Positions 1 through 64,000 of a DNA stretch of 64,000 nt are shown here, in pieces (position 1 is the stretch's first letter; the number at the start of each line of letters is the position of its first letter). The stretch is from Roseiflexus sp. GTDB taxonomy: Bacteria > Chloroflexota > Chloroflexia > Chloroflexales > Roseiflexaceae. Below the pieces are notes generated by a model. That model had not been told where the DNA came from. It worked only from the letters and a program-made list of their open reading frames with translations, and made no database searches. The DNA is taken from contig JANXAL010000084.1 in assembly GCA_025062325.1 (NCBI GenBank), positions 1 to 64,000 on the forward strand, in the 5' to 3' direction. The translations under genes were made by a program, and so were the position numbers.

Positions 1-2
1 CA

Positions 3-302
3 TCCGACGCGCCGTGGCTGGACGAGGCGCTCGATCATCCGTCGTTCGATCCGGCGGGTTTTCCGGTATTGCCGCGACAGTTCCTCGTGCTGATGAAGTT
101 GCAAGCCGGTCGGGCGCAGGACGTGGCGGACATCACTCGCCTGCTGCGCACAGCAGACCTCGACGAACGCGCCCTGATCCGCACCATTATCTCCAGGTAT
201 GCCCCTGATCTTGTTGAAGACTACGACGCACTGGTTATGTTGACTGATCTGGAGTTCGGCACACCAGAGGCTTTGCAGGCGGACGAGTCGCCCGGCGACT
301 GA
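3..302 (+). CDS. Nucleotidyltransferase-like protein, C-terminal part (5' truncated)
   Basis: An open frame enters from the left edge and stops with TGA at 300-302; about 99 residues are visible. The segment reads LPRQFLVLMKLQAGRAQDVADI. The 'L..KL.AGR..D..DI..LL' pattern is typical of the C-terminal part of DUF6036/AbiEii-type nucleotidyltransferase-fold proteins, where it follows the catalytic core. The catalytic GS..D.D motif would lie upstream of the window, so activity cannot be judged. The internal TTG at 69 could be read as a start, but the frame is open and protein-like before it. The family call is by pattern only. The stop codon lies on the left end of an inverted-repeat element. 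Confidence 0.55.
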   Translation, partial: SDAPWLDEALDHPSFDPAGFPVLPRQFLVLMKLQAGRAQDVADITRLLRTADLDERALIRTIISRYAPDLVEDYDALVMLTDLEFGTPEALQADESPGD

Positions 303-420
303 TGGTTTTTGAGAAATTATTTGCCTACCCGCCCGGCGCCTGAAGTCGCGGGCTACGGAAAGCGAAGCCCGCCTTCGCGGGCTAGACTGAGCGATACCGA
401 ATTATTTTCTCAAAGACCAT
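302..420. mobile_element. MITE-like inverted-repeat element, about 119 bp
   Basis: The left end (ATGGTTTTTGAGAAATTATT) and the right end (AATTATTTTCTCAAAGACCAT, of which the last 20 bases count) are near-perfect inverted copies of about 20 bp. Between them lies a second palindrome, GAAGCCCGC-CTTC-GCGGGCT. No coding potential is visible. Size, terminal inverted repeats and internal hairpin fit a miniature inverted-repeat or REP-like element. A related half-copy lies at 549-620. A transposase partner is not present in the window. Confidence 0.5.
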
Positions 421-667
421 AAGCCCTGGCTGAGATCGTGAAAGCCCCTTTGGGGCTTCCATGCCCTGAGCGAAGGCTTTAGCCCGCAGCTCAGAGGATG
501 CGCGGCTCGGCAGCACAGGTCGACCAGATTCAATTCCTCACGAGCTGTGAGCTACGAAAAGTGAAGCCCGCCTGCGCAGGCTCGACCGGGCGATACAAAC
601 TATCTGTCTTCTCAAAGTTCATCAATCTATAGCACTGAAGAAGCACTGAAGACCCTTTGGAGAGACG
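421..667. repeat. Intergenic repeat DNA with hairpin and second partial copy of the 302-420 element
   Basis: A hairpin AAGCCCC-TTT-GGGGCTT lies at 442-458. At 549-617 the sequence GAGCTACGAAAAGTGAAGCC and what follows repeats, with substitutions, the right half of the 302-420 element, including the GCCTGCGCAGGC palindrome and the terminal TCTTCTCAAAG. The left half is absent or too diverged to recognise. The ribosome-binding sequence GGAGAGACG for the next gene sits at the right end. No gene is seen here. Confidence 0.5.
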
Positions 668-1318
668 ATGATTTATGATCTGACCCGAACACTGGTGAGC
701 GGCATGCCAGTCTATCCTGGCGACCCCGAGGTGCGGATTGTTGCTGGCGGCGCGCCGCCGTGGCGGGTCAGCGCGCTGCACCTGGGGAGTCACAGCGGCA
801 CGCACGTTGATGCGCCGCTCCACTACGTCGCCGAAGGACGCGGGATTGGCGCATTTCCGCTTGAACGCTTCATTGCTCCGGGGATGGTGGTCGATGCCCG
901 CGGGTATGCCGATGACGCTCCGATTGGCGCCGAGGTTCTCACTGGCTACGATCTCCGTCCAGGGATGATCGTCGTCATCCGTACCGGCTGGGAAGCATTC
1001 TGGCAGGATGCGCGCTATTTCCGGCATCCCTACCTGAGCGCCGACCTGGCGCGTGCGCTCGTCGAGCGTCGCATATCGCTGGTGGCGGTTGATGCGCTGA
1101 ACGTCGACTCGACCATGAGCGGCGGTGAAGCAGTGCATGCCATCCTTCTCGGCGCCGATGTTCTCATTGCCGAAAACCTCTGCAACCTCGCCCCCCTGCA
1201 GTGTGGGCAAACGTACATGTTCGCCATTCTTCCGCTGGCGCTCGGCGCGGTCGATGGCGCGCCAGCGCGCGCGCTGGCGTGGGATATCAATCACCGTTTC
1301 GGTTCCGACCTTTTGTGA
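668..1318 (+). CDS. Cyclase family protein (kynurenine formamidase-like metal-dependent hydrolase)
   Basis: 216 residues, full length for PF04199 (cyclase / kynurenine formamidase KynB fold). The signature SHSGTHVDAP is at residues 41-50; His42, His46 and Asp48 are the expected metal ligands. The N-terminal DLTRTL and PVYPGDP segments are also typical. The family hydrolyses amides or lactones such as N-formylkynurenine and isatin; the substrate here is unknown. The start follows GGAGAGACG. It is 17 nt upstream of an amino-acid permease gene and probably co-transcribed with it, which suggests breakdown of an imported amino-acid-like compound. That role is inference. Confidence 0.85.
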   Translation: MIYDLTRTLVSGMPVYPGDPEVRIVAGGAPPWRVSALHLGSHSGTHVDAPLHYVAEGRGIGAFPLERFIAPGMVVDARGYADDAPIGAEVLTGYDLRPGMIVVIRTGWEAFWQDARYFRHPYLSADLARALVERRISLVAVDALNVDSTMSGGEAVHAILLGADVLIAENLCNLAPLQCGQTYMFAILPLALGAVDGAPARALAWDINHRFGSDLL

Positions 1319-1335
1319 TTGACAGGAGGCGCAAC

Positions 1336-2976
1336 GTGGCAGGACGTTCGCAACCAATCGCCGCTCCTCGAACCTTTGCCCGCAAAGCGACCGGTCTGGT
1401 GCGGCAGGCGGGTATGCTCGACGTGCTGGTGTACAACGTCAATTTCATCAGCATCGGCTTGATGGTCGCGCTGATGCTCCTGATCATCCCGTCGTATGCG
1501 GGGGGCAACGTTTATCTGTCGCTGCTGTTCTGCACGCTGCTGGCGTTGCCGACCGCCTGCGTCTATGCGTTTCTCTCGGCTGCCATGCCACGCAGCGGCG
1601 GCGACTACGTCTACGTCAGCCGCGTGCTTGGTCCGGCGCTCGGCATGATGGGCAGTTGGAACATGACAATCTGGTGGATCCTGTACGGCGGCGTCCCCTC
1701 CGCATTCCTGGCGACTTACGGCGTGGCGCCGTTCTGCCGTGTGCTCGCGGCAATGACCGGGAATAGTGCACTGATCGACATCGCAGACTGGATGGTAACT
1801 CCTGCCGGGCAGTTCGTCGTTGGCGCGATCCTGATTGTGCTGCTGACAACACTGTTCACCGTCGGGCTGAAATCGTTCTTCCGCGTGCAGAACGCGCTTT
1901 TCCTCCTGGCGACGTTGAGCGCGCTCGTGGCGCTGGTTGTTGGATTGACGGCGGACGCCGCCACGTTTCCCGAGGTGTTCAACCGTTATGTCAGTGCACT
2001 GAACGGGCAGCCCGACACCTATCAGCAGATCGTCGCCGCCAGCGGCTATGCCGCCGCGCCGTTCGACTGGATGAACACCCTGTTGCCGATGACCTGGATC
2101 TACCTGACGATGGGTTTCAGTTTCTCGTCGGCGTACATCGGCGGCGAGGTGAAACAGGCGGCGCGGTTGCAAACGTGGGCGATCCCCGGTACCGTGATCT
2201 ATGCCGCCATCTGGGGCTTCCTGCTGGTGTGGGCGACGACGCGCACGGTCGGCGCCGATTTTCTTGGCGCCGTGAGCACGCTCAGCGACCTGGGAGCGGA
2301 AACCGTCGGCTTGAGCGCCATGCCGCGCTTCCACGAACTGATCGCGTATGCAAGCCAGAACCCGGCGGTCGCGTTTCTGATCTGCTTCGGCTTCATCTTC
2401 TGGTCCTACGCCTGGTTGCCGGGGCAGATTCTGAATGCGTCGCGCAACCTGCTGGCATATGCGGTCGACGGATTGATGCCCGCGCGCCTGGCAACGGTCA
2501 GCGAGCGTTTTCACACACCGGTTGTCAGTCTGTGGATTATGGGCGTTCTGTCGATTGTCTCGCTGGCGATCTACGTGTTCACACCATACTTTGCGACCCT
2601 CTCCGGCATCTTTGGGTTTATCCTGACCTTTATGCTGGTGTCGCTGGCGGCGGTTCTGCTCCCGTACCGGCGCCCTGATGTGTTTGAGGGATCTCCGGTA
2701 AAATGGCGGTTGGCAGGCGTGCCGGTGATCAGCATCGTCGGCGTGCTGTCACTCGTAGCGTGCGCCGTGATGGAATGGGCGTATCTGAACGACCCGTTCT
2801 CCGGCATCAGCCTCGATCCTTCCACGCTGAGCGAAGGGGTGCTGGGTTTCGGCATGTTCCTGATCAACATCGGCATCTTCCTGTCAGGGCTGATCGTCTA
2901 CTTTGTGGCGCGGGCGATCCGGCGGCGCGCCGGGATTGACGTGTCGCTCAACTACAAGGAGATACCGGTCGAGTAA
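1336..2976 (+). CDS. APC superfamily amino acid permease
   Basis: 546 residues from the GTG at 1336, chosen because AGGAGGC stands 6 nt before it; the frame is open further upstream but only as a shadow of the cyclase gene. About twelve to fourteen hydrophobic segments are visible, beginning near residue 30 (YNVNFISIGLMVALMLLII). The early 'P.SGGDYVYVSRV' segment matches the first-helix region of amino acid-polyamine-organocation transporters. It should import amino acids or related amines across the inner membrane. It lies between a cyclase-family hydrolase and a PAS-STAS sensor with short gaps, so all three may form one operon. Substrate not predictable. Confidence 0.85.
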   Translation: MAGRSQPIAAPRTFARKATGLVRQAGMLDVLVYNVNFISIGLMVALMLLIIPSYAGGNVYLSLLFCTLLALPTACVYAFLSAAMPRSGGDYVYVSRVLGPALGMMGSWNMTIWWILYGGVPSAFLATYGVAPFCRVLAAMTGNSALIDIADWMVTPAGQFVVGAILIVLLTTLFTVGLKSFFRVQNALFLLATLSALVALVVGLTADAATFPEVFNRYVSALNGQPDTYQQIVAASGYAAAPFDWMNTLLPMTWIYLTMGFSFSSAYIGGEVKQAARLQTWAIPGTVIYAAIWGFLLVWATTRTVGADFLGAVSTLSDLGAETVGLSAMPRFHELIAYASQNPAVAFLICFGFIFWSYAWLPGQILNASRNLLAYAVDGLMPARLATVSERFHTPVVSLWIMGVLSIVSLAIYVFTPYFATLSGIFGFILTFMLVSLAAVLLPYRRPDVFEGSPVKWRLAGVPVISIVGVLSLVACAVMEWAYLNDPFSGISLDPSTLSEGVLGFGMFLINIGIFLSGLIVYFVARAIRRRAGIDVSLNYKEIPVE

Positions 2977-2986
2977 ATGAGGGTGT

Positions 2987-4291
2987 ATGAACAACGTATC
3001 GGACAATCGCTGCGCTGAACTCGAGCGGCGCGTTGCAGAACTTGAGGCGGACCTGAATGCGGCGCGGCGGCGCATCGCCGAATTAGAGCGCATTGTCGAG
3101 CGCGGGTATGGCATGGTGGATGCCATCCCTGCAATGGTCTACTTCAAGGATCGGGAGCATCGCTACCTGTACGGCAATCGCGCATTCACGGAGCGCATCA
3201 GGGTGCGCGCCGAAGATATGGCGGGCAAAACCGACCGTGACCTCTTTCCGCCGGAGGTTGCAGAGGCATACCTCGCCGATGATGAGCGCGTCATGGCGAC
3301 CGGTGAGCCGAGCATCGGAGTCGAACTGCCGGTGAACCGTCCAGACGGCACAATCGGATGGGTGTCGAACTCCGCCGTGCCCTACCGCGACCGCAGCGGC
3401 GCTGTGGTCGGCATGGTCGGGATTGCGATTGACATCACCGAGCGGAAGCGGATCGAGGAGGAACTGCGGCGCTCCCAGGAAGTGCAGCGCGCTTTGCTCG
3501 ACACCATCCCGGCGATGATTTATCTCAAAGATCGCCAGCATCGCTACATCTTGGGCAACCGCGTGTTTGCCGACGCAGCCGGCATTTCGGTCGACGAGGT
3601 CGAAGGCAAGACAGATCACGACCTGTTTGTGCCAGAAGATGCGGAAGCGTACATCGCCGACGACGAGCAAGTGATGGCGACCGGCGAGCCGCACCTCGGC
3701 ATCGAAGAGAAGATCACCGAGGCGAATGGCAAGGTGGCCTGGTTGATGGTCTACAAAGCGCCCTTCCGCGACGACCAGGGATGCGTGACCGGCATGGTCG
3801 GGATTGCGTTCGACGTTACGGCGCGGAAGGAAATGGAAGAAGCATTGCGACGCAGCCAGGCGGAGCAGCAGGCGCTGATCGAACAGCAGGCGCAGTTGCT
3901 GGCAACTATTCGGAAACTCTCGACTCCAGTGCTTCCGGTGACGCAGGATGCTCTGGTTCTGCCGCTGATCGGCGACATCGACACTGCCCGCAGCCAGCAA
4001 ATCACCGAAGCGTTGCTGGACAGCGTGCAGCGTCACCACGCGCAATGGGCGATCATCGACATCACCGGCGTGCCGTTGATCGACACAGCAGTCGCCAATC
4101 ATCTGATCCAGGCGACGCAGGGGGTCGCGCTCTTTGGCGCACGTGTCATCCTGGTCGGCGTCTCCCCCGAACTGGCGCAGACGATTGTCGGGTTGGGGGT
4201 CAATCTGAAGGGATTGATCACCCGGAGCGACCTGCGCTCAGCGATTGCATTCGTGCTGAAGCGTTCGCAAAAACAGGCGGTTGTGCCATAA
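2987..4291 (+). CDS. PAS-PAS-STAS sensor protein, RsbR-like
   Basis: 434 residues: a short N-terminal coiled coil (about 1-38), PAS domain 1 (about 39-158) ending in GMVGIAIDITERK, PAS domain 2 (about 165-285) ending in GMVGIAFDVTARK, a short coiled linker, then a STAS domain (about 310-430). The two PAS domains are very similar and look like a tandem duplication. The STAS part carries DITGVPLIDT and the later AQTIVGLGV, the two regions that in Bacillus RsbR contain the threonines phosphorylated by RsbT. This suggests a stressosome-type input protein, but no rsbS, rsbT or sigma-factor gene is near. It starts 10 nt after the permease gene. Confidence 0.85.
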   Translation: MNNVSDNRCAELERRVAELEADLNAARRRIAELERIVERGYGMVDAIPAMVYFKDREHRYLYGNRAFTERIRVRAEDMAGKTDRDLFPPEVAEAYLADDERVMATGEPSIGVELPVNRPDGTIGWVSNSAVPYRDRSGAVVGMVGIAIDITERKRIEEELRRSQEVQRALLDTIPAMIYLKDRQHRYILGNRVFADAAGISVDEVEGKTDHDLFVPEDAEAYIADDEQVMATGEPHLGIEEKITEANGKVAWLMVYKAPFRDDQGCVTGMVGIAFDVTARKEMEEALRRSQAEQQALIEQQAQLLATIRKLSTPVLPVTQDALVLPLIGDIDTARSQQITEALLDSVQRHHAQWAIIDITGVPLIDTAVANHLIQATQGVALFGARVILVGVSPELAQTIVGLGVNLKGLITRSDLRSAIAFVLKRSQKQAVVP

Positions 4292-4301
4292 ATGAGGCTG
4301 T

Positions 4302-4330
4302 TTGCCGGGCAGGGAGGGGTGTGCTAGACT
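4302..4330 (+). promoter_or_regulatory. Candidate sigma70-type promoter
   Basis: TTGCCG at 4302-4307 and TAGACT at 4325-4330 are separated by exactly 17 bp, just after the stop of the PAS-STAS gene and before the small ORF at 4375 and the ThuA-like gene. Read from sequence only. Confidence 0.4.
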
Positions 4331-4374
4331 CGTGGCACGCTGTACCGTAATGTCAAGAAAGAAGGCGTTTTCGT

Positions 4375-4482
4375 ATGACGCCAGACCGAAAACTGGAAAT
4401 CGCTGCTTATCTTGAGCGAGCGGAGCAGTCCATCCAGGCAGCAGAGCGTTTCCTGAACGCTATTCAATCATTGCTGCCCTGA
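4375..4482 (+). CDS. Small protein of unknown function, 35 residues
   Basis: An ATG at 4375 preceded by AAGAAAGAAGG opens a 35-codon frame reading MTPDRKLEIAAYLERAEQSI and onward, predicted to be an amphipathic helix rich in Glu, Ala and Arg. It lies between a candidate promoter and the ThuA-like gene, 20 nt before the latter. The 'AAYLERAEQSI.AAE.FL' pattern loosely recalls the first helix of HEPN proteins, but the length is far too short for a domain. It may be a small helical protein or a remnant. No function is assigned. Confidence 0.4.
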   Translation: MTPDRKLEIAAYLERAEQSIQAAERFLNAIQSLLP

Positions 4483-4502
4483 ATTGATGAGAGGACATCT
4501 TA

Positions 4503-5222
4503 ATGACCACCATCCGAGTCACCGTCTGGAACGAATTCCTCCACGAACAGGACAGTCGCCATCCTGCGAGCAGCGTCTATGGCGCGCAAGGGATTCACGG
4601 CGCGATTGCTGAAGGTCTCCGGGAACACGGCGGGTTCGAGGTGCGCACCGCCACCCTCAATGAACCGAATCACGGGTTGACTGATGATGTGCTGGCAACC
4701 ACCGATGTGCTGATCTGGTGGGGGCATATGGCGCACCATCTCGTGCAGGATGCCATTGTTGACAAAGTACATGCCCGCGTGCTCGACGGTATGGGGCTGA
4801 TTGTGCTGCACTCCGGTCACTTTTCGAAGATCTTCCGCAAACTGATGGGGACGACCTGCGATCTGAAGTGGCGCGAGGCGGACGACATTGAGCGCGTCTG
4901 GGTGGTCGAGCCGGGACACCCGATTGCCGCCGGGCTGGATGAGTGCTTCGAATTGCCGGAGGAGATGTACGGCGAACGGTTCGACATTCCGGCGCCGGAG
5001 CAGTTGGTGTTCATCAGCTGGTTTACCGGCGGCGAGGTGTTTCGCAGCGGGTGCTGCTACACCCGCGGGCGTGGCAAAATCTTCTACTTCCGCCCCGGTC
5101 ACGAGTCCTACCCGACCTATCGCGATCCGAATGTGCGCCGGGTGATCGCCAATGCCGCGCGCTGGGCGGCGCCGTCGGGCGGATCGAAACCGGTGTTCGG
5201 GAATGCGAAGCCGAGGAGTTAG
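4503..5222 (+). CDS. ThuA-like (trehalose utilisation) domain protein
   Basis: 239 residues matching PF06283 throughout. Recognisable parts are the N-terminal VTVWNEF strand, [10 protein letters not shown] (about residues 74-83), [14 protein letters not shown] (about 98-111) and the C-terminal [11 protein letters not shown] (about 190-200). The fold is a class I glutamine-amidotransferase-like sandwich; members are found in sugar-utilisation operons, but the reaction is not established in general. The start follows GAGAGGACATCTT. The stop codon (TAG, 5220-5222) lies inside a GTTAGGG-like heptamer array. Confidence 0.85.
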
Positions 5223-5298
5223 GGGTTAAGGGTTGGGGGTTCGACGCTACTGCCCCTTTGCGTGCGTAACGAGAGGTGAGAGGCGCGAGGGTTACAGG
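5218..5298. repeat. Heptamer arrays overlapping the ThuA stop codon
   Basis: Four 7-bp units read GTTAGGG, GTTAAGG, GTTGGGG, GTTCGAC at 5218-5245, so the first unit contains the TAG stop of the preceding gene. A second set, GAGAGGT, GAGAGGC, GCGAGGG, TTACAGG, is at 5271-5298. Both keep strict 7-bp phase. Confidence 0.6.
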
Positions 5299-5304
5299 CG
5301 GAAG

Positions 5305-5529
5305 TTCCATTCGTTTATTCGCTTCCTTATTCGTTGACCGTGTGAGGCGTGAGGCAAGAGGTGAGGGGCAAGAGGCAAGGGGCGAGAGACGAGAGGCACG
5401 AGGCGCGAGGCAAGGGGCGCGAGGCGAGGGACAAGAGGCAAGAGGCAAGGGGCCTGCGGGACGCGGCGCATTCGTTCATTCGCGGGCATTCGGTTATTCG
5501 CCTCCTCTTCATTGAAGCAGGGATGATCA
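5305..5529. repeat. Intergenic repeats: ATTCG-rich segments and a 16-unit heptamer array
   Basis: From 5340 to 5451 the purine-rich strand divides without any slip into sixteen 7-bp units (GTGTGAG, GCGTGAG, GCAAGAG, GTGAGGG ... GCAAGGG). At 5305-5339 and 5468-5510 lie ATTCG-rich segments; the first is clearly related to the units of the 83-bp repeat at 22156-22480 (both read ATTCGyTTATTCGCTTmCyT). No gene is visible in this interval. Confidence 0.75.
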
Positions 5530-7050
5530 GTGTCTACGTTACTGGATCTTCTAAACACTGGCGCGCCTGATGCGCCAGCGCTGCTAGCGCCAGAGACGCC
5601 GCCGCTGCCGTTCGCCCGGTTGCGCGAGCATGTGGTCGAACTGGCGGAACGTCTCGCTGCGTTTGGAGTGGCGCGCGGCGAACGGGTGGCAATCGCGCTT
5701 GGCAATGGTCCGGCGATGGCGTTGAGCTTCCTGGCGGCGGCGACGTGTGCAACCGCTGCGCCGCTCAACCCGAAGTATCGCCAGGATGAGTTCGCCTTTT
5801 ACTTTGAAGATACCCGCGCCTCCGCGCTGATCGTACCGCCGGAAGGGATGGAGGCGGCGCGCGCCGCCGCATCGCCTGCCATGACCGTGGTGGTTGCATC
5901 GCTCCGCGCCGATGGCACGCTCGACCTGACACCTGAACGCGGCGCGCGCCCGCCGCAACCGTTGACGCCGCCACAGCCCGATGATGTGGCGCTGATTCTC
6001 CATACCAGCGGCACGACCAGTCGCCCCAAGCGCGTGCCGCTGCGCCAGCGCAATCTGGTCGCCTCGGCGCGCAACATTGTCGGCGCCTATCGGCTGACGC
6101 CTGATGATCGGGCGCTGTGTGTGATGCCGCTCTTCCACATCCACGGCATTGTCGCCACGTTGCTCGCGCCGCTCGCCTCCGGTGGATCGGTCGTCATTCC
6201 CCCCGGTTTCGATGCCATGCGCTTCTGGGGCTGGCTGACGGCATTTCACCCAACGTGGTTCTCGGCGGTGCCGACGATGCACCAGATGTTGCTGGCGCGC
6301 GCTGAGCGCCAGATAGCCGCGATTCGCGCCGTGCCGTTGCGCTTCATCCGTTCCAGCAGCGCTCCGCTGCCGCCGGTCGTCCTCGAACAGCTCGAAGTGA
6401 CATTCCAGGCGCCAGTGCTCGAGTCCTACGGCATGACCGAAGCAAGCCACCAGATGACGACCAATCCGCTGCCGCCGCTGCCGCACTACGCTGGTTCCGT
6501 CGGGTATGGCTTCGGCGTAGAAGTGACCATTCTCGACGAAAACGGCGCTGAACTGCCGCGCGGCGAACGCGGCGAAGTCGCAGTGCGCGGTCCGAACGTG
6601 TTCGACGGTTACGAGAATAACCCGGAAGCTACCGCTGCCGCATTCGTGAACGGCTGGTTCCGTACCGGCGATCAGGGACGGATTGATGAGCAGGGGTATC
6701 TGTGGCTGACGGGTCGCCTGAAGGAATTGATCAACCGTGGCGGCGAAAAGATCTCGCCGCTCGAAATCGACGATGTGTTGCTCCGGCACCCAGCGGTGGC
6801 AGAGGCGGTCACATTCGCCGCACCGCATCGAACGCTCGGCGAAGAAGTGCACGCTGCCGTAGTGCTGCGCGCCGAAGCGACGGAGCGTGAACTGCGCGAG
6901 CACTGCGCTGCATTTCTGGCAGACTTCAAGGTGCCGCGCGTTATCCACATCCTGCCGGAGATTCCGCGTGGTGCGACCGGGAAAGTGCAGCGGATTAAGA
7001 TGGCACAACTGCTGGGGCTCACCGATGACTCACCGGAGAGGATGCCATGA
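5530..7050 (+). CDS. AMP-forming acyl-CoA synthetase, oxalyl-CoA synthetase (AAE3/PCS60)-like
   Basis: 506 residues of the ANL superfamily. The phosphate-binding loop LHTSGTTSRPKRVPL is near residues 157-171, the adenine motif YGMTEAS near 299, the hinge region GWFRTGDQG near 376, and the A10 lysine motif PRGATGKVQR near 485. The 'HTSGTTSRPK' and 'FHIHG' wording is typical of plant AAE3 and yeast PCS60, which activate oxalate; substrate identity here is inference. It would convert a carboxylate, ATP and CoA to the thioester, AMP and pyrophosphate. The start is a GTG. It overlaps the ketopantoate reductase gene by 4 nt (ATGA), indicating an operon. Confidence 0.85.
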   Translation: MSTLLDLLNTGAPDAPALLAPETPPLPFARLREHVVELAERLAAFGVARGERVAIALGNGPAMALSFLAAATCATAAPLNPKYRQDEFAFYFEDTRASALIVPPEGMEAARAAASPAMTVVVASLRADGTLDLTPERGARPPQPLTPPQPDDVALILHTSGTTSRPKRVPLRQRNLVASARNIVGAYRLTPDDRALCVMPLFHIHGIVATLLAPLASGGSVVIPPGFDAMRFWGWLTAFHPTWFSAVPTMHQMLLARAERQIAAIRAVPLRFIRSSSAPLPPVVLEQLEVTFQAPVLESYGMTEASHQMTTNPLPPLPHYAGSVGYGFGVEVTILDENGAELPRGERGEVAVRGPNVFDGYENNPEATAAAFVNGWFRTGDQGRIDEQGYLWLTGRLKELINRGGEKISPLEIDDVLLRHPAVAEAVTFAAPHRTLGEEVHAAVVLRAEATERELREHCAAFLADFKVPRVIHILPEIPRGATGKVQRIKMAQLLGLTDDSPERMP

Positions 7051-8045
7051 AGATCTGCATTTTTGGCGCAGGTTCGATCGGCAGTTACCTGGGTGCACGG
7101 CTGGCGCATGCGGGTGAGCAGGTGACGCTGATCGCGCGCGGCGCGAATCTGGCTGCCATCCGCGAACGCGGCGTGACGCTGATTGAGACCGACGGAACAA
7201 CGCTGACCGCCCGTCCTGCCCTAGCAACCGACGATCCGTCGGTCGCTGGCGCCCACGACGTCGTGATTGTTGCAGTCAAAGCGCATCAGTTGCCAGCGGT
7301 CGCACCCATGCTCCGCCCTTTGTTTCACGATGAAACGATTGTCGTCCCGGCGCAGAACGGCATTCCCTGGTGGTACTTCCAGCGACATGGCGGACCGTTC
7401 GAGGGACGGCGCATCGAGTCGGTCGATCCTGATGGCATTATCGCCGCCAACATCGAGACCGATCGCATCATTGGATGCGTTGTCTATCCGGCGACCGAGC
7501 TGGAAGCGCCGGGGATCGTTCGCCATATCGAGGGCGACCGGTTTACGCTCGGCGAACTCGATGGGTCGCGCAGCGAGCGGGTGCAGCGCCTTTCGCAGAT
7601 ACTGACGCGCGCTGGACTGAAGGCGCCGGTGCGTCCGCGCATCCGCACTGACATCTGGGTCAAACTATGGGGCAACTTGGCGTTCAACCCGGTCAGCGCG
7701 CTGACGCGCGCTACGCTGATCGAGATCTGCCGTCATCCGCAGGCGCGCGCGTTGATCGTCGCTATGATGGAAGAAGGACAGGCAGTCGCCGAACGCCTTG
7801 GCATCACGTTCGGCATTACCATCGATCAGCGCATTGCTGGCGCCGAGCAGGTTGGCGCGCACAAAACCTCAATGCTTCAGGACATCGAGGCAGGCAGAGC
7901 GACCGAAGTGGATGCGCTAGTGGGAGCAGTGGCCGAGCTTGGCAGGTTGGTTGATGTGCCAACACCGCACATTGATGCGATCTATGCCGCTGTCAAACTA
8001 TTGGAACACACAGTGACGCGCGCTACACCGCCTCGTTCCGTTTGA
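7047..8045 (+). CDS. panE: Ketopantoate reductase family protein (2-dehydropantoate 2-reductase)
   Basis: 332 residues. The N-terminal GAGSIGSYLGARL is the Rossmann NADPH-binding motif (residues 7-19). KLWGNLAFNPVSALT (about 208-222) is the hallmark of the ketopantoate reductase C-terminal domain and includes the conserved Lys and Asn around the active site. The reaction is reduction of ketopantoate to pantoate for coenzyme A synthesis, but many paralogues reduce other 2-oxo acids, so the symbol is tentative. Translationally coupled to the upstream acyl-CoA ligase. Its 3' end overlaps the convergent regulator gene by 23 bp. Confidence 0.8.
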   Translation: MKICIFGAGSIGSYLGARLAHAGEQVTLIARGANLAAIRERGVTLIETDGTTLTARPALATDDPSVAGAHDVVIVAVKAHQLPAVAPMLRPLFHDETIVVPAQNGIPWWYFQRHGGPFEGRRIESVDPDGIIAANIETDRIIGCVVYPATELEAPGIVRHIEGDRFTLGELDGSRSERVQRLSQILTRAGLKAPVRPRIRTDIWVKLWGNLAFNPVSALTRATLIEICRHPQARALIVAMMEEGQAVAERLGITFGITIDQRIAGAEQVGAHKTSMLQDIEAGRATEVDALVGAVAELGRLVDVPTPHIDAIYAAVKLLEHTVTRATPPRSV

Positions 8046-11000
8046 TGCGCTCACAGAGTTCGGTCGTCTCCGGGAGTGGTTCTATGCCGAGTTCGTCCTG
8101 CAGCGCCTGAACACAACGCGCATAGGCGCGCAATGCCTGCGAGCGACTCCCGGCGCGAGCGTAGGCGCGCATGAGGGTCTGGTACGCCTCCTCATAAGCG
8201 CGGTCACGGCGAATAATGTGTTCGCATAGATCAATGGCTTCGTCGAATTCGCCGCGATCAACTAGTAGTCTGGCAAGGGTTGCTGTTGACGCCAGATGAC
8301 GCGCCAGCAAGCGCTCACGTTCTTCGAGCGTCCAGGGGTCGTAGAGCGCTTCGGCCAGATAATCGCCGCGGTACAACTGGAACGCTGTGCGGCGGTTACG
8401 GATCTCGACCTCTGGGTCACGTCCTGGCGCTCCGGCCGTACGCAATTCGAACTCGTCCACATCAATCCAGCACCCATATGAAGGCGCAAAGCTATACGCC
8501 AGCCCCTGCCGCCGGATGAAGAACGGCGCTACGCGCGGCGGTCGGCGCGGCTCGAGCACGTTGTTGAGCGCATTGAGCGTCACCTTAAACTGCCGTTCGG
8601 CTGCCGCTGGCTCACTATCGGGCCAGAGCCAGGCGCAGATCTGCTCACGTTGCAACCACGTGCCGCGGTACGTCAGTAACAACTGTAACAACTGCCGCGC
8701 CTTCTCGCGCTGCCACTCACGCGCCTGAATTTCGTGCGCTCCACGGAAAATGCGGAAGCGCCCTAGCATATAGACCCGCAGCGTATAGCCGGGATGATAG
8801 GTATCGACAGCATCATCGGCAGCGATTGACGGAAAACCCTGGCGCAACAAGCGGTGCGCTACTAACGCCTGCCGCTGCGCTGCGCCACGCAATGCCCGAC
8901 CCCGGAGAAGCAGCGGCACGAGGATAGCCAGGTCTTGGGGACCAAAGAGCGTGCGTGTGGTCAATAGGCCATCGAACCCATGCACTCCAACCAATTCGAA
9001 GAGACGCGCTAGCTGCCGATCGGCCTCCGCCTCATTGCCAGACTGTAGATGAACGTGCGCTGTCCAGAGCAGCGTCACTGCCTGACCATACTGATCGTCG
9101 CCGCGTACAAACCGCTGATACGCCTCGCTCAGCCACTCCAGTGCGCGGGGGTCGTTAGCGGCGGCTGCAACGCCGCCGAGCGCCAGCCAGATAAGCGCAG
9201 CCGTCCATTCATCACCGGCCTCTAATGCGCGTTCAAGACCATCGCGAGCATATGCTTCAGCAGCGGCAAGGTTGCCAGCGTGCCCCTCCAACAAGGTCAA
9301 CCCCAGCATCACCTCGGCGCGTGTACGCGGAATGCCAACCGCCTCAATGATCTCAAGCGCAGCGCGGTAGTGGCTGCGCGCCATCTCATCGCTCGACGCC
9401 GTCACAAGGCAGGCGTGACCAAGGCGCATATAGGCAATTGCCTCGGTCAGTGGTGAATCGCCGCGTTGCGCTTCGAGCAACCCACGCTGCGCGAGTGCCA
9501 GCGCGCGCGCCCCATTGCCCAGCATACACTCAATCAACGCCAGCAACAGAAGCGGATTGCGGTGCAATGTATGTTCTGCGCGCGCCCTGCCAGCCTCAAG
9601 ACCGAGTTCCTCTTCTAGGAGACGGCGCGCTTCGATCAGCCTGCCGCTACGCAGCAACAACCGAGGCGACAGGATGGCGGAGCGTCGGTAGCCCCCGGCA
9701 GCATTGACACGCGACGTTTTGCCATACGCCTCACGATGCGCGGCTGCAATGATCAGGACAGACACGTCGGCGCGACCGCGATTGATCCAGTTTTCCGCTT
9801 GCAAACTGAGGATCGTCGCGCGTTCGGCGCGGCGATGGCGAGGCAGGAGTTTCATCGCACGCTTGAGCAGGACGGCGGCTGGCGCTGGTTGCACCGTATC
9901 GATATACACCTCTGCCTGACCGCGTAAGGCGCGCACCTGTCCCTCGATATCACCCTGCGCCCGGTACTGTTCTTCTGCTTTGCGATACGTTTCTATCGCC
10001 TGCGGATAGCGACCAAGACGACGTTCAGCGATGGCGCGCGCCTCGAGCAGTGGAGCACTGCTCCGATGCGCCGATGGGATCTGCTCGATCCATTCCAGAA
10101 GCGCCGTAGCCTGCGGACCGGACATGCCAGAGAGCGCCATCCGACTCAGAGCCGCAGCGGCGTCGTCCCACTGTTCAGCAGCCAGAAAATGGTGCGCTGC
10201 GCCGTGATCGTCGCCATGCGCAGCATAGTATCGACCTAGTTGCGCATGGATCGCGCGCCAGTCGGGCAACTCACGCTCTGCCAGGCGTGCAAAACTGGCA
10301 GCCTGCAACGGTTGGTAGACACGCCGACCGTCCGGCAAAGCTTCAATGAACAACTCCCACCGTTCAAGCAACTTAAGATCAATGTGGAGGTCTGCCAGCT
10401 CAGCAACGGCAGCGCACGCTGCCTCGTCGATCCAGCGCATCAATGCTGTGCCGAGCACCCAGGTGCGCACATTCGATGGCAAATCGCCCAGCACCTCACG
10501 CGCTAGATAAGCATCCAGATGAGGCGCGATCAGTTCCAGCAATCGGTCGAGCGGCGGCGGTTGATCAGGCGGCGTTGCAGAGTCGATGCGCGCAACAGCA
10601 AAGAAGCGGAGCGCCAAAGGCCAGCCGCGCGCCAGGTCATTGAGGTCGGCCTCAATCGGATGCGGCGGTAGCCCATACGCCGCAAAGAAGTCACGCGCCT
10701 CGGCGTCCGTGAATGCCAGTTGCGCCTGGTTCAGGCGATACAGCTCACCGCGCGCAGCAATGATCGGCAGAGAAGCGAGCGCAGGCAGCTCTCGGCTCGC
10801 CAGCACAACGTGGAGGCGAGGCGGCAAGCGGTCGATCAGGTGCTCGATCAGCGCGCGTAATTCAGGGCGCCGGTCGGCATGGTGGAAATCGTCCAGAATC
10901 AGCAATGTTTCGTCCCCCAATGCCGTCAGCGCGTTGATCAGCCCATCGAGCACATTGATCGGATGGGCGGCTGTAAACCGAGAAGGATCGAAGCCAGTAA

Positions 11001-11307
11001 TCGGGCGAAAGGCAGTTGCCAGATGCAGCGCCAGCGACATTGGCGTGTCCACAGGATCCAGCCGACACCAGGCAGTGGGCCAACCGCCATGACGCGCAAA
11101 ACTGGTAAGCGCGACGGTTTTACCGCTGCCAGCCGGCGCGAGCACAAGGGTCACCGGATAATCGGCGACTGCGGCAAGCAACCCATTAATGCGCGGGCGC
11201 TCAATGATTCGAGCCGGTTGTGGCGGCGGTTCCAGGCGCGGAAGCAATACCGTCGATACAAGAGACACAGCAGCGCCGAACTCGCCCGTAACTCGAGAAA
11301 CTAGCAT
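8023..11307 (-). CDS. MalT-like STAND ATPase with C-terminal BTAD transcriptional activator domain
   Basis: 1094 residues. An N-terminal NTPase follows the pattern of MalT-type STAND regulators: Walker A APAGSGKT at 57-64 and Walker B TLLILDD at 134-140. A long TPR-like helical region follows (about 340-830). From 845 on there is an OmpR-like winged helix (MLGRF.IF ... REKARQLLQLLLTYRGTWLQREQI..WLWPD) and, from about 948, a bacterial transcriptional activation domain (BTAD) as in SARP regulators. Such proteins bind direct repeats near -35 sites. It is divergent from the phasin gene and next to phaB and phaA, so control of polyhydroxyalkanoate storage is a reasonable inference. Confidence 0.85.
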   Translation of the reverse strand: MLVSRVTGEFGAAVSLVSTVLLPRLEPPPQPARIIERPRINGLLAAVADYPVTLVLAPAGSGKTVALTSFARHGGWPTAWCRLDPVDTPMSLALHLATAFRPITGFDPSRFTAAHPINVLDGLINALTALGDETLLILDDFHHADRRPELRALIEHLIDRLPPRLHVVLASRELPALASLPIIAARGELYRLNQAQLAFTDAEARDFFAAYGLPPHPIEADLNDLARGWPLALRFFAVARIDSATPPDQPPPLDRLLELIAPHLDAYLAREVLGDLPSNVRTWVLGTALMRWIDEAACAAVAELADLHIDLKLLERWELFIEALPDGRRVYQPLQAASFARLAERELPDWRAIHAQLGRYYAAHGDDHGAAHHFLAAEQWDDAAAALSRMALSGMSGPQATALLEWIEQIPSAHRSSAPLLEARAIAERRLGRYPQAIETYRKAEEQYRAQGDIEGQVRALRGQAEVYIDTVQPAPAAVLLKRAMKLLPRHRRAERATILSLQAENWINRGRADVSVLIIAAAHREAYGKTSRVNAAGGYRRSAILSPRLLLRSGRLIEARRLLEEELGLEAGRARAEHTLHRNPLLLLALIECMLGNGARALALAQRGLLEAQRGDSPLTEAIAYMRLGHACLVTASSDEMARSHYRAALEIIEAVGIPRTRAEVMLGLTLLEGHAGNLAAAEAYARDGLERALEAGDEWTAALIWLALGGVAAAANDPRALEWLSEAYQRFVRGDDQYGQAVTLLWTAHVHLQSGNEAEADRQLARLFELVGVHGFDGLLTTRTLFGPQDLAILVPLLLRGRALRGAAQRQALVAHRLLRQGFPSIAADDAVDTYHPGYTLRVYMLGRFRIFRGAHEIQAREWQREKARQLLQLLLTYRGTWLQREQICAWLWPDSEPAAAERQFKVTLNALNNVLEPRRPPRVAPFFIRRQGLAYSFAPSYGCWIDVDEFELRTAGAPGRDPEVEIRNRRTAFQLYRGDYLAEALYDPWTLEERERLLARHLASTATLARLLVDRGEFDEAIDLCEHIIRRDRAYEEAYQTLMRAYARAGSRSQALRAYARCVQALQDELGIEPLPETTELCERIKRNEAV

Positions 11308-11324
11308 GATGCACGATATATTGT

Positions 11325-11351
11325 ATTATACTCAAAGTGAGCAATACTCAA
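11325..11351 (-). promoter_or_regulatory. Candidate promoter and direct-repeat operator between regulator and phasin
   Basis: On the minus strand TATAAT (11330-11325) lies 18 bp before the regulator ATG, with TTGAGT (11351-11346) upstream at a short 15-bp spacing. The plus strand carries the 8-bp direct repeat ATACTCAA at 11328-11335 and 11344-11351, a 16-bp period. This covers the -10 to -35 interval, the arrangement expected for a BTAD/SARP-type binding site. Its role in autoregulation is inference. Confidence 0.45.
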
Positions 11352-11399
11352 CATCACTATGTGTGACCAGAAGCGCTGTGCCTGGAAAGGAGCAGACTC

Positions 11400-11693
11400 G
11401 TGACTGTCAAGAATGCTGAAGACACGCTACGCCGGACTTACAGCAGCGCTCAGGAAATGGTCAGCAAATCGGTCAAAGCCTGGACCGAACTAGTTGCTGT
11501 CAGCACCGACATGGCTTATGAGATGGTGCTGAAAAACTGGAACTACAGCCGCAGTATTCGCAGCTCTGCTGAGCAGGCTATCGAAGACGCCCTCAACACC
11601 CAGGCACGCTTCGCTAAAGAGATGATGGGCGTTTGGAAGGACTATGCTGAAAGCGTCTCCGACATCATTGGCAGGACGGCCAGGAAAGAATGA
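11400..11693 (+). CDS. Phasin-like polyhydroxyalkanoate granule protein
   Basis: 97 residues from a GTG preceded by GGAAAGGAG. The sequence is almost wholly helical and amphipathic, with no Cys and many Ala, Ser, Glu and Lys: SSAQEMVSKSVKAWTELVAV, then an ALNTQARFAKEMMGVWKDYA segment. The 'Q..F..E....W..Y' region is characteristic of phasins, which coat PHA granules. The neighbouring phaB and phaA genes support the call. The protein is shorter than classical phasins (about 110-190 residues). A divergent BTAD regulator shares its upstream region. Confidence 0.6.
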   Translation: MTVKNAEDTLRRTYSSAQEMVSKSVKAWTELVAVSTDMAYEMVLKNWNYSRSIRSSAEQAIEDALNTQARFAKEMMGVWKDYAESVSDIIGRTARKE

Positions 11694-11992
11694 TGCCGGA
11701 GACGTACCGTAGGAGAAATGCCGAGGAGGCCTTCACTCGGAAAAGGGCCGACCGACGGCATTTCTACTGTTTCCGCCAGTCCAATAATTACAAGCGTCCG
11801 CGCTCCTGTAGTCCAACTGATTGGCGTTGTCTCTTTTTCTCCTTACTTTGAGCCCACACACGACCCAGATACCTTAGCAGGCGACACGGACTACGTATGT
11901 CTATCGTCCTGTATCATCCGTCACCTTCTCGTGAGTCGTGCTTGCCCCGGCATCTCTCCTTGCACCTCTCGCCTTTCACCTCTCGTTTCACA
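11694..11992. repeat. Intergenic inverted repeat and heptamer array at the phaB stop
   Basis: A perfect 10-bp inverted repeat AGAAATGCCG / CGGCATTTCT lies at 11714-11723 and 11756-11765 around a 32-nt loop, 17 bp after the phasin stop. It could be a terminator or processing hairpin, but no T-run follows. At 11951-11992 six 7-bp units (CATCTCT, CCTTGCA, CCTCTCG, CCTTTCA, CCTCTCG, TTTCACA) run into the phaB stop codon at 11988-11990. The rest shows nothing recognisable. Confidence 0.55.
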
Positions 11993-12731
11993 TATACGCA
12001 CCGCCATTGACGTTAATCTGCTGCCCGGTAATGTAATCGCCGTCAGCAGCGAGGAAGACGACTGCCTTTGCCGTTTCCTCCGGCAGGCCAAAGCGACCCA
12101 GCGGGATGCGCGCTTTGATCTGATTCTGCACATCCTCAGGAACTTTGGCGAGCATGTCGGTGAGCGTGAACCCGGGAGCGACGACGTTGACCGTAATGTT
12201 GTACTTCGCCAGTTCGAGCGCAGCGGTCTTGGTAAAAGCGATGATCCCGCCTTTACTCGCACCGTAGTTCGCCTGACCGAAGGCGGCAGTCTGACCATTC
12301 ATCGAGCTGATGTTGATGATCCGACCGTACTTTTGTTCGATCATCGGCTGCATAGCCGCTGTGGTGCAGAAGAAGACGGAATTGAGGTTCGTCTGAATGA
12401 CCTGCAGCCAATCCTCATCGGTCATCTTCCGCAATGATCGGTCGCGCGTGATGCCTGCATTATTGACCATAATATCGAGTCGCCCATAGGCATCGAGGAA
12501 TCGCTTGACCATGGCGCGCGCCTCGGTTGGATCGGCGACGTTCGCCTGCAACAGCATGCACTCGCGCCCCATCGATTTGATCTCGGCTGCGACCTCCTCC
12601 GCCAGCGCCTGGTTGTGCTGATAGTTAACGCCAACGGTGCATCCTTCACGCGCCAGTTCCAGTGCGATGGCGCGCCCAATCCCGCGCGAAGCGCCCGTCA
12701 CGATTGCGTACTTCCCTTCAAGACGACCCAT
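11988..12731 (-). CDS. phaB: Acetoacetyl-CoA reductase / 3-oxoacyl reductase (SDR family)
   Basis: 247 residues of the classical short-chain dehydrogenase family. The cofactor motif TGASRGIG is at 12-19, NNAG at 90-93, and the catalytic Ser143, Tyr156 and Lys160 are in place (NYGASKGG). The segment NGQTAAFGQANYGASKGG closely follows PhaB enzymes, which reduce acetoacetyl-CoA to (R)-3-hydroxybutyryl-CoA with NADPH. FabG activity on acyl-carrier-protein substrates is the alternative. Position between the phasin and the thiolase supports PhaB. RBS AGGAGGTAGCAGC precedes the ATG. Confidence 0.85.
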   Translation of the reverse strand: MGRLEGKYAIVTGASRGIGRAIALELAREGCTVGVNYQHNQALAEEVAAEIKSMGRECMLLQANVADPTEARAMVKRFLDAYGRLDIMVNNAGITRDRSLRKMTDEDWLQVIQTNLNSVFFCTTAAMQPMIEQKYGRIINISSMNGQTAAFGQANYGASKGGIIAFTKTAALELAKYNITVNVVAPGFTLTDMLAKVPEDVQNQIKARIPLGRFGLPEETAKAVVFLAADGDYITGQQINVNGGAYM

Positions 12732-12752
12732 GCTGCTACCTCCTTGCTTGCT

Positions 12753-12836
12753 ATTATGCGTTATGGGTTAGGGGTTAGGGCTTAAGGGTTAGGAGAACCA
12801 AGAACTCAGGAATGAGAACCCAGAACTGAGAACTGA
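12753..12836. repeat. Composite heptamer array (GTTAGGG-type then GAACTGA-type)
   Basis: Twelve consecutive 7-bp units read without slip: ATTATGC, GTTATGG, GTTAGGG, GTTAGGG, CTTAAGG, GTTAGGA, GAACCAA, GAACTCA, GGAATGA, GAACCCA, GAACTGA, GAACTGA. The consensus switches between units six and seven. It lies about 20 bp upstream of the phaB start and could affect its 5' leader or promoter. Confidence 0.75.
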
Positions 12837-12921
12837 TGCTCTTCGCCCTTTCCCCAACCCCCTTCTGAACTACTGAGGAGCCTTGCTATCTTCGACCTCA
12901 AGGCGACCATGAGGGACGCCT

Positions 12922-13032
12922 CTACCGCCACCGTTCCCGCGTTCAACGTGCATCCAAGTCGCTGTATGGCGTGTCTCAGTCCTGTGGCGGCTGTGCTACC
13001 GCCACCGTTCCCGCGTTCAACGTGCATCCAAG
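12922..13032. CRISPR. Candidate two-repeat CRISPR-like unit
   Basis: A perfect 37-bp direct repeat (12922-12958 and 12996-13032; it begins CTACCGCCACCGTTCC and ends CATCCAAG) flanks a unique 37-bp segment (12959-12995). Repeat and spacer sizes fit a CRISPR repeat-spacer-repeat unit, and the repeat contains a weak internal palindrome (CGTT...AACG). There are only two repeats and no cas gene in the window, so this may equally be a chance duplication or a fragment of another repeat. The interval is non-coding. Confidence 0.35.
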
Positions 13033-13170
13033 AGAGGCCGTTGACATACGCGCCACCCTCGTGACTCATGCGCACGAAAATGACGCTCCGGCGAGCGAAG
13101 GGGCAGTCTTACGATTGCACAGGTTAGCCACGCCTTCCATCTTCCTGCCTTCAACCTGCAACTGCTAACC

Positions 13171-13200
13171 CCTCGTGCCCCGTGCCTCGCGCCTCACCTA
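13171..13200. repeat. Heptamer array abutting the phaA stop codon
   Basis: Four 7-bp units CCTCGTG, CCCCGTG, CCTCGCG, CCTCACC end at 13198, the last base of the phaA stop codon (TAG on the minus strand, 13200-13198). The complement is the GAGGC-type purine heptamer seen elsewhere. The DNA between the CRISPR-like unit and this array (13033-13170) shows no gene. Confidence 0.55.
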
Positions 13201-14388
13201 CATCCGCTCGAAGATTGCGGCGATGCCCTGACCGCCGCCGATGCACATGGTGACGCAGGCATAGCGACCGCCGGTGCGGTGCAGTTCGTAGAGCGCCTTC
13301 ACCGTTAGAATCGTGCCGGTTGCGCCAATCGGGTGACCAAGCGAGATGCCGCTGCCGTTCGGGTTGACCTTCTCCATCGGCAGTTCGAGGTCGCGGATCA
13401 CCGCCAGCGCCTGCGCAGCAAACGCTTCATTCAACTCAAATACGTCGATGTCGTTGATCGTCAGCCCAGTCCGCTCCAAGACCTTGCGTACTGCTGGCAC
13501 CGGACCGATGCCCATGTATTTGGGATCAACACCGACCACACTATAGCCGACCAGACGACCCATTGGCTTGTAGCCGCGCCGCTCGGCGACGCTACGCTCC
13601 ATCAGCACCACGGCCGCCGCAGCATCGTTGATGCTCGACGCATTGCCCGCTGTAACAGTGCCATCCTTTAGGAACACCGGGCGCAGCTTAGCAAGTTTCT
13701 CCATGCTCGTATCAGGGCGCACGCCCTCGTCGGTATCGAACAGTTGCGTCCCGCCCTTAACCTTGATTTCAATCGGAAGGATCTGATCCTTGAAGCGCCC
13801 TTCAGCGATCGCTGCTGCTGCGCGTTTGTGGCTTTCGACGGCCAGCGCGTCCTGATCCTCGCGGGAGATTTCCCATTTGCGGGCAATGTTCTCGGCGGTC
13901 ACTCCCATGTGCACATCATCAAACGGGTCGTTCAGGGCAGCAACCATGACATCGACCATTGTGACGTCATTCATGCGTGCGCCCCAGCGCATCGCGTGCG
14001 CCCAATACGGGCTGCGACTCATCGACTCGGCGCCGCCTGCGACCGCTGCGTCAGCGTCGCCGAGCATAATCGTCTGCGCTGCCGTGATGATCGCCTGCAA
14101 CCCGCTGCCGCAAAGACGATTCAGCGTCAGTGCCGGAACGTCTACCGGCAGACCGCCCTTGACGCCCGCGACCCGCGCCAGATAGTGATCGTGCCCATCT
14201 GTATGAATAATGTTGCCGAACACCACCTGCCCAATCTCTGCCGGTTCAACACCTGCGCGCTTTACCGCCTCACGCACGACCTGCGCCGCCAGTTCACTCG
14301 GCGGCTGGTCTTTGAGGCTGCCGCCGAAACTGCCGATCGCGGTGCGCACACCGCTCAGCACCACCACTTCGCGTCCATTGGCCATCAT
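13198..14388 (-). CDS. phaA: Acetyl-CoA C-acetyltransferase (thiolase)
   Basis: 396 residues from the ATG at 14388, preceded by AAGGAGGAAGCA; the frame is open a further nine codons but without a better start. The nucleophile Cys93 is in LNRLCGSGLQA, and His352 (GHPIGATG) and Cys382 (CIGGGQG) complete the active site; NEAFAAQ is also present. It condenses two acetyl-CoA to acetoacetyl-CoA. With phaB and the phasin it forms the precursor branch of poly-3-hydroxybutyrate synthesis; no PHA synthase (phaC/phaE) is in the window. A weak promoter (TTGATA, 19 bp, TACAAT) may lie on the minus strand at 14618-14588. Confidence 0.93.
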   Translation of the reverse strand: MMANGREVVVLSGVRTAIGSFGGSLKDQPPSELAAQVVREAVKRAGVEPAEIGQVVFGNIIHTDGHDHYLARVAGVKGGLPVDVPALTLNRLCGSGLQAIITAAQTIMLGDADAAVAGGAESMSRSPYWAHAMRWGARMNDVTMVDVMVAALNDPFDDVHMGVTAENIARKWEISREDQDALAVESHKRAAAAIAEGRFKDQILPIEIKVKGGTQLFDTDEGVRPDTSMEKLAKLRPVFLKDGTVTAGNASSINDAAAAVVLMERSVAERRGYKPMGRLVGYSVVGVDPKYMGIGPVPAVRKVLERTGLTINDIDVFELNEAFAAQALAVIRDLELPMEKVNPNGSGISLGHPIGATGTILTVKALYELHRTGGRYACVTMCIGGGQGIAAIFERM

Positions 14389-14814
14389 TGCTTCCTCCTT
14401 CGTCTGCGATAGCAAAGCTGCGCCATCACATCAGCGATGCCGCCACTCGAGATCATCCGGCTCTGGGGTGATTCATGCGAGTGTCTGATACCGACACCCG
14501 GCTGTTATCGCGGAGCGACAGCCAGGATGTCACACAGTCCTCAACGTACGTCGTCACGGCAGGTATGCAGGATGGGTTGCATTCCCTATTGTACCATATG
14601 TAGCAGCAGGGTTATCAATGTGGTGTTAGGATGTTTTCGTTGCGAGTAACCATTTCTTCACCAGATGTGGCGAAGACGCTCATGTGTGAGGATGGATACT
14701 ATGGTAAAGTAGGTGTACTCCACATTCACGCAGCACCATCCGTCGGCGAACGATATAACTGGACGACGCCGGAAGGCGATGGCGAACTGTAGTGTCATAA
14801 CGGGAGGTGATTGT
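14389..14814. other. Divergent intergenic region, no gene seen
   Basis: Between phaA (leftward) and the GNAT gene (rightward). The best minus-strand promoter candidate is TACAAT at 14593-14588 with TTGATA at 14618-14613, spacing 19. The strong GGGAGGTGAT just before 14815 is the GNAT ribosome-binding site. No repeats of the heptamer type and no open frame worth calling are seen. Confidence 0.4.
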
Positions 14815-15360
14815 ATGGTTGAGCGCGTGGAAGCGCCAGTTGCCGCAACGTTGCGCAACGGCCAAACGGTAACGATTCGACCGCTCGCTGAGCACGATCG
14901 CGAAGCGTTGCTCCAGTTTGGTCGTTCGCTGCCCGATGAGGACTGGCTCTACATTGAGACGGACTTGCACAACCCCGACATTATCGACCGCCTAGTCAAT
15001 GCGCATGCCGCAGAAAACTGGCGTCAGCTTGTCGCTGTGACCGAGAACGGTGAGATCGTTGGCTACAGCGCCGTCCGGCGGTTGCCGGGATGGTCAAGCC
15101 ACGTCGGAGATATTCACCTGATTGTGCGCAAGGATTATCGTCGCTGCGGGCTGGGCACCATGCTGGCGCAGGCAATCTTTGATGCAGCGCGTGACCTGGG
15201 AGTGGCAAAGGTGATCGTCGAGATTTTGCAGGAACAGACCAGCGGGATTGCAATCTTTGAGCGCCTGGGATTCAAGATTGAAGGCTCGTTCAGCGATCAC
15301 GCGCGCGATCACGCAGGCAAGCGCCATAACCTGTATATCCTTGCCTACCACATTGTGTAG
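14815..15360 (+). CDS. GNAT family N-acetyltransferase
   Basis: 181 residues from the ATG at 14815, chosen for the near-perfect GGAGGTGAT 5 nt upstream; an upstream ATG in the same frame at 14713 lacks such a site. The acetyl-CoA-binding motif V.KDYRRCGLGTMLAQ (about 103-116) and the following EILQEQTSGIAIFERLGFKIEG are typical of GNAT motifs A and B. The acceptor is unknown; the closest general types are acetyltransferases of small amines or of protein N-termini. It stands alone before a long hairpin that precedes comB. Confidence 0.85.
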   Translation: MVERVEAPVAATLRNGQTVTIRPLAEHDREALLQFGRSLPDEDWLYIETDLHNPDIIDRLVNAHAAENWRQLVAVTENGEIVGYSAVRRLPGWSSHVGDIHLIVRKDYRRCGLGTMLAQAIFDAARDLGVAKVIVEILQEQTSGIAIFERLGFKIEGSFSDHARDHAGKRHNLYILAYHIV

Positions 15361-15362
15361 TA

Positions 15363-15420
15363 CAATTCAGACGTCACAGGCCCCATCGAGACCTGTGCGA
15401 GACCTGTGGCGTCTGAATTG
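15363..15420. promoter_or_regulatory. 18-bp stem-loop directly before the comB start codon
   Basis: The arms at 15363-15380 (CAATTCAGACGTCACAGG) and 15403-15420 (CCTGTGGCGTCTGAATTG) pair with one mismatch around a 22-nt loop. The comB ATG begins 2 nt after the stem. It can serve as a terminator for the GNAT gene or as a structure that controls comB translation, since no clear ribosome-binding site remains outside it. Confidence 0.6.
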
Positions 15421-15422
15421 CA

Positions 15423-16181
15423 ATGAAGATCGCATTTGCCGATCTGCAAACCTATCGCAGCGCCGCACCCGATGAGGCGGTCGTGGTCGTTGATGTGTTG
15501 CGCTCGTTTACGACCGCTGCTTACCTGTTTCGTGCTGGCGCTCGCTCTCTTCTGCTTGCAGCGACCCCCGACGAAGCCCGCATGCTTGCTCAGCGTTTCC
15601 CTTTAGCAGTGACCGTTGGCGCCGCTCCTGGCGGTTTTCCTATCGACGGGTTTGATCTCGGCAATTCACCAGCCGCCCTTCAGAATGTCCACCTGACCGG
15701 TCGGGACGTGGTGCTCTGCACGGCCGGCGGCGTGCGCGGCGCCAACGTTGCTCGCCATGCTGCTCTGCTGCTTGGCGGATCGCTAGTGTGCGCCGCTGCG
15801 ACAGCACATCTGCTGCGGCGTCTTAACCCGCCGCGCGTCACCCTCCTCATTACCGGAATCTATGCCGACCGCGACGGCGATGAGGATATTGCGTGCGCCG
15901 AGTACCTTGCAGCACATTTGCAGGGTCAGACTCCCGATCCGGCGCCATTCGAGCGGCGGGTGCGCGAGTCCACCTTCGGCAGGCGCTTCGGCGATCCTGC
16001 CTATCCCCATCTCTCGCGCGCCGATATGGACCTCTGCGCACGGGCGGATGTGTTCGATTTTGCGCTGCCGATTGTGCGACAGGCGGGGATGATGATGGTG
16101 GTGCGGGGGAATGATGATGCTCTCGAGAAAGGGTTGACACAAAGGTGTATGAAAGGAGACCGGAATATCGGGGTACAATAG
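15423..16181 (+). CDS. comB: 2-phosphosulfolactate phosphatase family (ComB)
   Basis: 252 residues of PF04029. The family motifs VVVDVLRSFTTAAYLFRAGA (19-38) and DGFDLGNSP (about 77-85) are clear. ComB removes phosphate from 2-phosphosulfolactate in the coenzyme M pathway; in bacteria that lack coenzyme M, homologues are common and their role is unclear, so the substrate is uncertain. The ATG is 2 nt downstream of a strong hairpin. The C-terminal end overlaps a candidate -10 box (16174-16179) for the next genes. Confidence 0.85.
   Translation: MKIAFADLQTYRSAAPDEAVVVVDVLRSFTTAAYLFRAGARSLLLAATPDEARMLAQRFPLAVTVGAAPGGFPIDGFDLGNSPAALQNVHLTGRDVVLCTAGGVRGANVARHAALLLGGSLVCAAATAHLLRRLNPPRVTLLITGIYADRDGDEDIACAEYLAAHLQGQTPDPAPFERRVRESTFGRRFGDPAYPHLSRADMDLCARADVFDFALPIVRQAGMMMVVRGNDDALEKGLTQRCMKGDRNIGVQ
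16174..16179 (+). promoter_or_regulatory. Candidate -10 box (TACAAT) for the HEPN-MNT pair
   Basis: TACAAT lies inside the last codons of comB. A start of transcription 6-7 nt downstream would coincide with the ATG of the mini-ORF at 16186. The -35 region (GAAAGG, 17 bp upstream) is poor. Confidence 0.3.
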
Positions 16182-16185
16182 AGCG

Positions 16186-16236
16186 ATGAAAGTTGTGCCT
16201 GTGCTGAACATTGTACGAAAGGCTCAGGAACGATGA
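16186..16236 (+). CDS. Possible 16-codon leader peptide, coupled to the HEPN gene
   Basis: The ORF reads MKVVPVLNIVRKAQER and ends with TGA overlapping the HEPN start as ATGA. It has no ribosome-binding site, but a TACAAT box 6 nt upstream could yield a leaderless message starting at its ATG. It may couple translation to the toxin gene, or it may be chance. Evidence is positional only. Confidence 0.25.
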   Translation: MKVVPVLNIVRKAQER

Positions 16237-16622
16237 CCAACCGGTATGCAGACTGGTTTCGACAGGCTGAGGCGGACCTGCGCCATGCCCGGAATGCGCT
16301 AGCGGACGGCGACTATGAGTGGAGTTGCTTTGCTGCTCAGCAGGCTGCAGAAAAGGCCCTGAAGTCCCTGTTTCAGCGATTGGGCATGGAGGCGTGGGGG
16401 CACGCGCTCACCGTGATGATTGGCAATCTGCCGCCAAATATCCAGACGCCGCCCGAACTGGTGGAATATTGCCGTATCCTGGACAAACACTACATCCCTA
16501 CCCGGTATCCGAACGGTTTTGCCGCAGGCGCGCCGACTGATTTTTACACACAGAAGGAAGCCGAAGATGCTATTCGATATGCAGAGGCCATCCTCGAGTT
16601 CTGTCGTGATCAAATCAATTGA
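16233..16622 (+). CDS. HEPN domain protein (HepT-like toxin of a HEPN-MNT pair)
   Basis: 129 residues, the usual length of stand-alone HEPN proteins. The N-terminal AD.RHARNAL and the FAAQQAAEKALKSLF helix (33-47) are typical. The R(x4)H motif of the HEPN nuclease site is present as Arg81...His86 in CRILDKHYIPTRYP. In studied pairs the HEPN protein is an RNase or toxin that is neutralised by its MNT partner, in some cases by AMPylation of a Tyr near this motif; the Tyr after His86 is conserved here. The MNT gene overlaps its 3' end. Function is inferred from the family. Confidence 0.85.
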   Translation: MTNRYADWFRQAEADLRHARNALADGDYEWSCFAAQQAAEKALKSLFQRLGMEAWGHALTVMIGNLPPNIQTPPELVEYCRILDKHYIPTRYPNGFAAGAPTDFYTQKEAEDAIRYAEAILEFCRDQIN

Positions 16623-16938
16623 TCGAGCGCGCGTTGAGCAGGCTGTCAGGGAATATGCAGCTCGCTTGTTTGCTGCGCATCCGGAGATTGAGCGCATCAT
16701 CTGGTTCGGCTCGTGGGTGAACGGCATCCCCAGGCCTGGGAGCGACGTTGACCTGTGCCTGATCCTCTCCTCGACGGATAAGCCCATGCACGAACGCGCC
16801 GCCGACTTTCTGCCGGTCGGCTTTCCGACAGGAGTTGATCTCTTCGTCTATACGCGCGCCGAGTTTGAACGTCTCCAGGCGGAGTACCCCGGCTGGTTCC
16901 AGGCCATCGCCTCCGGCAGAGATCTGGCAAGGTCTTGA
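16567..16938 (+). CDS. MNT-type nucleotidyltransferase (antitoxin partner of HEPN)
   Basis: 123 residues if started at ATG 16567 (GAAGGAAG upstream); ATG 16579 or GTG 16606 are alternatives, and all overlap the HEPN gene. The minimal nucleotidyltransferase signature IWFGSWVNGIPRPGSDVDLC contains the GS motif and the D.D metal pair. MNT partners act as antitoxins by modifying HEPN toxins. Its stop is only 21 bp from the end of the convergent VapC gene. Confidence 0.85.
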   Translation: MLFDMQRPSSSSVVIKSIDRARVEQAVREYAARLFAAHPEIERIIWFGSWVNGIPRPGSDVDLCLILSSTDKPMHERAADFLPVGFPTGVDLFVYTRAEFERLQAEYPGWFQAIASGRDLARS

Positions 16939-16959
16939 TCTGCCTGTTCCTCAGCCTCG

Positions 16960-17367
16960 CTACGATGTTCTGCTGCGTCGCACTTCGATGCCATCATGTG
17001 GAAAGCGTGCGTCCAGGGAGTAGACAACTTTGTTTTCCGTTTCACTGGCGGCTGCCCAGACGAGCGCATCGGCGAAGGAAATGCGTCCTGACGGACGACA
17101 GAGCAATAGCGCTTGGAGCAGCGTTTCTTTGCGCAGCGCAAACGGGAAAATATTACGCTTCTGGAGCAAAAGAATAAGCGTATCGACAACGGCTTCGCGC
17201 GGTACGCCATAGCCTGACGTGAGAACATACGCGGTTTCTGCGATAACGACCTCAGGAATGAGCAGATGTTCTTCGCTGTCGATAATCTGTGCAGCCAGCA
17301 TCGCCAGGTCCGGCGGCTGTCCGGTGAGATACCGCACGATCGTGCTTGTATCCAGCAATCCGCCCAT
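16960..17367 (-). CDS. vapC: PIN domain ribonuclease toxin (VapC-like)
   Basis: 135 residues. The acidic metal-binding residues of the PIN fold are in place: Asp6 (LLDTSTIVRYL), Glu44 (VVIAETAYVL), Asp100 (SFADALVWAAA) and Asp119 (YSLDARF). VapC toxins cleave tRNA or rRNA. The ATG overlaps the upstream antitoxin stop (TGATG), the classic VapBC coupling. Substrate RNA cannot be predicted. Confidence 0.88.
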   Translation of the reverse strand: MGGLLDTSTIVRYLTGQPPDLAMLAAQIIDSEEHLLIPEVVIAETAYVLTSGYGVPREAVVDTLILLLQKRNIFPFALRKETLLQALLLCRPSGRISFADALVWAAASETENKVVYSLDARFPHDGIEVRRSRTS

Positions 17368-17648
17368 CAGGCATCCTCTTCCGGCGGTTCTTCCTTCTGG
17401 CGGACTGCCGTTTCCCAGGCGAGTGCACGCACTTCCGCCCAGGACTCGTTGCCAACGATCGTCTTGATGTGCGCTGCCAGGCTGCCTTTCAGTGATTGAT
17501 CATGCTCCGGCGGAACAAAGTAGAGTTCCACATGACCGTCTACCAGGCGCTGGAGGGCGATCCAGCCGGGTTTGATCCCCAAACGTTCGCGAATATCTTT
17601 GTTGATGACAATCTGCCCTTTCGGTCCTACAATGGATGCCATAGTCAT
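17367..17648 (-). CDS. vapB: AbrB/MazE-type antitoxin (VapB-like)
   Basis: 93 residues. The N-terminal half is a SpoVT/AbrB swapped-hairpin DNA-binding domain: VGPKGQIVINKDIRERLGIKPGW (split here as VGPKGQIVINKDIR + ERLGIKPGW, residues 7-29). The acidic, Pro-Glu-rich C-terminus should bind and block the PIN toxin encoded next to it. The start follows AGAAAGGT; ATG 17642 is an alternative. Autoregulation is likely because a direct repeat lies just upstream. Confidence 0.85.
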   Translation of the reverse strand: MTMASIVGPKGQIVINKDIRERLGIKPGWIALQRLVDGHVELYFVPPEHDQSLKGSLAAHIKTIVGNESWAEVRALAWETAVRQKEEPPEEDA

Positions 17649-17662
17649 ACCTTTCTGATGCA

Positions 17663-17688
17663 GTATAACTCTAGCATGCCTGTATAAC
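17663..17688 (-). promoter_or_regulatory. Direct repeat GTATAAC x2, candidate VapB operator
   Basis: GTATAAC occurs at 17663-17669 and 17682-17688, a 19-bp period, within the 65-bp region between vapB and the divergent secreted-protein gene. On the minus strand the inner copy supplies a -10-like TATACT. Position and symmetry suit an autoregulatory antitoxin site; this is inference. Confidence 0.35.
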
Positions 17689-17713
17689 GTACGTCAAGAG
17701 GAGACTCATCCTT

Positions 17714-19843
17714 ATGAAACTGCTCCTGGCGCTCCTCATCACTGCCGTGCTGCTGATTCCCGCTGCGCCGGTCTCAGCCGCCCCCCTCCCCGACGGTTTC
17801 GCCGATTCCGCCTTTGCTGCGCTGTGGACGCGCACCGACCGCGCGGTTGCGACCGGCGCGATACAGCGATCATGGACGTATGGCGCGTCTCCAGGTGAGA
17901 TGCGGTACGAATACTTCCGAGGTGCGCCGGGCGACGCGCGCCTGGTGCAGTATTTTGACAAGGCGCGCATGGAGGTGAACGATCCGAACGGTGACCGCCG
18001 CTCCCCCTGGTTCGTCACCGGCGGGCGGTTGGTGGTCGAGTTGATCACTGGCAGGATCCAGACCGGCTTCGAGACCTTCGAGCCGCGCACGCCCGCCGCC
18101 ATTCCGGTCGCTGGCGATCCGGTCGGCAATCCGCTGGCGCCGACGTATGCGCAGCTTGCCGCGTATGTCTCATTTGATGGCGGCGGGCGCGCGCCTCAAC
18201 GCATCGGCGCACGGGTCAGCGCTCTGCTCGGTCCCGACGGCCTCGGCGAACGGCCCGACCTGGCGCTGCCAGCAACGACGATTGTGCGCTATGAGCCGGT
18301 AACGGGCCATAACGTGCCGCGCGTTTTCCGCGATTTTATGGCAGCGGCGCCAATAGACGCGCTCTTCGCCTTCGGGTATCCGATCAGCGAGCCGTACTGG
18401 GCGATTGTCCGCGTCGGCGGCAAAGAGATGCCGGTGATGTTCCAGGCGTTCGAGCGTCGCCTGCTCACCTACAACCCCGCCAACCTGCCGCGCTGGCAGG
18501 TTGAGATGGGAAATGTCGGGCAGCATTATTTCCTCTGGCGTTACGGTCGTTCGCTCCGCTACGCTGCACCGCCCTTCTCCGGCGTGCGTGTCCGTGAGAC
18601 AACGCTGACGATCCCGACCTATGACTACCATCAGGCGCTTGCGTCCACAAATCCTGGCGATCCGATCTATCCCTATCCGCGTCTCGATCCGGCGCGCGTC
18701 GGTTCGCCGCAACCGCGCACGTACCGCGCCATTGCAGTCGAAAATCGCTTCCTGGAACTAACCTTCCTCCCTGAACTTGGCGGACGGCTGTACCGCGCAG
18801 TGATCAAGTCTACCGGTCAGAATGCGTTCTACCAGAATCCAGTAGTCAAACCGGCGCCATTCGGGCAACGCGGCTGGTGGCTGGGAGTCGGCGGGCTGGA
18901 ATGGGCGGCGCCTACTGAAGAGCATGGCTATCTCGAAGCCTTTCCGTGGGATATAACGGTCGAACGTCAGACCGGCGCCGTCACGGTGCGCATGACAACG
19001 GCTGAACGTCAGCGCGGACTGGACATGACCGCAGTTGTCACGCTGCGCGCCGATGAGGGACTGTTCCGAACGCAACTGGCGGCGCGCAATGCGTCTTCCA
19101 CCCCTCAACCAGTGCAAATGTGGATGAATGCCGCGCTTGCCTCCGCCGCCAATCGGGTCGGACCTGCGGCGCGTTTCGTTGTGCCCGTCGATCAGATGAT
19201 CGTCCATGCCGCCGAAGACCGCGACCTGCCGCCGCCGCGCGCCACCGTCGGCTGGCCCCGCCACAATCAGCGCGACCTGTCGCGTCCGTCGGCATGGAAC
19301 GGGTATGTGGGGCTGTTCGCTGTGCGACCGGTACGTTTTGCCGGATTCTACGACGCGCAGGCGGACGCGGGGATGGTTGCGCTGCACGATGCCGGGTTCG
19401 CCGGGACGAAGGTGTTTGCGTTCAGCCAGAACTTCGACCGCCGCCTGTTTACCGATGACGGGAGCGATTATGCGGAACTCTGGGTCGGCGCGCAACCAAC
19501 CTTCTGGGATGATCCGCTGTTGAACAGCGGTGATCGGCGCGTCATCCTCGCTGACTGGATGCCGTTGCAGGGGCTGGGCGACCTTGTCGCTGCGAGCGAG
19601 TCTGGCGCGCTTGGCGTGCAACGTCGGGCTGGCGGCGCGCTGACCGTCAGCGTGGTTGCGGCGCGTGTTCAGGCGGCGGCGCCAGTGCGCGTTCTGATCG
19701 ACGGGCGTGAGGTCTTCCGCAGCACGCCGATTGCGCTGCGCCCCGATCTGCCGCTCACCATCGAGTTGCCGCCGGGTCGCGTGGGTGGTACACTGCGTGT
19801 CGAGACTGGCGGATGGGCGCTGGAGACATCGCCCGGTTCGTGA
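17714..19843 (+). CDS. Secreted DUF5107 domain protein
   Basis: 709 residues. A Sec signal peptide is clear: MKLLLALLITAVLLIP followed by a small-residue cleavage site near VSAAP (about 22). Residues 24-290 form a domain beginning FADSAFAALWTRTD, a pattern frequent in exported Chloroflexota proteins of unknown role. From about 325 to 540 the sequence matches DUF5107: TYRAIAVENRFLELTFLPELGG...QNPV.K...GQRGWWLGVGGLEW, a galactose-mutarotase-like beta-sandwich. A carbohydrate-binding or -processing role outside the membrane is plausible but unproven. It stands 11 nt before a Uma2 gene. Confidence 0.75.
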   Translation: MKLLLALLITAVLLIPAAPVSAAPLPDGFADSAFAALWTRTDRAVATGAIQRSWTYGASPGEMRYEYFRGAPGDARLVQYFDKARMEVNDPNGDRRSPWFVTGGRLVVELITGRIQTGFETFEPRTPAAIPVAGDPVGNPLAPTYAQLAAYVSFDGGGRAPQRIGARVSALLGPDGLGERPDLALPATTIVRYEPVTGHNVPRVFRDFMAAAPIDALFAFGYPISEPYWAIVRVGGKEMPVMFQAFERRLLTYNPANLPRWQVEMGNVGQHYFLWRYGRSLRYAAPPFSGVRVRETTLTIPTYDYHQALASTNPGDPIYPYPRLDPARVGSPQPRTYRAIAVENRFLELTFLPELGGRLYRAVIKSTGQNAFYQNPVVKPAPFGQRGWWLGVGGLEWAAPTEEHGYLEAFPWDITVERQTGAVTVRMTTAERQRGLDMTAVVTLRADEGLFRTQLAARNASSTPQPVQMWMNAALASAANRVGPAARFVVPVDQMIVHAAEDRDLPPPRATVGWPRHNQRDLSRPSAWNGYVGLFAVRPVRFAGFYDAQADAGMVALHDAGFAGTKVFAFSQNFDRRLFTDDGSDYAELWVGAQPTFWDDPLLNSGDRRVILADWMPLQGLGDLVAASESGALGVQRRAGGALTVSVVAARVQAAAPVRVLIDGREVFRSTPIALRPDLPLTIELPPGRVGGTLRVETGGWALETSPGS

Positions 19844-19853
19844 GGAGGCTGCT

Positions 19854-20525
19854 ATGAGTGCGCCGACTGCGGTTGATCCATCGGCTGCGACGCAGCATCC
19901 CGCGCCGCTCAGGATGACCTACGCTGAGTGGCTGGCGTGGGACCACGCGGGGTTGAGTGAGTGGGTCAACGGCGAGGTCATTATTCATATGCCGACCACA
20001 GAGGAGCATCAGCGGGTCGTTGATTTTCTCAGCCAGCTGCTGGGACTGTTTGTGCGTGCGCCGCGTCTCGGCATTGTGCGCGGTGCGCCGTTTGCCATGC
20101 GCGCGCTGCCAGACGGTCCCGGACGGGAACCGGATCTGTTCTTCCTGGCGGAGGAGCATAAGGAGCGACTGACCCGTCACGAACTCGCTGGACCCGCCGA
20201 TCTGGTGATTGAGGTGATTTCCGACGATAGTGTGGCGCTTGATCGCGACGAGAAGTTCTATGAATACCAAGCGGCTGGCGTGCGCGAATACTGGATCATC
20301 GACCCGCGTCCCGGACGCCTGCGCGCCGATTTCTACGTCCTCGACGCGCGCGGTCGGTATCGCGCCGTTCCGCCAGACGACAATAATATCTATCGTTCGA
20401 CGGTTCTGCCCGGTTTCTGGCTCGATGTGGAGTGGTTGTGGCGCCCCGATCCGAACCCGCTCGCCGCTTTGGGACGGATCGTAGGAACGGAACAGGTCAT
20501 GAGCGCAGTGCAGGATGAGGTGTAA
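19854..20525 (+). CDS. Uma2 family (DUF820) restriction-endonuclease-like protein
   Basis: 223 residues from the ATG at 19854 (TGAGGAGGCTGCT upstream). The PD-(D/E)XK-like core of the Uma2 family is visible: EWVNGEVIIHMP (early E), GREPDLFFL with the catalytic Asp, and DLVIEVISDDS (E.IS) followed by KFYEYQAAGVREYWIIDP. Uma2 proteins are abundant in cyanobacteria and Chloroflexota; their cellular role is not settled, though nuclease or transposon-derived functions are proposed. It overlaps nothing and abuts the DUF711 gene directly. Confidence 0.85.
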   Translation: MSAPTAVDPSAATQHPAPLRMTYAEWLAWDHAGLSEWVNGEVIIHMPTTEEHQRVVDFLSQLLGLFVRAPRLGIVRGAPFAMRALPDGPGREPDLFFLAEEHKERLTRHELAGPADLVIEVISDDSVALDRDEKFYEYQAAGVREYWIIDPRPGRLRADFYVLDARGRYRAVPPDDNNIYRSTVLPGFWLDVEWLWRPDPNPLAALGRIVGTEQVMSAVQDEV

Positions 20526-21680
20526 ATGCGCATTCGCACACTGACGACTGGCGCCTGTGAAAGCGAAGTGGCGCGCGCGGCGCGAGCAGTGCAGGAGGCG
20601 CGGCGGCGGCTCGAGGATGCCGGGTATATAGTGCAGACGCTGCGCCTGGCGCTCGATACGAGCAGGACGAACTACGCCGCTGATGTGGTGACCGCGGCGC
20701 GTGATGCTGAGGCGCTGGCGCGCAATGCCGGGTTTGATTACGTCTCGATCGGGCGAGTAGCGACCGACCGTCTGGCGTCGCTGGTGGAGGCGCTGGCGGC
20801 GACGGAGATTGTGTTCGCTTCAGCGCGCCTTGCCGGACGCGATGGCACTGTGGATGCGCTGGCAACCGCAGCCGCGGCGCGCGTCATCGCAACGCTGGCG
20901 TCGACGACGCCGAACGGGTTCAGCAATCTACGGTTTGCGGGGCTGGCGTCAGTAGCGCCGGGATCCCCGTTCTTTCCGGCAAGCTACCACAGCGGCGGCG
21001 AACCATGGCTCGCTGTCGGTCCAGAAGCCGCGTCGCTGGCAGTGGAAGCGGCGCACGAAGTTGAGGAGGATGGCGCTGACTCATCGGTTCAAGCAGTCGC
21101 TGTCAGAACCCATCGCTTTATCGAAAACCTGAAAACGCGGATTGCAGATCACGATGCGCGCATTCGCACAGCGCTCAACGGTATTGACGGGGCGTATGGC
21201 GTGTATGTCGCGGGTTGCGACTGGTCGCTCGCGCCGCATCCCGACATCACGTGCAGCATTGGCGCTGCCGTCGAGCGCGTCCTCGGCGCGCCGTTCGGCG
21301 CACCCGGCACGTTGGCGGTCATTCGCGCCTGCACCGATGCCATTCGCGCTGCGGGAGTAATCCTGATCGGGTTCAGCGGGGTGATGCTGCCGGTGCTAGA
21401 GGATGCCACCCTCGCGCAGCGCAACGCCGAAGGGCGCTATGGCTGGCGCGACCTGCTGGCGTTCAGCGCCGTGTGCGGCACGGGACTCGATACTGTTCCG
21501 CTGCCGGGGGACGCCTCGATTGAACAAATCGAAGGCATGCTGGCAGAAGTTGCAGCGCTGGCAGGCGCATTGCGCAAGCCGCTCACTGCACGTTTGATGC
21601 CCATCCCCGGTTTGCGTGCTGGCGATATGACCGCATTCGACTTTCCGTACTTCGTCAATACGCGGGTTATGGCGATCTGA
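20526..21680 (+). CDS. DUF711 (UPF0210/PFL-like) family protein
   Basis: 384 residues starting immediately after the Uma2 stop. The N-terminus MRIRTLTTG and the segments SARLAGRDGTVD, FFPASYH and GLDTVPLPGD are typical of DUF711 (UPF0210). A structural relation of the family to glycyl-radical-type enzymes has been noted, but no glycyl-radical motif is present and the reaction is unknown. The stop codon lies within a GAGGC-type heptamer array. Confidence 0.7.
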   Translation: MRIRTLTTGACESEVARAARAVQEARRRLEDAGYIVQTLRLALDTSRTNYAADVVTAARDAEALARNAGFDYVSIGRVATDRLASLVEALAATEIVFASARLAGRDGTVDALATAAAARVIATLASTTPNGFSNLRFAGLASVAPGSPFFPASYHSGGEPWLAVGPEAASLAVEAAHEVEEDGADSSVQAVAVRTHRFIENLKTRIADHDARIRTALNGIDGAYGVYVAGCDWSLAPHPDITCSIGAAVERVLGAPFGAPGTLAVIRACTDAIRAAGVILIGFSGVMLPVLEDATLAQRNAEGRYGWRDLLAFSAVCGTGLDTVPLPGDASIEQIEGMLAEVAALAGALRKPLTARLMPIPGLRAGDMTAFDFPYFVNTRVMAI

Positions 21681-21725
21681 GGCGTGAGATGCGAGGCAAG
21701 AGGCAAGAGGGGAGAGGCGAGACGC
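21677..21725. repeat. Heptamer array overlapping the DUF711 stop codon
   Basis: Seven 7-bp units read GAGGCGT, GAGATGC, GAGGCAA, GAGGCAA, GAGGGGA, GAGGCGA, GACGCTC. The TGA stop at 21678-21680 straddles the first unit. Confidence 0.65.
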
Positions 21726-21727
21726 TC

Positions 21728-22130
21728 AGGTGTAGACTTTTTGGGATGCGAAGCAGGTTTGCCGCATCCTGACGCCCTTTTCCCCTCATCCCTCTGCCCC
21801 CTTTCCTCCCAAGGGTAGCGTTTTTCAGGTGCGAGGGGCGTTTTCGGCATCCCGACACCTGTTTTCCCCTCATCTCCCCTGCCCCCTTCTCCCACAAGGG
21901 GAGAAGGGGGAGTTTGTACATCCTAACGCTCAAAACGGGCGATGCAACACAAAGGCTGGCCAATAGTTGTGAGCTGCCCCCTTCTCCCATCCCCCTTCGC
22001 CCCCCCGCATGCGGGGGTCGGGGGAGAAAGGGGAGTTTGCGCGTCCTGACGACCAAAACGGACGATGCAATGAAAGGGCTTGCCGAAGAACCTACACTTG
22101 TGATGAGAGGCGAGAGGGGTTGAACGTTGA
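21728..22130. repeat. Dispersed hairpin-rich repeat cluster
   Basis: Several diverged copies of one element follow each other: a GTAGACTTTTTGGGATGCGA-like head, a GCCGCATCCTGACGCC-like middle and a tail CCCCCTTCTCCC-N5-GGGAGAAGGGGG that folds into a strong hairpin. Related copies are at 37313-37735 and 62085-62545. No open frame here looks real. The hairpins may end transcription coming from either side. Confidence 0.7.
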
Positions 22131-22155
22131 AGGTGGGAAAGCGTCTCCGCGCTTT

Positions 22156-22480
22156 GTTGCCATTTGCTTATTCGCTTACCTATTCGCTGACCACGGAAAG
22201 GCAAGAGGCGCCTGACCACCCGGACGTTTCCGCTGTGTGTTGCCATCCGCTTCTTCGCTCACCCGTCCACCGATCGCAGAAAGACGCGCGGCGCCCGACC
22301 ACCCGGACGTTTCCGCTATTCGTTGCTATTCGCTTATTCGCTTACCCATTCGCTGACCGTAGAAAGGCGCAGGGCGCTCGACCGCCTGGACGCCGTTCGT
22401 TGCCATTCGCTTCTGTGCTTACCCTTTCGCTAACCGTGGAAAGGCGCACAGCGCGAAGACGGCAGGAGGAAACGCAGACG
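22156..22480. repeat. Degenerate tandem repeat, about 83-bp unit, four copies
   Basis: Units start GTTGCCATTTGC at 22156, GTTGCCATCCGC at 22239, GTTGCTATTCGC at 22322 and GTTGCCATTCGC at 22399, i.e. periods of 83, 83 and 77 bp. Each contains an ATTCGCTTATTCGCTTACC-like stretch, GCTGACCGTAGAAAGGCGC and, in the first two, CACCCGGACGTTTCCGCT. There is no spacer-like unique DNA between units. A single related half-unit is at 5305-5345. Confidence 0.75.
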
Positions 22481-22682
22481 ACCTTTGAGGTATACGCCAC
22501 CCATGTCGCTATGCCAGCGGTCATCGCTGGCGGAAAGGCGCGTTTCCTCTGAATCCATGTCGCTGCGACCTCAAAAGTCAGCGCCAGCGGCGCATGGGGC
22601 AAGGGACAGCAGGCCAGGAGATGGGAAGGCATTGCATGTCTCAAATGACGATGGCAATCTACGATGGCTCGTTCCTCCGAAT

Positions 22683-22938
22683 TCAGCGCGCGAGGACTGG
22701 TACAGCTCGACCGCGCTCGCACCGCTCTCGCGCGGGGCCTGTGAGAAGGCGAAGGACTGTGGGATAGGCTTCGAACTCGCGCAGCCGCGCGTATTCCTTA
22801 GGCGAGATAAGGACGCCAAACGCCTTTCTCTCCGCGCCGTGTTAAGAACAATCGCCGACTGCTGCGCTTAAGTGAAGAAAGCCGATTGTGCGCTTCAGCA
22901 ATTGGGATTGTGATCTCGCGGCCTCCAGTTGTCTGAAT
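22683..22938 (-). pseudogene. Frameshifted Phd/YefM-family antitoxin
   Basis: On the minus strand the frame reads QTTGGREITIPIAEAHNRLS, then LFLTRRGEKGV, and after a one-base slip continues GVLISPKEYARLREFEAY to a TGA at 22685-22683. 'I..AEAHN.LS...', 'LTRRGE..GVLIS..EY.RL.E.EAY' is the Phd/YefM antitoxin pattern. An extra T in GTTTGGC (near 22818) breaks the frame, and the expected start is ATT instead of ATG. A GGAGG and a short AIVDC frame follow downstream, possibly the first residues of a lost PIN toxin. The locus appears to be a decayed toxin-antitoxin pair. Confidence 0.6.
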
Positions 22939-22983
22939 AGTACACGATAGGAAGCGAATATGAATCCTCCTGATGATACCGTG

Positions 22984-23050
22984 TTGCCCCTGACCTGCAA
23001 GCCATGCTATGATCGCCGTGGCGATTCGCCACGTCCTGCTTTGGTATAAT
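22984..23050 (+). promoter_or_regulatory. Candidate promoters and palindromic operator upstream of glgP
   Basis: TTGCCC (22984-22989) and TATGAT (23008-23013) are 18 bp apart. A second -10, TATAAT, is at 23045-23050 with a poor -35. A 15-bp palindrome GTGGCGA-T-TCGCCAC (23018-23032) lies between, over the -35 position of the second promoter, a usual place for a regulator site. Confidence 0.4.
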
Positions 23051-23144
23051 CACATCGTGCATGGCTCCCTGAATTGAGGGTGTTCCCGGTCGAGCAAGAT
23101 CTTCGCGCTCTCAAGGCAGCGCGACCCATGACAGGCGGGCGATC

Positions 23145-23207
23145 ATCACTCGTCACTCATCACTTGTTACTCATCACTCATCACTCATCACTCATCACTC
23201 GTCACTA
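23145..23207. repeat. ATCACTC heptamer array, nine units
   Basis: Nine 7-bp units: ATCACTC, GTCACTC, ATCACTT, GTTACTC, ATCACTC four times, GTCACTA. It lies in the 5' leader region of glgP, about 65 bp before its start, so it would be transcribed from either candidate promoter. Confidence 0.8.
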
Positions 23208-23272
23208 TGATCAGGCGCAACGCCCGCGCTCCCCGCCTGAACAGCTACTGATGAGAGGAGAAGAGAAAGGAG

Positions 23273-25747
23273 ATGACCACGACACGGTACATTCCTACCC
23301 GCACCGGTATGACCGTTGATGCCTTCAAGCGCGCATTCCTTGATAACCTGTACTACATTCAAGGCAAAGACATCAGTTCTGCCACGCCGACCGACTTCTA
23401 TATGGCGCTGGCGTACACAGTGCGCGACCGGATGATCCACCGTTGGCTGGAAACCATTCGCGTCTGCGAACGTTCGCGCGCTCGCACCGTATATTACCTG
23501 TCGGCGGAATATCTGCTGGGACGCCAGTTGGAGAACAATCTGCTGAACGAGGATCTGACAGAGATTGCGCGCGAGGCGCTTGCGCAATTGGGATTGAAAC
23601 TGGAAGCATTGTGCGACCTGGAACCCGAACCCGGACTAGGCAACGGCGGTTTAGGGCGACTGGCGGCGTGCTTTCTCGACTCGCTGGCGTCGCTCAATTA
23701 TCCTGCCGTCGGCTATGGCATTCGCTACGAATACGGCATCTTTCGCCAGACATTTGTGGATGGCTGGCAGGTCGAACAGCCGGATCACTGGCTGGCGCGC
23801 ACCTATCCGTGGGAATTTCCGCACTTTGATATGCGTGTGGAAGTAGGTTTCGGCGGGTATACCGAACCGTGGACGGACGAGCGCGGTCACTACCGCGTGC
23901 GCTGGAAGCCAGCGCGCACGGTCTTCGGCGTTCCGTACAACATCATGGTCCCCGGCTACGGCACCGATAACGTGAACACCCTGCGTCTCTGGAGTGCGCA
24001 GGCGGTTGAGGCGTTCGACCTGCGCATGTTTAACGCTGGCGACTACATCCGCGCTATTCAGGACCGCGCGCTCTCCGAGAATATCACGCGGGTGCTCTAC
24101 CCCGACGACACCACGCCGCAAGGTCGGCAGTTGCGCCTGGAGCAGCAGTACTTTTTCGTCGCCTGTTCACTCCGCGACATTCTCCGCACATTCCGGTCGC
24201 AGGAGAGCGATTGGGAACGGCTGCCGGAGCGCGTCGTCATTCAACTGAATGATACGCATCCCGCGATTGCGATTGCCGAATTAATGCGCTTGTTGCTAGA
24301 TGACGAGGGGTTGACGTGGGAACAGGCATGGGGCATCACATCGCGCTGCTTCGGGTACACCGTCCATACGCTGCTGCCGGAGGCGCTCGAAGAGTGGCCC
24401 GTCGAACTGTTCGAGCGCCTGCTGCCGCGTCATCTGGAGATTATTTATGAGATCAATGCGCGTTTTCTGGCAGAAGTGGCGCAGCGCTACCACGGTGATG
24501 TGGAACGTCTGGCGCGGATGTCGATCATCCGCGAGCAGCCGGAACGTCGCGTGCGAATGGCGCATCTAGCGTGCATCGGCTCATATGCGATCAACGGCGT
24601 CGCTGCGCTGCACAGTCGCCTGCTGCGTGAGCATACTCTGCGTGACTTCGCTGAGTACTGGCCCCACAAGTTCTCGAACAAAACCAACGGCGTGACGCCG
24701 CGACGCTTCCTGAAACTGTCGAACCCGCGTCTTGCCGACCTGATCTCTGCGCATATCGGCGATGGGTGGCTGACCGACCTCGACCAACTAAGGCGTCTTG
24801 AGCCGCTGGCGGACGATCCGGCATTTCGCGCCGCCTGGCGCGAGGTAAAACAGCGCAACAAACAGACGCTCGCTGCCGATATTCAGCAGAGCTTGGGGCT
24901 TGCCGTCGACCCAACATCGCTCTTCGATGTCATGGTCAAACGTCTGCACGAGTACAAGCGGCAACTGCTCAAGGCGCTGCACATCATCACGCTCTATCAG
25001 CGCATCCTTGAACATCCTTCGCTTGACGTCCTGCCCCGTACCTTCATTTTCGGGGCGAAGGCGGCGCCGGGCTACTGGATGGCAAAGCTAATCATTCGCC
25101 TGATCAACGGCGTCGCCGACGTGGTCAATGCCGATCCGATCGTCTGTGGACGGCTGAGGGTCGCGTTCCTGCCCAACTTCAACGTTTCACTGGCGGAGCG
25201 CATCTACCCGGCAGCCGATCTTTCGGAGCAGATTTCGCTCGCTGGCAAGGAGGCGTCGGGCACGGGCAACATGAAGTTCGCCCTGAACGGTGCGGTGACG
25301 ATCGGGACGCTCGATGGCGCCAACATTGAAATCCGCGAGCGCGTCGGCGCAGAAAACTTCTTCCTCTTCGGGTTGACGGCGGATGAGGTATTTGCGCTCC
25401 GCAACGCCGGTTACCGTCCGCGTGACATCTACGACCGCTCACCGATGCTGCGTGGTGTGATCGACATGATCGCCGCCGGGCGCTTTTCGGGCGGCGACCG
25501 TGAGATGCTGCGCCCGCTCGTAGACTATCTGATCAATCACGATCCGTACATGCACCTGGCAGACTACGAGTCCTACTGCGCGACGCAGGAAGCGGTCGAT
25601 GCCGCCTACCGCGATCAGGACCGCTGGACGCGCATGTCGATCCTGAACACGGCGCGTTGCGGCTATTTCTCGTCGGATCGCACAATCCGCGAGTACTGCG
25701 AGGAGATCTGGAGGGTTCATCCGGTGCGCGTTCAGTTGCCGGGATAG
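23273..25747 (+). CDS. glgP: Glycogen/starch phosphorylase
   Basis: 824 residues, the normal length for GT35 glycogen phosphorylase. The PLP-binding region [15 protein letters not shown] (about 660-674) is intact and includes the Schiff-base Lys; [22 protein letters not shown]-type text (about 119-140) marks the N-terminal lobe. It releases glucose-1-phosphate from glycogen using phosphate. RBS GAAAGGAG precedes the ATG. Downstream ldhA and pgi suggest a carbon-storage and fermentation group, although 346 bp separate them. Confidence 0.96.
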
Positions 25748-26093
25748 ATAATGAGACGATAGGTCAGAGGCGAGAGGCAAGAGGGTTCAGGCAGGAAGGT
25801 TAGGCGTTGTACGAGGGACGCGCCAGTGGCGTGCCCAGGCAGGGGCGCACTGGTAGCCCGCCCAGGCGCGCGATTGGGCGTCGCGCCGCGGAGCCAGCTT
25901 TAGGCGCTGGTGGCGCGCCCAGGTGCACGATCGGGCAACCGTGGGACATTGGATGTTGCGCGTTGGAGTCGCAGATATGAAGGCGCAGGTCTGGCGTCCC
26001 TCTGCGCTCCCTGTGTCTCTGTGGTTCAAACCGGAGAGCGGGTCTCAGACCGGCCCCTACCTCTGATACCATACTGGAAAGGATCAGGCATTT
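25748..26093. repeat. Intergenic region with heptamer array and GCGCGCCCAGG-type repeats
   Basis: At 25762-25803 six 7-bp units (GGTCAGA, GGCGAGA, GGCAAGA, GGGTTCA, GGCAGGA, AGGTTAG) begin 15 bp after the glgP stop. Further on, GCGTGCCCAGGCAGG, CCGCCCAGGCGCGCGATTGGGC and CGCGCCCAGGTGCACGATCGGGC segments repeat imperfectly at about 25830-25940. The last 30 bp hold the GGAAAGGATC ribosome-binding site of ldhA. No gene was found. Confidence 0.55.
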
Positions 26094-27089
26094 ATGGACG
26101 TACTCGTATACGATGCTCACTCCTATGATCGAACCTTTCTGGACGCTGCCAATCAGGGGCGGCATCGTCTGACATATACCGCTGCGCAGCTCGACCTGCA
26201 TACGGCGACGCTGGCGCAGGGGTTCCCGGCGATCTGCTGCTTTGTGAACGACCAGGCGACAGCGGAGGTGATCGAGCGCCTGGCGGCTGGCGGCACCCGC
26301 CTGATCGCGCAGCGCTCCACCGGTTACAACAATATTGATCTGGTCGCTGCGGAACAGCACGGTATCACGGTTATGCGCGTCAGTTACTATTCGCCCTACT
26401 CAGTGGCGGAGTTTGCCGTCGGTCTGCTGCTTACGCTCAATCGGCGCATCCATCGCGCCTATAACCGCACTCGCGAGTTCAATTTTCGTCTCGCGGGCCT
26501 GCTCGGACGCGACATCCACGGCTCAACCGTCGGCGTGATTGGCACTGGCAAGATCGGCGCAGCGTTTGCGCGCATCATGCATGGCTTCGGATGCTCGTTG
26601 CTTGGCTATGATGTGACGCAGAATCCCGACTGCCTGGCGCTGGGGATGCGCTACGTCTCGCTCGAAGAACTCCTGCGCTCGTCGGACATCGTCAGCCTCC
26701 ACGTGCCGCTGTTGCCGGAAACGTATCATCTCATCAACCGTGAGACGCTAGCGCTGATGAAGCCAGACGCCTTTCTAATCAATACCAGTCGCGGCGGTCT
26801 CATTGATACCGATGCGCTGATCGAAACGCTGCGCGCTGAACGTATTGCCGGGGTTGGTCTCGACGTATACGAAGAGGAAGAAGGAATATTCTTCCACGAT
26901 CTTTCTGACAAAGTGATCACCGATGATACGCTGGCGCGCCTGATGACCTTTCCAAATGTGCTCGTCACCGGGCATCAGGCGTTCTTCACCCGCGAGGCGA
27001 TGACCACGATTGCGGAGACGACGATCCGCAACATTACCGACTTCGAGGAAGGGCGTGAGAATGAGAATATTTTGCGACCGAGGAGGTAA
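26094..27089 (+). CDS. ldhA: D-lactate dehydrogenase (2-hydroxyacid dehydrogenase family)
   Basis: 331 residues. The NAD-binding motif GVIGTGKIG is at about 147-155. Catalytic Arg ([10 protein letters not shown]), Glu (DVYEEEEG) and His (TGHQAFFT) of the D-2-hydroxyacid dehydrogenases are all present, and the region after the Glu, with [12 protein letters not shown], is specific for the D-lactate branch typified by E. coli LdhA. It reduces pyruvate to D-lactate. Five nucleotides separate it from pgi, so the two are co-transcribed. Confidence 0.9.
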
Positions 27090-27094
27090 GGCGG

Positions 27095-28720
<1,626 letters not shown>

Positions 28721-28741
28721 TGACCATTCCCCATCATGTGC

Positions 28742-28747
28742 TACAAT
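28742..28747 (+). promoter_or_regulatory. Candidate -10 box (TACAAT) for tsaE
   Basis: TACAAT is 7 nt before the tsaE ATG (28755), so a transcript from it would start at or next to the start codon, i.e. be leaderless. No good -35 is seen. Confidence 0.3.
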
Positions 28748-28754
28748 GAGGCCT

Positions 28755-29276
28755 ATGAGTGGACGAAGCGTTTCTACCGTTCATTCGCCGCATGTTCTGG
28801 ATTTCATTTCGCACAGTGTCGCGCAGACAATGCGCATTGGCCAGCGCCTAGGCGAATTGTTGCGACGCGGTGATGTTGTAGCGCTTCGGGGCGACCTCGG
28901 CACGGGGAAAACGCACCTAATCAAGGGGATCGTTCTGGGTCTCGGATCGACCGATGTGGTCAACAGCCCGAGTTTCGTGCTGATCAATCAGTATCGCGCC
29001 GGTGCGCAGCACGGCAGGATGCCAATCTACCACGCAGATCTCTACCGCATCGAGCGGCTAGCGGAACTGCCTGGCATTGGGCTGGAAGAGGCGCTCGACG
29101 ACGATGGCGTCTGCCTGATCGAGTGGGCGGAGCGTGCCGAAGCATTGTTGCCAGACGAGCGGCTCGATGTGCATCTCAGCCATCTGAGCGAGACGAAGCG
29201 CGTAGTGCGCTTCACGCCGCACGGTCGGCGATATGAAGAGCTGGTCGATACGCTGAAGAAGACGGCGTTCACCTGA
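28755..29276 (+). CDS. tsaE: tRNA threonylcarbamoyladenosine biosynthesis ATPase TsaE
   Basis: 173 residues from the ATG at 28755; the frame is open upstream inside pgi but that part is a shadow. The Walker A motif GDLGTGKTH is at 46-54, with VNSPSFVLINQY and YHADLYRIE, the usual TsaE motifs, after it. TsaE is the ATPase that, with TsaB and TsaD, completes the t6A modification of tRNA position 37. tsaB follows after 4 nt; tsaD is not in the window. Confidence 0.92.
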   Translation: MSGRSVSTVHSPHVLDFISHSVAQTMRIGQRLGELLRRGDVVALRGDLGTGKTHLIKGIVLGLGSTDVVNSPSFVLINQYRAGAQHGRMPIYHADLYRIERLAELPGIGLEEALDDDGVCLIEWAERAEALLPDERLDVHLSHLSETKRVVRFTPHGRRYEELVDTLKKTAFT

Positions 29277-29280
29277 TGCT

Positions 29281-29931
29281 ATGCTGCTTGCGATTGACAC
29301 ATCGACGGCTGACGCTGGCATCGCCTGCTACGATGGGGAGCGCGGCGCGCTCGGCGAATGCGTCTGGCGCGCCGGGCGCGACCATACGGCGCAGCTCCTG
29401 CCGCAGATTGATCTGTTGCTGCGCCATATTCGCTGTTCGCGCAGCGATATTCAGGCGGTCGCCGTAGCGTTGGGACCGGGTAGCTGGAGCGGATTGCGAG
29501 TTGGGATGAGCGTCGCCAAAGGGTTTGCACTCGCGTGTGACCTGCCCCTTATCGGTATTGGCACGCTCCAGGCATTGGCGTACCAGCACCGCGTTTCGCA
29601 CCTGCGCGTTGTTCCGATCATTAGCCTGGGCCGCGGCAGAGTGGCAACACTGGTCAAGGAGGCATCGGAACCGCAGAATGTCACCCTTGCTGACCTTGCG
29701 GCGATGATCAACGAACCGGCGCTCTTCTGTGGCGACATCGACGCTGAGACCCAGGCGACGCTGCGCCGCCTGCTGCACGACCGCGCCCGCTTTCCTTCGC
29801 CAGCGGCGAATGTGCGTCGCCCTGCCTACCTGGCGGAACTGGCCTGGATGCGCCTGGCAGCCGGAGAACGTGACAGCGTCGCCACACTCGAACCGATCTA
29901 CCTAGGGCAACCGGTGAGGGCTGTTGGCTGA
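29281..29931 (+). CDS. tsaB: tRNA threonylcarbamoyladenosine biosynthesis protein TsaB
   Basis: 216 residues of the ASKHA fold. LLAIDTSTADAGIA at the N-terminus and ALGPGSWSGLRVGMSVAKGFA (shown in part, about 63-83) are diagnostic. TsaB scaffolds the TsaD-TsaE complex in t6A formation. Four nucleotides after tsaE. The C-terminal half is shorter than in E. coli, as in many bacteria. Confidence 0.92.
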   Translation: MLLAIDTSTADAGIACYDGERGALGECVWRAGRDHTAQLLPQIDLLLRHIRCSRSDIQAVAVALGPGSWSGLRVGMSVAKGFALACDLPLIGIGTLQALAYQHRVSHLRVVPIISLGRGRVATLVKEASEPQNVTLADLAAMINEPALFCGDIDAETQATLRRLLHDRARFPSPAANVRRPAYLAELAWMRLAAGERDSVATLEPIYLGQPVRAVG

Positions 29932-30093
29932 GGATGCAAGAAATGTCGCCCTTCCGGCGCTGCTCGAATAACGTTGATGCGAACATGCAAAGGTGTGAAG
30001 CAGCGCACTCAACACGCCTTTCCCTTCCCTAGCGTTAGCCTGTCTGAGAAACCCTGCTAGAAACGTCTATATGCGCAGACGGAGGAACACGTC

Positions 30094-31878
30094 ATGCCGC
30101 TGCAAGCACTCCAGATCACACTGACCGATCAGCGCATAACGACAGAGCATCTGCCGAGCGAGATCGAGCAACGCTTCCTTGGCGGGCGCGGCGCCGCTAC
30201 TTGGCTGCTTGCGCATCGTGTTCCTCCGAAGATCGGTCCGCTAGCGCCTGCCAATCTCCTTATCTTTAGCGCTGGACCGCTTGCCGGCGTCACGTTTAGC
30301 GGTTTTACCGTTACGACACGTTCGCCAATAACTAATTCTATTTCTCATGGATGGGCTTCGGGGCGATGGGGATCGCACCTCCGCCGCGCCGGTTACGACC
30401 TGCTGATCCTCGAAGGGCACAGCCCTGATTGGTGTTGGATTCAGATCAACGGATCGCAGGTGGATATTCGACCGGCGGCGCACCTCCTCGGTCTTGATAC
30501 GCAGGCGACGAATCAAACGCTATGCCGGGAACTCGGCGATGAGTACGCCGTGCTCTGTATCGGACCAGCCGGAGAGGCGGGAGTCTCGTACAGCGCAATC
30601 GTCGCGGAAGGCGCATTCGCCGTCGAACCGGCGGGTGCTGGCGCAGTCATGGCGCGCAAACGGGTAAAGGCGATCGCGGTGCGCGGCACGCAACCCTGCC
30701 CGGTTGCCGACCGGCAACGCCTCGAGCAGGCGCTGGCCAGCATCACGCGCCGGATTGCCGCCAGTGACGTCGCTGCGGGTTTTCGCCAGTACGGCAGCCT
30801 ATACTATGCGCAGCGCGCCGAAGAACTGGGGGCGCTGAGCGCGCGCAACGGGCAGGATCATTCTATCCCGCACGCCAGTGCAATCAGTCGCACGGCGCTG
30901 GCGCAGCGTGGTCGGCGGGAACCGCGCGGTTGCGAAGGATGTCCGCTCGCGTGCTATAGCGCGTACATCCGCAAAAATGGCGAGCCAGTCGCCTACCCCG
31001 ATCTTGAGGCGCTCGCTGGCTTTGGTTGGCAGTGCGGATTGACGACTCCTGATGCGATCATTCTGGTCAATGATCTCTGCCTGCGCCTGGGCCTCGACGT
31101 GTCGGAAACCAGCGCAGCGCTGGCGTTCGTCATGGAGTGCCGTGAGCGCGGGTTGATCCATACCGGCAATCTGACGTGGGGTGATCTCGAAGCGGTGGTC
31201 AGCGCCATTCGCCGCCTAGGGCAACGTCAGGAAAAGCGCGACATCCTTTCACTGGGCGTCGGTGAAATGCGGGAAGTCTACTACGGAAGCAGCGCGTTTG
31301 CGCCGCAGGCGCGTCAACTTGCGTTTCCTGGGCTTGACCCACGCGCATTGCCAGAAATCGCCCTTGCAAACGCTACGGCGCCGATTGGCGGCGACTACCG
31401 TTACGCGATGATCTATGAGCCGTTCCTCGTCGAGCCGCCGGTCTGGCTTCCTGCCGATCCTCATAATCCCCCCTCGAGCGTCGTTCCACGCCTGATTTGG
31501 CACGAACGATTTGCAGCGGCAGTTGACGCAGCAGGTCTATGCCGCCGTCTGGCGCTGCTGGCGTATCAGATCGCCCCTGCCGAACTCAATGAACTTCTGG
31601 CAACGACGCTTGGACGAGCATTCACCAGTGTCGATGTGGCGCGGATCGGAGAACGGATTGTCACGCTCGAACGTTTGCTGGCGCTGCAGTATGGCGCCGG
31701 ACGAGATGCGCTGCCACATCGCTGGACGGAAGAACCGCTCGAAGATGGACCGGCGGCCGGGAAACTGCCGCGATTGAACGAGATGCTGGCGGAATATTAC
31801 CGTCGTCATGGCTGGGACGAGCAGGGACGACCCTCGGAAGCCCGGTTGGCGGAACTGGAGATCGCGCCGCCTGCCTGA
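30094..31878 (+). CDS. Aldehyde:ferredoxin oxidoreductase family (tungsten/molybdopterin enzyme)
   Basis: 594 residues. The N-terminal domain shows GGRGAATWLL and SGFTVTTRSPIT, which bind the bis-pterin cofactor in this family. The [4Fe-4S] cluster motif is CEGCPLAC, Cys280-X2-Cys283-X3-Cys287, with the distal Cys expected near NDLCLRLGLD or later. Family members oxidise aldehydes to acids and reduce ferredoxin; this protein could equally be a subtype of unknown substrate. RBS GGAGG precedes the ATG. It is probably monocistronic or followed by the kinase-like gene 85 nt downstream. Confidence 0.88.
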   Translation: MPLQALQITLTDQRITTEHLPSEIEQRFLGGRGAATWLLAHRVPPKIGPLAPANLLIFSAGPLAGVTFSGFTVTTRSPITNSISHGWASGRWGSHLRRAGYDLLILEGHSPDWCWIQINGSQVDIRPAAHLLGLDTQATNQTLCRELGDEYAVLCIGPAGEAGVSYSAIVAEGAFAVEPAGAGAVMARKRVKAIAVRGTQPCPVADRQRLEQALASITRRIAASDVAAGFRQYGSLYYAQRAEELGALSARNGQDHSIPHASAISRTALAQRGRREPRGCEGCPLACYSAYIRKNGEPVAYPDLEALAGFGWQCGLTTPDAIILVNDLCLRLGLDVSETSAALAFVMECRERGLIHTGNLTWGDLEAVVSAIRRLGQRQEKRDILSLGVGEMREVYYGSSAFAPQARQLAFPGLDPRALPEIALANATAPIGGDYRYAMIYEPFLVEPPVWLPADPHNPPSSVVPRLIWHERFAAAVDAAGLCRRLALLAYQIAPAELNELLATTLGRAFTSVDVARIGERIVTLERLLALQYGAGRDALPHRWTEEPLEDGPAAGKLPRLNEMLAEYYRRHGWDEQGRPSEARLAELEIAPPA

Positions 31879-31963
31879 TCTCGCGTTCCACGTGTTGCAA
31901 CCTGATTGCAGTTTCCAGCGTCTCACCAGCTGAACATCCCGCTGCACGCCGGAGAACTACGGT

Positions 31964-32737
31964 ATGACGCTCCATGTCGATGATGTCTTTGCGCCCCTCG
32001 ACCATGATCACGTTCTAGAGCGCCTGGCCGGGGGCAATGAGACTGAAGTGTACTGGACTGATGACCGTCGCTATGTTGTCAAACTCAAGTATGATTTAGG
32101 AGGAAATCTAAGTCAGGCGCTGCAATGGGCGCGGTGGATGCGCACTGTCGCCGACCGCTACACGGCATGCCTAGGGGAGCGCTACACAATTCCGAATTAT
32201 TTCATCGTGGCACGCGGCAGCGACGGGCGCATCTATCCATTGACAGTCCAGCCTTTCCTCCCCGACGCTCAGCCCCTTGACGCGCTTGACTATCGCGCGC
32301 TGACGCCTGAGCAGCGCGCGCGTATCGCCCTCCAGCTCAGTGAAATCCTGCGTCGGGCACACGCCTTCTATCGCACAACCGGCAGCATGCCCGATCTGTA
32401 TGGACGATCTACCAGCAGCAGCGATGAGCGAAAGCGCATGAAAGCGCTCGACCGTGTGCCGCAACGACTCTGGAGTTTTCTCGTCGAGCGCACGATACTG
32501 CGGTCGCACAACCTGATGCTGGCGCCTGGTTCAGAGCCGCGCATCGTGCTCATCGATTACGATCCTGTGCGCAAAGGTCGGCTCTACCGCTTGATCTATT
32601 TCACCGTCCGCCGTATTCTGCTGCTACGCGACCTAGCGGCGCTTGCGTGGCTGCGTTGCGGTGCTGGCATCGAGCGGAAAGAGCGGGATCGGTCGCCGAC
32701 ACTGCATACATCCACGTCACCGCCTGATCCGTTATGA
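31964..32737 (+). CDS. Kinase-fold protein of unknown function
   Basis: 257 residues. Early GNETEVYWTDDRRYVVKLKY has the look of a glycine-loop strand with an ATP-binding Lys near residue 40. Late SHNLMLAPGSEPRIVLIDYD resembles the catalytic-loop Asn and the metal-binding Asp of aminoglycoside phosphotransferase or eukaryotic-like kinases, though the usual catalytic HxD is replaced by SHN. It could be a small-molecule kinase, a lipopolysaccharide-core-type kinase or a pseudokinase. It lies between the aldehyde oxidoreductase and ftsH. The fold assignment is from motif spacing only. Confidence 0.5.
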   Translation: MTLHVDDVFAPLDHDHVLERLAGGNETEVYWTDDRRYVVKLKYDLGGNLSQALQWARWMRTVADRYTACLGERYTIPNYFIVARGSDGRIYPLTVQPFLPDAQPLDALDYRALTPEQRARIALQLSEILRRAHAFYRTTGSMPDLYGRSTSSSDERKRMKALDRVPQRLWSFLVERTILRSHNLMLAPGSEPRIVLIDYDPVRKGRLYRLIYFTVRRILLLRDLAALAWLRCGAGIERKERDRSPTLHTSTSPPDPL

Positions 32738-32868
32738 CGCGATGAGATCCCATGGCTGGTCGTAAAGTCAGCCGAAATGTGCATGTTCGCACCTCTGAGG
32801 CGATGCGAAGGTGAGACCTCTCTTGATAAGGCGCTCGAAACATGACCAAAAATTGTGATCTTGCCACA

Positions 32869-32897
32869 TTGTCGCACTGAAAGGCGTCTGGTATAAT
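32869..32897 (+). promoter_or_regulatory. sigma70-type promoter of ftsH
   Basis: TTGTCG (32869-32874), 17-bp spacer, TATAAT (32892-32897), about 95 bp before the ftsH ATG. It is the best promoter match in the window. Confidence 0.6.
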
Positions 32898-32991
32898 ATC
32901 AACACGAGCGGCTGAAGGAGACAGTTGCCTGCGTCCGCCGTCGTGCCGCGCAAGATCGATCAGGAGCAGCGCTCCTAGAACGTGAACGATT

Positions 32992-34917
<1,926 letters not shown>

Positions 34918-34937
34918 CACCAGCGGGTCCTGGCTGA

Positions 34938-34971
34938 ACAGGGGAGGCTAGAAGCCTCCCCTGTTTCGTTT
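34938..34971 (+). terminator. Rho-independent terminator of ftsH
   Basis: ACAGGGGAGGCT (34938-34949), loop AGA, AGCCTCCCCTGT (34953-34964), followed by TTCGTTT: a 12-bp perfect stem with a T-rich tail. Confidence 0.85.
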
Positions 34972-34980
34972 GCGGTGTGC

Positions 34981-34986
34981 TATAAT
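34981..34986 (+). promoter_or_regulatory. -10 box (TATAAT) for yebC-ruvC
   Basis: TATAAT lies 52 bp before the yebC start codon and just after the ftsH terminator; no convincing -35. Confidence 0.4.
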
Positions 34987-35037
34987 GCCAGAAAGGCATC
35001 GTCATTGTGTTAGTATGCGGCGGTGGAGAGTCTGGTT

Positions 35038-35805
35038 ATGTCTGGTCACTCGAAATGGCATTCGATTCGGCGCACAAAGGAGGTGCTCGATCAGCGGCGC
35101 GGGCAGCTTTTTACCAAACTGGCGCGCGATATTACGATTGCAACGCGTGAAGGGGGCAGCGGCGACCCTGATGCCAATTTCCGCCTGCGCCTGGCCATCG
35201 AGAAGGCGCGCGCCGCCAATATGCCAATGGAGAATATTCAGCGCGCCATTGACCGCGGACTGGGCAAAGGTGGAAGCGACGCCAGTATGCTCGAGGAAAT
35301 TTACTACGAAGGATACGCTCCGGGCGGTGTGGCGTTGCTGATCGAAGCGGCGACCGACAATCGCAATCGTACTGCGTCCGATGTGCGGGCAACAATGACG
35401 AAGAATGGCGGCAGCCCCGGTGAACCTGGTTCAGTGAGCTGGATGTTTGAGACCAAAGGGTTGATCACCATCGATCTTTCGGTCAAACGTTTCGATCCGG
35501 ACGAAGTCATGCTTATGGCGATCGATGCTGGCGCGGAAGACGTGCAGATCGAGGACAATATCGTTGAGGTGTATACTGACTTCAAGCAACTTGCCGCAGT
35601 GCGCCAGCAACTGATCGCTGCCGGTCTCCCGGTAACCGGCGCTGAAAAGACAATGATTGCCAAAACGACTGTGCAGCCCGATACCGCAGATGCGCTCAAA
35701 GCGATGAAACTCATCGAGAAGCTCGAAGATCTCGATGATGTGCAGAAGGTCTATAGCAATCTTGAGATCACGAGAGAACTGGTTGAGCAGTTTGTGAGCG
35801 GGTGA
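35038..35805 (+). CDS. yebC: YebC/PmpR family transcription/translation regulator
   Basis: 255 residues from the ATG at 35038, giving the canonical [11 protein letters not shown]-terminus; a GTG five codons upstream is in frame but unlikely. [27 protein letters not shown] and [14 protein letters not shown] are family signatures. YebC-type proteins act in transcription regulation and, in recent work, in relieving ribosome stalling at proline stretches. Three nucleotides separate it from ruvC, the common bacterial pairing. Confidence 0.95.
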
Positions 35806-35808
35806 CGC

Positions 35809-36315
35809 TTGGTCGCTACACGCACAATTGGCATCGATCCCGGCACTGCCCGGATGGGTTGGGGGGTCGTCGAAGAAGTTGGCGGAACGTTGCAATTGGT
35901 CGGTTGCGGCGTGCTGACGACGCCTGCGGGAGTGTCGCAGGCGTCGCGTTTGCTTCAACTGTACAATGACCTACGCGGTTTGATCGAGCGGTATCGCCCT
36001 GCTGCCGCTGCTATCGAAGAACTATTCTTCGGCAAAAATGTCAATACGGCGCTGACCGTCGGGCAGGCGCGCGGTATCGCCCTGCTGGCGTTTGCCCAGG
36101 CAGGCATCCCTGTTCACGAATATAAGCCGTTGCAGGTCAAACAGGCGCTGGCAGGGTATGGGGGCGCTGACAAACGTCAGGTGCAGGAAATGGTCCGTCT
36201 GACGCTCCGCTTGTCCGCGGTTCCGCGCCCCGATGATGCCGCCGATGCGGTGGCTGTGGCGATCTGCCATACGTATGCCGCACCAATGATCCGGCGGATT
36301 GAGGAGAGTCGGTAG
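35809..36315 (+). CDS. ruvC: Crossover junction endodeoxyribonuclease RuvC
   Basis: 168 residues from a TTG start. The catalytic acidic residues are Asp near 10 (IGIDPGTARMGWG), Glu near 69 (AAIEELFFGKNVNTA) and the Asp pair in RPDDAADAVAVAICH near 144. RuvC resolves Holliday junctions as a dimer. The start is uncertain because no ATG is present; the TTG gives a normal-length N-terminus. It is 3 nt after yebC. Confidence 0.95.
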   Translation: MVATRTIGIDPGTARMGWGVVEEVGGTLQLVGCGVLTTPAGVSQASRLLQLYNDLRGLIERYRPAAAAIEELFFGKNVNTALTVGQARGIALLAFAQAGIPVHEYKPLQVKQALAGYGGADKRQVQEMVRLTLRLSAVPRPDDAADAVAVAICHTYAAPMIRRIEESR

Positions 36316-36319
36316 ATTC

Positions 36320-37018
36320 GTGCTTTGCGCGCACGAAGCAACGTGTGAAGTGACTGCCACACCCTGGTTCAATCCTTTCGATGCTCCTGAACTAGCGTCT
36401 GGATACGAAGCCTGGTATGAGACAGAAGGTCGTGCTGCAGATCAGGCGGAACGACGCCTGATCCGGTGGTTGTTGTCCGGTCTGTCTCGAACGCAGACAT
36501 TGCTGGAGATTGGCGTTGGAACCGGGCACTTTGCACGCTGGCTGGTATTGGAGGGGTTTCGCGTCGTCGGTGTGGATCGGTCGGCGCCAATGCTTGCCGA
36601 GGCGTGGAAGCGCGGCGGCGTGCCGCTGGTGCGCGCTGATGCGGCATCGTTGCCATTCGCGGACGACGCCTTCGATGCTTCGCTGCTGATTACAACGTTG
36701 GAATTTGTACCTTCCCCGGAACGCGCGCTCCAGGAGGCGGCGCGTGTGGCGCGAGAGGGGGTCATCCTGGGAGTGCTCAACCGCTGGCATCCCATGGCCT
36801 GGCAACGAAAGCGCAGCGGGTTGCCTGTCTGGCAGATTGCACACTTCTACTCTCCTCCCGAACTGGCGCGGTTGGTACGCGAGGCGCTTCCGCGATCCAT
36901 CACCGACATCACTTGGCGCACAACGCTTTTGCCGGGTCCCTTTATGCAATCTCGCTCTTCTCTGCCGCTTGGCGCGTTCATTGGCATGCGGGTGGCGCTG
37001 TCCAAGCAAAAGGGGTAA
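36320..37018 (+). CDS. Class I SAM-dependent methyltransferase
   Basis: 232 residues from the GTG at 36320; TTG 36299 (overlapping ruvC) and GTG 36350 are alternative starts. Motif I is LLEIGVGTGHFARWL, followed by VVGVDRSAPML (motif post I) and FDASLLITTLEFV (motif II region). These mark a Methyltransf_11-type fold. The acceptor is unknown; menaquinone- or small-molecule methylation are possible types. Probably co-transcribed with ruvC and with the thiamine-binding-like gene. Confidence 0.8.
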   Translation: MLCAHEATCEVTATPWFNPFDAPELASGYEAWYETEGRAADQAERRLIRWLLSGLSRTQTLLEIGVGTGHFARWLVLEGFRVVGVDRSAPMLAEAWKRGGVPLVRADAASLPFADDAFDASLLITTLEFVPSPERALQEAARVAREGVILGVLNRWHPMAWQRKRSGLPVWQIAHFYSPPELARLVREALPRSITDITWRTTLLPGPFMQSRSSLPLGAFIGMRVALSKQKG

Positions 37019-37021
37019 AAG

Positions 37022-37312
37022 ATGATGACCCACGAGGATCATCCTGTCGGTCTGACGGCACAGGTGAGTTTGTACCCGCTGCGTCAGGAACATCTCAGCC
37101 CGGCGATTGATGCAGCGCTGGCACTCTGGCGCGAGCGCGGATTGGATGTGCAGCCGGGCCCAATGAGCACCTTGATCGCTGGTCCGGAGGAAGTGGTGTG
37201 GGAAGCGTTGCGTGCAGCGTTCGCTGCGGCTGCCGCCAGCGGTGAGACGGTGATGGTCATCACGGTGTCTAACGCCTGCCCGTGGCCACCGCCATCGCAG
37301 AAACGTCCCTGA
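37022..37312 (+). CDS. Thiamine-binding-like protein (MTH1187/YkoF family)
   Basis: 96 residues matching the single-domain PF01910: VSLYPLRQEHLSPAIDAAL, the central PMSTLIAG (the family's 'G.mSTvieG' motif) and the VWEAL..AF helix. Family members are small ferredoxin-like proteins, some of which bind thiamine or its pyrimidine. It is 3 nt after the methyltransferase gene. The C-terminus ends in a Pro-rich tail. Function inferred from family. Confidence 0.75.
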   Translation: MMTHEDHPVGLTAQVSLYPLRQEHLSPAIDAALALWRERGLDVQPGPMSTLIAGPEEVVWEALRAAFAAAAASGETVMVITVSNACPWPPPSQKRP

Positions 37313-37918
37313 TAAGGGCTTGTTTGGGCATGAAGCGGGTTTTTCCGCGTCTCGACACCTTTTTGCTCTCATTCTCCCGATCCCAGGTGTAGCGTTTTTG
37401 GGCGCGATGGATGTTTTCCACGTTTTGACGCCTGTTTCCCCCTCATCCCCTCTCCTCCTTCTCCCACGAGGGGAGCACGGGAGTTAGAGCGTCCTGTTGC
37501 CCTTTTCCCCCTCATCCCCCCTACCCCCTTCTCTCACCAGGGGAGCAGAGGGAGGCTCTCATGTGTAGGCTTTTTGGTATGCGAAGCAGATTCGCCGCAT
37601 CCCGACGACTGTGATCCCCCTTACCCCCACCAGGGGAGCAGGGGGTGGATGGGGCGTCCTGGCGCCTGAAACAGACATCATCACAAGGGGATTGCCAATA
37701 TGCTCGTGAGAAAGGGGAGGGAGACGTCTTGACGCCTGAAACGGGGCGAGCACGCCTTTCTGAATCATCGCTTTTTCCGCATCAGGAAGCCATTGTCAGA
37801 CATGTGGACAATGCACAGGCGCTATGCAAAGAGGGTAAGGTGAAGCCTCTCGATGCAGATCGGCAATGCGATCCAGAAGCGTGTCAGAAACATCTCTTCA
37901 CCTGCGAGTTTCCCACAC
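37313..37918. repeat. Intergenic cluster of dispersed hairpin-rich repeats
   Basis: Up to about 37735 there are five or so diverged copies of the element also seen at 21728-22130 and 62085-62545 (GTAGGCTTTTTGGTATGCGA, CCGCATCCCGACG, CCCCTTCTCC..., GGGGAGCAGGGGG). The remainder to 37918, between convergent gene ends, shows no gene or repeat that I recognise. Confidence 0.65.
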
Positions 37919-39880
37919 CTATACTCCGCCCACGGCCAGCGCACGCAATTCAGGCAGCGGCTGGTCTTCGCGCGGCATTTCGTGCAGCGCCGACTGGCTG
38001 CGCTGAACGATAAGGCGGAGCAAACGCACAGTGCGCTGCGCGTCATCCGACAGAGCGGCTTCCTCAAGATCGGCGATAAGTGCGAGAACATCAGGTGGCA
38101 CGAGACGACTGGCGTGCCGGGCGATGAAGATTTTGTCGTGGCTGGTGCGATCATACTGTTCGCCGGGCAAGAACAACTCTTCAAAGAGTTTTTCGCCCGG
38201 ACGCAGCCCGATGAAGGCAATATCAATGTCGCGCCCGACCTGTAATCCGGAGAGTTCGATCATATCGCGCGCCAGGTCAAGGATTTTGACCGGCTCGCCC
38301 ATGTCGAGCGTAAACACCTCGCCGCCTCGACCGAGCACTGCTGCCTGCAACACCAGTTGCACCGCTTCAGGAATGGTCATGAAATAGCGCCGCATCTCAG
38401 GATGGGTGACGGTCACCGGTCCGCCTGCTGCAATCTGCTGCTTGAACGTCCACACGACACTGCCGCGACTGCCAAGGACATTGCCGAAGCGCACCGCCAT
38501 GAATGCCCGCCCGCTGAGTTTCGCGGCGTGGTGAACCAGCAATTCGGCAGCGCGTTTGCTGCTGCCCATGATGCTGGTCGGATTGACGGCCTTATCGGTC
38601 GAAATCATGACAAAGCGTTCAACGCCGGTCACGATCGAGGCGTCGAGCAGGTTGCGCGTTCCCAGCACATTATTGGTGACCGCCTCGACCGGATTGGCCT
38701 CCATGAGCGGCACATGCTTGTGCGCTGCAGCGTGGAACACAATCTCTGGGCGGTACTGCTCGAATATGGAATGGATCCGTTCGGTGAAGCGGATGTCGGC
38801 GATAACCGTATGCAGAAGGGTTTTACCGCGCGCGGCGCCTGATCCATTGATCGTGGGGTCTGGTTGATTGCGAGCGTCATTCAGCCATTGTTGCAGCTCG
38901 TTATGAATAGCGAAGACGCTATTTTCGCCATGCCCGAGAATTATCAGATCCGACGGTTCATAGCGCAGCACATGGCGGCAGATTTCGCTTCCAATCGAGC
39001 CGCCGCCGCCGGTGACCATCACGCGTCGCCCGCGTATCAGGGCGCTTACCGCCTGCATATCAGTTTTGATCGGCTCACGCCGCAGCAGGTCTTCAATCTG
39101 CACATCACGAATATGGTTGACGCTGAAGCGGCCATCGACCAGTTCGGCGAGGCCAGGAATGATTTTCGCGCGCACGCCAGCGTGCTCGCAGATCGCCACA
39201 ATTTCGCGGATCGTTTTTCCAGGAGCGCTTGGCATGGCGATGATCACTTCATTGATGTTATGGTTAGCGACCAGATGAGGAATGTCGTGACGATTCCCCA
39301 GCACCGTTACACCGTTGATCCGCACGCCGCGCTTGCGAGGATTGTCATCGACAAAACCGACCACGACGGTGTTTCGTCGCGCAGTGCGCATGCTCTGCAC
39401 AATCATAGCCCCGGCCTCGCCCGCTCCCATGATCAGCACCCGATTGTTGCCGTACCGGGTGTGACGCGGGGGCGATGGATGAAAGCGAGCGTGCGCGCTC
39501 AGTCGCGGTAGCGCCGTCAGCGCCAGTGCAGGCATTAGAAAGATCAGCGGAACGGAGAGCGGCACCACTGGCAACGTTCCGATTAGAACGCGGCTGAATA
39601 TTGCAAGGCTCTCAAGAATGATCCCGGCGAGCGCCAATGCAAACGCCAGCAGGCTGAACTCGTATAATGACGCATAGCGCCAATACTGGGCATACACTCC
39701 TGTGACGGCGAAGATGGAGGGAACGACGATAACCGCCGCGCCTGCAAACAACGCAAACGATGCCCAGTATTCTCCGAGATTGAGGCGCTCGAGGCGCAAG
39801 GCATACCCGATGAATGCAGCAATGATCAGCGCTAGCACATCTATCCCATAAATGTAGAAGGCAGGCGTAGAACGTTGCAT
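37919..39880 (-). CDS. Membrane-bound nucleoside-diphosphate-sugar dehydratase (CapD/PglF-like)
   Basis: 653 residues from the ATG at 39880 (GGAGGTATGGC upstream; an in-frame start at 39901 lacks an RBS). Four N-terminal membrane helices (to about 120), a CoA-binding-like Rossmann region with GAGEAG (about 150), then the extended SDR domain with VTGGGGSIGSE (about 290) and the catalytic SIMGSSKR motif. Such enzymes form 4-keto-6-deoxy UDP-sugars from UDP-GlcNAc. With the DegT aminotransferase and acetyltransferases of this cluster it would give an amino-deoxy sugar. It is the last gene of the exopolysaccharide cluster. Confidence 0.9.
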   Translation of the reverse strand: MQRSTPAFYIYGIDVLALIIAAFIGYALRLERLNLGEYWASFALFAGAAVIVVPSIFAVTGVYAQYWRYASLYEFSLLAFALALAGIILESLAIFSRVLIGTLPVVPLSVPLIFLMPALALTALPRLSAHARFHPSPPRHTRYGNNRVLIMGAGEAGAMIVQSMRTARRNTVVVGFVDDNPRKRGVRINGVTVLGNRHDIPHLVANHNINEVIIAMPSAPGKTIREIVAICEHAGVRAKIIPGLAELVDGRFSVNHIRDVQIEDLLRREPIKTDMQAVSALIRGRRVMVTGGGGSIGSEICRHVLRYEPSDLIILGHGENSVFAIHNELQQWLNDARNQPDPTINGSGAARGKTLLHTVIADIRFTERIHSIFEQYRPEIVFHAAAHKHVPLMEANPVEAVTNNVLGTRNLLDASIVTGVERFVMISTDKAVNPTSIMGSSKRAAELLVHHAAKLSGRAFMAVRFGNVLGSRGSVVWTFKQQIAAGGPVTVTHPEMRRYFMTIPEAVQLVLQAAVLGRGGEVFTLDMGEPVKILDLARDMIELSGLQVGRDIDIAFIGLRPGEKLFEELFLPGEQYDRTSHDKIFIARHASRLVPPDVLALIADLEEAALSDDAQRTVRLLRLIVQRSQSALHEMPREDQPLPELRALAVGGV

Positions 39881-39894
39881 GCCATACCTCCTCT

Positions 39895-40572
39895 CTAGCA
39901 CGCCCAGGGCGCGACGCCAAATCGCAGCAGATAGTAGAACGTCTTGAGCAGTTCACCTGGCACAATCCAGCGACCCTCAGGATTGCGCCACCAGTCGGCA
40001 GGGGTATAGGGCGGGTTGCGCGGACCGTCGTAGATGGCAACGACCCCTGTATCCGCAAGATGCCGCTTGATCACGCACATTGCGCGCCGACTGTGGGGCC
40101 AGTCGGTCACGATCAGCACACGCTCGACCTTGCGTTCCTGCGCCATCCGCGCGATCTCGCGCCCGTCGGCCCACGTGCTGTCGGTGATAAGCGGCACAAA
40201 TGCTGAAGCGGGAACGCCTTGCTGGATTGCCAGACGCCGCGCCTTCTGGACAACCAGCGAGCCGTCAGGCGTTTCGCCAGTGCGCCAGATTTCGCGCCCG
40301 TATCCTTCCCGGTAGAGATCGATAGCGTGCTGGTCGCGCATTGGAAATCCGCCGCCCAACACCACAATCACATCGGCGGGCGCCGGACTCCCCGGCAATG
40401 CCAGCAGACCGCCAAGTGCGGGCAGCCACCAGCCAGCGCTGCCTGCCAGGATCGCAATCGTCACGAGGGCTGCGCCGCCGATGCGAACGAACAGACGCCT
40501 CGACCGTCTTGTCCAGCGTTCAGGCGCCATGCGCTGCGGCGCGGTGTCGTGATCCAGCGAACGGACGTTCAT
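39895..40572 (-). CDS. YdcF/ElyC family (DUF218) membrane protein
   Basis: 225 residues. One membrane helix (about 28-52) and the DUF218 core: ADVIVVLGGGFP, then TADGREIA-like text (DSTWADGREIARM) and VLIVTDWPHSRRA. The family includes ElyC, needed for undecaprenyl-phosphate-linked envelope polymer synthesis, and SanA. Start overlaps the aminotransferase stop by 4 nt. A role in lipid-carrier metabolism for the polysaccharide is inferred from family and location. Confidence 0.8.
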   Translation of the reverse strand: MNVRSLDHDTAPQRMAPERWTRRSRRLFVRIGGAALVTIAILAGSAGWWLPALGGLLALPGSPAPADVIVVLGGGFPMRDQHAIDLYREGYGREIWRTGETPDGSLVVQKARRLAIQQGVPASAFVPLITDSTWADGREIARMAQERKVERVLIVTDWPHSRRAMCVIKRHLADTGVVAIYDGPRNPPYTPADWWRNPEGRWIVPGELLKTFYYLLRFGVAPWAC

Positions 40573-41780
40573 AGTGCGTCTGCCATTTCCTCGCGTACAA
40601 TTGATCGCTCCAGACTCTCACGCAATCGCTGACAGACCATGTCCACCTGCGACTCGGTCATCACGCTGGAGAAGGGCAATGCCAGCGACATATCCCCCAA
40701 ACGCTCGGTGATCGGGAAATCGCCTCGCCGGAAACCGAACCGTTTGCGATAGAACGGTTGCAGATGGATCGGCGTAAAGTAGGGACGGCTGGGAATGCCT
40801 GCCGCTGCCAGATAGCGCATCACAGCGTCACGACTGGCGGGCGGTTTGATTCGCACCACATAGACGAACCAGCTCATCCGGGTCGTCGTGGCGCTGATGA
40901 TCGGGCGCTCGATCAGCTCGATGTCTGCCAACCGCTCGTTGTACCAGGCAGCGACCCGTTCGCGCTTTGCCAGCAGTTCATGAATGCGCTGCATCTGGAC
41001 GCATCCTAACGCTGCGCTCAGTTCATCAAGCCGGTAATTGAAACCGAGACGGGCGTGGTTCAACCATGCGTCGAAGACATCGCGGCCCTGATTGCGCAGA
41101 CTGCGCAGCAACGTCGTCCATTCTTCGTTGTTCGTCACGATCATGCCGCCTTCGCCCGTCGTGATCTGTTTATTTGGGTAGAAGGCGAAGACCGCAATGT
41201 CACCCAGCGTTCCTGCCGGACGACCGCGGTACTCTGAACCCAGAGCCTCGCAGGCGTCTTCGATCACGACCAGGTTACGACGCCGGGCGATAGCGACGAG
41301 AGGCGCCATATCTGCTGGCTGACCGAAGGCATGCACCGGCAGGATTGCCTTGACCCGACCATAGCGGCTGTTGCGCAGCGCTGGCGGCAGCCAGCGGCGC
41401 GCAGTCATTCCGCCGCGCGATAGATCGCTGATGGCAGCGTGCACCTGCTCTGGGTCGATGTTGCCGGTGATTGGATCGACATCGACGAAGATCGGAATGC
41501 CGCGCTCGTACAGAATGCAGTTGGCTGAGGCGATGAACGAGAACGGCGTGGTAACGACCAGATCATACTCCGCGACACCAGCAACAATGATGCTCAAGTG
41601 CAAACCGCTCGTGCCGGAACTAACCGCAACGCCGTAGCGTGCGCCAACAAACGCCGCAACGCGTTGCTCGAACTGTTGCACGTATGGTCCAATGCTCAAC
41701 ACCGGCGTATGCAGAACCTGCAGAACGGCCTTGCGTTCTGCGTCGGTCAGATCGGGCGATGACATTGGCACTGCGTCCAT
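40569..41780 (-). CDS. DegT/DnrJ/EryC1/StrS aminotransferase
   Basis: 403 residues, PLP-dependent sugar aminotransferase. The Schiff-base Lys is in FYPNKQITTGEGG (about 204-216), preceded by the DACEALGS motif that contacts the cofactor. The preferred start at 41780 follows AAAGGACGA. It would transfer an amino group from glutamate to a 4-keto sugar, most likely the product of the CapD-like dehydratase in this cluster. The ring position aminated cannot be told from sequence. Confidence 0.93.
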   Translation of the reverse strand: MDAVPMSSPDLTDAERKAVLQVLHTPVLSIGPYVQQFEQRVAAFVGARYGVAVSSGTSGLHLSIIVAGVAEYDLVVTTPFSFIASANCILYERGIPIFVDVDPITGNIDPEQVHAAISDLSRGGMTARRWLPPALRNSRYGRVKAILPVHAFGQPADMAPLVAIARRRNLVVIEDACEALGSEYRGRPAGTLGDIAVFAFYPNKQITTGEGGMIVTNNEEWTTLLRSLRNQGRDVFDAWLNHARLGFNYRLDELSAALGCVQMQRIHELLAKRERVAAWYNERLADIELIERPIISATTTRMSWFVYVVRIKPPASRDAVMRYLAAAGIPSRPYFTPIHLQPFYRKRFGFRRGDFPITERLGDMSLALPFSSVMTESQVDMVCQRLRESLERSIVREEMADAL

Positions 41781-41849
41781 ACTGTCGTCCTTTATGCTGA
41801 TTGCCTACCGGGTTGCGCTTCCCTCTGGCTGCGCCTTCGGTTCCATCAC

Positions 41850-42950
41850 TCACGTCGAGGCCTGACCACCCAACTCTCGCACCTGCCCCGCGTCTGGCGG
41901 CGGCAGCATCCGATATGCCGGGAAGTACTCCGCCTCGCGTGGCAGAGCGCATCCGTAGTACTCCGTCCACGCCTGACACAGATCGGCATACAATGCTGGC
42001 TGATGTATGCGTCGATAGATTGAAAACCGCAGGCGCAGCGGCGAAAAACTCGCTTTGAATTGGAAAATGCCATCATTCGGCCGGTAACCGCCGCCCAGAA
42101 TCAGACGGCGCTTCCCATGGCGCTGTCCCCATTGAATAGCGGCGTAGATAATTGCATGCGACGCCCGACAGTGCTGATAGTCCTTATCCAAACCGGCCAG
42201 GAAATCGTACATTTCTGCATCGTCATAGAGATAGAGCGCCATAGCAACGACCCGATTGGAACATTCCGCCATCAGGAAGAAAGAATGCTCCAGCAACTCC
42301 TCGTAGAACGACCAGAAATACTCAAATGAAAAAAAGTAACGCTCCAGGGCGCGACGCCGCTTCATCGTCTTGGTATAGATGTGGTAGCATTCCATAACAT
42401 CGGCCGTGTTCTGCGCCATGAAGACACGAACTCCTTCGCGCTGCGCCCGTCGAATGTTATATCGGGATTGATCTTCGAGGGATTGCTGCCACAGAGCCTT
42501 CTCTGAAAGCGTCAGATCAACTGCCACGATATCACGATCATAACGAACATCATCGGCGCACAACAGCCCGGTGTAGCGATCAGAAGGATGCAGATGCATA
42601 AATTCCGCTACAATCCGCTGCTCCTGACAAAATCGGCGCCAGCCTTCAATAAAGGCGCGCTGAAGTTCAGGCGTCACCGTTCCTAATCCGATCGGGCCGG
42701 TATATTCAGGCGTAATCGTATCCCAGTACGACGCATAGTGTCTGGCAAAGGGCAGATTGCTCACCGGGCGCAGAAAAAACGGATAGACGATTCGTCCTTC
42801 GTCTGACGCCACAGTGAACAATCGTGCCGGATAGCCAGTCTGCCGCTGAACGATCCTGGCATATCCGACGCTGCCAAGCACGCTAATGCGCGCTGGCAGC
42901 GCCTCCTCCCACGCTTCCCGATCGTCAGCCGTGTACACCCGTTCCTGCAT
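41850..42950 (-). CDS. FemAB/GNAT-fold aminoacyl- or acyltransferase
   Basis: 366 residues with the FemAB-type double-GNAT pattern: YPFFLRPV and YDTITPEYTGP-like N-terminal segment (YWDTITPEYTGPIG), then LWQQSLEDQSRYNIRRAQREGV and LILGGGYRPNDGIFQFKASF near the end. Proteins of this kind in polysaccharide loci (including exosortase-A-associated ones) are thought to attach amino acids or acyl groups to sugars. Start has GGAGGGGAGA. 30 nt from nadE. Confidence 0.78.
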   Translation of the reverse strand: MQERVYTADDREAWEEALPARISVLGSVGYARIVQRQTGYPARLFTVASDEGRIVYPFFLRPVSNLPFARHYASYWDTITPEYTGPIGLGTVTPELQRAFIEGWRRFCQEQRIVAEFMHLHPSDRYTGLLCADDVRYDRDIVAVDLTLSEKALWQQSLEDQSRYNIRRAQREGVRVFMAQNTADVMECYHIYTKTMKRRRALERYFFSFEYFWSFYEELLEHSFFLMAECSNRVVAMALYLYDDAEMYDFLAGLDKDYQHCRASHAIIYAAIQWGQRHGKRRLILGGGYRPNDGIFQFKASFSPLRLRFSIYRRIHQPALYADLCQAWTEYYGCALPREAEYFPAYRMLPPPDAGQVRELGGQAST

Positions 42951-42980
42951 TCTCCCCTCCTTCGCTCTCCTGATCGGGGC

Positions 42981-43985
42981 CTACTGACCGATGGTGATCG
43001 CCGCGTGCTCCTCAGCGCGCAGTTCCAGCGGCGGCATACGCAGGTACGCTGTCGTGCGTCGCTTGCGGGCAAAATCGTTGAAGGCGCGCCGTACCTGCAC
43101 TGGAGTCAGGTTCAGCGCTTCTGCCACATCCACCACCGGCACATGGCGCTCCTGCGCGTACCAGAGCAGATCCATCGTTTCAAACGGCAGCCGGAAGAAG
43201 AACTCCTGCTGTGTGGTTGGGGCGCTGTAAGTGTCGGATGTGGGCGGGCGACGCTGGATAACTTCTGGTACGTCGAGATAGCGCGCCAGTTGATAGATCT
43301 GCGTTTTGTACAGATGCACAATTGGGCGCAGATCGGCGCCGCCGTCACCGTACTTGACGAAGAACCCCTGATCGTGCTCATTCTTGTTTGGCGTGCCGAC
43401 GACCGCGTAGTTGCGCAGTTCAGCGTGGTAGTACGCCATCGCCATGCGCGCTCGCTGCTTGAAGTTCGAGGCGGCGACGATCTGGGCATATTCGCGCGGC
43501 GGCAGGCGTTTGCTCTTCACCTCGCCATTCGGCGTGATAATCTCCAGTGAAAAGACATTCAGCGTATCGGCTTCGAGCAGGTTCTGCGGCAGCACTATCC
43601 GCATCTTGTAGCCAAGAGCGGCGTCGTACTCCGGGAAGATCCGTCGCACGGCTTCGTCGCGGCGGCGGTAACAGCCAAACCCTTCGAGCACCGGCGTGAG
43701 GTCTTCCAGAATCGGCTCGACGCCATAGTGCCGTGCGACCATCTCTGACAGATGCACCGTCTGCGGGTCGGAGTCGCGCTCTGGCATCATCAGCGCAACC
43801 ACGCGCTGCGGGCCGAATGCACGGACGCAGAGCGCCAGCGTTACCGATGAGTCGATCCCGCCGCTGATTCCCAGCACAACCCCCTGACGATGCAGGGTTC
43901 TGACGACATGGTATTGCAACCAGTTGATGATGCGCTCTGTCTCAGCAGCAGCATCAATCTCCAGAACGCGTGTGTCAAACCCCAT
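42981..43985 (-). CDS. NAD synthase-like ATP pyrophosphatase (NadE family)
   Basis: 334 residues; there is no glutaminase domain. The ATP-pyrophosphatase P-loop SGGIDSSVTLAL is at about 41-52. The TPNKNEHDQGFFVKYGDGGADL segment (in parts) matches the NadE substrate loop. Ammonia-dependent NadE converts nicotinate adenine dinucleotide to NAD. Location next to AsnB in a sugar cluster makes a dedicated amide-forming role on a carboxylated sugar an alternative. The 3' part carries about 40 residues beyond the typical length. The ATG overlaps the asnB end by 11 nt. Confidence 0.82.
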   Translation of the reverse strand: MGFDTRVLEIDAAAETERIINWLQYHVVRTLHRQGVVLGISGGIDSSVTLALCVRAFGPQRVVALMMPERDSDPQTVHLSEMVARHYGVEPILEDLTPVLEGFGCYRRRDEAVRRIFPEYDAALGYKMRIVLPQNLLEADTLNVFSLEIITPNGEVKSKRLPPREYAQIVAASNFKQRARMAMAYYHAELRNYAVVGTPNKNEHDQGFFVKYGDGGADLRPIVHLYKTQIYQLARYLDVPEVIQRRPPTSDTYSAPTTQQEFFFRLPFETMDLLWYAQERHVPVVDVAEALNLTPVQVRRAFNDFARKRRTTAYLRMPPLELRAEEHAAITIGQ

Positions 43986-45975
43986 AGCCTCCTCCCACGG
44001 CTATGCCGCTTCTGATGCAGAGTTTCACGTCGTCTGCATCGGAGATTGGCGGCGGCTGACGAAAACCGCGAATAAACTGCTCGACCAGCAGTTGGGTCGA
44101 GAGGATCCCCACCAGCGCCATATCCTCAGTTTCGCTCAGACGGACGCCGGATTGCGCTTTTTCCTTCAAATGCGCAACTGCTGTCGGTTTGAACAGACCG
44201 TTCGCCCGGATGCAGTCCGGCGAGAGGAGATGCTGAACGTAGTCCAGGCGTGCGTCGTTGAAGAAGCTCCGATGAATTGGCGCCCGGTACGGTTGCTTGG
44301 GACGCTGCCAGATGGCGTCCGGCAGCCAGGCGCGACTGACCCGGCGCAGGATGTATTTCTCGGTGAGACCGCGTAATTTCAGACGCGGCGGCAGGCGATT
44401 GGCAAACTCAATCACGCGATGGTCGAGGAAGGGGAAACGTCCCTCAACGGCATGCGCCATCAGCATCCGATCGCCCTGGGCGGAGAGGAGATACTGCGAG
44501 AGAAAGGTGGTGATCTCCAGATATTGCGCCTGATGGAGCGGATCCCACGAACCGAACGTCTCCGGATAGCGCGGCGCACGATCCGTCGGCTGCGCCAGTG
44601 CGTCGGCGGCCTGGCGCACCTCGTCGCTGAAGAAACGGCGCGTGCGGCTGGTGGTGCGCCAGCGTGGACGATGCGAGTAATCCGGCGCGGCTGTATCGAT
44701 GAGCCCTTCGCTGAAGAATGCTGCCACGTATGCAACATTGCTATTCGCAAATCCGGCGATCCAGGGGTAGAGACGGCGAAATAGCAGCGGCCGTAGATGC
44801 GACGATGGCTGGCGCGCCCAAAATCGCCGCACCTTCGCCTCCTTGAAGATATCGTAGCCCGCCAGAAACTCATCAGCGCCTTCGCCGGTCAGCACTACGC
44901 GATAGGAATGGGCGCGCACCAACTGGGAAAGGATGAACAGCGGCGCAGGCGATGTGCGCAGGATTGGCATTTCGGCATGCCAGATCACCTCCGGAAAGAC
45001 GCGCCCGATGTCGGCATGCGTCACAAACGCCACCTGATGGTCAGTGCCAAGACACTGCGCCATCTGACGCTGGAACGGACTCTCATCGAACTCAGGATCG
45101 CTGAAGGCAATCGAAAACGTGTCAAGACGATTGCTGGCGTACCGGCGCACAATCGCCGCGACAGTCGAGGAATCCAGCCCGCCGCTGAGGTACGCCCCAA
45201 CCGGCACATCAGCCCGCAGTCGGATCTTTGTAGCGTCGATCAGCAGCTCGCGCAGCTCTTCAACATACTCCTCCTCGCTGCGTTCCTTCTCGGGAACGCT
45301 AAACTCAAGGCGCCAGTACGGTTGAACATCGATGTGCCCGTGTCGCGCAATCAGGTAATGACCTGGGGGCACGTCAACGATGTCCTGAAAAATAGTTCGT
45401 GGTGAGAGAGTTCCCCAGAAGGTGAAAATCTGCTCCAGCGCCACCGGGTCGATCACGCGCCGCACGCGCGGCTCAGCCAGAATCGCTTTGATTTCTGACG
45501 CAAAGATCAGTGTTCCGTCGACGAAGGTATAGAACAGCGGGAGAATGCCAACCCGGTCGCGCGCCAGGAAGAGCGCTTGCTCGCGCGCGTCCCAGATGGC
45601 TATTGCAAACTGTCCGTTGAGATGCGCAAGGCACGCCGGACCGTACTCCTCATAGAGGTGCAGGATCACCTCAGTATCGGTGTTGGTCGTGAAGCGGTGC
45701 CCGCGCGCCTCGAGATCGGGGCGCAGTTCCACGTAGTTAAAAATCTCGCCGTTGAACACGATCCAGTATCTTTCGTCTTCGCTGGCGATCGGTTGCTGCC
45801 CGCCGCTCAGATCGATAATGCTCAGCCGCGCATTGCCCAGACCGGCTCGATTGTCGAGATAGATGCCGAACTGGTCTGGACCGCGATGCCGGATCATGGC
45901 CAGCATCTGCCGCAGCGTTGCTTCGGCAATTGGATGATCGCCCCGAACGTTGACAATCCCCACAATTCCGCACAT
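43975..45975 (-). CDS. asnB: Asparagine synthase (glutamine-hydrolysing)-like amidotransferase
   Basis: 666 residues from the ATG at 45975, which exposes the catalytic Cys2 (MCGIVGIV); a longer frame upstream is not needed. Residues 1-210 form the class II glutaminase domain, and the synthetase domain has the P-loop LSGGLDSSTVAA. In exopolysaccharide clusters such proteins amidate sugar carboxylates or aminoacyl groups instead of making free asparagine; that is inference here. RBS AGGAGT lies upstream. Overlaps nadE by 11 nt. Confidence 0.9.
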   Translation of the reverse strand: MCGIVGIVNVRGDHPIAEATLRQMLAMIRHRGPDQFGIYLDNRAGLGNARLSIIDLSGGQQPIASEDERYWIVFNGEIFNYVELRPDLEARGHRFTTNTDTEVILHLYEEYGPACLAHLNGQFAIAIWDAREQALFLARDRVGILPLFYTFVDGTLIFASEIKAILAEPRVRRVIDPVALEQIFTFWGTLSPRTIFQDIVDVPPGHYLIARHGHIDVQPYWRLEFSVPEKERSEEEYVEELRELLIDATKIRLRADVPVGAYLSGGLDSSTVAAIVRRYASNRLDTFSIAFSDPEFDESPFQRQMAQCLGTDHQVAFVTHADIGRVFPEVIWHAEMPILRTSPAPLFILSQLVRAHSYRVVLTGEGADEFLAGYDIFKEAKVRRFWARQPSSHLRPLLFRRLYPWIAGFANSNVAYVAAFFSEGLIDTAAPDYSHRPRWRTTSRTRRFFSDEVRQAADALAQPTDRAPRYPETFGSWDPLHQAQYLEITTFLSQYLLSAQGDRMLMAHAVEGRFPFLDHRVIEFANRLPPRLKLRGLTEKYILRRVSRAWLPDAIWQRPKQPYRAPIHRSFFNDARLDYVQHLLSPDCIRANGLFKPTAVAHLKEKAQSGVRLSETEDMALVGILSTQLLVEQFIRGFRQPPPISDADDVKLCIRSGIAVGGGYGV

Positions 45976-46016
45976 TGAGAGACTCCTGTGTTTGCGACGA
46001 CTCGACGGGCTGAGCA

Positions 46017-46057
46017 GAGACGTTGCACTGGGTGGAGACGTTGCAATGCAACGTCTC
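46017..46057. repeat. Palindromic GAGACGTTGCA element
   Basis: GAGACGTTGCA (46035-46045), A, TGCAACGTCTC (46047-46057) is a perfect 11-bp palindrome, preceded by another direct copy of GAGACGTTGCA at 46017-46027. It lies between the acyl-CoA ligase and asnB genes and can form a hairpin in the mRNA. Similar AGAGACGTTGCA palindromes are dispersed in cyanobacteria and Chloroflexota. Confidence 0.7.
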
Positions 46058-46069
46058 TGCCGCATCCCG

Positions 46070-47617
46070 TCACCCATCCGTCTTCCCGGCCAACTCCCGA
46101 CGCGCAATCTTCCCCGATGTGTTCACTGGCAGTTCGTCGCGGAACTCTACGTACTGCGGCACCATGAAATCTTCCAACCGTGCGCGGCAGTGCGCCAGAA
46201 TCTGCTTTTCGGTCAGATCAGGGTTCTTTGTGACAACAAACGCCTTGATCGCCTGCCCGAGGATTGGGTCGGGCACGCCGACAACCGCCACTGCCGCCAC
46301 TCCCGGCAGTTCGTAGATCACGTTCTCAACTTCTTTGGGAGCGACTTTCTCGCCGCGACTTTTGATAATGTCGTCCTTGCGTCCGACAAAGTAGAGATAC
46401 CCGTCTTCGTCCATACGGAACAGGTCGCCGGTGTAGCAGACGCGCTCACCCGGCAACGGACCAGGACGGTACCGTTGCGCCGTCGCTTCCGGCGCCTCCC
46501 AGTACCCGCGCATGACATGTCGACCGCGCACTACCAGCTCGCCGACTTCGCCGGGTCCCAGGCGGTTGCCCTGTTCGTCTTCCAGCCAGACCTCGGTGCC
46601 AGGAATGGCGATGCCTACTGAGCCGGGACGCCGATCCAGCTCTTCTGGCGGCAAGTAGAGAGTGCGCTTGGTTTCGGTCAAGCCATACATTGAGTAAATG
46701 CGCACCCATGGGAACTTCCGACGCAACTCCAGCACGTGGCTTGGCGGCAGCGCAGCGGCGGTATTTGTCATGTACCGGATGCTCGAGAGATCGTACTGGC
46801 TCAGGTCCATCTGCAGCAGCATCGCATAGATTGTCGGCACGCCGGGGAACCCGGTAACCCGCTCTTCCTCGACGCGTTTGAGGATTGCCGCCGGATACGC
46901 AAACGAGCGTTCGAGCACCAGCCTGCCGCCAAAACGAACGGTCATCAGGAGTTGATAGAGACCGTAATCGAAGGAGAGCGGCAGCATGTTGATAACGACA
47001 TCGTCCTCGACATTGTGCAGGTACTCGATAATTGAACCGCTGACGAAGACCACGTTGCTGTGATCGCTCATAACGCCCTTCGGCTCGCCAGTGCTGCCCG
47101 AGGTATAGATCAGGCATGCCAGATCGAGATCGATGTTGACGCGCGGGAGGGGCGTTGCGTCATACTGCGTCTGCACCTCGTCGAAATCGATGAAGCGAGG
47201 ATGCGCCAGACGGGTCTCGGCGCGCTGATTGCAGAGCACGCCAACCTGCAGCGATGGCGCGTTTTGCAGCAATGCCGAGAGTTGAACATCCCGGATCTGT
47301 GCATCGGCGATAATTGCCGAGGCGCGGCAGTTGTTCAAAATGGAGGTCAGTTTGTCCTGTTTGGTGGTGTGGTTGATGACCACGAAGACGCCCCCCGCCT
47401 TGAGCGCAGCGAAGATTCCAACCACCGCTTCGACCGAGTTGGGCGCGAAGATTGCCACCCGGTCGCCGCGTCGGACGCCGCGCTCGACGAGTGCATGCGC
47501 CAGGCGATTGGTCATCTGATCGAGATCGCGGTAGGTCAGCCGCCTGCCGTCGCAGACGAGCGCCACTTTATCCGGCAGGCGCGCGGCGCTGTTGGTGAGA
47601 AAATCATGGACGAGCAT
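46070..47617 (-). CDS. AMP-forming acyl-CoA/acyl-ACP ligase of the polysaccharide cluster
   Basis: 515 residues from the ATG at 47617 (frame open further upstream, but the ACP gene ends there). The ANL motifs LIYTSGSTGEPKGV, YGLTETKRTLYLP and YTGDLFRMDEDGYLYFVGRKDD are intact, as is the C-terminal NTSGKIARRE lysine motif. Being translationally next to an ACP gene, it most likely loads a carboxylic acid on that carrier. Similar ligases occur in exosortase-A-associated clusters. The acid is not predictable. Confidence 0.9.
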   Translation of the reverse strand: MLVHDFLTNSAARLPDKVALVCDGRRLTYRDLDQMTNRLAHALVERGVRRGDRVAIFAPNSVEAVVGIFAALKAGGVFVVINHTTKQDKLTSILNNCRASAIIADAQIRDVQLSALLQNAPSLQVGVLCNQRAETRLAHPRFIDFDEVQTQYDATPLPRVNIDLDLACLIYTSGSTGEPKGVMSDHSNVVFVSGSIIEYLHNVEDDVVINMLPLSFDYGLYQLLMTVRFGGRLVLERSFAYPAAILKRVEEERVTGFPGVPTIYAMLLQMDLSQYDLSSIRYMTNTAAALPPSHVLELRRKFPWVRIYSMYGLTETKRTLYLPPEELDRRPGSVGIAIPGTEVWLEDEQGNRLGPGEVGELVVRGRHVMRGYWEAPEATAQRYRPGPLPGERVCYTGDLFRMDEDGYLYFVGRKDDIIKSRGEKVAPKEVENVIYELPGVAAVAVVGVPDPILGQAIKAFVVTKNPDLTEKQILAHCRARLEDFMVPQYVEFRDELPVNTSGKIARRELAGKTDG

Positions 47618-47939
47618 AGGTTTCTCCCAGGGCAATTGAGGAAAGCGGCGCGCTGACAGCGACGGCTTCCTGCGCGCCGTTCGCAAGCTTGCGCACGACA
47701 TATTCCGAGAGCTTCTTCACCGAGTCAAAGTTGTCGGGGGTCAGTTCATGATCGGCGACACTAATGCCGAACTGCGTTTCAATGAACGAGACCAGTTCGA
47801 TAACGCCAAGCGAGTCCACAATCCCCCGCTCGAGGAACGAGTCGTCGTCGCTGTAGACGAAGCCCTCGTCGCCAAACAGCAGATTGTGGGTAATGTAGCT
47901 GCGAATCTGAGATGAAATATCCATCGCAGTGAGCTGCAT
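47604..47939 (-). CDS. Acyl carrier protein
   Basis: 111 residues. The phosphopantetheine attachment site is Ser43 in the motif DSLGVIELV. The N-terminal helix and the FGISVADHEL helix-loop are typical, with a C-terminal extension of about 25 residues. RBS AAGGAGGAT is well placed. Its 3' end overlaps the ligase start by 14 nt, so the two are translated together. It probably carries the acyl or aminoacyl group used by the GNAT or FemAB-like transferases of this cluster. Confidence 0.9.
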   Translation of the reverse strand: MQLTAMDISSQIRSYITHNLLFGDEGFVYSDDDSFLERGIVDSLGVIELVSFIETQFGISVADHELTPDNFDSVKKLSEYVVRKLANGAQEAVAVSAPLSSIALGETYARP

Positions 47940-47954
47940 ACCTGGTATCCTCCT

Positions 47955-48620
47955 TCATGTGACAATCTCGCGCACGAGCATGAACGCTTCCGCTGCCATC
48001 AGACCGGCAGTGCTGCCGCGTACCTGCGCCAGCGCCTCCACGGCGCGCAGCGAGCGGGGATGGGGCGGCTGTTTGAGTTCGTTGCGAAAACAGGCGAGCG
48101 CCTGGAGTTTGAGTTCCAGAACATCGCTAATATCCACAAACACGGTCGGTTTGAAGGCGCTCTCCTCAATCGGCGACGCCCAATCGGTCTCCGAGAGGGT
48201 TTCGTAGCAGAGCAACCGGCGAACGGGACAGCGGTTGATCGGGCGCGCCGCCACCAGCGTCGCTAGGTAGACGGCTTTGTGATCAACATGCAGGTCGCCG
48301 CCGAAGGGGGTATAGACTACATCGGCGCGCACAGAGAAGATCACCTCGCGGATCGCGTCCGCCAGTTCGTGCCCCGGCACCATGTCGAGCCGCGGCGCCG
48401 GGAAGTTGAGAAAGAAGATGCCCGAACCGCCAAGCAGCTCGTGCGCCTTCTGTGAGTCCTGCCGATCCTCTTCGTCCCGTTCCGGTGAAAAAATCTCCGG
48501 AGCGCCGCGTGTGACAATCAGGGCATAGACCGGATCACCTTGCGCGACATGACGCGCCGTGACCCCGCCGCATCCAAGCACCTCATCATCGGGATGCGCT
48601 GCTACCACCAGGACATTCAT
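47955..48620 (-). CDS. PIG-L family N-deacetylase
   Basis: 221 residues from the ATG at 48620 (GAGGAGGAGTGGC upstream). The zinc-binding AAHPDDEVLGCGG motif is at 7-19, and DLHVDHKAV near the middle supplies the second His pair. PIG-L/LmbE enzymes remove acetyl groups from GlcNAc-type sugars. It is 15-16 nt from each neighbour and, with the GNAT gene upstream, points to a sugar whose amine is freed and re-acylated. Confidence 0.9.
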   Translation of the reverse strand: MNVLVVAAHPDDEVLGCGGVTARHVAQGDPVYALIVTRGAPEIFSPERDEEDRQDSQKAHELLGGSGIFFLNFPAPRLDMVPGHELADAIREVIFSVRADVVYTPFGGDLHVDHKAVYLATLVAARPINRCPVRRLLCYETLSETDWASPIEESAFKPTVFVDISDVLELKLQALACFRNELKQPPHPRSLRAVEALAQVRGSTAGLMAAEAFMLVREIVT

Positions 48621-48636
48621 GCCACTCCTCCTCGTT

Positions 48637-49500
48637 CTAAAACACATCGCTCAACAGCAAACTGAAGCGTATCGACGGAGGGTGATCTGTCAACGGCGCA
48701 TAACACAGGCGCAGGCGATAATCGGTATGGCGTTCCATGGTCGCCGGATCGAGACCGATCGTCCGAGCGTGCACGCCAGTCATGCGCACCTGCCGCGCAC
48801 CAGCATATGTCGCCAGCGCTCCTAGGTCGTCTGCCGCCGCCTCCGGTCGTTCGGTTAGCACATCGAGCACAGTAAGCGTGGTATCGCACTCGATTTTGTA
48901 GATGACAGCAAGCCGACCATTCACCAGTTCGGCGTGGTACGGGCACGCCAGACTGCGCCACTGCCGGTATGTCTCATCGCGCGGAGGTCCTGCCTCATCG
49001 GTCAGGCGCAAGTGCGGCAACGCTACGATGCTTCGCGGCGGACCGCTCGGCTTTGTCGGGTGCCAGTTGTACAGTTCGGTCTCGATCAGCGTTTTCCACC
49101 CGAAAGCGCGCTGAAACAGCGCATATGAATTCTTGTTCGGAAACCCCAGGATAAATGGCGCTCCCTCAGCCCGCGCCGCTTCGGTCGTCGTCGCTACCAG
49201 CCGGTAAAAGGCGGGAAACCCGCGATACTCGGGGTGGAGCATCAGACTCATTGCCAGATAGTAGCGGTATGCCTTCCCATTGGCATCCGTCAGGACATGC
49301 GGCACGAGCGCGTGATGCCCGACCAGTTGATCGCCGTTCCAGCCCAAAGCTACAATGGCATCGCCGTATGGGTTGGCGAAATAGAATTGCGACCACGCAA
49401 TCCTGTCTGGACGATAGCCAAACGTGCTGCAAAACAGACGCTCGACCGCCTCGAACACCGACTTCGCCTCACGGGCGGACCGGATAAGCGTGACACGCAT
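48637..49500 (-). CDS. GNAT family N-acyltransferase
   Basis: 287 residues. The N-terminal half contains the GNAT core: VGHHALVPHVL, YRYYLAMSLMLHPEYRGFPAFYRLV (in parts) and GFPNKNSYALFQRAFGW near 120-140. The second half is of unknown fold. A role in acylating an amino sugar is suggested by its place between the sugar transferase and the deacetylase. The substrate is unknown. Confidence 0.7.
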   Translation of the reverse strand: MRVTLIRSAREAKSVFEAVERLFCSTFGYRPDRIAWSQFYFANPYGDAIVALGWNGDQLVGHHALVPHVLTDANGKAYRYYLAMSLMLHPEYRGFPAFYRLVATTTEAARAEGAPFILGFPNKNSYALFQRAFGWKTLIETELYNWHPTKPSGPPRSIVALPHLRLTDEAGPPRDETYRQWRSLACPYHAELVNGRLAVIYKIECDTTLTVLDVLTERPEAAADDLGALATYAGARQVRMTGVHARTIGLDPATMERHTDYRLRLCYAPLTDHPPSIRFSLLLSDVF

Positions 49501-49512
49501 ACCTCACTGTCC

Positions 49513-50166
49513 TTACGACTGTCTGACGTGATGCGCTTCGGATGTATTCCCCTGCGTCTGAGCCAGTACACCAAGAAATTCGGGAATCTGACCGTTGGCG
49601 CTGCGCTCGACCCCCTCGCGCGTCAGCACCACCCGCATTGTGCCGAACAGGATGCGCAGATCGGTCCAGAGGCTAATGTGATCGACATACCAGACATCGT
49701 GCGCCAGAATTTCGTCCCATGTCTGATTGCTGCGCCCGTGGAGCACCGCCTCACACGTTATGCCGGGCAGCACGTCGAGACGCCGACGCTGTTCGGGGGT
49801 ATACCGGTCGATGTATCTCATCAGCAGCGGTCGCGGCCCGACCAGGCTCAGCTCGCCGCGCAGGACGTTGAACAACTGCGGCAGTTCGTCCAAGCTTGTG
49901 CTGCGCAGGAATTTGCCAAACGGCGTGAGACGCTGCTCGTCGGGCAACAGGTTGCCCTGCGCGTCGCGCGCGTTGGTCATGCTGCGGAACTTGTAGAGTT
50001 TGAATGGTTTCCCGTCCTTTCCAGCGCGCTCCTGGGTGAACAACACCGGTGATCCCATCTTGATGCGGATCAGCAGGGCAAGGATCGCCATGAACGGCGC
50101 GAGCAAAATGAGCGCTGGAACAACCAGAATCAGGTCCAGTGCACGTTTGCCGTATCTGCGATACAT
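49513..50166 (-). CDS. Priming undecaprenyl-phosphate sugar transferase (bacterial sugar transferase)
   Basis: 217 residues from the ATG at 50166 (AGGAGGACTGTTG upstream). A re-entrant membrane helix at 9-33 is followed by the PF02397 signature: FTQERAGKDGKPFKLYKFRSM, then RSTSLDELPQLFNVLRG and SLVGPRPLL (in parts). The small monotopic form corresponds to PglC. It puts the first sugar phosphate on the lipid carrier to start repeat-unit assembly. A 7-bp GCCTGCC...GGCAGGC hairpin lies 35 bp upstream. Confidence 0.93.
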   Translation of the reverse strand: MYRRYGKRALDLILVVPALILLAPFMAILALLIRIKMGSPVLFTQERAGKDGKPFKLYKFRSMTNARDAQGNLLPDEQRLTPFGKFLRSTSLDELPQLFNVLRGELSLVGPRPLLMRYIDRYTPEQRRRLDVLPGITCEAVLHGRSNQTWDEILAHDVWYVDHISLWTDLRILFGTMRVVLTREGVERSANGQIPEFLGVLAQTQGNTSEAHHVRQS

Positions 50167-50294
50167 CAACAGTCCTCCTGTGTTATGCATGTCTCACAAT
50201 GCCTGCCCCTGAGCGGCAGGCGCCAGCTTCGGCATGCTCAGCCAACGTCGATCACCAGACAGTCAACGTATGGTTCAAGGGCGACAGGAACTGC

Positions 50295-51458
50295 TTAGAT
50301 CGTTGGCGCCGGAACGCGTCGCTCGCTCAACGCCGCTGCGTATAACTGGTCGTGCAGCGCAATAATGCGCTGCAGGTCATACCGCTTCGCCTGTTCAAGT
50401 CCGCGTTCCGCCATCGTGCGCGCTGCTTCGCGGTCATCGATCATCCGGCGCATCGCGTATGCCAGACCCGCGATGTCGCCAACTGGGACAAGCAGGCCGG
50501 CGCCTTCTTCGAGCAGATCGCGCACACCGCGAATGTCGGAGCCAATCACCGGCACGCCAAGCGCCAGCGCCTCCAGAATGCTGCGCGGCAACCCTTCCTG
50601 CCGCGACGGCAGCACAAGGGCCGTCGCGGCCCGCAGCAACGCCGGAATATCACGTCGGTAACCAAGAAAATGGGTTCGTCCTGCAATGCCGAGGTCAACC
50701 GCCAGGCGGCGCATCGGTTCCAGCAGCGGTCCGTCTCCTGCCAGCGCCAGGTGCGCATCATCCCGCTCCAGGCGCGCAAATGCTCGGAGCGCATCAGCGT
50801 GGCGCTTGCGCGGGATGAACTCCGCAATCATCAGGAAAAGCGCTTCGTCGGGCGCGACACCCATACTCCGGCGCAGCGCCGCCACCTCCGCCTCAGTAAC
50901 GCTATTTGGAGAGTAGCGGGTCAGATCGACGCCAATCCCAGGCATATACCAGACCCGCTCCGGCGGTGCGAGACGGTAGCGGATGGCTGCCTGTTCGTCG
51001 GTGCGGTTGATGACCACCTGATAGTCCATCCAGGCGCTCGCCAGTTTTTCCAGCGCCAGAAACGCAAGGTTCTTGTGCCACGGCATGCTCTGGTCGAAGT
51101 TGAAGCCATGCGCCGTGTAGATTACCCGGACGCCGGTGCGCCGTCGGACGTTGCGCAGCGCGTAGCGCGTGACGAATGCCGCCACCGAGGTGTGCACATG
51201 CACAATGTCGTACTGCTCGCGCTCGACAATCTGCCGGATGCGCTGCGGCGTTCCGATCAGGTTCGCCGGACTGAACGGCTGACGCGACCAGGGCAGGGTC
51301 CAGATATGATCAAATGCAGCACGCATTTCGGGATCGATCGCCTCATTGCGCGTCATGGCGTCAACCTGCCAGCCGCAGGCGCGGTAATGCCGCGCAAAGG
51401 GCAGCAGAAACGCTGAAATTGTTGCTGGCACTGTGGTGACTATCAACAACCGCGGCAT
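50295..51458 (-). CDS. GT4 family glycosyltransferase
   Basis: 387 residues. VHVHTSVAAFVTRYA (about 79-93) and YTAHGFNFD in the N-terminal lobe and the donor-site segments LVLPSRQEGLPRSILEALALG (in parts, about 280-300) identify a GT-B retaining enzyme of the GT4 family. It would transfer an undefined sugar to the lipid-linked intermediate at the cytosolic face. It is 3 nt from the neighbouring GT gene. Confidence 0.9.
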   Translation of the reverse strand: MPRLLIVTTVPATISAFLLPFARHYRACGWQVDAMTRNEAIDPEMRAAFDHIWTLPWSRQPFSPANLIGTPQRIRQIVEREQYDIVHVHTSVAAFVTRYALRNVRRRTGVRVIYTAHGFNFDQSMPWHKNLAFLALEKLASAWMDYQVVINRTDEQAAIRYRLAPPERVWYMPGIGVDLTRYSPNSVTEAEVAALRRSMGVAPDEALFLMIAEFIPRKRHADALRAFARLERDDAHLALAGDGPLLEPMRRLAVDLGIAGRTHFLGYRRDIPALLRAATALVLPSRQEGLPRSILEALALGVPVIGSDIRGVRDLLEEGAGLLVPVGDIAGLAYAMRRMIDDREAARTMAERGLEQAKRYDLQRIIALHDQLYAAALSERRVPAPTI

Positions 51459-51461
51459 AGG

Positions 51462-52721
51462 TCACCTTCCGCTGTGAACCTGAACCTTCTCATCACGGCG
51501 GGCACGACGCCGTTCCTGCCGTCCAGGCGATGTGCAACGCTCGGCGAGCCAGGCTTCGGTCTGTTCACGCACGTACCGGAAGAACGCCAGTCGTCGTTCA
51601 CGCAGTCTGGACTCGGCGAACGCCCGCGCGCGTTCGAGGTTGCGCGCCGAAGCCTGCGTCATCCGCTCCGGGCTGGCGAGCATCTCGCGGATGCGCTCCG
51701 CCAGCGCCGGTGCGTCGCCAGGAGGTACAAGGTCCTCCGGCGGCAGCAATTCAGGGATGCCGCCGACGGTGGAGCCGATGCAAGGCAGTGCGCGCGCCAT
51801 CGCCTCGATCATGGCGCGCGGCATGCCTTCATGGCGCGACGGCAGAACGAACAGGTCGGCTGCGTCGAGTGCGGCGCGCACCGCCGCGCCAGCCGTTACC
51901 TGCCCGCGAAAGACGACCCGATCCGCAATTCCCAGCCTGCGGGCGCGCTCTTCCAATTCCGGGCGGTGTTTGCCATCGCCCAGCAGAGTAAGCGTCAGAT
52001 CAACGCCGGCGCGCACACACAGCGCAACTGCGTCGAGCAAGACATCCGGCGCTTTGTACAACTGCCCCAGCGAGCCGACGAAGACAAGGCGAAACGGGGC
52101 GCCGGGAACGCGCAGCGGGCGCGGCGCCGAAACAATTGCCTCGTCGGGCAGTTCAACGTCCGACGCTGCCACTGAGAACGATGGGCACGGATACCGTCGC
52201 TGCAGGGCATGTTCGGTGACGTAGCACGCAGCCGCGGCGTGAGCACACTGTCGCCGCAACTGATATGGGAAGAGCCAGCGGAAGAACGGGCGTAGCGGAT
52301 GCCGGACCGCGCCAGGCGCAAAAACGTTGTACGGATCGCTGACCACCTCAACGCCATACGGACGCCCTTCCCGTCGGAGGGAAGGATAGAGCAAACTGGC
52401 GATCTGCGAACTGACGCGCAGAATGACCGCATCCTCTGCGCCGATCACGCCACGCACCGCAGCGAGAATCTGCGGCAGACGCAGCAGATACTGGCGCGGA
52501 CCTACGTATTCAGGAACTGCGGCAAAAGAGACATGCCGGCCATCGGCGCGCTGCCAGTCGGGCGCTGCTCGTGGCACGTCGCGCACCCGCGCAACGACGC
52601 GCACCTGATCGAACACCTCCAGATACCGCTGCCAGAAGCGATACGGGAACTGTGTCTGCGTCCATACCACGCCATCCGGCGTGCGATCAAAATGATGTTC
52701 AAGCGGCACAACTACGCGCAT
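51462..52721 (-). CDS. GT4 family glycosyltransferase
   Basis: 419 residues. The donor-binding lobe shows RLVFVGSLGQLYKAPDVLLD and DLFVLPSRHEGMPRAMIEAMA (both in parts), typical of GT4. The C-terminus carries a basic tail rich in Arg. RBS AGGAGA precedes the ATG. It should add a second sugar of the repeat unit. Confidence 0.9.
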   Translation of the reverse strand: MRVVVPLEHHFDRTPDGVVWTQTQFPYRFWQRYLEVFDQVRVVARVRDVPRAAPDWQRADGRHVSFAAVPEYVGPRQYLLRLPQILAAVRGVIGAEDAVILRVSSQIASLLYPSLRREGRPYGVEVVSDPYNVFAPGAVRHPLRPFFRWLFPYQLRRQCAHAAAACYVTEHALQRRYPCPSFSVAASDVELPDEAIVSAPRPLRVPGAPFRLVFVGSLGQLYKAPDVLLDAVALCVRAGVDLTLTLLGDGKHRPELEERARRLGIADRVVFRGQVTAGAAVRAALDAADLFVLPSRHEGMPRAMIEAMARALPCIGSTVGGIPELLPPEDLVPPGDAPALAERIREMLASPERMTQASARNLERARAFAESRLRERRLAFFRYVREQTEAWLAERCTSPGRQERRRARRDEKVQVHSGR

Positions 52722-52740
52722 ATGTTTCTCCTGTTACAGG

Positions 52741-54267
52741 TTACTGCTCGGAAGCGGGCAGGCGCGACACCGACGACAGCGAGAGGACGGTGATGCCGAG
52801 CGGCACCGTAATGTTCTTGATCACGTCGAACACAATGTTCTCCAGATCACAGGCGAGCATATAGAAGCAGAAGAGCGCCAGAAACGGATAGAATAGCAAC
52901 CGCGCATCACCCGGCTTCAGCCCGAAGAGCCAGCGCCGCACCGAGCAGTTCGCCAGCCCAAAGGCGATGAATGACACCGGTGCGGCCACGATGCCGAAAT
53001 TCAGCATGGCTTCGCCAGCAAGACCGTAGAGCTGCGTTGCCTCAAAGTCGATCGGAATGTATGACCCTCTGCCATGTAGCGCCTCGGTGCCTTCGAGCGT
53101 CTTGCTCGGCATACGTTCAATGACTGATCGCGGAATGAGCACCGCAAATGCAGCGACATAGGTGCGTCCCAGGGCATATTCATAATCGCTATCCGGGCGC
53201 GCCAGGCGGTAGAGCAGGAACGCCTGCACATCGCTGCGCCCCAGATCGCCAAGCAGCAGCGTGGTGAAATCGCGGCGGGTCTCGCGCTCCAGTTCAACGC
53301 GCGCGGTCGGGTCTTCAAGCAGGCGCATCACTTCAAGTCCAGCATTCTTGTAAAATCCATAGACATACATAAATGTAATCAGAAAACCTAATCCAATCAG
53401 CACAACTTTGCGTGTTATCGGCCGAATCCAGAAGTGGATCAACCCGACTGCCCAGAATAATCCCCAGATCGTGTTATTACGGCTTCCGCGCAAACCACCG
53501 AAGTAGATTTTCAATGCGAAGTAGATCAGGAGTACGATGCCAAGAATGAGCCAGGAACGGTAGATCGGCGACTTATGATCTCTTGCATACAGAACAAACA
53601 TCATAAAGGCAATAATCGGAAAGCTCTCTGAAATCATAAAAATCTGACCGTAACCTCGAAGACTCAGCAGGATTGCACGTTGATCAGTCGCCTCTTCGAT
53701 AAAACCCTGAATCCCTCCCATGCTGAGATAGACGTAGCTTTGAATGAGAGCGGTGACTACGAGCGCTACAGCGCCCAGGAAATAGAACCGTTTGCGGTCA
53801 ATATCCCAGAACGTAGTGATCCGACGTTCGCGCTGAGCATAGACCAGGCGCACGCCACGGTAGACGATCAACCCCAGGAGATTCAGGAGCGCCATCCAGC
53901 CCAGCCATTCCCGTCGTTCGGCGGGAGGCTCGACGTAGATCAGCCAGTACCCGGTGGCAACAGTCAACAGCGGCGCAAGGAAGAAGAAGAACCAGCCAAA
54001 TGCGCCGGACAGGCCAATCGGATCGAACAGGTCAACCCGGCCCCGCACCCAATCCACGGCGTCGATGCCGATAAGGATGCCCGACATCACGACCGGCACA
54101 ATGAACCAGTGCCAGAACTGATCCGATAGCGCCATGAAGATGGTGAGCGTCAACGCACAGACGTAAACGGAAATGACCAGGCTCTCAACAGAGCGTCCCG
54201 ACGCTATCCCAGCGGAGTGCCGCGATGACGAGTTGTGCACCGTTACGGCCATTGGCGTTCTCACCAT
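52741..54267 (-). CDS. Wzy-like polysaccharide polymerase, membrane protein
   Basis: 508 residues from the ATG at 54267 (ATG 54252 or GTG 54288 are other choices). About twelve hydrophobic segments, starting near VYVCALTLTIFMAL, with a long extracytoplasmic loop in the third quarter containing many Arg and Asp. This topology and the place between flippase and glycosyltransferases point to an oligosaccharide repeat-unit polymerase (O-antigen polymerase class). No sequence motif fixes it. The flippase stop overlaps its start region. Confidence 0.65.
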   Translation of the reverse strand: MVRTPMAVTVHNSSSRHSAGIASGRSVESLVISVYVCALTLTIFMALSDQFWHWFIVPVVMSGILIGIDAVDWVRGRVDLFDPIGLSGAFGWFFFFLAPLLTVATGYWLIYVEPPAERREWLGWMALLNLLGLIVYRGVRLVYAQRERRITTFWDIDRKRFYFLGAVALVVTALIQSYVYLSMGGIQGFIEEATDQRAILLSLRGYGQIFMISESFPIIAFMMFVLYARDHKSPIYRSWLILGIVLLIYFALKIYFGGLRGSRNNTIWGLFWAVGLIHFWIRPITRKVVLIGLGFLITFMYVYGFYKNAGLEVMRLLEDPTARVELERETRRDFTTLLLGDLGRSDVQAFLLYRLARPDSDYEYALGRTYVAAFAVLIPRSVIERMPSKTLEGTEALHGRGSYIPIDFEATQLYGLAGEAMLNFGIVAAPVSFIAFGLANCSVRRWLFGLKPGDARLLFYPFLALFCFYMLACDLENIVFDVIKNITVPLGITVLSLSSVSRLPASEQ

Positions 54268-54268
54268 C

Positions 54269-55606
54269 TCACTGGTTGAATAAAACACTCCTGGTCAGCG
54301 CCGCCTCGTCTGAGTCCACCGTTGACGAAACTGGCGGCAGCGCACGCAGCGCGTGCTCAACGATCAGCAATCCACCAACCGCCTGGACTACCGCGGTGAC
54401 CATGGTCGCCAGCGCCGCGCCGGTCAATCCGAACAACGGGATGAACCAGGCGCAGGCGCCGATGGTCGCAATCGTCATTGTCAGGAAGAGCAGGGCTTGC
54501 GCGCGTAAGCGCCGCACTGCCGTCATTGCATCGCCGACGAACCAACCGACATAGCCGATACCGGCTGCAATCATGACCAGCACGAAGATGTGGTTGTACG
54601 CCCCGTACTCAGGCCGATAGATCAGCGTCAGAACCCAGTCGCCGATCAGCCACGCGACCAGCACGCCAGCGCCGCCCAATGCCAGGGCGATAGCGACGAG
54701 CGTGTACAGCAGCGTGCGGAAGGCACGCGCATCATTGCGAACATAATGCTGCGCCAGACGTGGATTGGCGGCGGCGGCGAGCGCGCTAATCACCGTTATG
54801 CCAGCCGCCTGAATGTAGGCAATCGCAGCGAAGATGCCCAGGCTCTCCGCGCCCAAGATGCGCTCAACGAAGTAGCGCGGAATCGCCGTACTGAGCGAGA
54901 CCAGCAGAATTCCGAAGCCGAGCGGAAGCGCCATCCATGCCAGCCGGGCTGCGACCGCCACGCGCTCACGGAGCGCTGACGACATATGGAACTTCGGTGT
55001 ATGGCGCAATGCGTACAGACCTTGAGGAATGTCGTAGAATGCTAGCACTGCCGCCCACGCACCGGCCATCCCAACCACGCCCCACACGACTGACCCGCTG
55101 AGATAGACGCCGATGGCCAGCGTGAGCAGCGACACGACGCCTTTCAGCATCATCCCTGTGGCAATCCGGTCCATCCGCTCAAGGCGCTGGAGTAAACCGT
55201 AGAATATGTCGCTGATCGACTCGAACGCCTTGGCGCATCCAACCGCAACAATGGCTGCGCCTGTCTCCCACGGATACCCGACAGCCAGCGTGACTCCCGC
55301 AGTCACCAGCAGCGCCAGCGCCGTCGTCGCCAGGCGAACGCCCAGGTAATCGCCAAACTGATACTCCTGCCGCGCATCTGTCGCCTGAATAGTGCGCAGA
55401 TGCAGGTTCAAGAACATATATATCGGTCCAGTAATCGCCAGACCAAGGGCGAATACGCCAACCATTCCCGGCGAACCGAGTTTCGCCAGCGCCATCAGCA
55501 TGCCCCACTGACATGCGGCATACACCACATTCCCGACGAATGTCCAGGAAAAGTTGGCGCGCAACGAGAGGCGCATGAACGACTGATTGTGACGCTCCCC
55601 GGGCAT
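54269..55606 (-). CDS. Wzx-like oligosaccharide flippase
   Basis: 445 residues from the ATG at 55606 (AGGGAAGG adjacent; a GTG at 55627 is in frame). Fourteen or so hydrophobic segments over the full length, with 'RANFSWTFVGNVVYAACQWG' at the N-terminus, a motif frequent in the polysaccharide-synthesis (MOP/MATE-related) flippases. It would move the lipid-linked repeat unit across the membrane. Its 3' end overlaps the polymerase gene. Confidence 0.88.
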   Translation of the reverse strand: MPGERHNQSFMRLSLRANFSWTFVGNVVYAACQWGMLMALAKLGSPGMVGVFALGLAITGPIYMFLNLHLRTIQATDARQEYQFGDYLGVRLATTALALLVTAGVTLAVGYPWETGAAIVAVGCAKAFESISDIFYGLLQRLERMDRIATGMMLKGVVSLLTLAIGVYLSGSVVWGVVGMAGAWAAVLAFYDIPQGLYALRHTPKFHMSSALRERVAVAARLAWMALPLGFGILLVSLSTAIPRYFVERILGAESLGIFAAIAYIQAAGITVISALAAAANPRLAQHYVRNDARAFRTLLYTLVAIALALGGAGVLVAWLIGDWVLTLIYRPEYGAYNHIFVLVMIAAGIGYVGWFVGDAMTAVRRLRAQALLFLTMTIATIGACAWFIPLFGLTGAALATMVTAVVQAVGGLLIVEHALRALPPVSSTVDSDEAALTRSVLFNQ

Positions 55607-55667
55607 ATCCTTCCCTGTTTTCCGCACTGATCGCCTCTACCGCGACAGCCGCCAGCGCCGGGACGGC

Positions 55668-58286
55668 CTAGCGCGAAGGCTCGATCCTGATAATGCGCGC
55701 CGCGTGACCATCGAGCGAAAATGCATCTGTGATCAGATAGTTGTGCGAGACCTTGAAAGGTATGTCTACACCCGTATCTGCATCAATGAGACGTTGAGGC
55801 GCCTTATCGAACCCTATTGCGCGCCAATCGATAGTTAATACCGTCGTTGTTGCATTCTCTGCTGTGTTGTACATCGTCAAATAATCCTTGCCAAAGCGTT
55901 CGATAAGGATGCCATTCGTGGCAAATGCGTATGGAACCGGCTGCCAACCGGCGACATTCAACGCATGAACGGTATGCAGATGACGCTGATATGCCTGCAT
56001 TGCTCGTTGACCGGGCGGATCGCTCCATAAATATCGATCTTGCTTAGGACCATACCTGTCGATGTTGATATAGATTCCTTTTGCGGTGTAGAGCGGAAGA
56101 TAGCGGCGAATCTGATCCAGAAATTCGTCATCACGAGTTGCACGATCGAAAGGAACCGTGAATGTGACAGGTCGCTGATTCGCCGCCATTCGTATCCGAT
56201 TGATCAGGCGCACTTTGTTCGCCAATGTCTCATCGTAAAACTCGTCGACTAATCGTCCGTCGCGTTCAATTTTGACAAATTCCTCTACGATATAATCCGA
56301 TTCCTGATATAGAATTCCGCTGATCGGCGCGCCGCTCGTCGCAATCGGCGCATCGTCGGGCAGCGAGGCGCGCAGCGCGCGTAGAAACCCTAGCGTTGTC
56401 AAATGTTCGAGCGCCACGACGCGACCGGTCGCGCGGTCGTAGCTGAGCGGCAACGACGCTACGCGCAGCGCGCGCGGGTTGAAATCAGGGCGCAAATAGA
56501 CCCCGACAGTGTCCACGGCGACGCCGTGATAGAGATTTGTTCCCTCTTCGGGATGCGTATCAAGGTATGCCGGACCATAGAGGCCGTTGGCGCGCTTGAC
56601 CACTTCCAGGTTCAATTCGCCAAAGTTGCGCACAATCGTGGGAGCGGATGTGGTGCGAGGCTCATTCGACAACACTGCATCAATGCCGGGGTCAGGATTG
56701 ATGCCGTCGAAGAGGCAACGGCGAACCCCTGGTTCCCACGGCACTTCAATGATCATCGAGGCGAAACTTATCGAATTGAGCCAGCGTCCGTCCGCGTCCT
56801 GCAGCAGCGACGCTTCAAATGGCGCAGGCAGACGAAACTTGCCGATCAGAAAGTTCGGTCCGTCGCTGACCGTCATCTGATACGCCTCGACGCGCTGCCA
56901 ACCGCTGCCCCGCTCGCGATCAAGCACTGGCCCATACATCTTTCCGCTGCTTCGTTGTCTGGTGCAGGTCGCAAATGGATACGAACCGGTGCACGTTTCA
57001 GCAAACGGCTGCCGCCCCTGATCAATATCCCTATACAGAGCAAGGCAGGCGGCAATATCCGTTTCCCAGGACTCGTCGCTTCCTCCAGTTGCGGGGTAGA
57101 CTTTCAGTCGCATACCCCGGTCGTAGTACCCATGGGGCCAGATATAGACCAGGTCATCGACGCCGAAACGCCGGTTCTGCGCCTTGTACCGTCCCCAGAC
57201 GGCGCCGATCCGATAGTCGTGCGGGTTGGGAAAGGCGTCGTAACTGTACTCCTCCAGCACAACCATGGTCGTTTTGCGCGGCAATCGGCCAATGTGCGCT
57301 TGAGGATAAATGGCAATATATTTCGCGTATGCTGAGCGCAACCCCCAAGACGGTTCATCCGGCACGAAGAGTGACAGCGCAAAGGACACTGTGTTCTTGA
57401 AGCGAATGTGCTCGTTGTAGATGCCGAGATGGAAACATGCATCATACGAGCGACGCTGCGCATCGTAACGAACATAATATGTCGCCGGTCGGTCAGGATT
57501 AATAGAAAGCGCCAGACCCAAATGATCATCGCTAATAAGATTGATTCCGTTCAGGTTTATATCGAGATCCGTTTTCATATGAAATGTGCCATCTCCGAAC
57601 GATCCGATATCTATCAATGGTTGAAGGACCGTTTTGTACGGATCTCGCCGTTCCACGATCTTTTCGCGGTCATCGAGATGGTGGTACCAATACTTACCAA
57701 TAAGATCGATAGGAATTTGCAGACAGGCTTCGAGAGCACGAGACGGTGTCGAGAGATCAGTATTCGTGATGGTAACCGCAAGATCGATCCGATTCGGATG
57801 CTCCGTCCACGTCTCGACGACCTGCAGCGCAGAGGCGCGGCTCTCGCGGGTAATCACCAGGGCGTTGGCGCTCCGCTCCGAGCGTACAACCGATGCACTG
57901 CGAGGATCGAGCATTGTCTGCCCCCAGGGATCGAAGAGATGGACGGCAATGGTGTCGCCTGCCAACGGAAAGGTGCGCTGCTGGACTTCGATGCGCGTGA
58001 ACCGGTTTTCCCGGCTGTCAAACATCAGCGCCAGCCCATCCCTTGTTCGCAGCGTTATTACCCTGGTCGCCGCATCCGGAAGCATCTCAGTCAATGCCGC
58101 AGTAGCCGTCGGCACGACAGTTGGCGATGCGGCGACTAGCGTTGCTGAAGCAGCGGCTGGCACACCGGTAGCCTGCGGTCTGATCGTGGGCGCAGTCGCG
58201 CTTTCCGATCCGCACGCGGCAATCACTGCGACCAGCAGCGCTACACTGGCGATCCATCCCCCGATTTTCAGCAGGACTGGATTCAT
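55668..58286 (-). CDS. Large exported lipoprotein, possibly glycoside-hydrolase-like
   Basis: 872 residues. Signal peptide with lipobox VAVIAAC (Cys near 25), then a Thr/Pro/Ala-rich linker to about 75. The body starts with a beta-rich domain and ends with a segment resembling an alpha/beta barrel followed by a beta-sandwich ('YLTMYNTAENATTTVLTIDW'). No family is recognised with confidence. Position inside the exopolysaccharide cluster suggests a surface protein that trims or binds the polymer. The adaptor gene is 10 nt upstream. Confidence 0.6.
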   Translation of the reverse strand: MNPVLLKIGGWIASVALLVAVIAACGSESATAPTIRPQATGVPAAASATLVAASPTVVPTATAALTEMLPDAATRVITLRTRDGLALMFDSRENRFTRIEVQQRTFPLAGDTIAVHLFDPWGQTMLDPRSASVVRSERSANALVITRESRASALQVVETWTEHPNRIDLAVTITNTDLSTPSRALEACLQIPIDLIGKYWYHHLDDREKIVERRDPYKTVLQPLIDIGSFGDGTFHMKTDLDINLNGINLISDDHLGLALSINPDRPATYYVRYDAQRRSYDACFHLGIYNEHIRFKNTVSFALSLFVPDEPSWGLRSAYAKYIAIYPQAHIGRLPRKTTMVVLEEYSYDAFPNPHDYRIGAVWGRYKAQNRRFGVDDLVYIWPHGYYDRGMRLKVYPATGGSDESWETDIAACLALYRDIDQGRQPFAETCTGSYPFATCTRQRSSGKMYGPVLDRERGSGWQRVEAYQMTVSDGPNFLIGKFRLPAPFEASLLQDADGRWLNSISFASMIIEVPWEPGVRRCLFDGINPDPGIDAVLSNEPRTTSAPTIVRNFGELNLEVVKRANGLYGPAYLDTHPEEGTNLYHGVAVDTVGVYLRPDFNPRALRVASLPLSYDRATGRVVALEHLTTLGFLRALRASLPDDAPIATSGAPISGILYQESDYIVEEFVKIERDGRLVDEFYDETLANKVRLINRIRMAANQRPVTFTVPFDRATRDDEFLDQIRRYLPLYTAKGIYINIDRYGPKQDRYLWSDPPGQRAMQAYQRHLHTVHALNVAGWQPVPYAFATNGILIERFGKDYLTMYNTAENATTTVLTIDWRAIGFDKAPQRLIDADTGVDIPFKVSHNYLITDAFSLDGHAARIIRIEPSR

Positions 58287-58296
58287 ACGTTCACCG

Positions 58297-59811
58297 TCAT
58301 TGACCAGAGTGCTGCGGCGTGATCTGCACCTGCGCCGTCATATTCCAGCGCAAACGCTCATCTACGCGATCCGGGGTAATAAAGACGGTGTACAGCGTCA
58401 CGTCTCCGTCCTGACTGGTTCCCAGCGGCTTGATGCCAGTCACTTTGCCGGGAATTTCGAGGCCCGGCATTGAATTCAGGCGGATGATGGCAGGATCGCC
58501 TTCGCGCAGGCGCGTGACGCTCAGTTCGCTCAGGTTGGTGGTTTCGACACGCCAGGTGCGCACATCGGCCAGGCGTACTGCAATGAGCTGCGGATCGGCA
58601 ACCTCACCAGCCTTAATATTGAGCGACGCGACCACGCCCGCTATCGGCGCACGCAGAATTGCGCGCTCAAGTGCGAGTTCTGCCTGCTTGAGCGCCACCT
58701 CCGCTTCCTCAACGCGCGCACGAGCCAGGGCAGCCTCCGCCGGTCGCGCGCCTGCCAGCAATCGCTCCAGCTCGGCTTCGGCGATTGCCACTTCCGCTCT
58801 GGCGGCCTCGATAGCGCCGGCACGCTGTTCACCCCGAAGGCGCGCCAGATCATCCTCTGCCTGGGCGACAGCCGCACGCGCTGCAGCAAGTTGGTCTGGG
58901 TCAGGACCGGTCAGCGCACGATCAAGACGCGCTCTGGCTGCTTCAACGCGAGCTTCGGCAGCGGCGATGCCGGTTCGCTCCGCCTGGAGTGCGGCTTCAT
59001 ACGCCACCCGCGCCTGCTCGAGCGCTTTCTCGGCATTTTCCATTGCCAACCGCGCGCTGATTTCCCGTGTCCGTTGTTCGGCTGTCAGTGGTTCTGAGCG
59101 CGCCTGGTTTTCATCGCGAACGCGAGCGTACTCAGTTTGACGGTCGCGCAGCAGATTGGCGGCCTGTTCCATCTGCAAGCGCAGCGTCGTCTTTTCGAGC
59201 GCCAGGCGATCGCGGGTCGCTTGCAGATCGGCTTCCGCTTGACGCAGTTCAGCACGCAGTGCGCGCACATCTGCCGGATTTGGTCCTGCTTCCAGGCGTG
59301 CGAGCACAGCCCGCGCTGCATCGAGCCGCGCCTGAGCGGCAGCTCTCGCGTGCGGCGTCACGGCGCCGCTTACTTCGCGCAATCGCGCCTGCGCGCGCGC
59401 CAGGTTCGCCTGAGCACGCTGAATATCGGCGGGCGTCGCTGTGCTGGCAAGCAATTCATAGCTCGCCTGCGCCGCTGCCAAATTGGCGCGCGCCTGAGCG
59501 AGGCGCAGTTCTAATTCGCTCGTGTCCAGGCGCAGCAACGGATCACCGGCCCGGACCATGTCGCCCTCACGCACCAGGACTTCGCGTACAATTCCTCGCT
59601 GTTCAACCCGTAGATCAACATGACTGGCAGGCGCCACAATGCCGCTCGCAACGATTGGGTGCGTCGCCTGCACAGCAATCGGCGGCGGTGCGCTTTCTGC
59701 TGAAGCCTCCGCCCTTGATGGCGTCGCTGTTCGACTATATGCAACCAGCGCGCCGCCTATCAGGAGGACGATAGCCAGCGCTCCAGCAGCAATTCTGGAT
59801 ATGGGCAACAC
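58297..59811 (-). CDS. HlyD-type membrane fusion (periplasmic adaptor) protein
   Basis: 504 residues from the GTG at 59811 (GGAGGTGCTAGG upstream). One N-terminal membrane helix, a lipoyl-like half (VREVLVREGDMVRAGDPLLRLD in parts, about 65-85), a very long coiled coil rich in Ala, Arg and Glu (about 95-370), and the returning lipoyl/beta-barrel part (RAPIAGVVASLNIKAGEVA in parts). Such adaptors join inner-membrane transporters to the cell surface. No partner transporter is encoded next to it. Confidence 0.88.
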   Translation of the reverse strand: MLPISRIAAGALAIVLLIGGALVAYSRTATPSRAEASAESAPPPIAVQATHPIVASGIVAPASHVDLRVEQRGIVREVLVREGDMVRAGDPLLRLDTSELELRLAQARANLAAAQASYELLASTATPADIQRAQANLARAQARLREVSGAVTPHARAAAQARLDAARAVLARLEAGPNPADVRALRAELRQAEADLQATRDRLALEKTTLRLQMEQAANLLRDRQTEYARVRDENQARSEPLTAEQRTREISARLAMENAEKALEQARVAYEAALQAERTGIAAAEARVEAARARLDRALTGPDPDQLAAARAAVAQAEDDLARLRGEQRAGAIEAARAEVAIAEAELERLLAGARPAEAALARARVEEAEVALKQAELALERAILRAPIAGVVASLNIKAGEVADPQLIAVRLADVRTWRVETTNLSELSVTRLREGDPAIIRLNSMPGLEIPGKVTGIKPLGTSQDGDVTLYTVFITPDRVDERLRWNMTAQVQITPQHSGQ

Positions 59812-59900
59812 CCTAGCACCTCCTTCCGTGTGCCGACAATATTCCTTGATCCGACACTTTCGCGTCGCTAGAGTCAAGCCTTATGAAGGATGCAGGCGTT

Positions 59901-61349
59901 CTAATCAGAAGATTGGGACGACGCAGCAGGCGGTGACGGCAGCGGGGCGTCGTGCGAATGGCTCAATGATGCGAACATGCGCTTTCCGGGCGCATGCCGC
60001 GACACGACTGTCAACAACGGAGCATGGATCAGAGGGACTATATCGTGATCTGTCACGCCAGTCAGCACAGCGCCTAGGAGATGGATGCGCGCCTGATCCA
60101 GGATGGTGCGCGCCGCTGCTGCAGCGGCGCTCTTGGTCGCCTCAGCGCGTATTACAAGGAGTGCAGCATCAATGCTTCGCGCCAGGATCAGCGTCTCGGA
60201 GGCGCTGAGGAGTGCGGGAGCAGCAACGATGATCAGATCGGCATGCTGATGCAGTTCGCTGATGCTCTCACCTAGCCAGCGCGAGTTGAATAGGACAAGG
60301 GGATTCGTTGTCGGTTTACCGCCAGGGAGCAGCATCAGATTGGCGACCGACGTCGGCAGCAGATAACGATAGACAGGCAAATACCGAGCAGACTCGAGCA
60401 TGTCACGCAAACCAGCGTCCCCCTGCAGATTGAACCAGGAATGCAACGTCGGTTGGCGCAGATCGCCATCGACCAGAACGATGCGCTGACCAAGTTGGGC
60501 ACAGACGGTGGCCAGGCGAATAGCCACCACGTGAGTATCTGCCAGCGGCTCTGCGCTTGTCACCATGAGCGAGCGCGCCGGATGATCGGCCAGCGCGTTG
60601 CGCAGGCGCACTGCCAGCATACGGTACGCCTCTCCAGACAGGGCATCTCCCTCGTCAACCAACTGCTGCGCATCACGGGCCAGTGAACGGGCATTGACGC
60701 CTGCCAGAACCGGCGCCCCAACCACACGCTCAGCTTCGGCGCCGTCTTTGATCGACTCATCAACATATTCCCGCACCAGCGCGATGCCGAACATGCTAAG
60801 CAATCCGAAAATCAGGCCCAGCAGCGTATTACGCAACACCTTCGGACTTGCCGGGACAGGATCGGGTTGGGCAGGCTCCGCGACGCTCAGCCCACGCTCA
60901 CCGCTCGCATACGCGCCCGTGAGCAATTGGCGATCCTGTTCCCGCAGGAGCCGCACCAGTTCATTAGCGATGTCAGCGGCGCGCTGGGGTGATCGATCAT
61001 ATGCGGTCACAACAATGAGCTGGGTGTCACGAATGGTCGAAACCCGCACGTTCCGCATCAACCGTTCGGGAGTCGTTTCAAGCCGAAGGTTGGCAATGAC
61101 CGTCTCATACAGCGGTCGCTTCTTCAGGAGTTCCGCGTAGGTGCGCGTTAACTGCTGACTCATCAGCACAGATTCGTAACTTGGCGCTGCTAGTCCGCGA
61201 TTTTGATTGACGAGCAACGTGGTTGAGGCCTGATACATGGGCGCTTGAAGCACACTGATGATCAGTGCAAGCAGCCCCACGAATCCGCTGCCTGCAACTA
61301 TCATCCGCCACTGCCTGCGCATTAACCGACGCACAAATCGTACGTCCAT
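59901..61349 (-). CDS. Wzz/BY-kinase-like chain-length protein with degenerate P-loop
   Basis: 482 residues from the ATG at 61349 (GCAGGAGGAGAG upstream). Two membrane segments (about 16-36 and 174-192) flank a Wzz chain-length domain, followed by a CpsD/CapB-type ATPase domain. The A' motif VLVDGDLRQPTLH is present, but the P-loop, normally TS..PGEGKST, reads TSAEPLADTHV at 264-274, with no Lys and no Gly. The C-terminal tail has no tyrosine cluster. It likely retains a structural, not a kinase, role in chain-length control. First gene of the leftward cluster. Confidence 0.85.
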   Translation of the reverse strand: MDVRFVRRLMRRQWRMIVAGSGFVGLLALIISVLQAPMYQASTTLLVNQNRGLAAPSYESVLMSQQLTRTYAELLKKRPLYETVIANLRLETTPERLMRNVRVSTIRDTQLIVVTAYDRSPQRAADIANELVRLLREQDRQLLTGAYASGERGLSVAEPAQPDPVPASPKVLRNTLLGLIFGLLSMFGIALVREYVDESIKDGAEAERVVGAPVLAGVNARSLARDAQQLVDEGDALSGEAYRMLAVRLRNALADHPARSLMVTSAEPLADTHVVAIRLATVCAQLGQRIVLVDGDLRQPTLHSWFNLQGDAGLRDMLESARYLPVYRYLLPTSVANLMLLPGGKPTTNPLVLFNSRWLGESISELHQHADLIIVAAPALLSASETLILARSIDAALLVIRAEATKSAAAAAARTILDQARIHLLGAVLTGVTDHDIVPLIHAPLLTVVSRHAPGKRMFASLSHSHDAPLPSPPAASSQSSD

Positions 61350-62084
61350 TCCATCTCTCCTCCTGCACACAACACCGCGCCAGAGCTGATAGCACATGTC
61401 ACGGTCGCCCCTCGGCGTGGGGATGAGCGAACTGTCACGAACCAGACGGTCGGGGTCTGCTCCAGGGTCATACAGTCCTGCGTCAGACCTTTCGGTCAGA
61501 CGACCGCTTAACCTGGACTCCTGATCCGGCGCGCTGTAGGGTTACTGGACGAGGGAAGGAAGCCGTGCTCGATGAGGGAAGAAAGCAATTGTTGTCTGCG
61601 CATTACTGTAGCAGAGGAAGATAAATAACATCTTGCTGCTGTTCATCTCAATCGTGACATTTTTTTAATTTCAGAGGGGCGATTCGTTTAAAACCTATTA
61701 ATTTTCGGTGTAAATGTGCGAGTCTGTAAGGTAATTTTTTGCTCATATGCGCACCCTTTATTCCAAATTCATGAGCAGGCTGTCAAGTGCAAGGCAACCT
61801 TTCTCCTGATCATGACGGGGTGTATGGCGATAATTTCCCTTTCACGTTGATCAATATGAATAAAATGTCATCATAATCGTATACATGCGGTTATCGCCAG
61901 ATAACCTGCTCTATGCAATGCTGCACCGCAAAATCTCCGCAGCGACGGCGCCGTCCCGCCGTCGCGTGCGACGCTGGCAACTCATCGTCCCTCGCCCCTG
62001 TCTCTCACTGTCGGTGCGTGCGGAGGCGTATAAACGAATGACAGTGAATGACCCGCGCTCATCCCTCGTCGCTTGCCTCCCGTT
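61350..62084. promoter_or_regulatory. AT-rich upstream region of the exopolysaccharide cluster
   Basis: About 61610-61890 is markedly AT-richer than the surroundings (for example TTTTTTTAATTTC and TTAATTTTCGG) and holds no gene. A minus-strand promoter candidate is TTGAGA (61651-61646), 17 bp, TTATTT (61628-61623). This would leave a leader of about 270 nt before the first cluster gene. The rest of the interval shows nothing else that I recognise. Confidence 0.35.
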
Positions 62085-62545
62085 TTTTGAAAAAAATGAG
62101 CACCTTTTCCGCACTTCGACGCCTTGTTTCCTCTCACCTCTCGAATTCTCTTCCCTCACAAGTGTAGATTTTTTAGCAAGCTCTTACGTTGCATCGCCTG
62201 TTTCAGGCAACAGAACGCCCCACCTCCCCCTTCTCCCCTTGTGGGAGAAGGGGGCAGGGGGGAGCCCACAAGTGTAGATTTTTTAGCAAGCTCTTACGTT
62301 GCATCGCCCGTTTCAGGCAACAGAACGCCCCACCTCCCCCTTCTCCCCTTGTGGGAGAAGGGGGCAGGGGGGAGCTCACAAGTGTAGATTTTTTAGCAAG
62401 CTCTTAGGTTGCATCGCCTGTTTCAGGCAACAGGACGCCCCACCTCCCCCTTCTCCCCTTGTGGGAGAAGGGGGTAGGGGGGATGAGGGGAACAAGGGCG
62501 TCAGGATGCGGCAAACCCGCTTCGCACCCCGAAAAGCCTCCTCTT
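62085..62545. repeat. Three 110-bp tandem repeats plus diverged flanking copies
   Basis: AGTGTAGATTTTTTAGCAAG starts at 62161, 62271 and 62381, i.e. an exact 110-bp period. Each unit ends with CCCCCTTCTCCC-N5-GGGAGAAGGGGG, a 12-bp perfect stem. The units are nearly identical, so duplication is recent. Diverged, partly reversed copies of the same family flank them (62085-62157 and 62486-62545). Frames that run through the repeats are judged not to be genes. Confidence 0.85.
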
Positions 62546-62621
62546 GAGAGCCGCCCTGTCCTCCAGGACTCGTGGTACTATGGAACGCGCAATATCAGAC
62601 ATGTACGACAACGGTCTGCTG

Positions 62622-64000
62622 ATGAGACCCGTCTTTCCAGCAATATGTATCATTGTTCTTGTCGCTGCGTGCAGCCAGCCCTCTGCGCCGCCTTCACCCA
62701 CGCCCGCGCCCGCTCGCACGCCGGTCATCCGCCCAATAACGTCGCCTGCCGATCCGGGGCGCCTGGCGCAACGCGCTACACCGCCGCCAGATACAACGCC
62801 GCTCCTGGCAGCGCGTCTGGAGCAGGTCGAAAGGGCGCTGATGCGCGCTGAACCGCTTATGCTACTTGAAGGTCTTGATGACGCGCAGGTAGCGGCGTGG
62901 CGCCTCGCTGTCGCCGACGAGCGGGTGCGTCAGGCCCTCTCAACCGCCGACGGGCGCCTGGTGCGCTCTGAGGTATTCGGCATTTATCGGCTCGGTCCGG
63001 CAGATGATGCGCTGGCGAGTGATGAATGCCAGAACCGTGCCTGCTATCGCGTCGAACTCTATGACTACGCGCGCAACCGCACGGTGATCGCAATTGTTGC
63101 GCCGCAGGCGCAGCGCGTTCTTCGCGTGACGGCGCTTGATGACACCCAACCGACGATCGTGCCGCGCCACCTGCTCGACCTTGCCGCGCAGATCGCCCTG
63201 GCAGCCCCCGAAGTGCGCGAAGAACTCGATCTGCCGCCGGATCAGAGCATGATCCAGCAACCGCAGATGAAGGTGCAGTTTCAGGCGACCGCCTGCGAAC
63301 GTTCGCGCCATCTCTGCACCGCGCCGATCTTCGTCTGGGGCGACCGGGCGCTGTGGGTGATCGTCGATCTGGTCGATTACACGATCATTGGATTGCGCTG
63401 GACTGACCTGGGCGCCTCGAGCCGCCGTCCCGTCACCGAGCAACGTCTGCAGGACGATGTAGTGATGGCGCGCTTCTGCGACCAGAAAACCGACTTGCGC
63501 CGCGATGGCTGGTCGTTGCGCTATCTGCTGACTAGCACTGATGGGCTGCGCATCGAAGATGTGCGCTTCAACGACACGCCGGTGTTGCGCAGCGCCAAAC
63601 TCGTCGATATTCACATCAGCTATTCGCAGCAAGAAGGGTTCGGCTACAGCGATGCGCTGGGATGCCCGGCATTCTCGGCGGCTGCGGTAGTCGCGTGGGA
63701 CGGTCCGCAGATCGAGGAGATTCGTTCCTCAAGCGGCATTGAGGGCTTCGCGCTGGTGCAACGTTTCCGCAGCGAGTTCTGGCCCACGCCGTGCAACTAT
63801 GCGTATCGTCAGCGCTACGAGTTCTATCGGGACGGCAGTTTTCGCATCGTGTTCGTGAATGAAGGGCGCGGTTGCGGCAACGATGGGATGTATCGTCCGG
63901 TTATGCGCATTGCCCTGGCGGACGACCAGTACACGTTTTCTGAATGGGACGGCGCCAGCTGGCGTGACTGGACAACCGAAGGATGGCAGGTACAGCGCGA
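62622..64000 (+). CDS. Exported lipoprotein of unknown function (3' truncated)
   Basis: The open frame continues to the right edge (about 459 residues visible). From the ATG at 62622 the N-terminus is a lipoprotein signal, MRPVFPAICIIVLVAAC, then a Pro/Thr/Ala-rich linker to about residue 60. In-frame ATGs at 62601 and 62580 would add up to 14 residues with acidic charge and are less likely. The visible mature part is rich in Trp, Tyr and paired Cys. No known family is recognised. Confidence 0.8.
   Translation, partial: MRPVFPAICIIVLVAACSQPSAPPSPTPAPARTPVIRPITSPADPGRLAQRATPPPDTTPLLAARLEQVERALMRAEPLMLLEGLDDAQVAAWRLAVADERVRQALSTADGRLVRSEVFGIYRLGPADDALASDECQNRACYRVELYDYARNRTVIAIVAPQAQRVLRVTALDDTQPTIVPRHLLDLAAQIALAAPEVREELDLPPDQSMIQQPQMKVQFQATACERSRHLCTAPIFVWGDRALWVIVDLVDYTIIGLRWTDLGASSRRPVTEQRLQDDVVMARFCDQKTDLRRDGWSLRYLLTSTDGLRIEDVRFNDTPVLRSAKLVDIHISYSQQEGFGYSDALGCPAFSAAAVVAWDGPQIEEIRSSSGIEGFALVQRFRSEFWPTPCNYAYRQRYEFYRDGSFRIVFVNEGRGCGNDGMYRPVMRIALADDQYTFSEWDGASWRDWTTEGWQVQR

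Follow-up and report, generated by a model that had tools for sequence, protein, structure and literature searches.

The locus described here is, on balance, best read as one for a surface polysaccharide in which the N-acyl group on an amino sugar varies and is supplied by a replaceable acyl carrier protein (ACP) cassette. The cassette probably readies an unusual acyl group on the small carrier protein and passes it to the amino sugar. The 64,000-nucleotide stretch analysed (hereafter the window) comes from Roseiflexus sp., and this genus of hot-spring bacterium probably possesses a sugar-coat gene cluster with a swappable acyl cassette, a variant of the N-acyl cassettes already known. ACP-borne acylation of an amino sugar, as proposed in the sequence-only reading, appears well supported by gene content, because the quartet ACP-ligase-AsnB-NadE2 is replaced by other ACP-based acyl cassettes in relatives and because Azospirillum joins the quartet with a deacetylase, a GNAT and glycosyltransferases; the accompanying idea of N-acetyl replacement did not gain support in its original form.

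Gene content and organization of the locus

The GNAT acyltransferase, PIG-L deacetylase, ACP and AMP-forming ligase genes were confirmed to lie in direct succession in the window, all on the minus strand, and the last two do overlap, by 14 nt (Table 1). The interval first assigned to this block, 47604-49500, reaches no more than 14 nt into the ligase gene, and the list of four genes was incomplete, as AsnB, NadE2 and FemAB-like genes extend the run past the ligase. With gene starts placed at internal ATG codons, the gaps are 16 nt between GNAT and PIG-L and 30 nt between PIG-L and ACP; from the ligase on through AsnB, NadE2, the FemAB-like protein, DegT, the YdcF-like protein and the dehydratase, they are 94, -11, 30, 69, -4, and -7 nt. 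For PIG-L, the nearest NCBIfam model is BshB1 (66.6 bits, under the cut-off of 182.5). Judged by family (Polysacc_synt_2 and DegT), a putative dehydratase and a putative aminotransferase for a 4-amino sugar are both present, and a NeuD/PglD-type left-handed beta-helix N-acyltransferase is absent from the 11 genes scanned (37919 to 50190).

Table 1. Predicted genes of the locus and the family evidence for each.
Predicted product	Position in window	Strand	Evidence
PglC-like sugar-phosphate transferase	49513..50190	-	Bac_transf; constant flank
GNAT acyltransferase	48637..49500	-	Pfam Acetyltransf_9, 31.0 bits (cut-off 25)
PIG-L/LmbE-type deacetylase	47955..48620	-	Pfam PIG-L, 88.3 bits (cut-off 28.2); AHPDDE motif
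ACP	47604..47924	-	PP-binding, 27.1 bits (cut-off 20.8); Ser in GIVDSLGV
AMP-forming ligase	46070..47617	-	AMP-binding, 324.7 bits, plus C-terminal domain
AsnB-like glutamine-dependent amidating enzyme (asparagine-synthase homologue)	43975..45975	-	MCG start; SGGLDS
NadE-like ATP pyrophosphatase (NadE2)	42981..43985	-	PRK00876 subfamily; NF002048, 505.5 bits (cut-off 313)
FemAB-like protein	41850..42950	-	PF02388, 42.4 bits (cut-off 24)
DegT-type sugar aminotransferase	40569..41780	-	DegT, 366.7 bits; constant flank
YdcF-like protein	39895..40572	-	
FlaA1/WbpM-type nucleotide-sugar dehydratase	37919..39901	-	Polysacc_synt_2, 378.8 bits; flank

Exchange of the acyl cassette among relatives

A window-type GNAT (E <= 1e-8) was found in 11 of the 400 Chloroflexota genomes searched, and a PIG-L gene adjoins it in every one. 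Five of these genomes belong to the genus of the window, with ACP and ligase as the next genes. Loss of the quartet in one genome of this genus (G001) was ruled out, since its contig stops 38 residues into the ligase, which accounts for the missing ligase match at E 1e-90. The other six genomes come from the same order; there, pglC-GNAT-PIG-L is followed, in place of the quartet, by a cassette that includes a NeuD/PglD homologue, an ACP or ACP-like stretch, and KASIII or FkbH. DegT lies past this cassette in four of the six, while the remaining two contigs end before that point. NeuD/PglD homologues were found in loci L115-L120, and among ten ACP-like stretches of non-quartet cassettes run on Pfam PP-binding, one scored above the cut-off, seven scored below it, and two were unmatched.

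Comparison shows that a replaceable, putative acyl cassette sits between the flanks pglC-GNAT-PIG-L and degT, and that PglC-GNAT-PIG-L is a module recurring apart from the quartet. The four-gene block of the sequence-only reading is likewise present elsewhere in the window's genus, and similar blocks exist more widely; outside the genus, the loci read do not contain the same block, GNAT-PIG-L and ACP-ligase occurring apart, so the refuting condition set in that reading, lack of conservation, does apply there in the literal sense. Because the quartet occupies the position of the relatives' recognisable acyl-making cassettes, a largely uncharacterised four-gene set of rhizobia, Azospirillum, Planctomycetota, and Chloroflexota can be given a definite position within a sugar pathway. 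Its product should thus be findable by glycan mass spectrometry, and this position also offers a testable idea for the ACP of Sinorhizobium meliloti.

Distribution of the quartet

The quartet recurs in Chloroflexota, in Planctomycetota, and on proteobacterial plasmids, and a stand-alone S. meliloti operon carries it as well. Searches of two phyla, covering 400 and 392 genomes, found 33 NadE2 places (E <= 1e-60). Of the 30 that were read, the complete quartet stands at 22, five have part of it (one or two quartet genes being missing), and three have NadE2 alone. The AsnB candidate of locus L064 was not counted, as its matches (1e-4, 26-27% across some 200 residues) are located apart from the other genes and SGGxDS is missing; if counted, full quartets would number 23 of 30. 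Loci L064 and L099 have a WbuX-like amidotransferase instead (140.2 and 114 bits, cut-off 203.2). Plasmid loci hold the whole quartet in all nine read, out of 117 records. Pairwise distances of the four proteins correlate (r 0.72-0.89, 21 loci), with none of 2000 permutations as high, in a test that leaves shared ancestry in and treats loci that are not independent. The ACP serine is kept in 31 of 31 aligned sequences. This ACP and ligase are usually accompanied by AsnB and NadE2. In loci L014 and L015, an ACP and a ligase (identities of 34% and 39%) lie together, and neither AsnB nor NadE2 was matched in the 4.5 kb available. No description of the quartet as a recurring unit was found in the open-licence papers searched.

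All four Azospirillum plasmid loci read combine glycosyltransferases, a CE4 deacetylase, ACP, ligase, AsnB, NadE2, and a GNAT. This GNAT and that of the window both belong to Pfam Acetyltransf_9, and BLAST gave no significant similarity between them (E 0.34); comparison also gave no support for the Azospirillum GNAT as a FemAB homologue. In the second phylum searched, a CE4 deacetylase directly follows NadE2 in five loci, and a Pirellulales locus (L021) has an Acetyltransf_9 GNAT downstream of NadE2. At many quartet loci, including that of S. meliloti, the GNAT and deacetylase queries matched nothing nearby, so the quartet by itself is no proof of sugar acylation. In Shinella, Roseateles, and Mesorhizobium, the quartet has hypothetical proteins of about 370 aa as neighbours; these were considered as GNAT-like, and neither Pfam nor profile comparison confirmed this.

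Comparison with known systems

The ligase and AsnB recall the exopolysaccharide (EPS) genes of exosortase A (XrtA)/PEP-CTERM systems: among NCBIfam models, the ligase scores highest with TIGR03098, and the amidotransferase model TIGR03108 comes second for AsnB. However, the window misses both cut-offs (490.3 against 592.35 bits and 459.8 against 816.9 bits). PEP-CTERM EPS loci have a PLP decarboxylase, in whose place NadE2 stands in the window. For the Nod factor, a deacetylase (NodB), an N-acyltransferase (NodA), and an ACP (NodF) all serve one sugar, with a fatty acyl donor, and the window is alike in having a deacetylase, a putative N-acyltransferase, and an ACP that may serve one sugar. 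The window GNAT gave no match to a NodA model, and Acetyltransf_9 was its sole match at the E 0.001 threshold.

The O-polysaccharide R-group genes of Flavobacterium psychrophilum (wfpC-G, pglE/pglF; PMC6519341) are alike in a PglF/PglE-type 4-amino sugar, an O-PS-specific ACP, and N-acyl genes that vary by strain. In that account, a PglD homologue is the acyltransferase and the acid is predicted to come from ketosynthases and a reductase, whereas the window has ligase, AsnB, and NadE2 and no PglD homologue; the R-group genes are nearer to one of the cassette types (II) found in the same-order relatives. The exchange of cassettes also suggests that a phototrophic lineage distant from the known cases has interchangeable acyl cassettes similar to the O-antigen R-group genes (PMC6519341). 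The viosamine island of Pseudomonas syringae (vioA, vioB, vioS, vioR, acp) shares a sugar aminotransferase, an ACP, and an acyl group on a 4-amine, but it uses KASIII, a reductase, and VioB, and ligase, AsnB, and NadE2 are not among the genes named in the portion of PMC3927599 available. S. meliloti has the same four adjacent genes (asnB-ACP-ligase-nadE), 42-56% identical to those of the window in the aligned parts, although their order differs and no sugar-polymer genes are annotated alongside. We infer that this locus corresponds to the SMb20650/SMb20651 ligase and ACP described in PMC7232532; a later paper calls the function of this ACP open (PMC5686131).

Proposed pathway and alternatives

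According to the families present, the FlaA1-type dehydratase and DegT would produce a nucleotide-linked 4-amino sugar, which the PglC-like protein would put onto a lipid carrier. In the window's genus, the putative acyl cassette comprises ACP, ligase, AsnB, NadE2, and the FemAB-like protein. The acid may be adenylated by the ligase and then loaded onto ACP; AsnB, perhaps also NadE2, may amidate the acid or its ACP-bound form, and the GNAT or the FemAB-like protein may transfer it to the sugar amine, either the one made by DegT or one exposed by PIG-L. The N-acyltransferase of the other cassettes is NeuD-type and the window lacks one, so either transferase named here is a candidate. The FemAB-like protein is a candidate alternative transferase of the cassette; its structure model is too poor for any use (pLDDT 50.4), and no PDB relative was found by sequence at E 0.01.

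A narrower form of this pathway, close to the original proposal that an N-acetyl group is removed and replaced, lets PIG-L strip the N-acetyl and GNAT refill the same amine from ACP, as in NodB/NodA/NodF. We regard this version as tentative. It is consistent with the 11 genomes in which GNAT lies next to PIG-L and then an ACP cassette, with the joining of deacetylase, quartet, and Acetyltransf_9 GNAT in Azospirillum, and with the GNAT after NadE2 in Pirellulales, although the GNATs of Azospirillum and the window are not significantly similar. GNAT and PIG-L, however, are constant whichever acyl cassette is present, and the relatives' cassettes bring a separate N-acyltransferase of NeuD/PglD type, an indication that the acceptor is the amine made by DegT; N-acetyl replacement is therefore one of two live readings.

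Somewhat more doubtful is the view that the quartet serves general metabolism, for instance by making a lipid or an amide metabolite, and lies in a polysaccharide locus by chance, with PIG-L and GNAT having some other task. Quartets with no GNAT or deacetylase match nearby, as in S. meliloti, would fit it, but the quartet takes the place of the relatives' other ACP cassettes, and several lineages join it to a deacetylase and/or GNAT. Literal family names (FadD-like CoA ligase, NAD synthase, asparagine-making AsnB, spare fatty-acid ACP) are what the family libraries give, and NadE2 retains the SGGxDS loop and GFFxKxGDG region of a solved NadE, yet this reading is improbable, as the genome has another NadE (a 698-aa frame at G000:C89), the four genes keep company across phyla, and the S. 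meliloti ligase homologue gave no oleate growth and no free fatty acid removal in fadD mutants (PMC7232532).

The acid probably loaded by the ligase

A more specific version of ACP-borne acylation sees the quartet as a mobile unit that builds an amide-bearing thioester on the carrier (aminoacyl in the Asp-type branch), from which GNAT or the FemAB-like protein would acylate a deacetylated or 4-amino sugar, in effect a tRNA-independent aminoacylation of polysaccharide. We consider it speculative; if true, it would supply a type of function for the orphan S. meliloti ACP SMb20651. Amino-acid adenylating enzymes hold the amino group with an Asp at the A4 position. The window ligase has Asp there, as do 24 of the 30 ligases aligned from NadE2 loci (the window included, five being of its genus) and none of six controls with data. 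Taken at first as a decisive sign of an amino acid, this residue was demoted to a lead because other quartet ligases carry Gly (L021, four of four Azospirillum, Shinella, Roseateles), Cys (L059, L060, L062, L063), or Ala (L097). The SMb20651 operon is said to contain an asparagine synthetase, an acyl-CoA ligase, and an ammonium-dependent NAD synthetase, and its ACP was reportedly acylated with C12/C18 in E. coli, which would count against an amino acid as the loaded acid.

The window ligase also has an Arg after GLTETK. An Arg after the G-x-TE motif is found in 30 of 30 rows of a first ligase alignment and 16 of 16 of a second (rows partly shared), and in none of five CoA-ligase controls with data, three controls having a gap at the site. 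The ligase of a KASIII cassette (L116) has this Arg as well.

Distribution of the Quartet

The unit that recurs across genomes is a quartet of acyl carrier protein (ACP), AMP-forming ligase, AsnB and a second NAD-synthase-like protein (NadE2). At E <= 1e-60, NadE2 was found once in each of 13 Chloroflexota genomes out of 400 searched, and at 20 places in a second phylum, spread over 19 of 392 genomes; locus L021 of that phylum comes from a record named Pirellulales. Thirty of these 33 places were read (13/13 and 17/20, the latter without G719, G601 and G658), and by tblastn (E <= 1e-4) the quartet was complete in 22 of them. The Chloroflexota set contributed 11 of 13, the exceptions being L061, where the ligase is not visible because the contig begins just before AsnB, and L064. 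The second set contributed 11 of 17; L093, L095 and L099 were partial, and L087, L089 and L100 had NadE2 alone. Nine plasmid loci, read out of 117 records with NadE2, all carried the complete quartet (Sinorhizobium, Mesorhizobium (2), Shinella, Roseateles and Azospirillum (4)).

The ACP serine is kept in 31 of 31 sequences, and SGGxDS is present in 29 of 30 AsnB-set sequences; the sequence without it is the weak AsnB match of L064, which was rejected. Protein distances of the four genes were correlated across 21 loci (r 0.72-0.89), a correlation that shared ancestry alone can produce. In L014 and L015, ACP and ligase (34% and 39% identical) stand together and neither AsnB nor NadE2 was matched within the 4.5 kb examined, which speaks against the quartet as a strict unit.

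The sequence-only reading had taken GNAT, PIG-L deacetylase, ACP and ligase as one block. All four genes are real, and ACP and ligase overlap by 14 nt, but beyond the window's genus no quartet locus gave a match to its GNAT or PIG-L at 1e-4; among the loci read, the four-gene block is confined to that genus.

Several other features were seen in these loci. One in-frame TAG accompanies the ligase match in L010 (G002), and one each the NadE2 matches in L051 (G026) and L052 (G029). Three Chloroflexota quartet loci encode related large proteins (875-936 aa), and a family of ~370-aa proteins adjoins the quartet in Roseateles, Shinella and Mesorhizobium. In L097, two alpha/beta hydrolases precede AsnB-ACP-NadE2-ligase, reminiscent of the exosortase-A EPS gene set.

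Gene Run in the Window

The window's gene run is listed in the table. Upstream lie two GT4 genes with HlyD- and Wzz-like genes; the wzy place is taken by a protein without Pfam match, and the wzx place by one with a MatE match below cut-off. NadE2 is not the sole NadE of this genome. In keeping with a Roseiflexus-like genome, ligases 90-95% identical to the window's occur in G002-G005 of the same genus, and 93-95% identical ones in two Roseiflexus MAGs and one Chloroflexota MAG. Also upstream, the locus encodes an 872-aa protein with 71-91% identity within the genus.

Positions of features in the window and in compared loci
Feature	Locus	Position	Strand	Remark
pglC	window	50190-49513	-	
GNAT	window	49500-48637	-	
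PIG-L	window	48620-47955	-	
ACP	window	47924-47604	-	
AMP-forming ligase	window	47617-46070	-	
AsnB	window	45975-43975	-	
NadE-like (NadE2)	window	43985-42981	-	
FemAB-like	window	42950-41850	-	
DegT	window	41780-40569	-	
YdcF-like	window	40572-39895	-	
FlaA1/WbpM-type dehydratase	window	39901-37919	-	
872-aa protein	window	55668-58286	-	
Large protein	L056	16196-19006	-	weak BNR matches
Large protein	L057	10703-13507	+	related to L056/L058
Large protein	L058	3534-6161	-	related to L056/L057
~370-aa protein	L133	4140-5216	+	no Pfam match
~370-aa protein	L134	4105-5214	+	no Pfam match
~370-aa protein	L135	10024-11139	-	no Pfam match
Hydrolase pair	L097	4459-6269	+	
N-acyltransferase, ACP-like extension	L119	6757-7791	-	PP-binding E 0.038
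WbuX/WbpG-like	L064	8752-9780	-	below cut-off
WbuX/WbpG-like	L099	5438-6586	-	below cut-off

Exchange of the Acyl Cassette

Of 400 Chloroflexota genomes, 11 have the window-type GNAT (E <= 1e-8), and PIG-L adjoins it in all 11. Five of them belong to the window's genus, the other six (L115-L120) to the same order, Chloroflexales. In these six the quartet is missing behind pglC-GNAT-PIG-L; in its place stand a NeuD/PglD-type N-acyltransferase (in L118, TIGR03570 181.9 bits, cut-off 160.8) and an ACP or ACP-like stretch. Against Pfam PP-binding, one of ten such stretches scored over cut-off, seven below, and two had no match. In cassette II (L115, L116, L118, L120), KASIII and a phosphopantetheinyl transferase come next, then a ligase and a second ACP-like protein in L116, L118 and L120, the L115 contig ending early; a FabG-type reductase scored in L118. 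Cassette III (L119) has a NeuD-type protein with an ACP-like C-terminal extension, apparently a fusion of carrier and sugar acyltransferase as judged from a weak match, then FkbH, a phosphopantetheinyl transferase and an Acyl_transf_1 protein. In L117 the series runs NeuD, ACP, KASIII, another ACP-like frame, FkbH. The far side is degT in L116/L128 (with wzx between), L118/L126, L119/L127 (ydcF and flaA1 adjoining) and L120/L129, while the L115 and L117 contigs stop earlier. Different cassettes thus stand behind the same flank, at one position with differing acyl-making machinery. Besides its own cassette in L119, G029 holds AsnB, NadE2 and ACP of a quartet elsewhere (L061). Published precedents are the P. 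syringae viosamine island (PMC3927599) and the F. psychrophilum R-group genes (PMC6519341), in which the predicted role of a PglD homologue is to acylate UDP-Qui2NAc4NH2 from a dedicated ACP.

The quartet has been joined to a deacetylase and a GNAT independently in Azospirillum, where all four loci read of 12 records (A. ramasamyi, A. brasilense, A. lipoferum, Azospirillum sp. TSH58) show two GT4 genes, CE4 polysaccharide deacetylase, ACP, ligase, AsnB, NadE2 and GNAT. The A. ramasamyi GNAT scored 26.0 bits to Acetyltransf_9 (cut-off 25); the other three were assigned through 71-98% identity. CE4 also lies directly behind NadE2 in L085, L088, L090, L091 and L092 (L091 scored, the rest by identity), counted as one event because they share wider gene order. 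In L064 a CE4 protein is nearby, and in L021 NadE2 is followed by an Acetyltransf_9 GNAT. The same queries found neither gene in the remaining quartet loci outside the window's genus, including S. meliloti, several on short contigs.

Proposed Function

The observed gene order, recurrence and cassette exchange can be read with the protein families as follows. Dehydratase and DegT would make a 4-amino sugar, which the PglC-type protein would load; the ligase would adenylate an acid destined for the ACP, and AsnB and NadE2 are predicted ATP- and ammonia-using amidating enzymes. The acid may bear a carboxylate amidated by AsnB (or NadE2), and the product would be transferred onto a sugar amine by GNAT or the FemAB-like protein. 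ACP-borne acylation of an amino sugar, as first proposed, was right in kind and has gained further support; the conserved unit and the acceptor amine, taken as one freed by deacetylation, need correction.

According to PMC7232532, the S. meliloti ligase gene smb20650 is cotranscribed with ACP gene smb20651, its expression yielded acylated SMb20651 in E. coli, and it was unable to replace fadD; PMC5686131 calls for further study of SMb20651 function. Along its whole length, the S. meliloti quartet operon (L112) matches NC_003078.1 of strain 1021 at 99.7% identity; that match carries no listed annotation, and we infer that L112 is the SMb20650/51 operon.

The aligned ligases have Arg after the G-x-TE motif, consistent with an acid having a second charged group; many, not all, have Asp at A4, which would fit amino acids in one branch. 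WbuX/WbpG-like N-acetyl-sugar amidotransferases adjoin ACP-ligase-NadE2 sets lacking AsnB in L064 and L099, and one in place of AsnB would be in keeping with an amidation requirement. The GNAT model (pLDDT 80.8) best matched the GNAT acetyltransferases 3n7z and 2i00 (B. anthracis, E. faecalis; TM about 0.6), with Eis proteins lower among its PDB matches.
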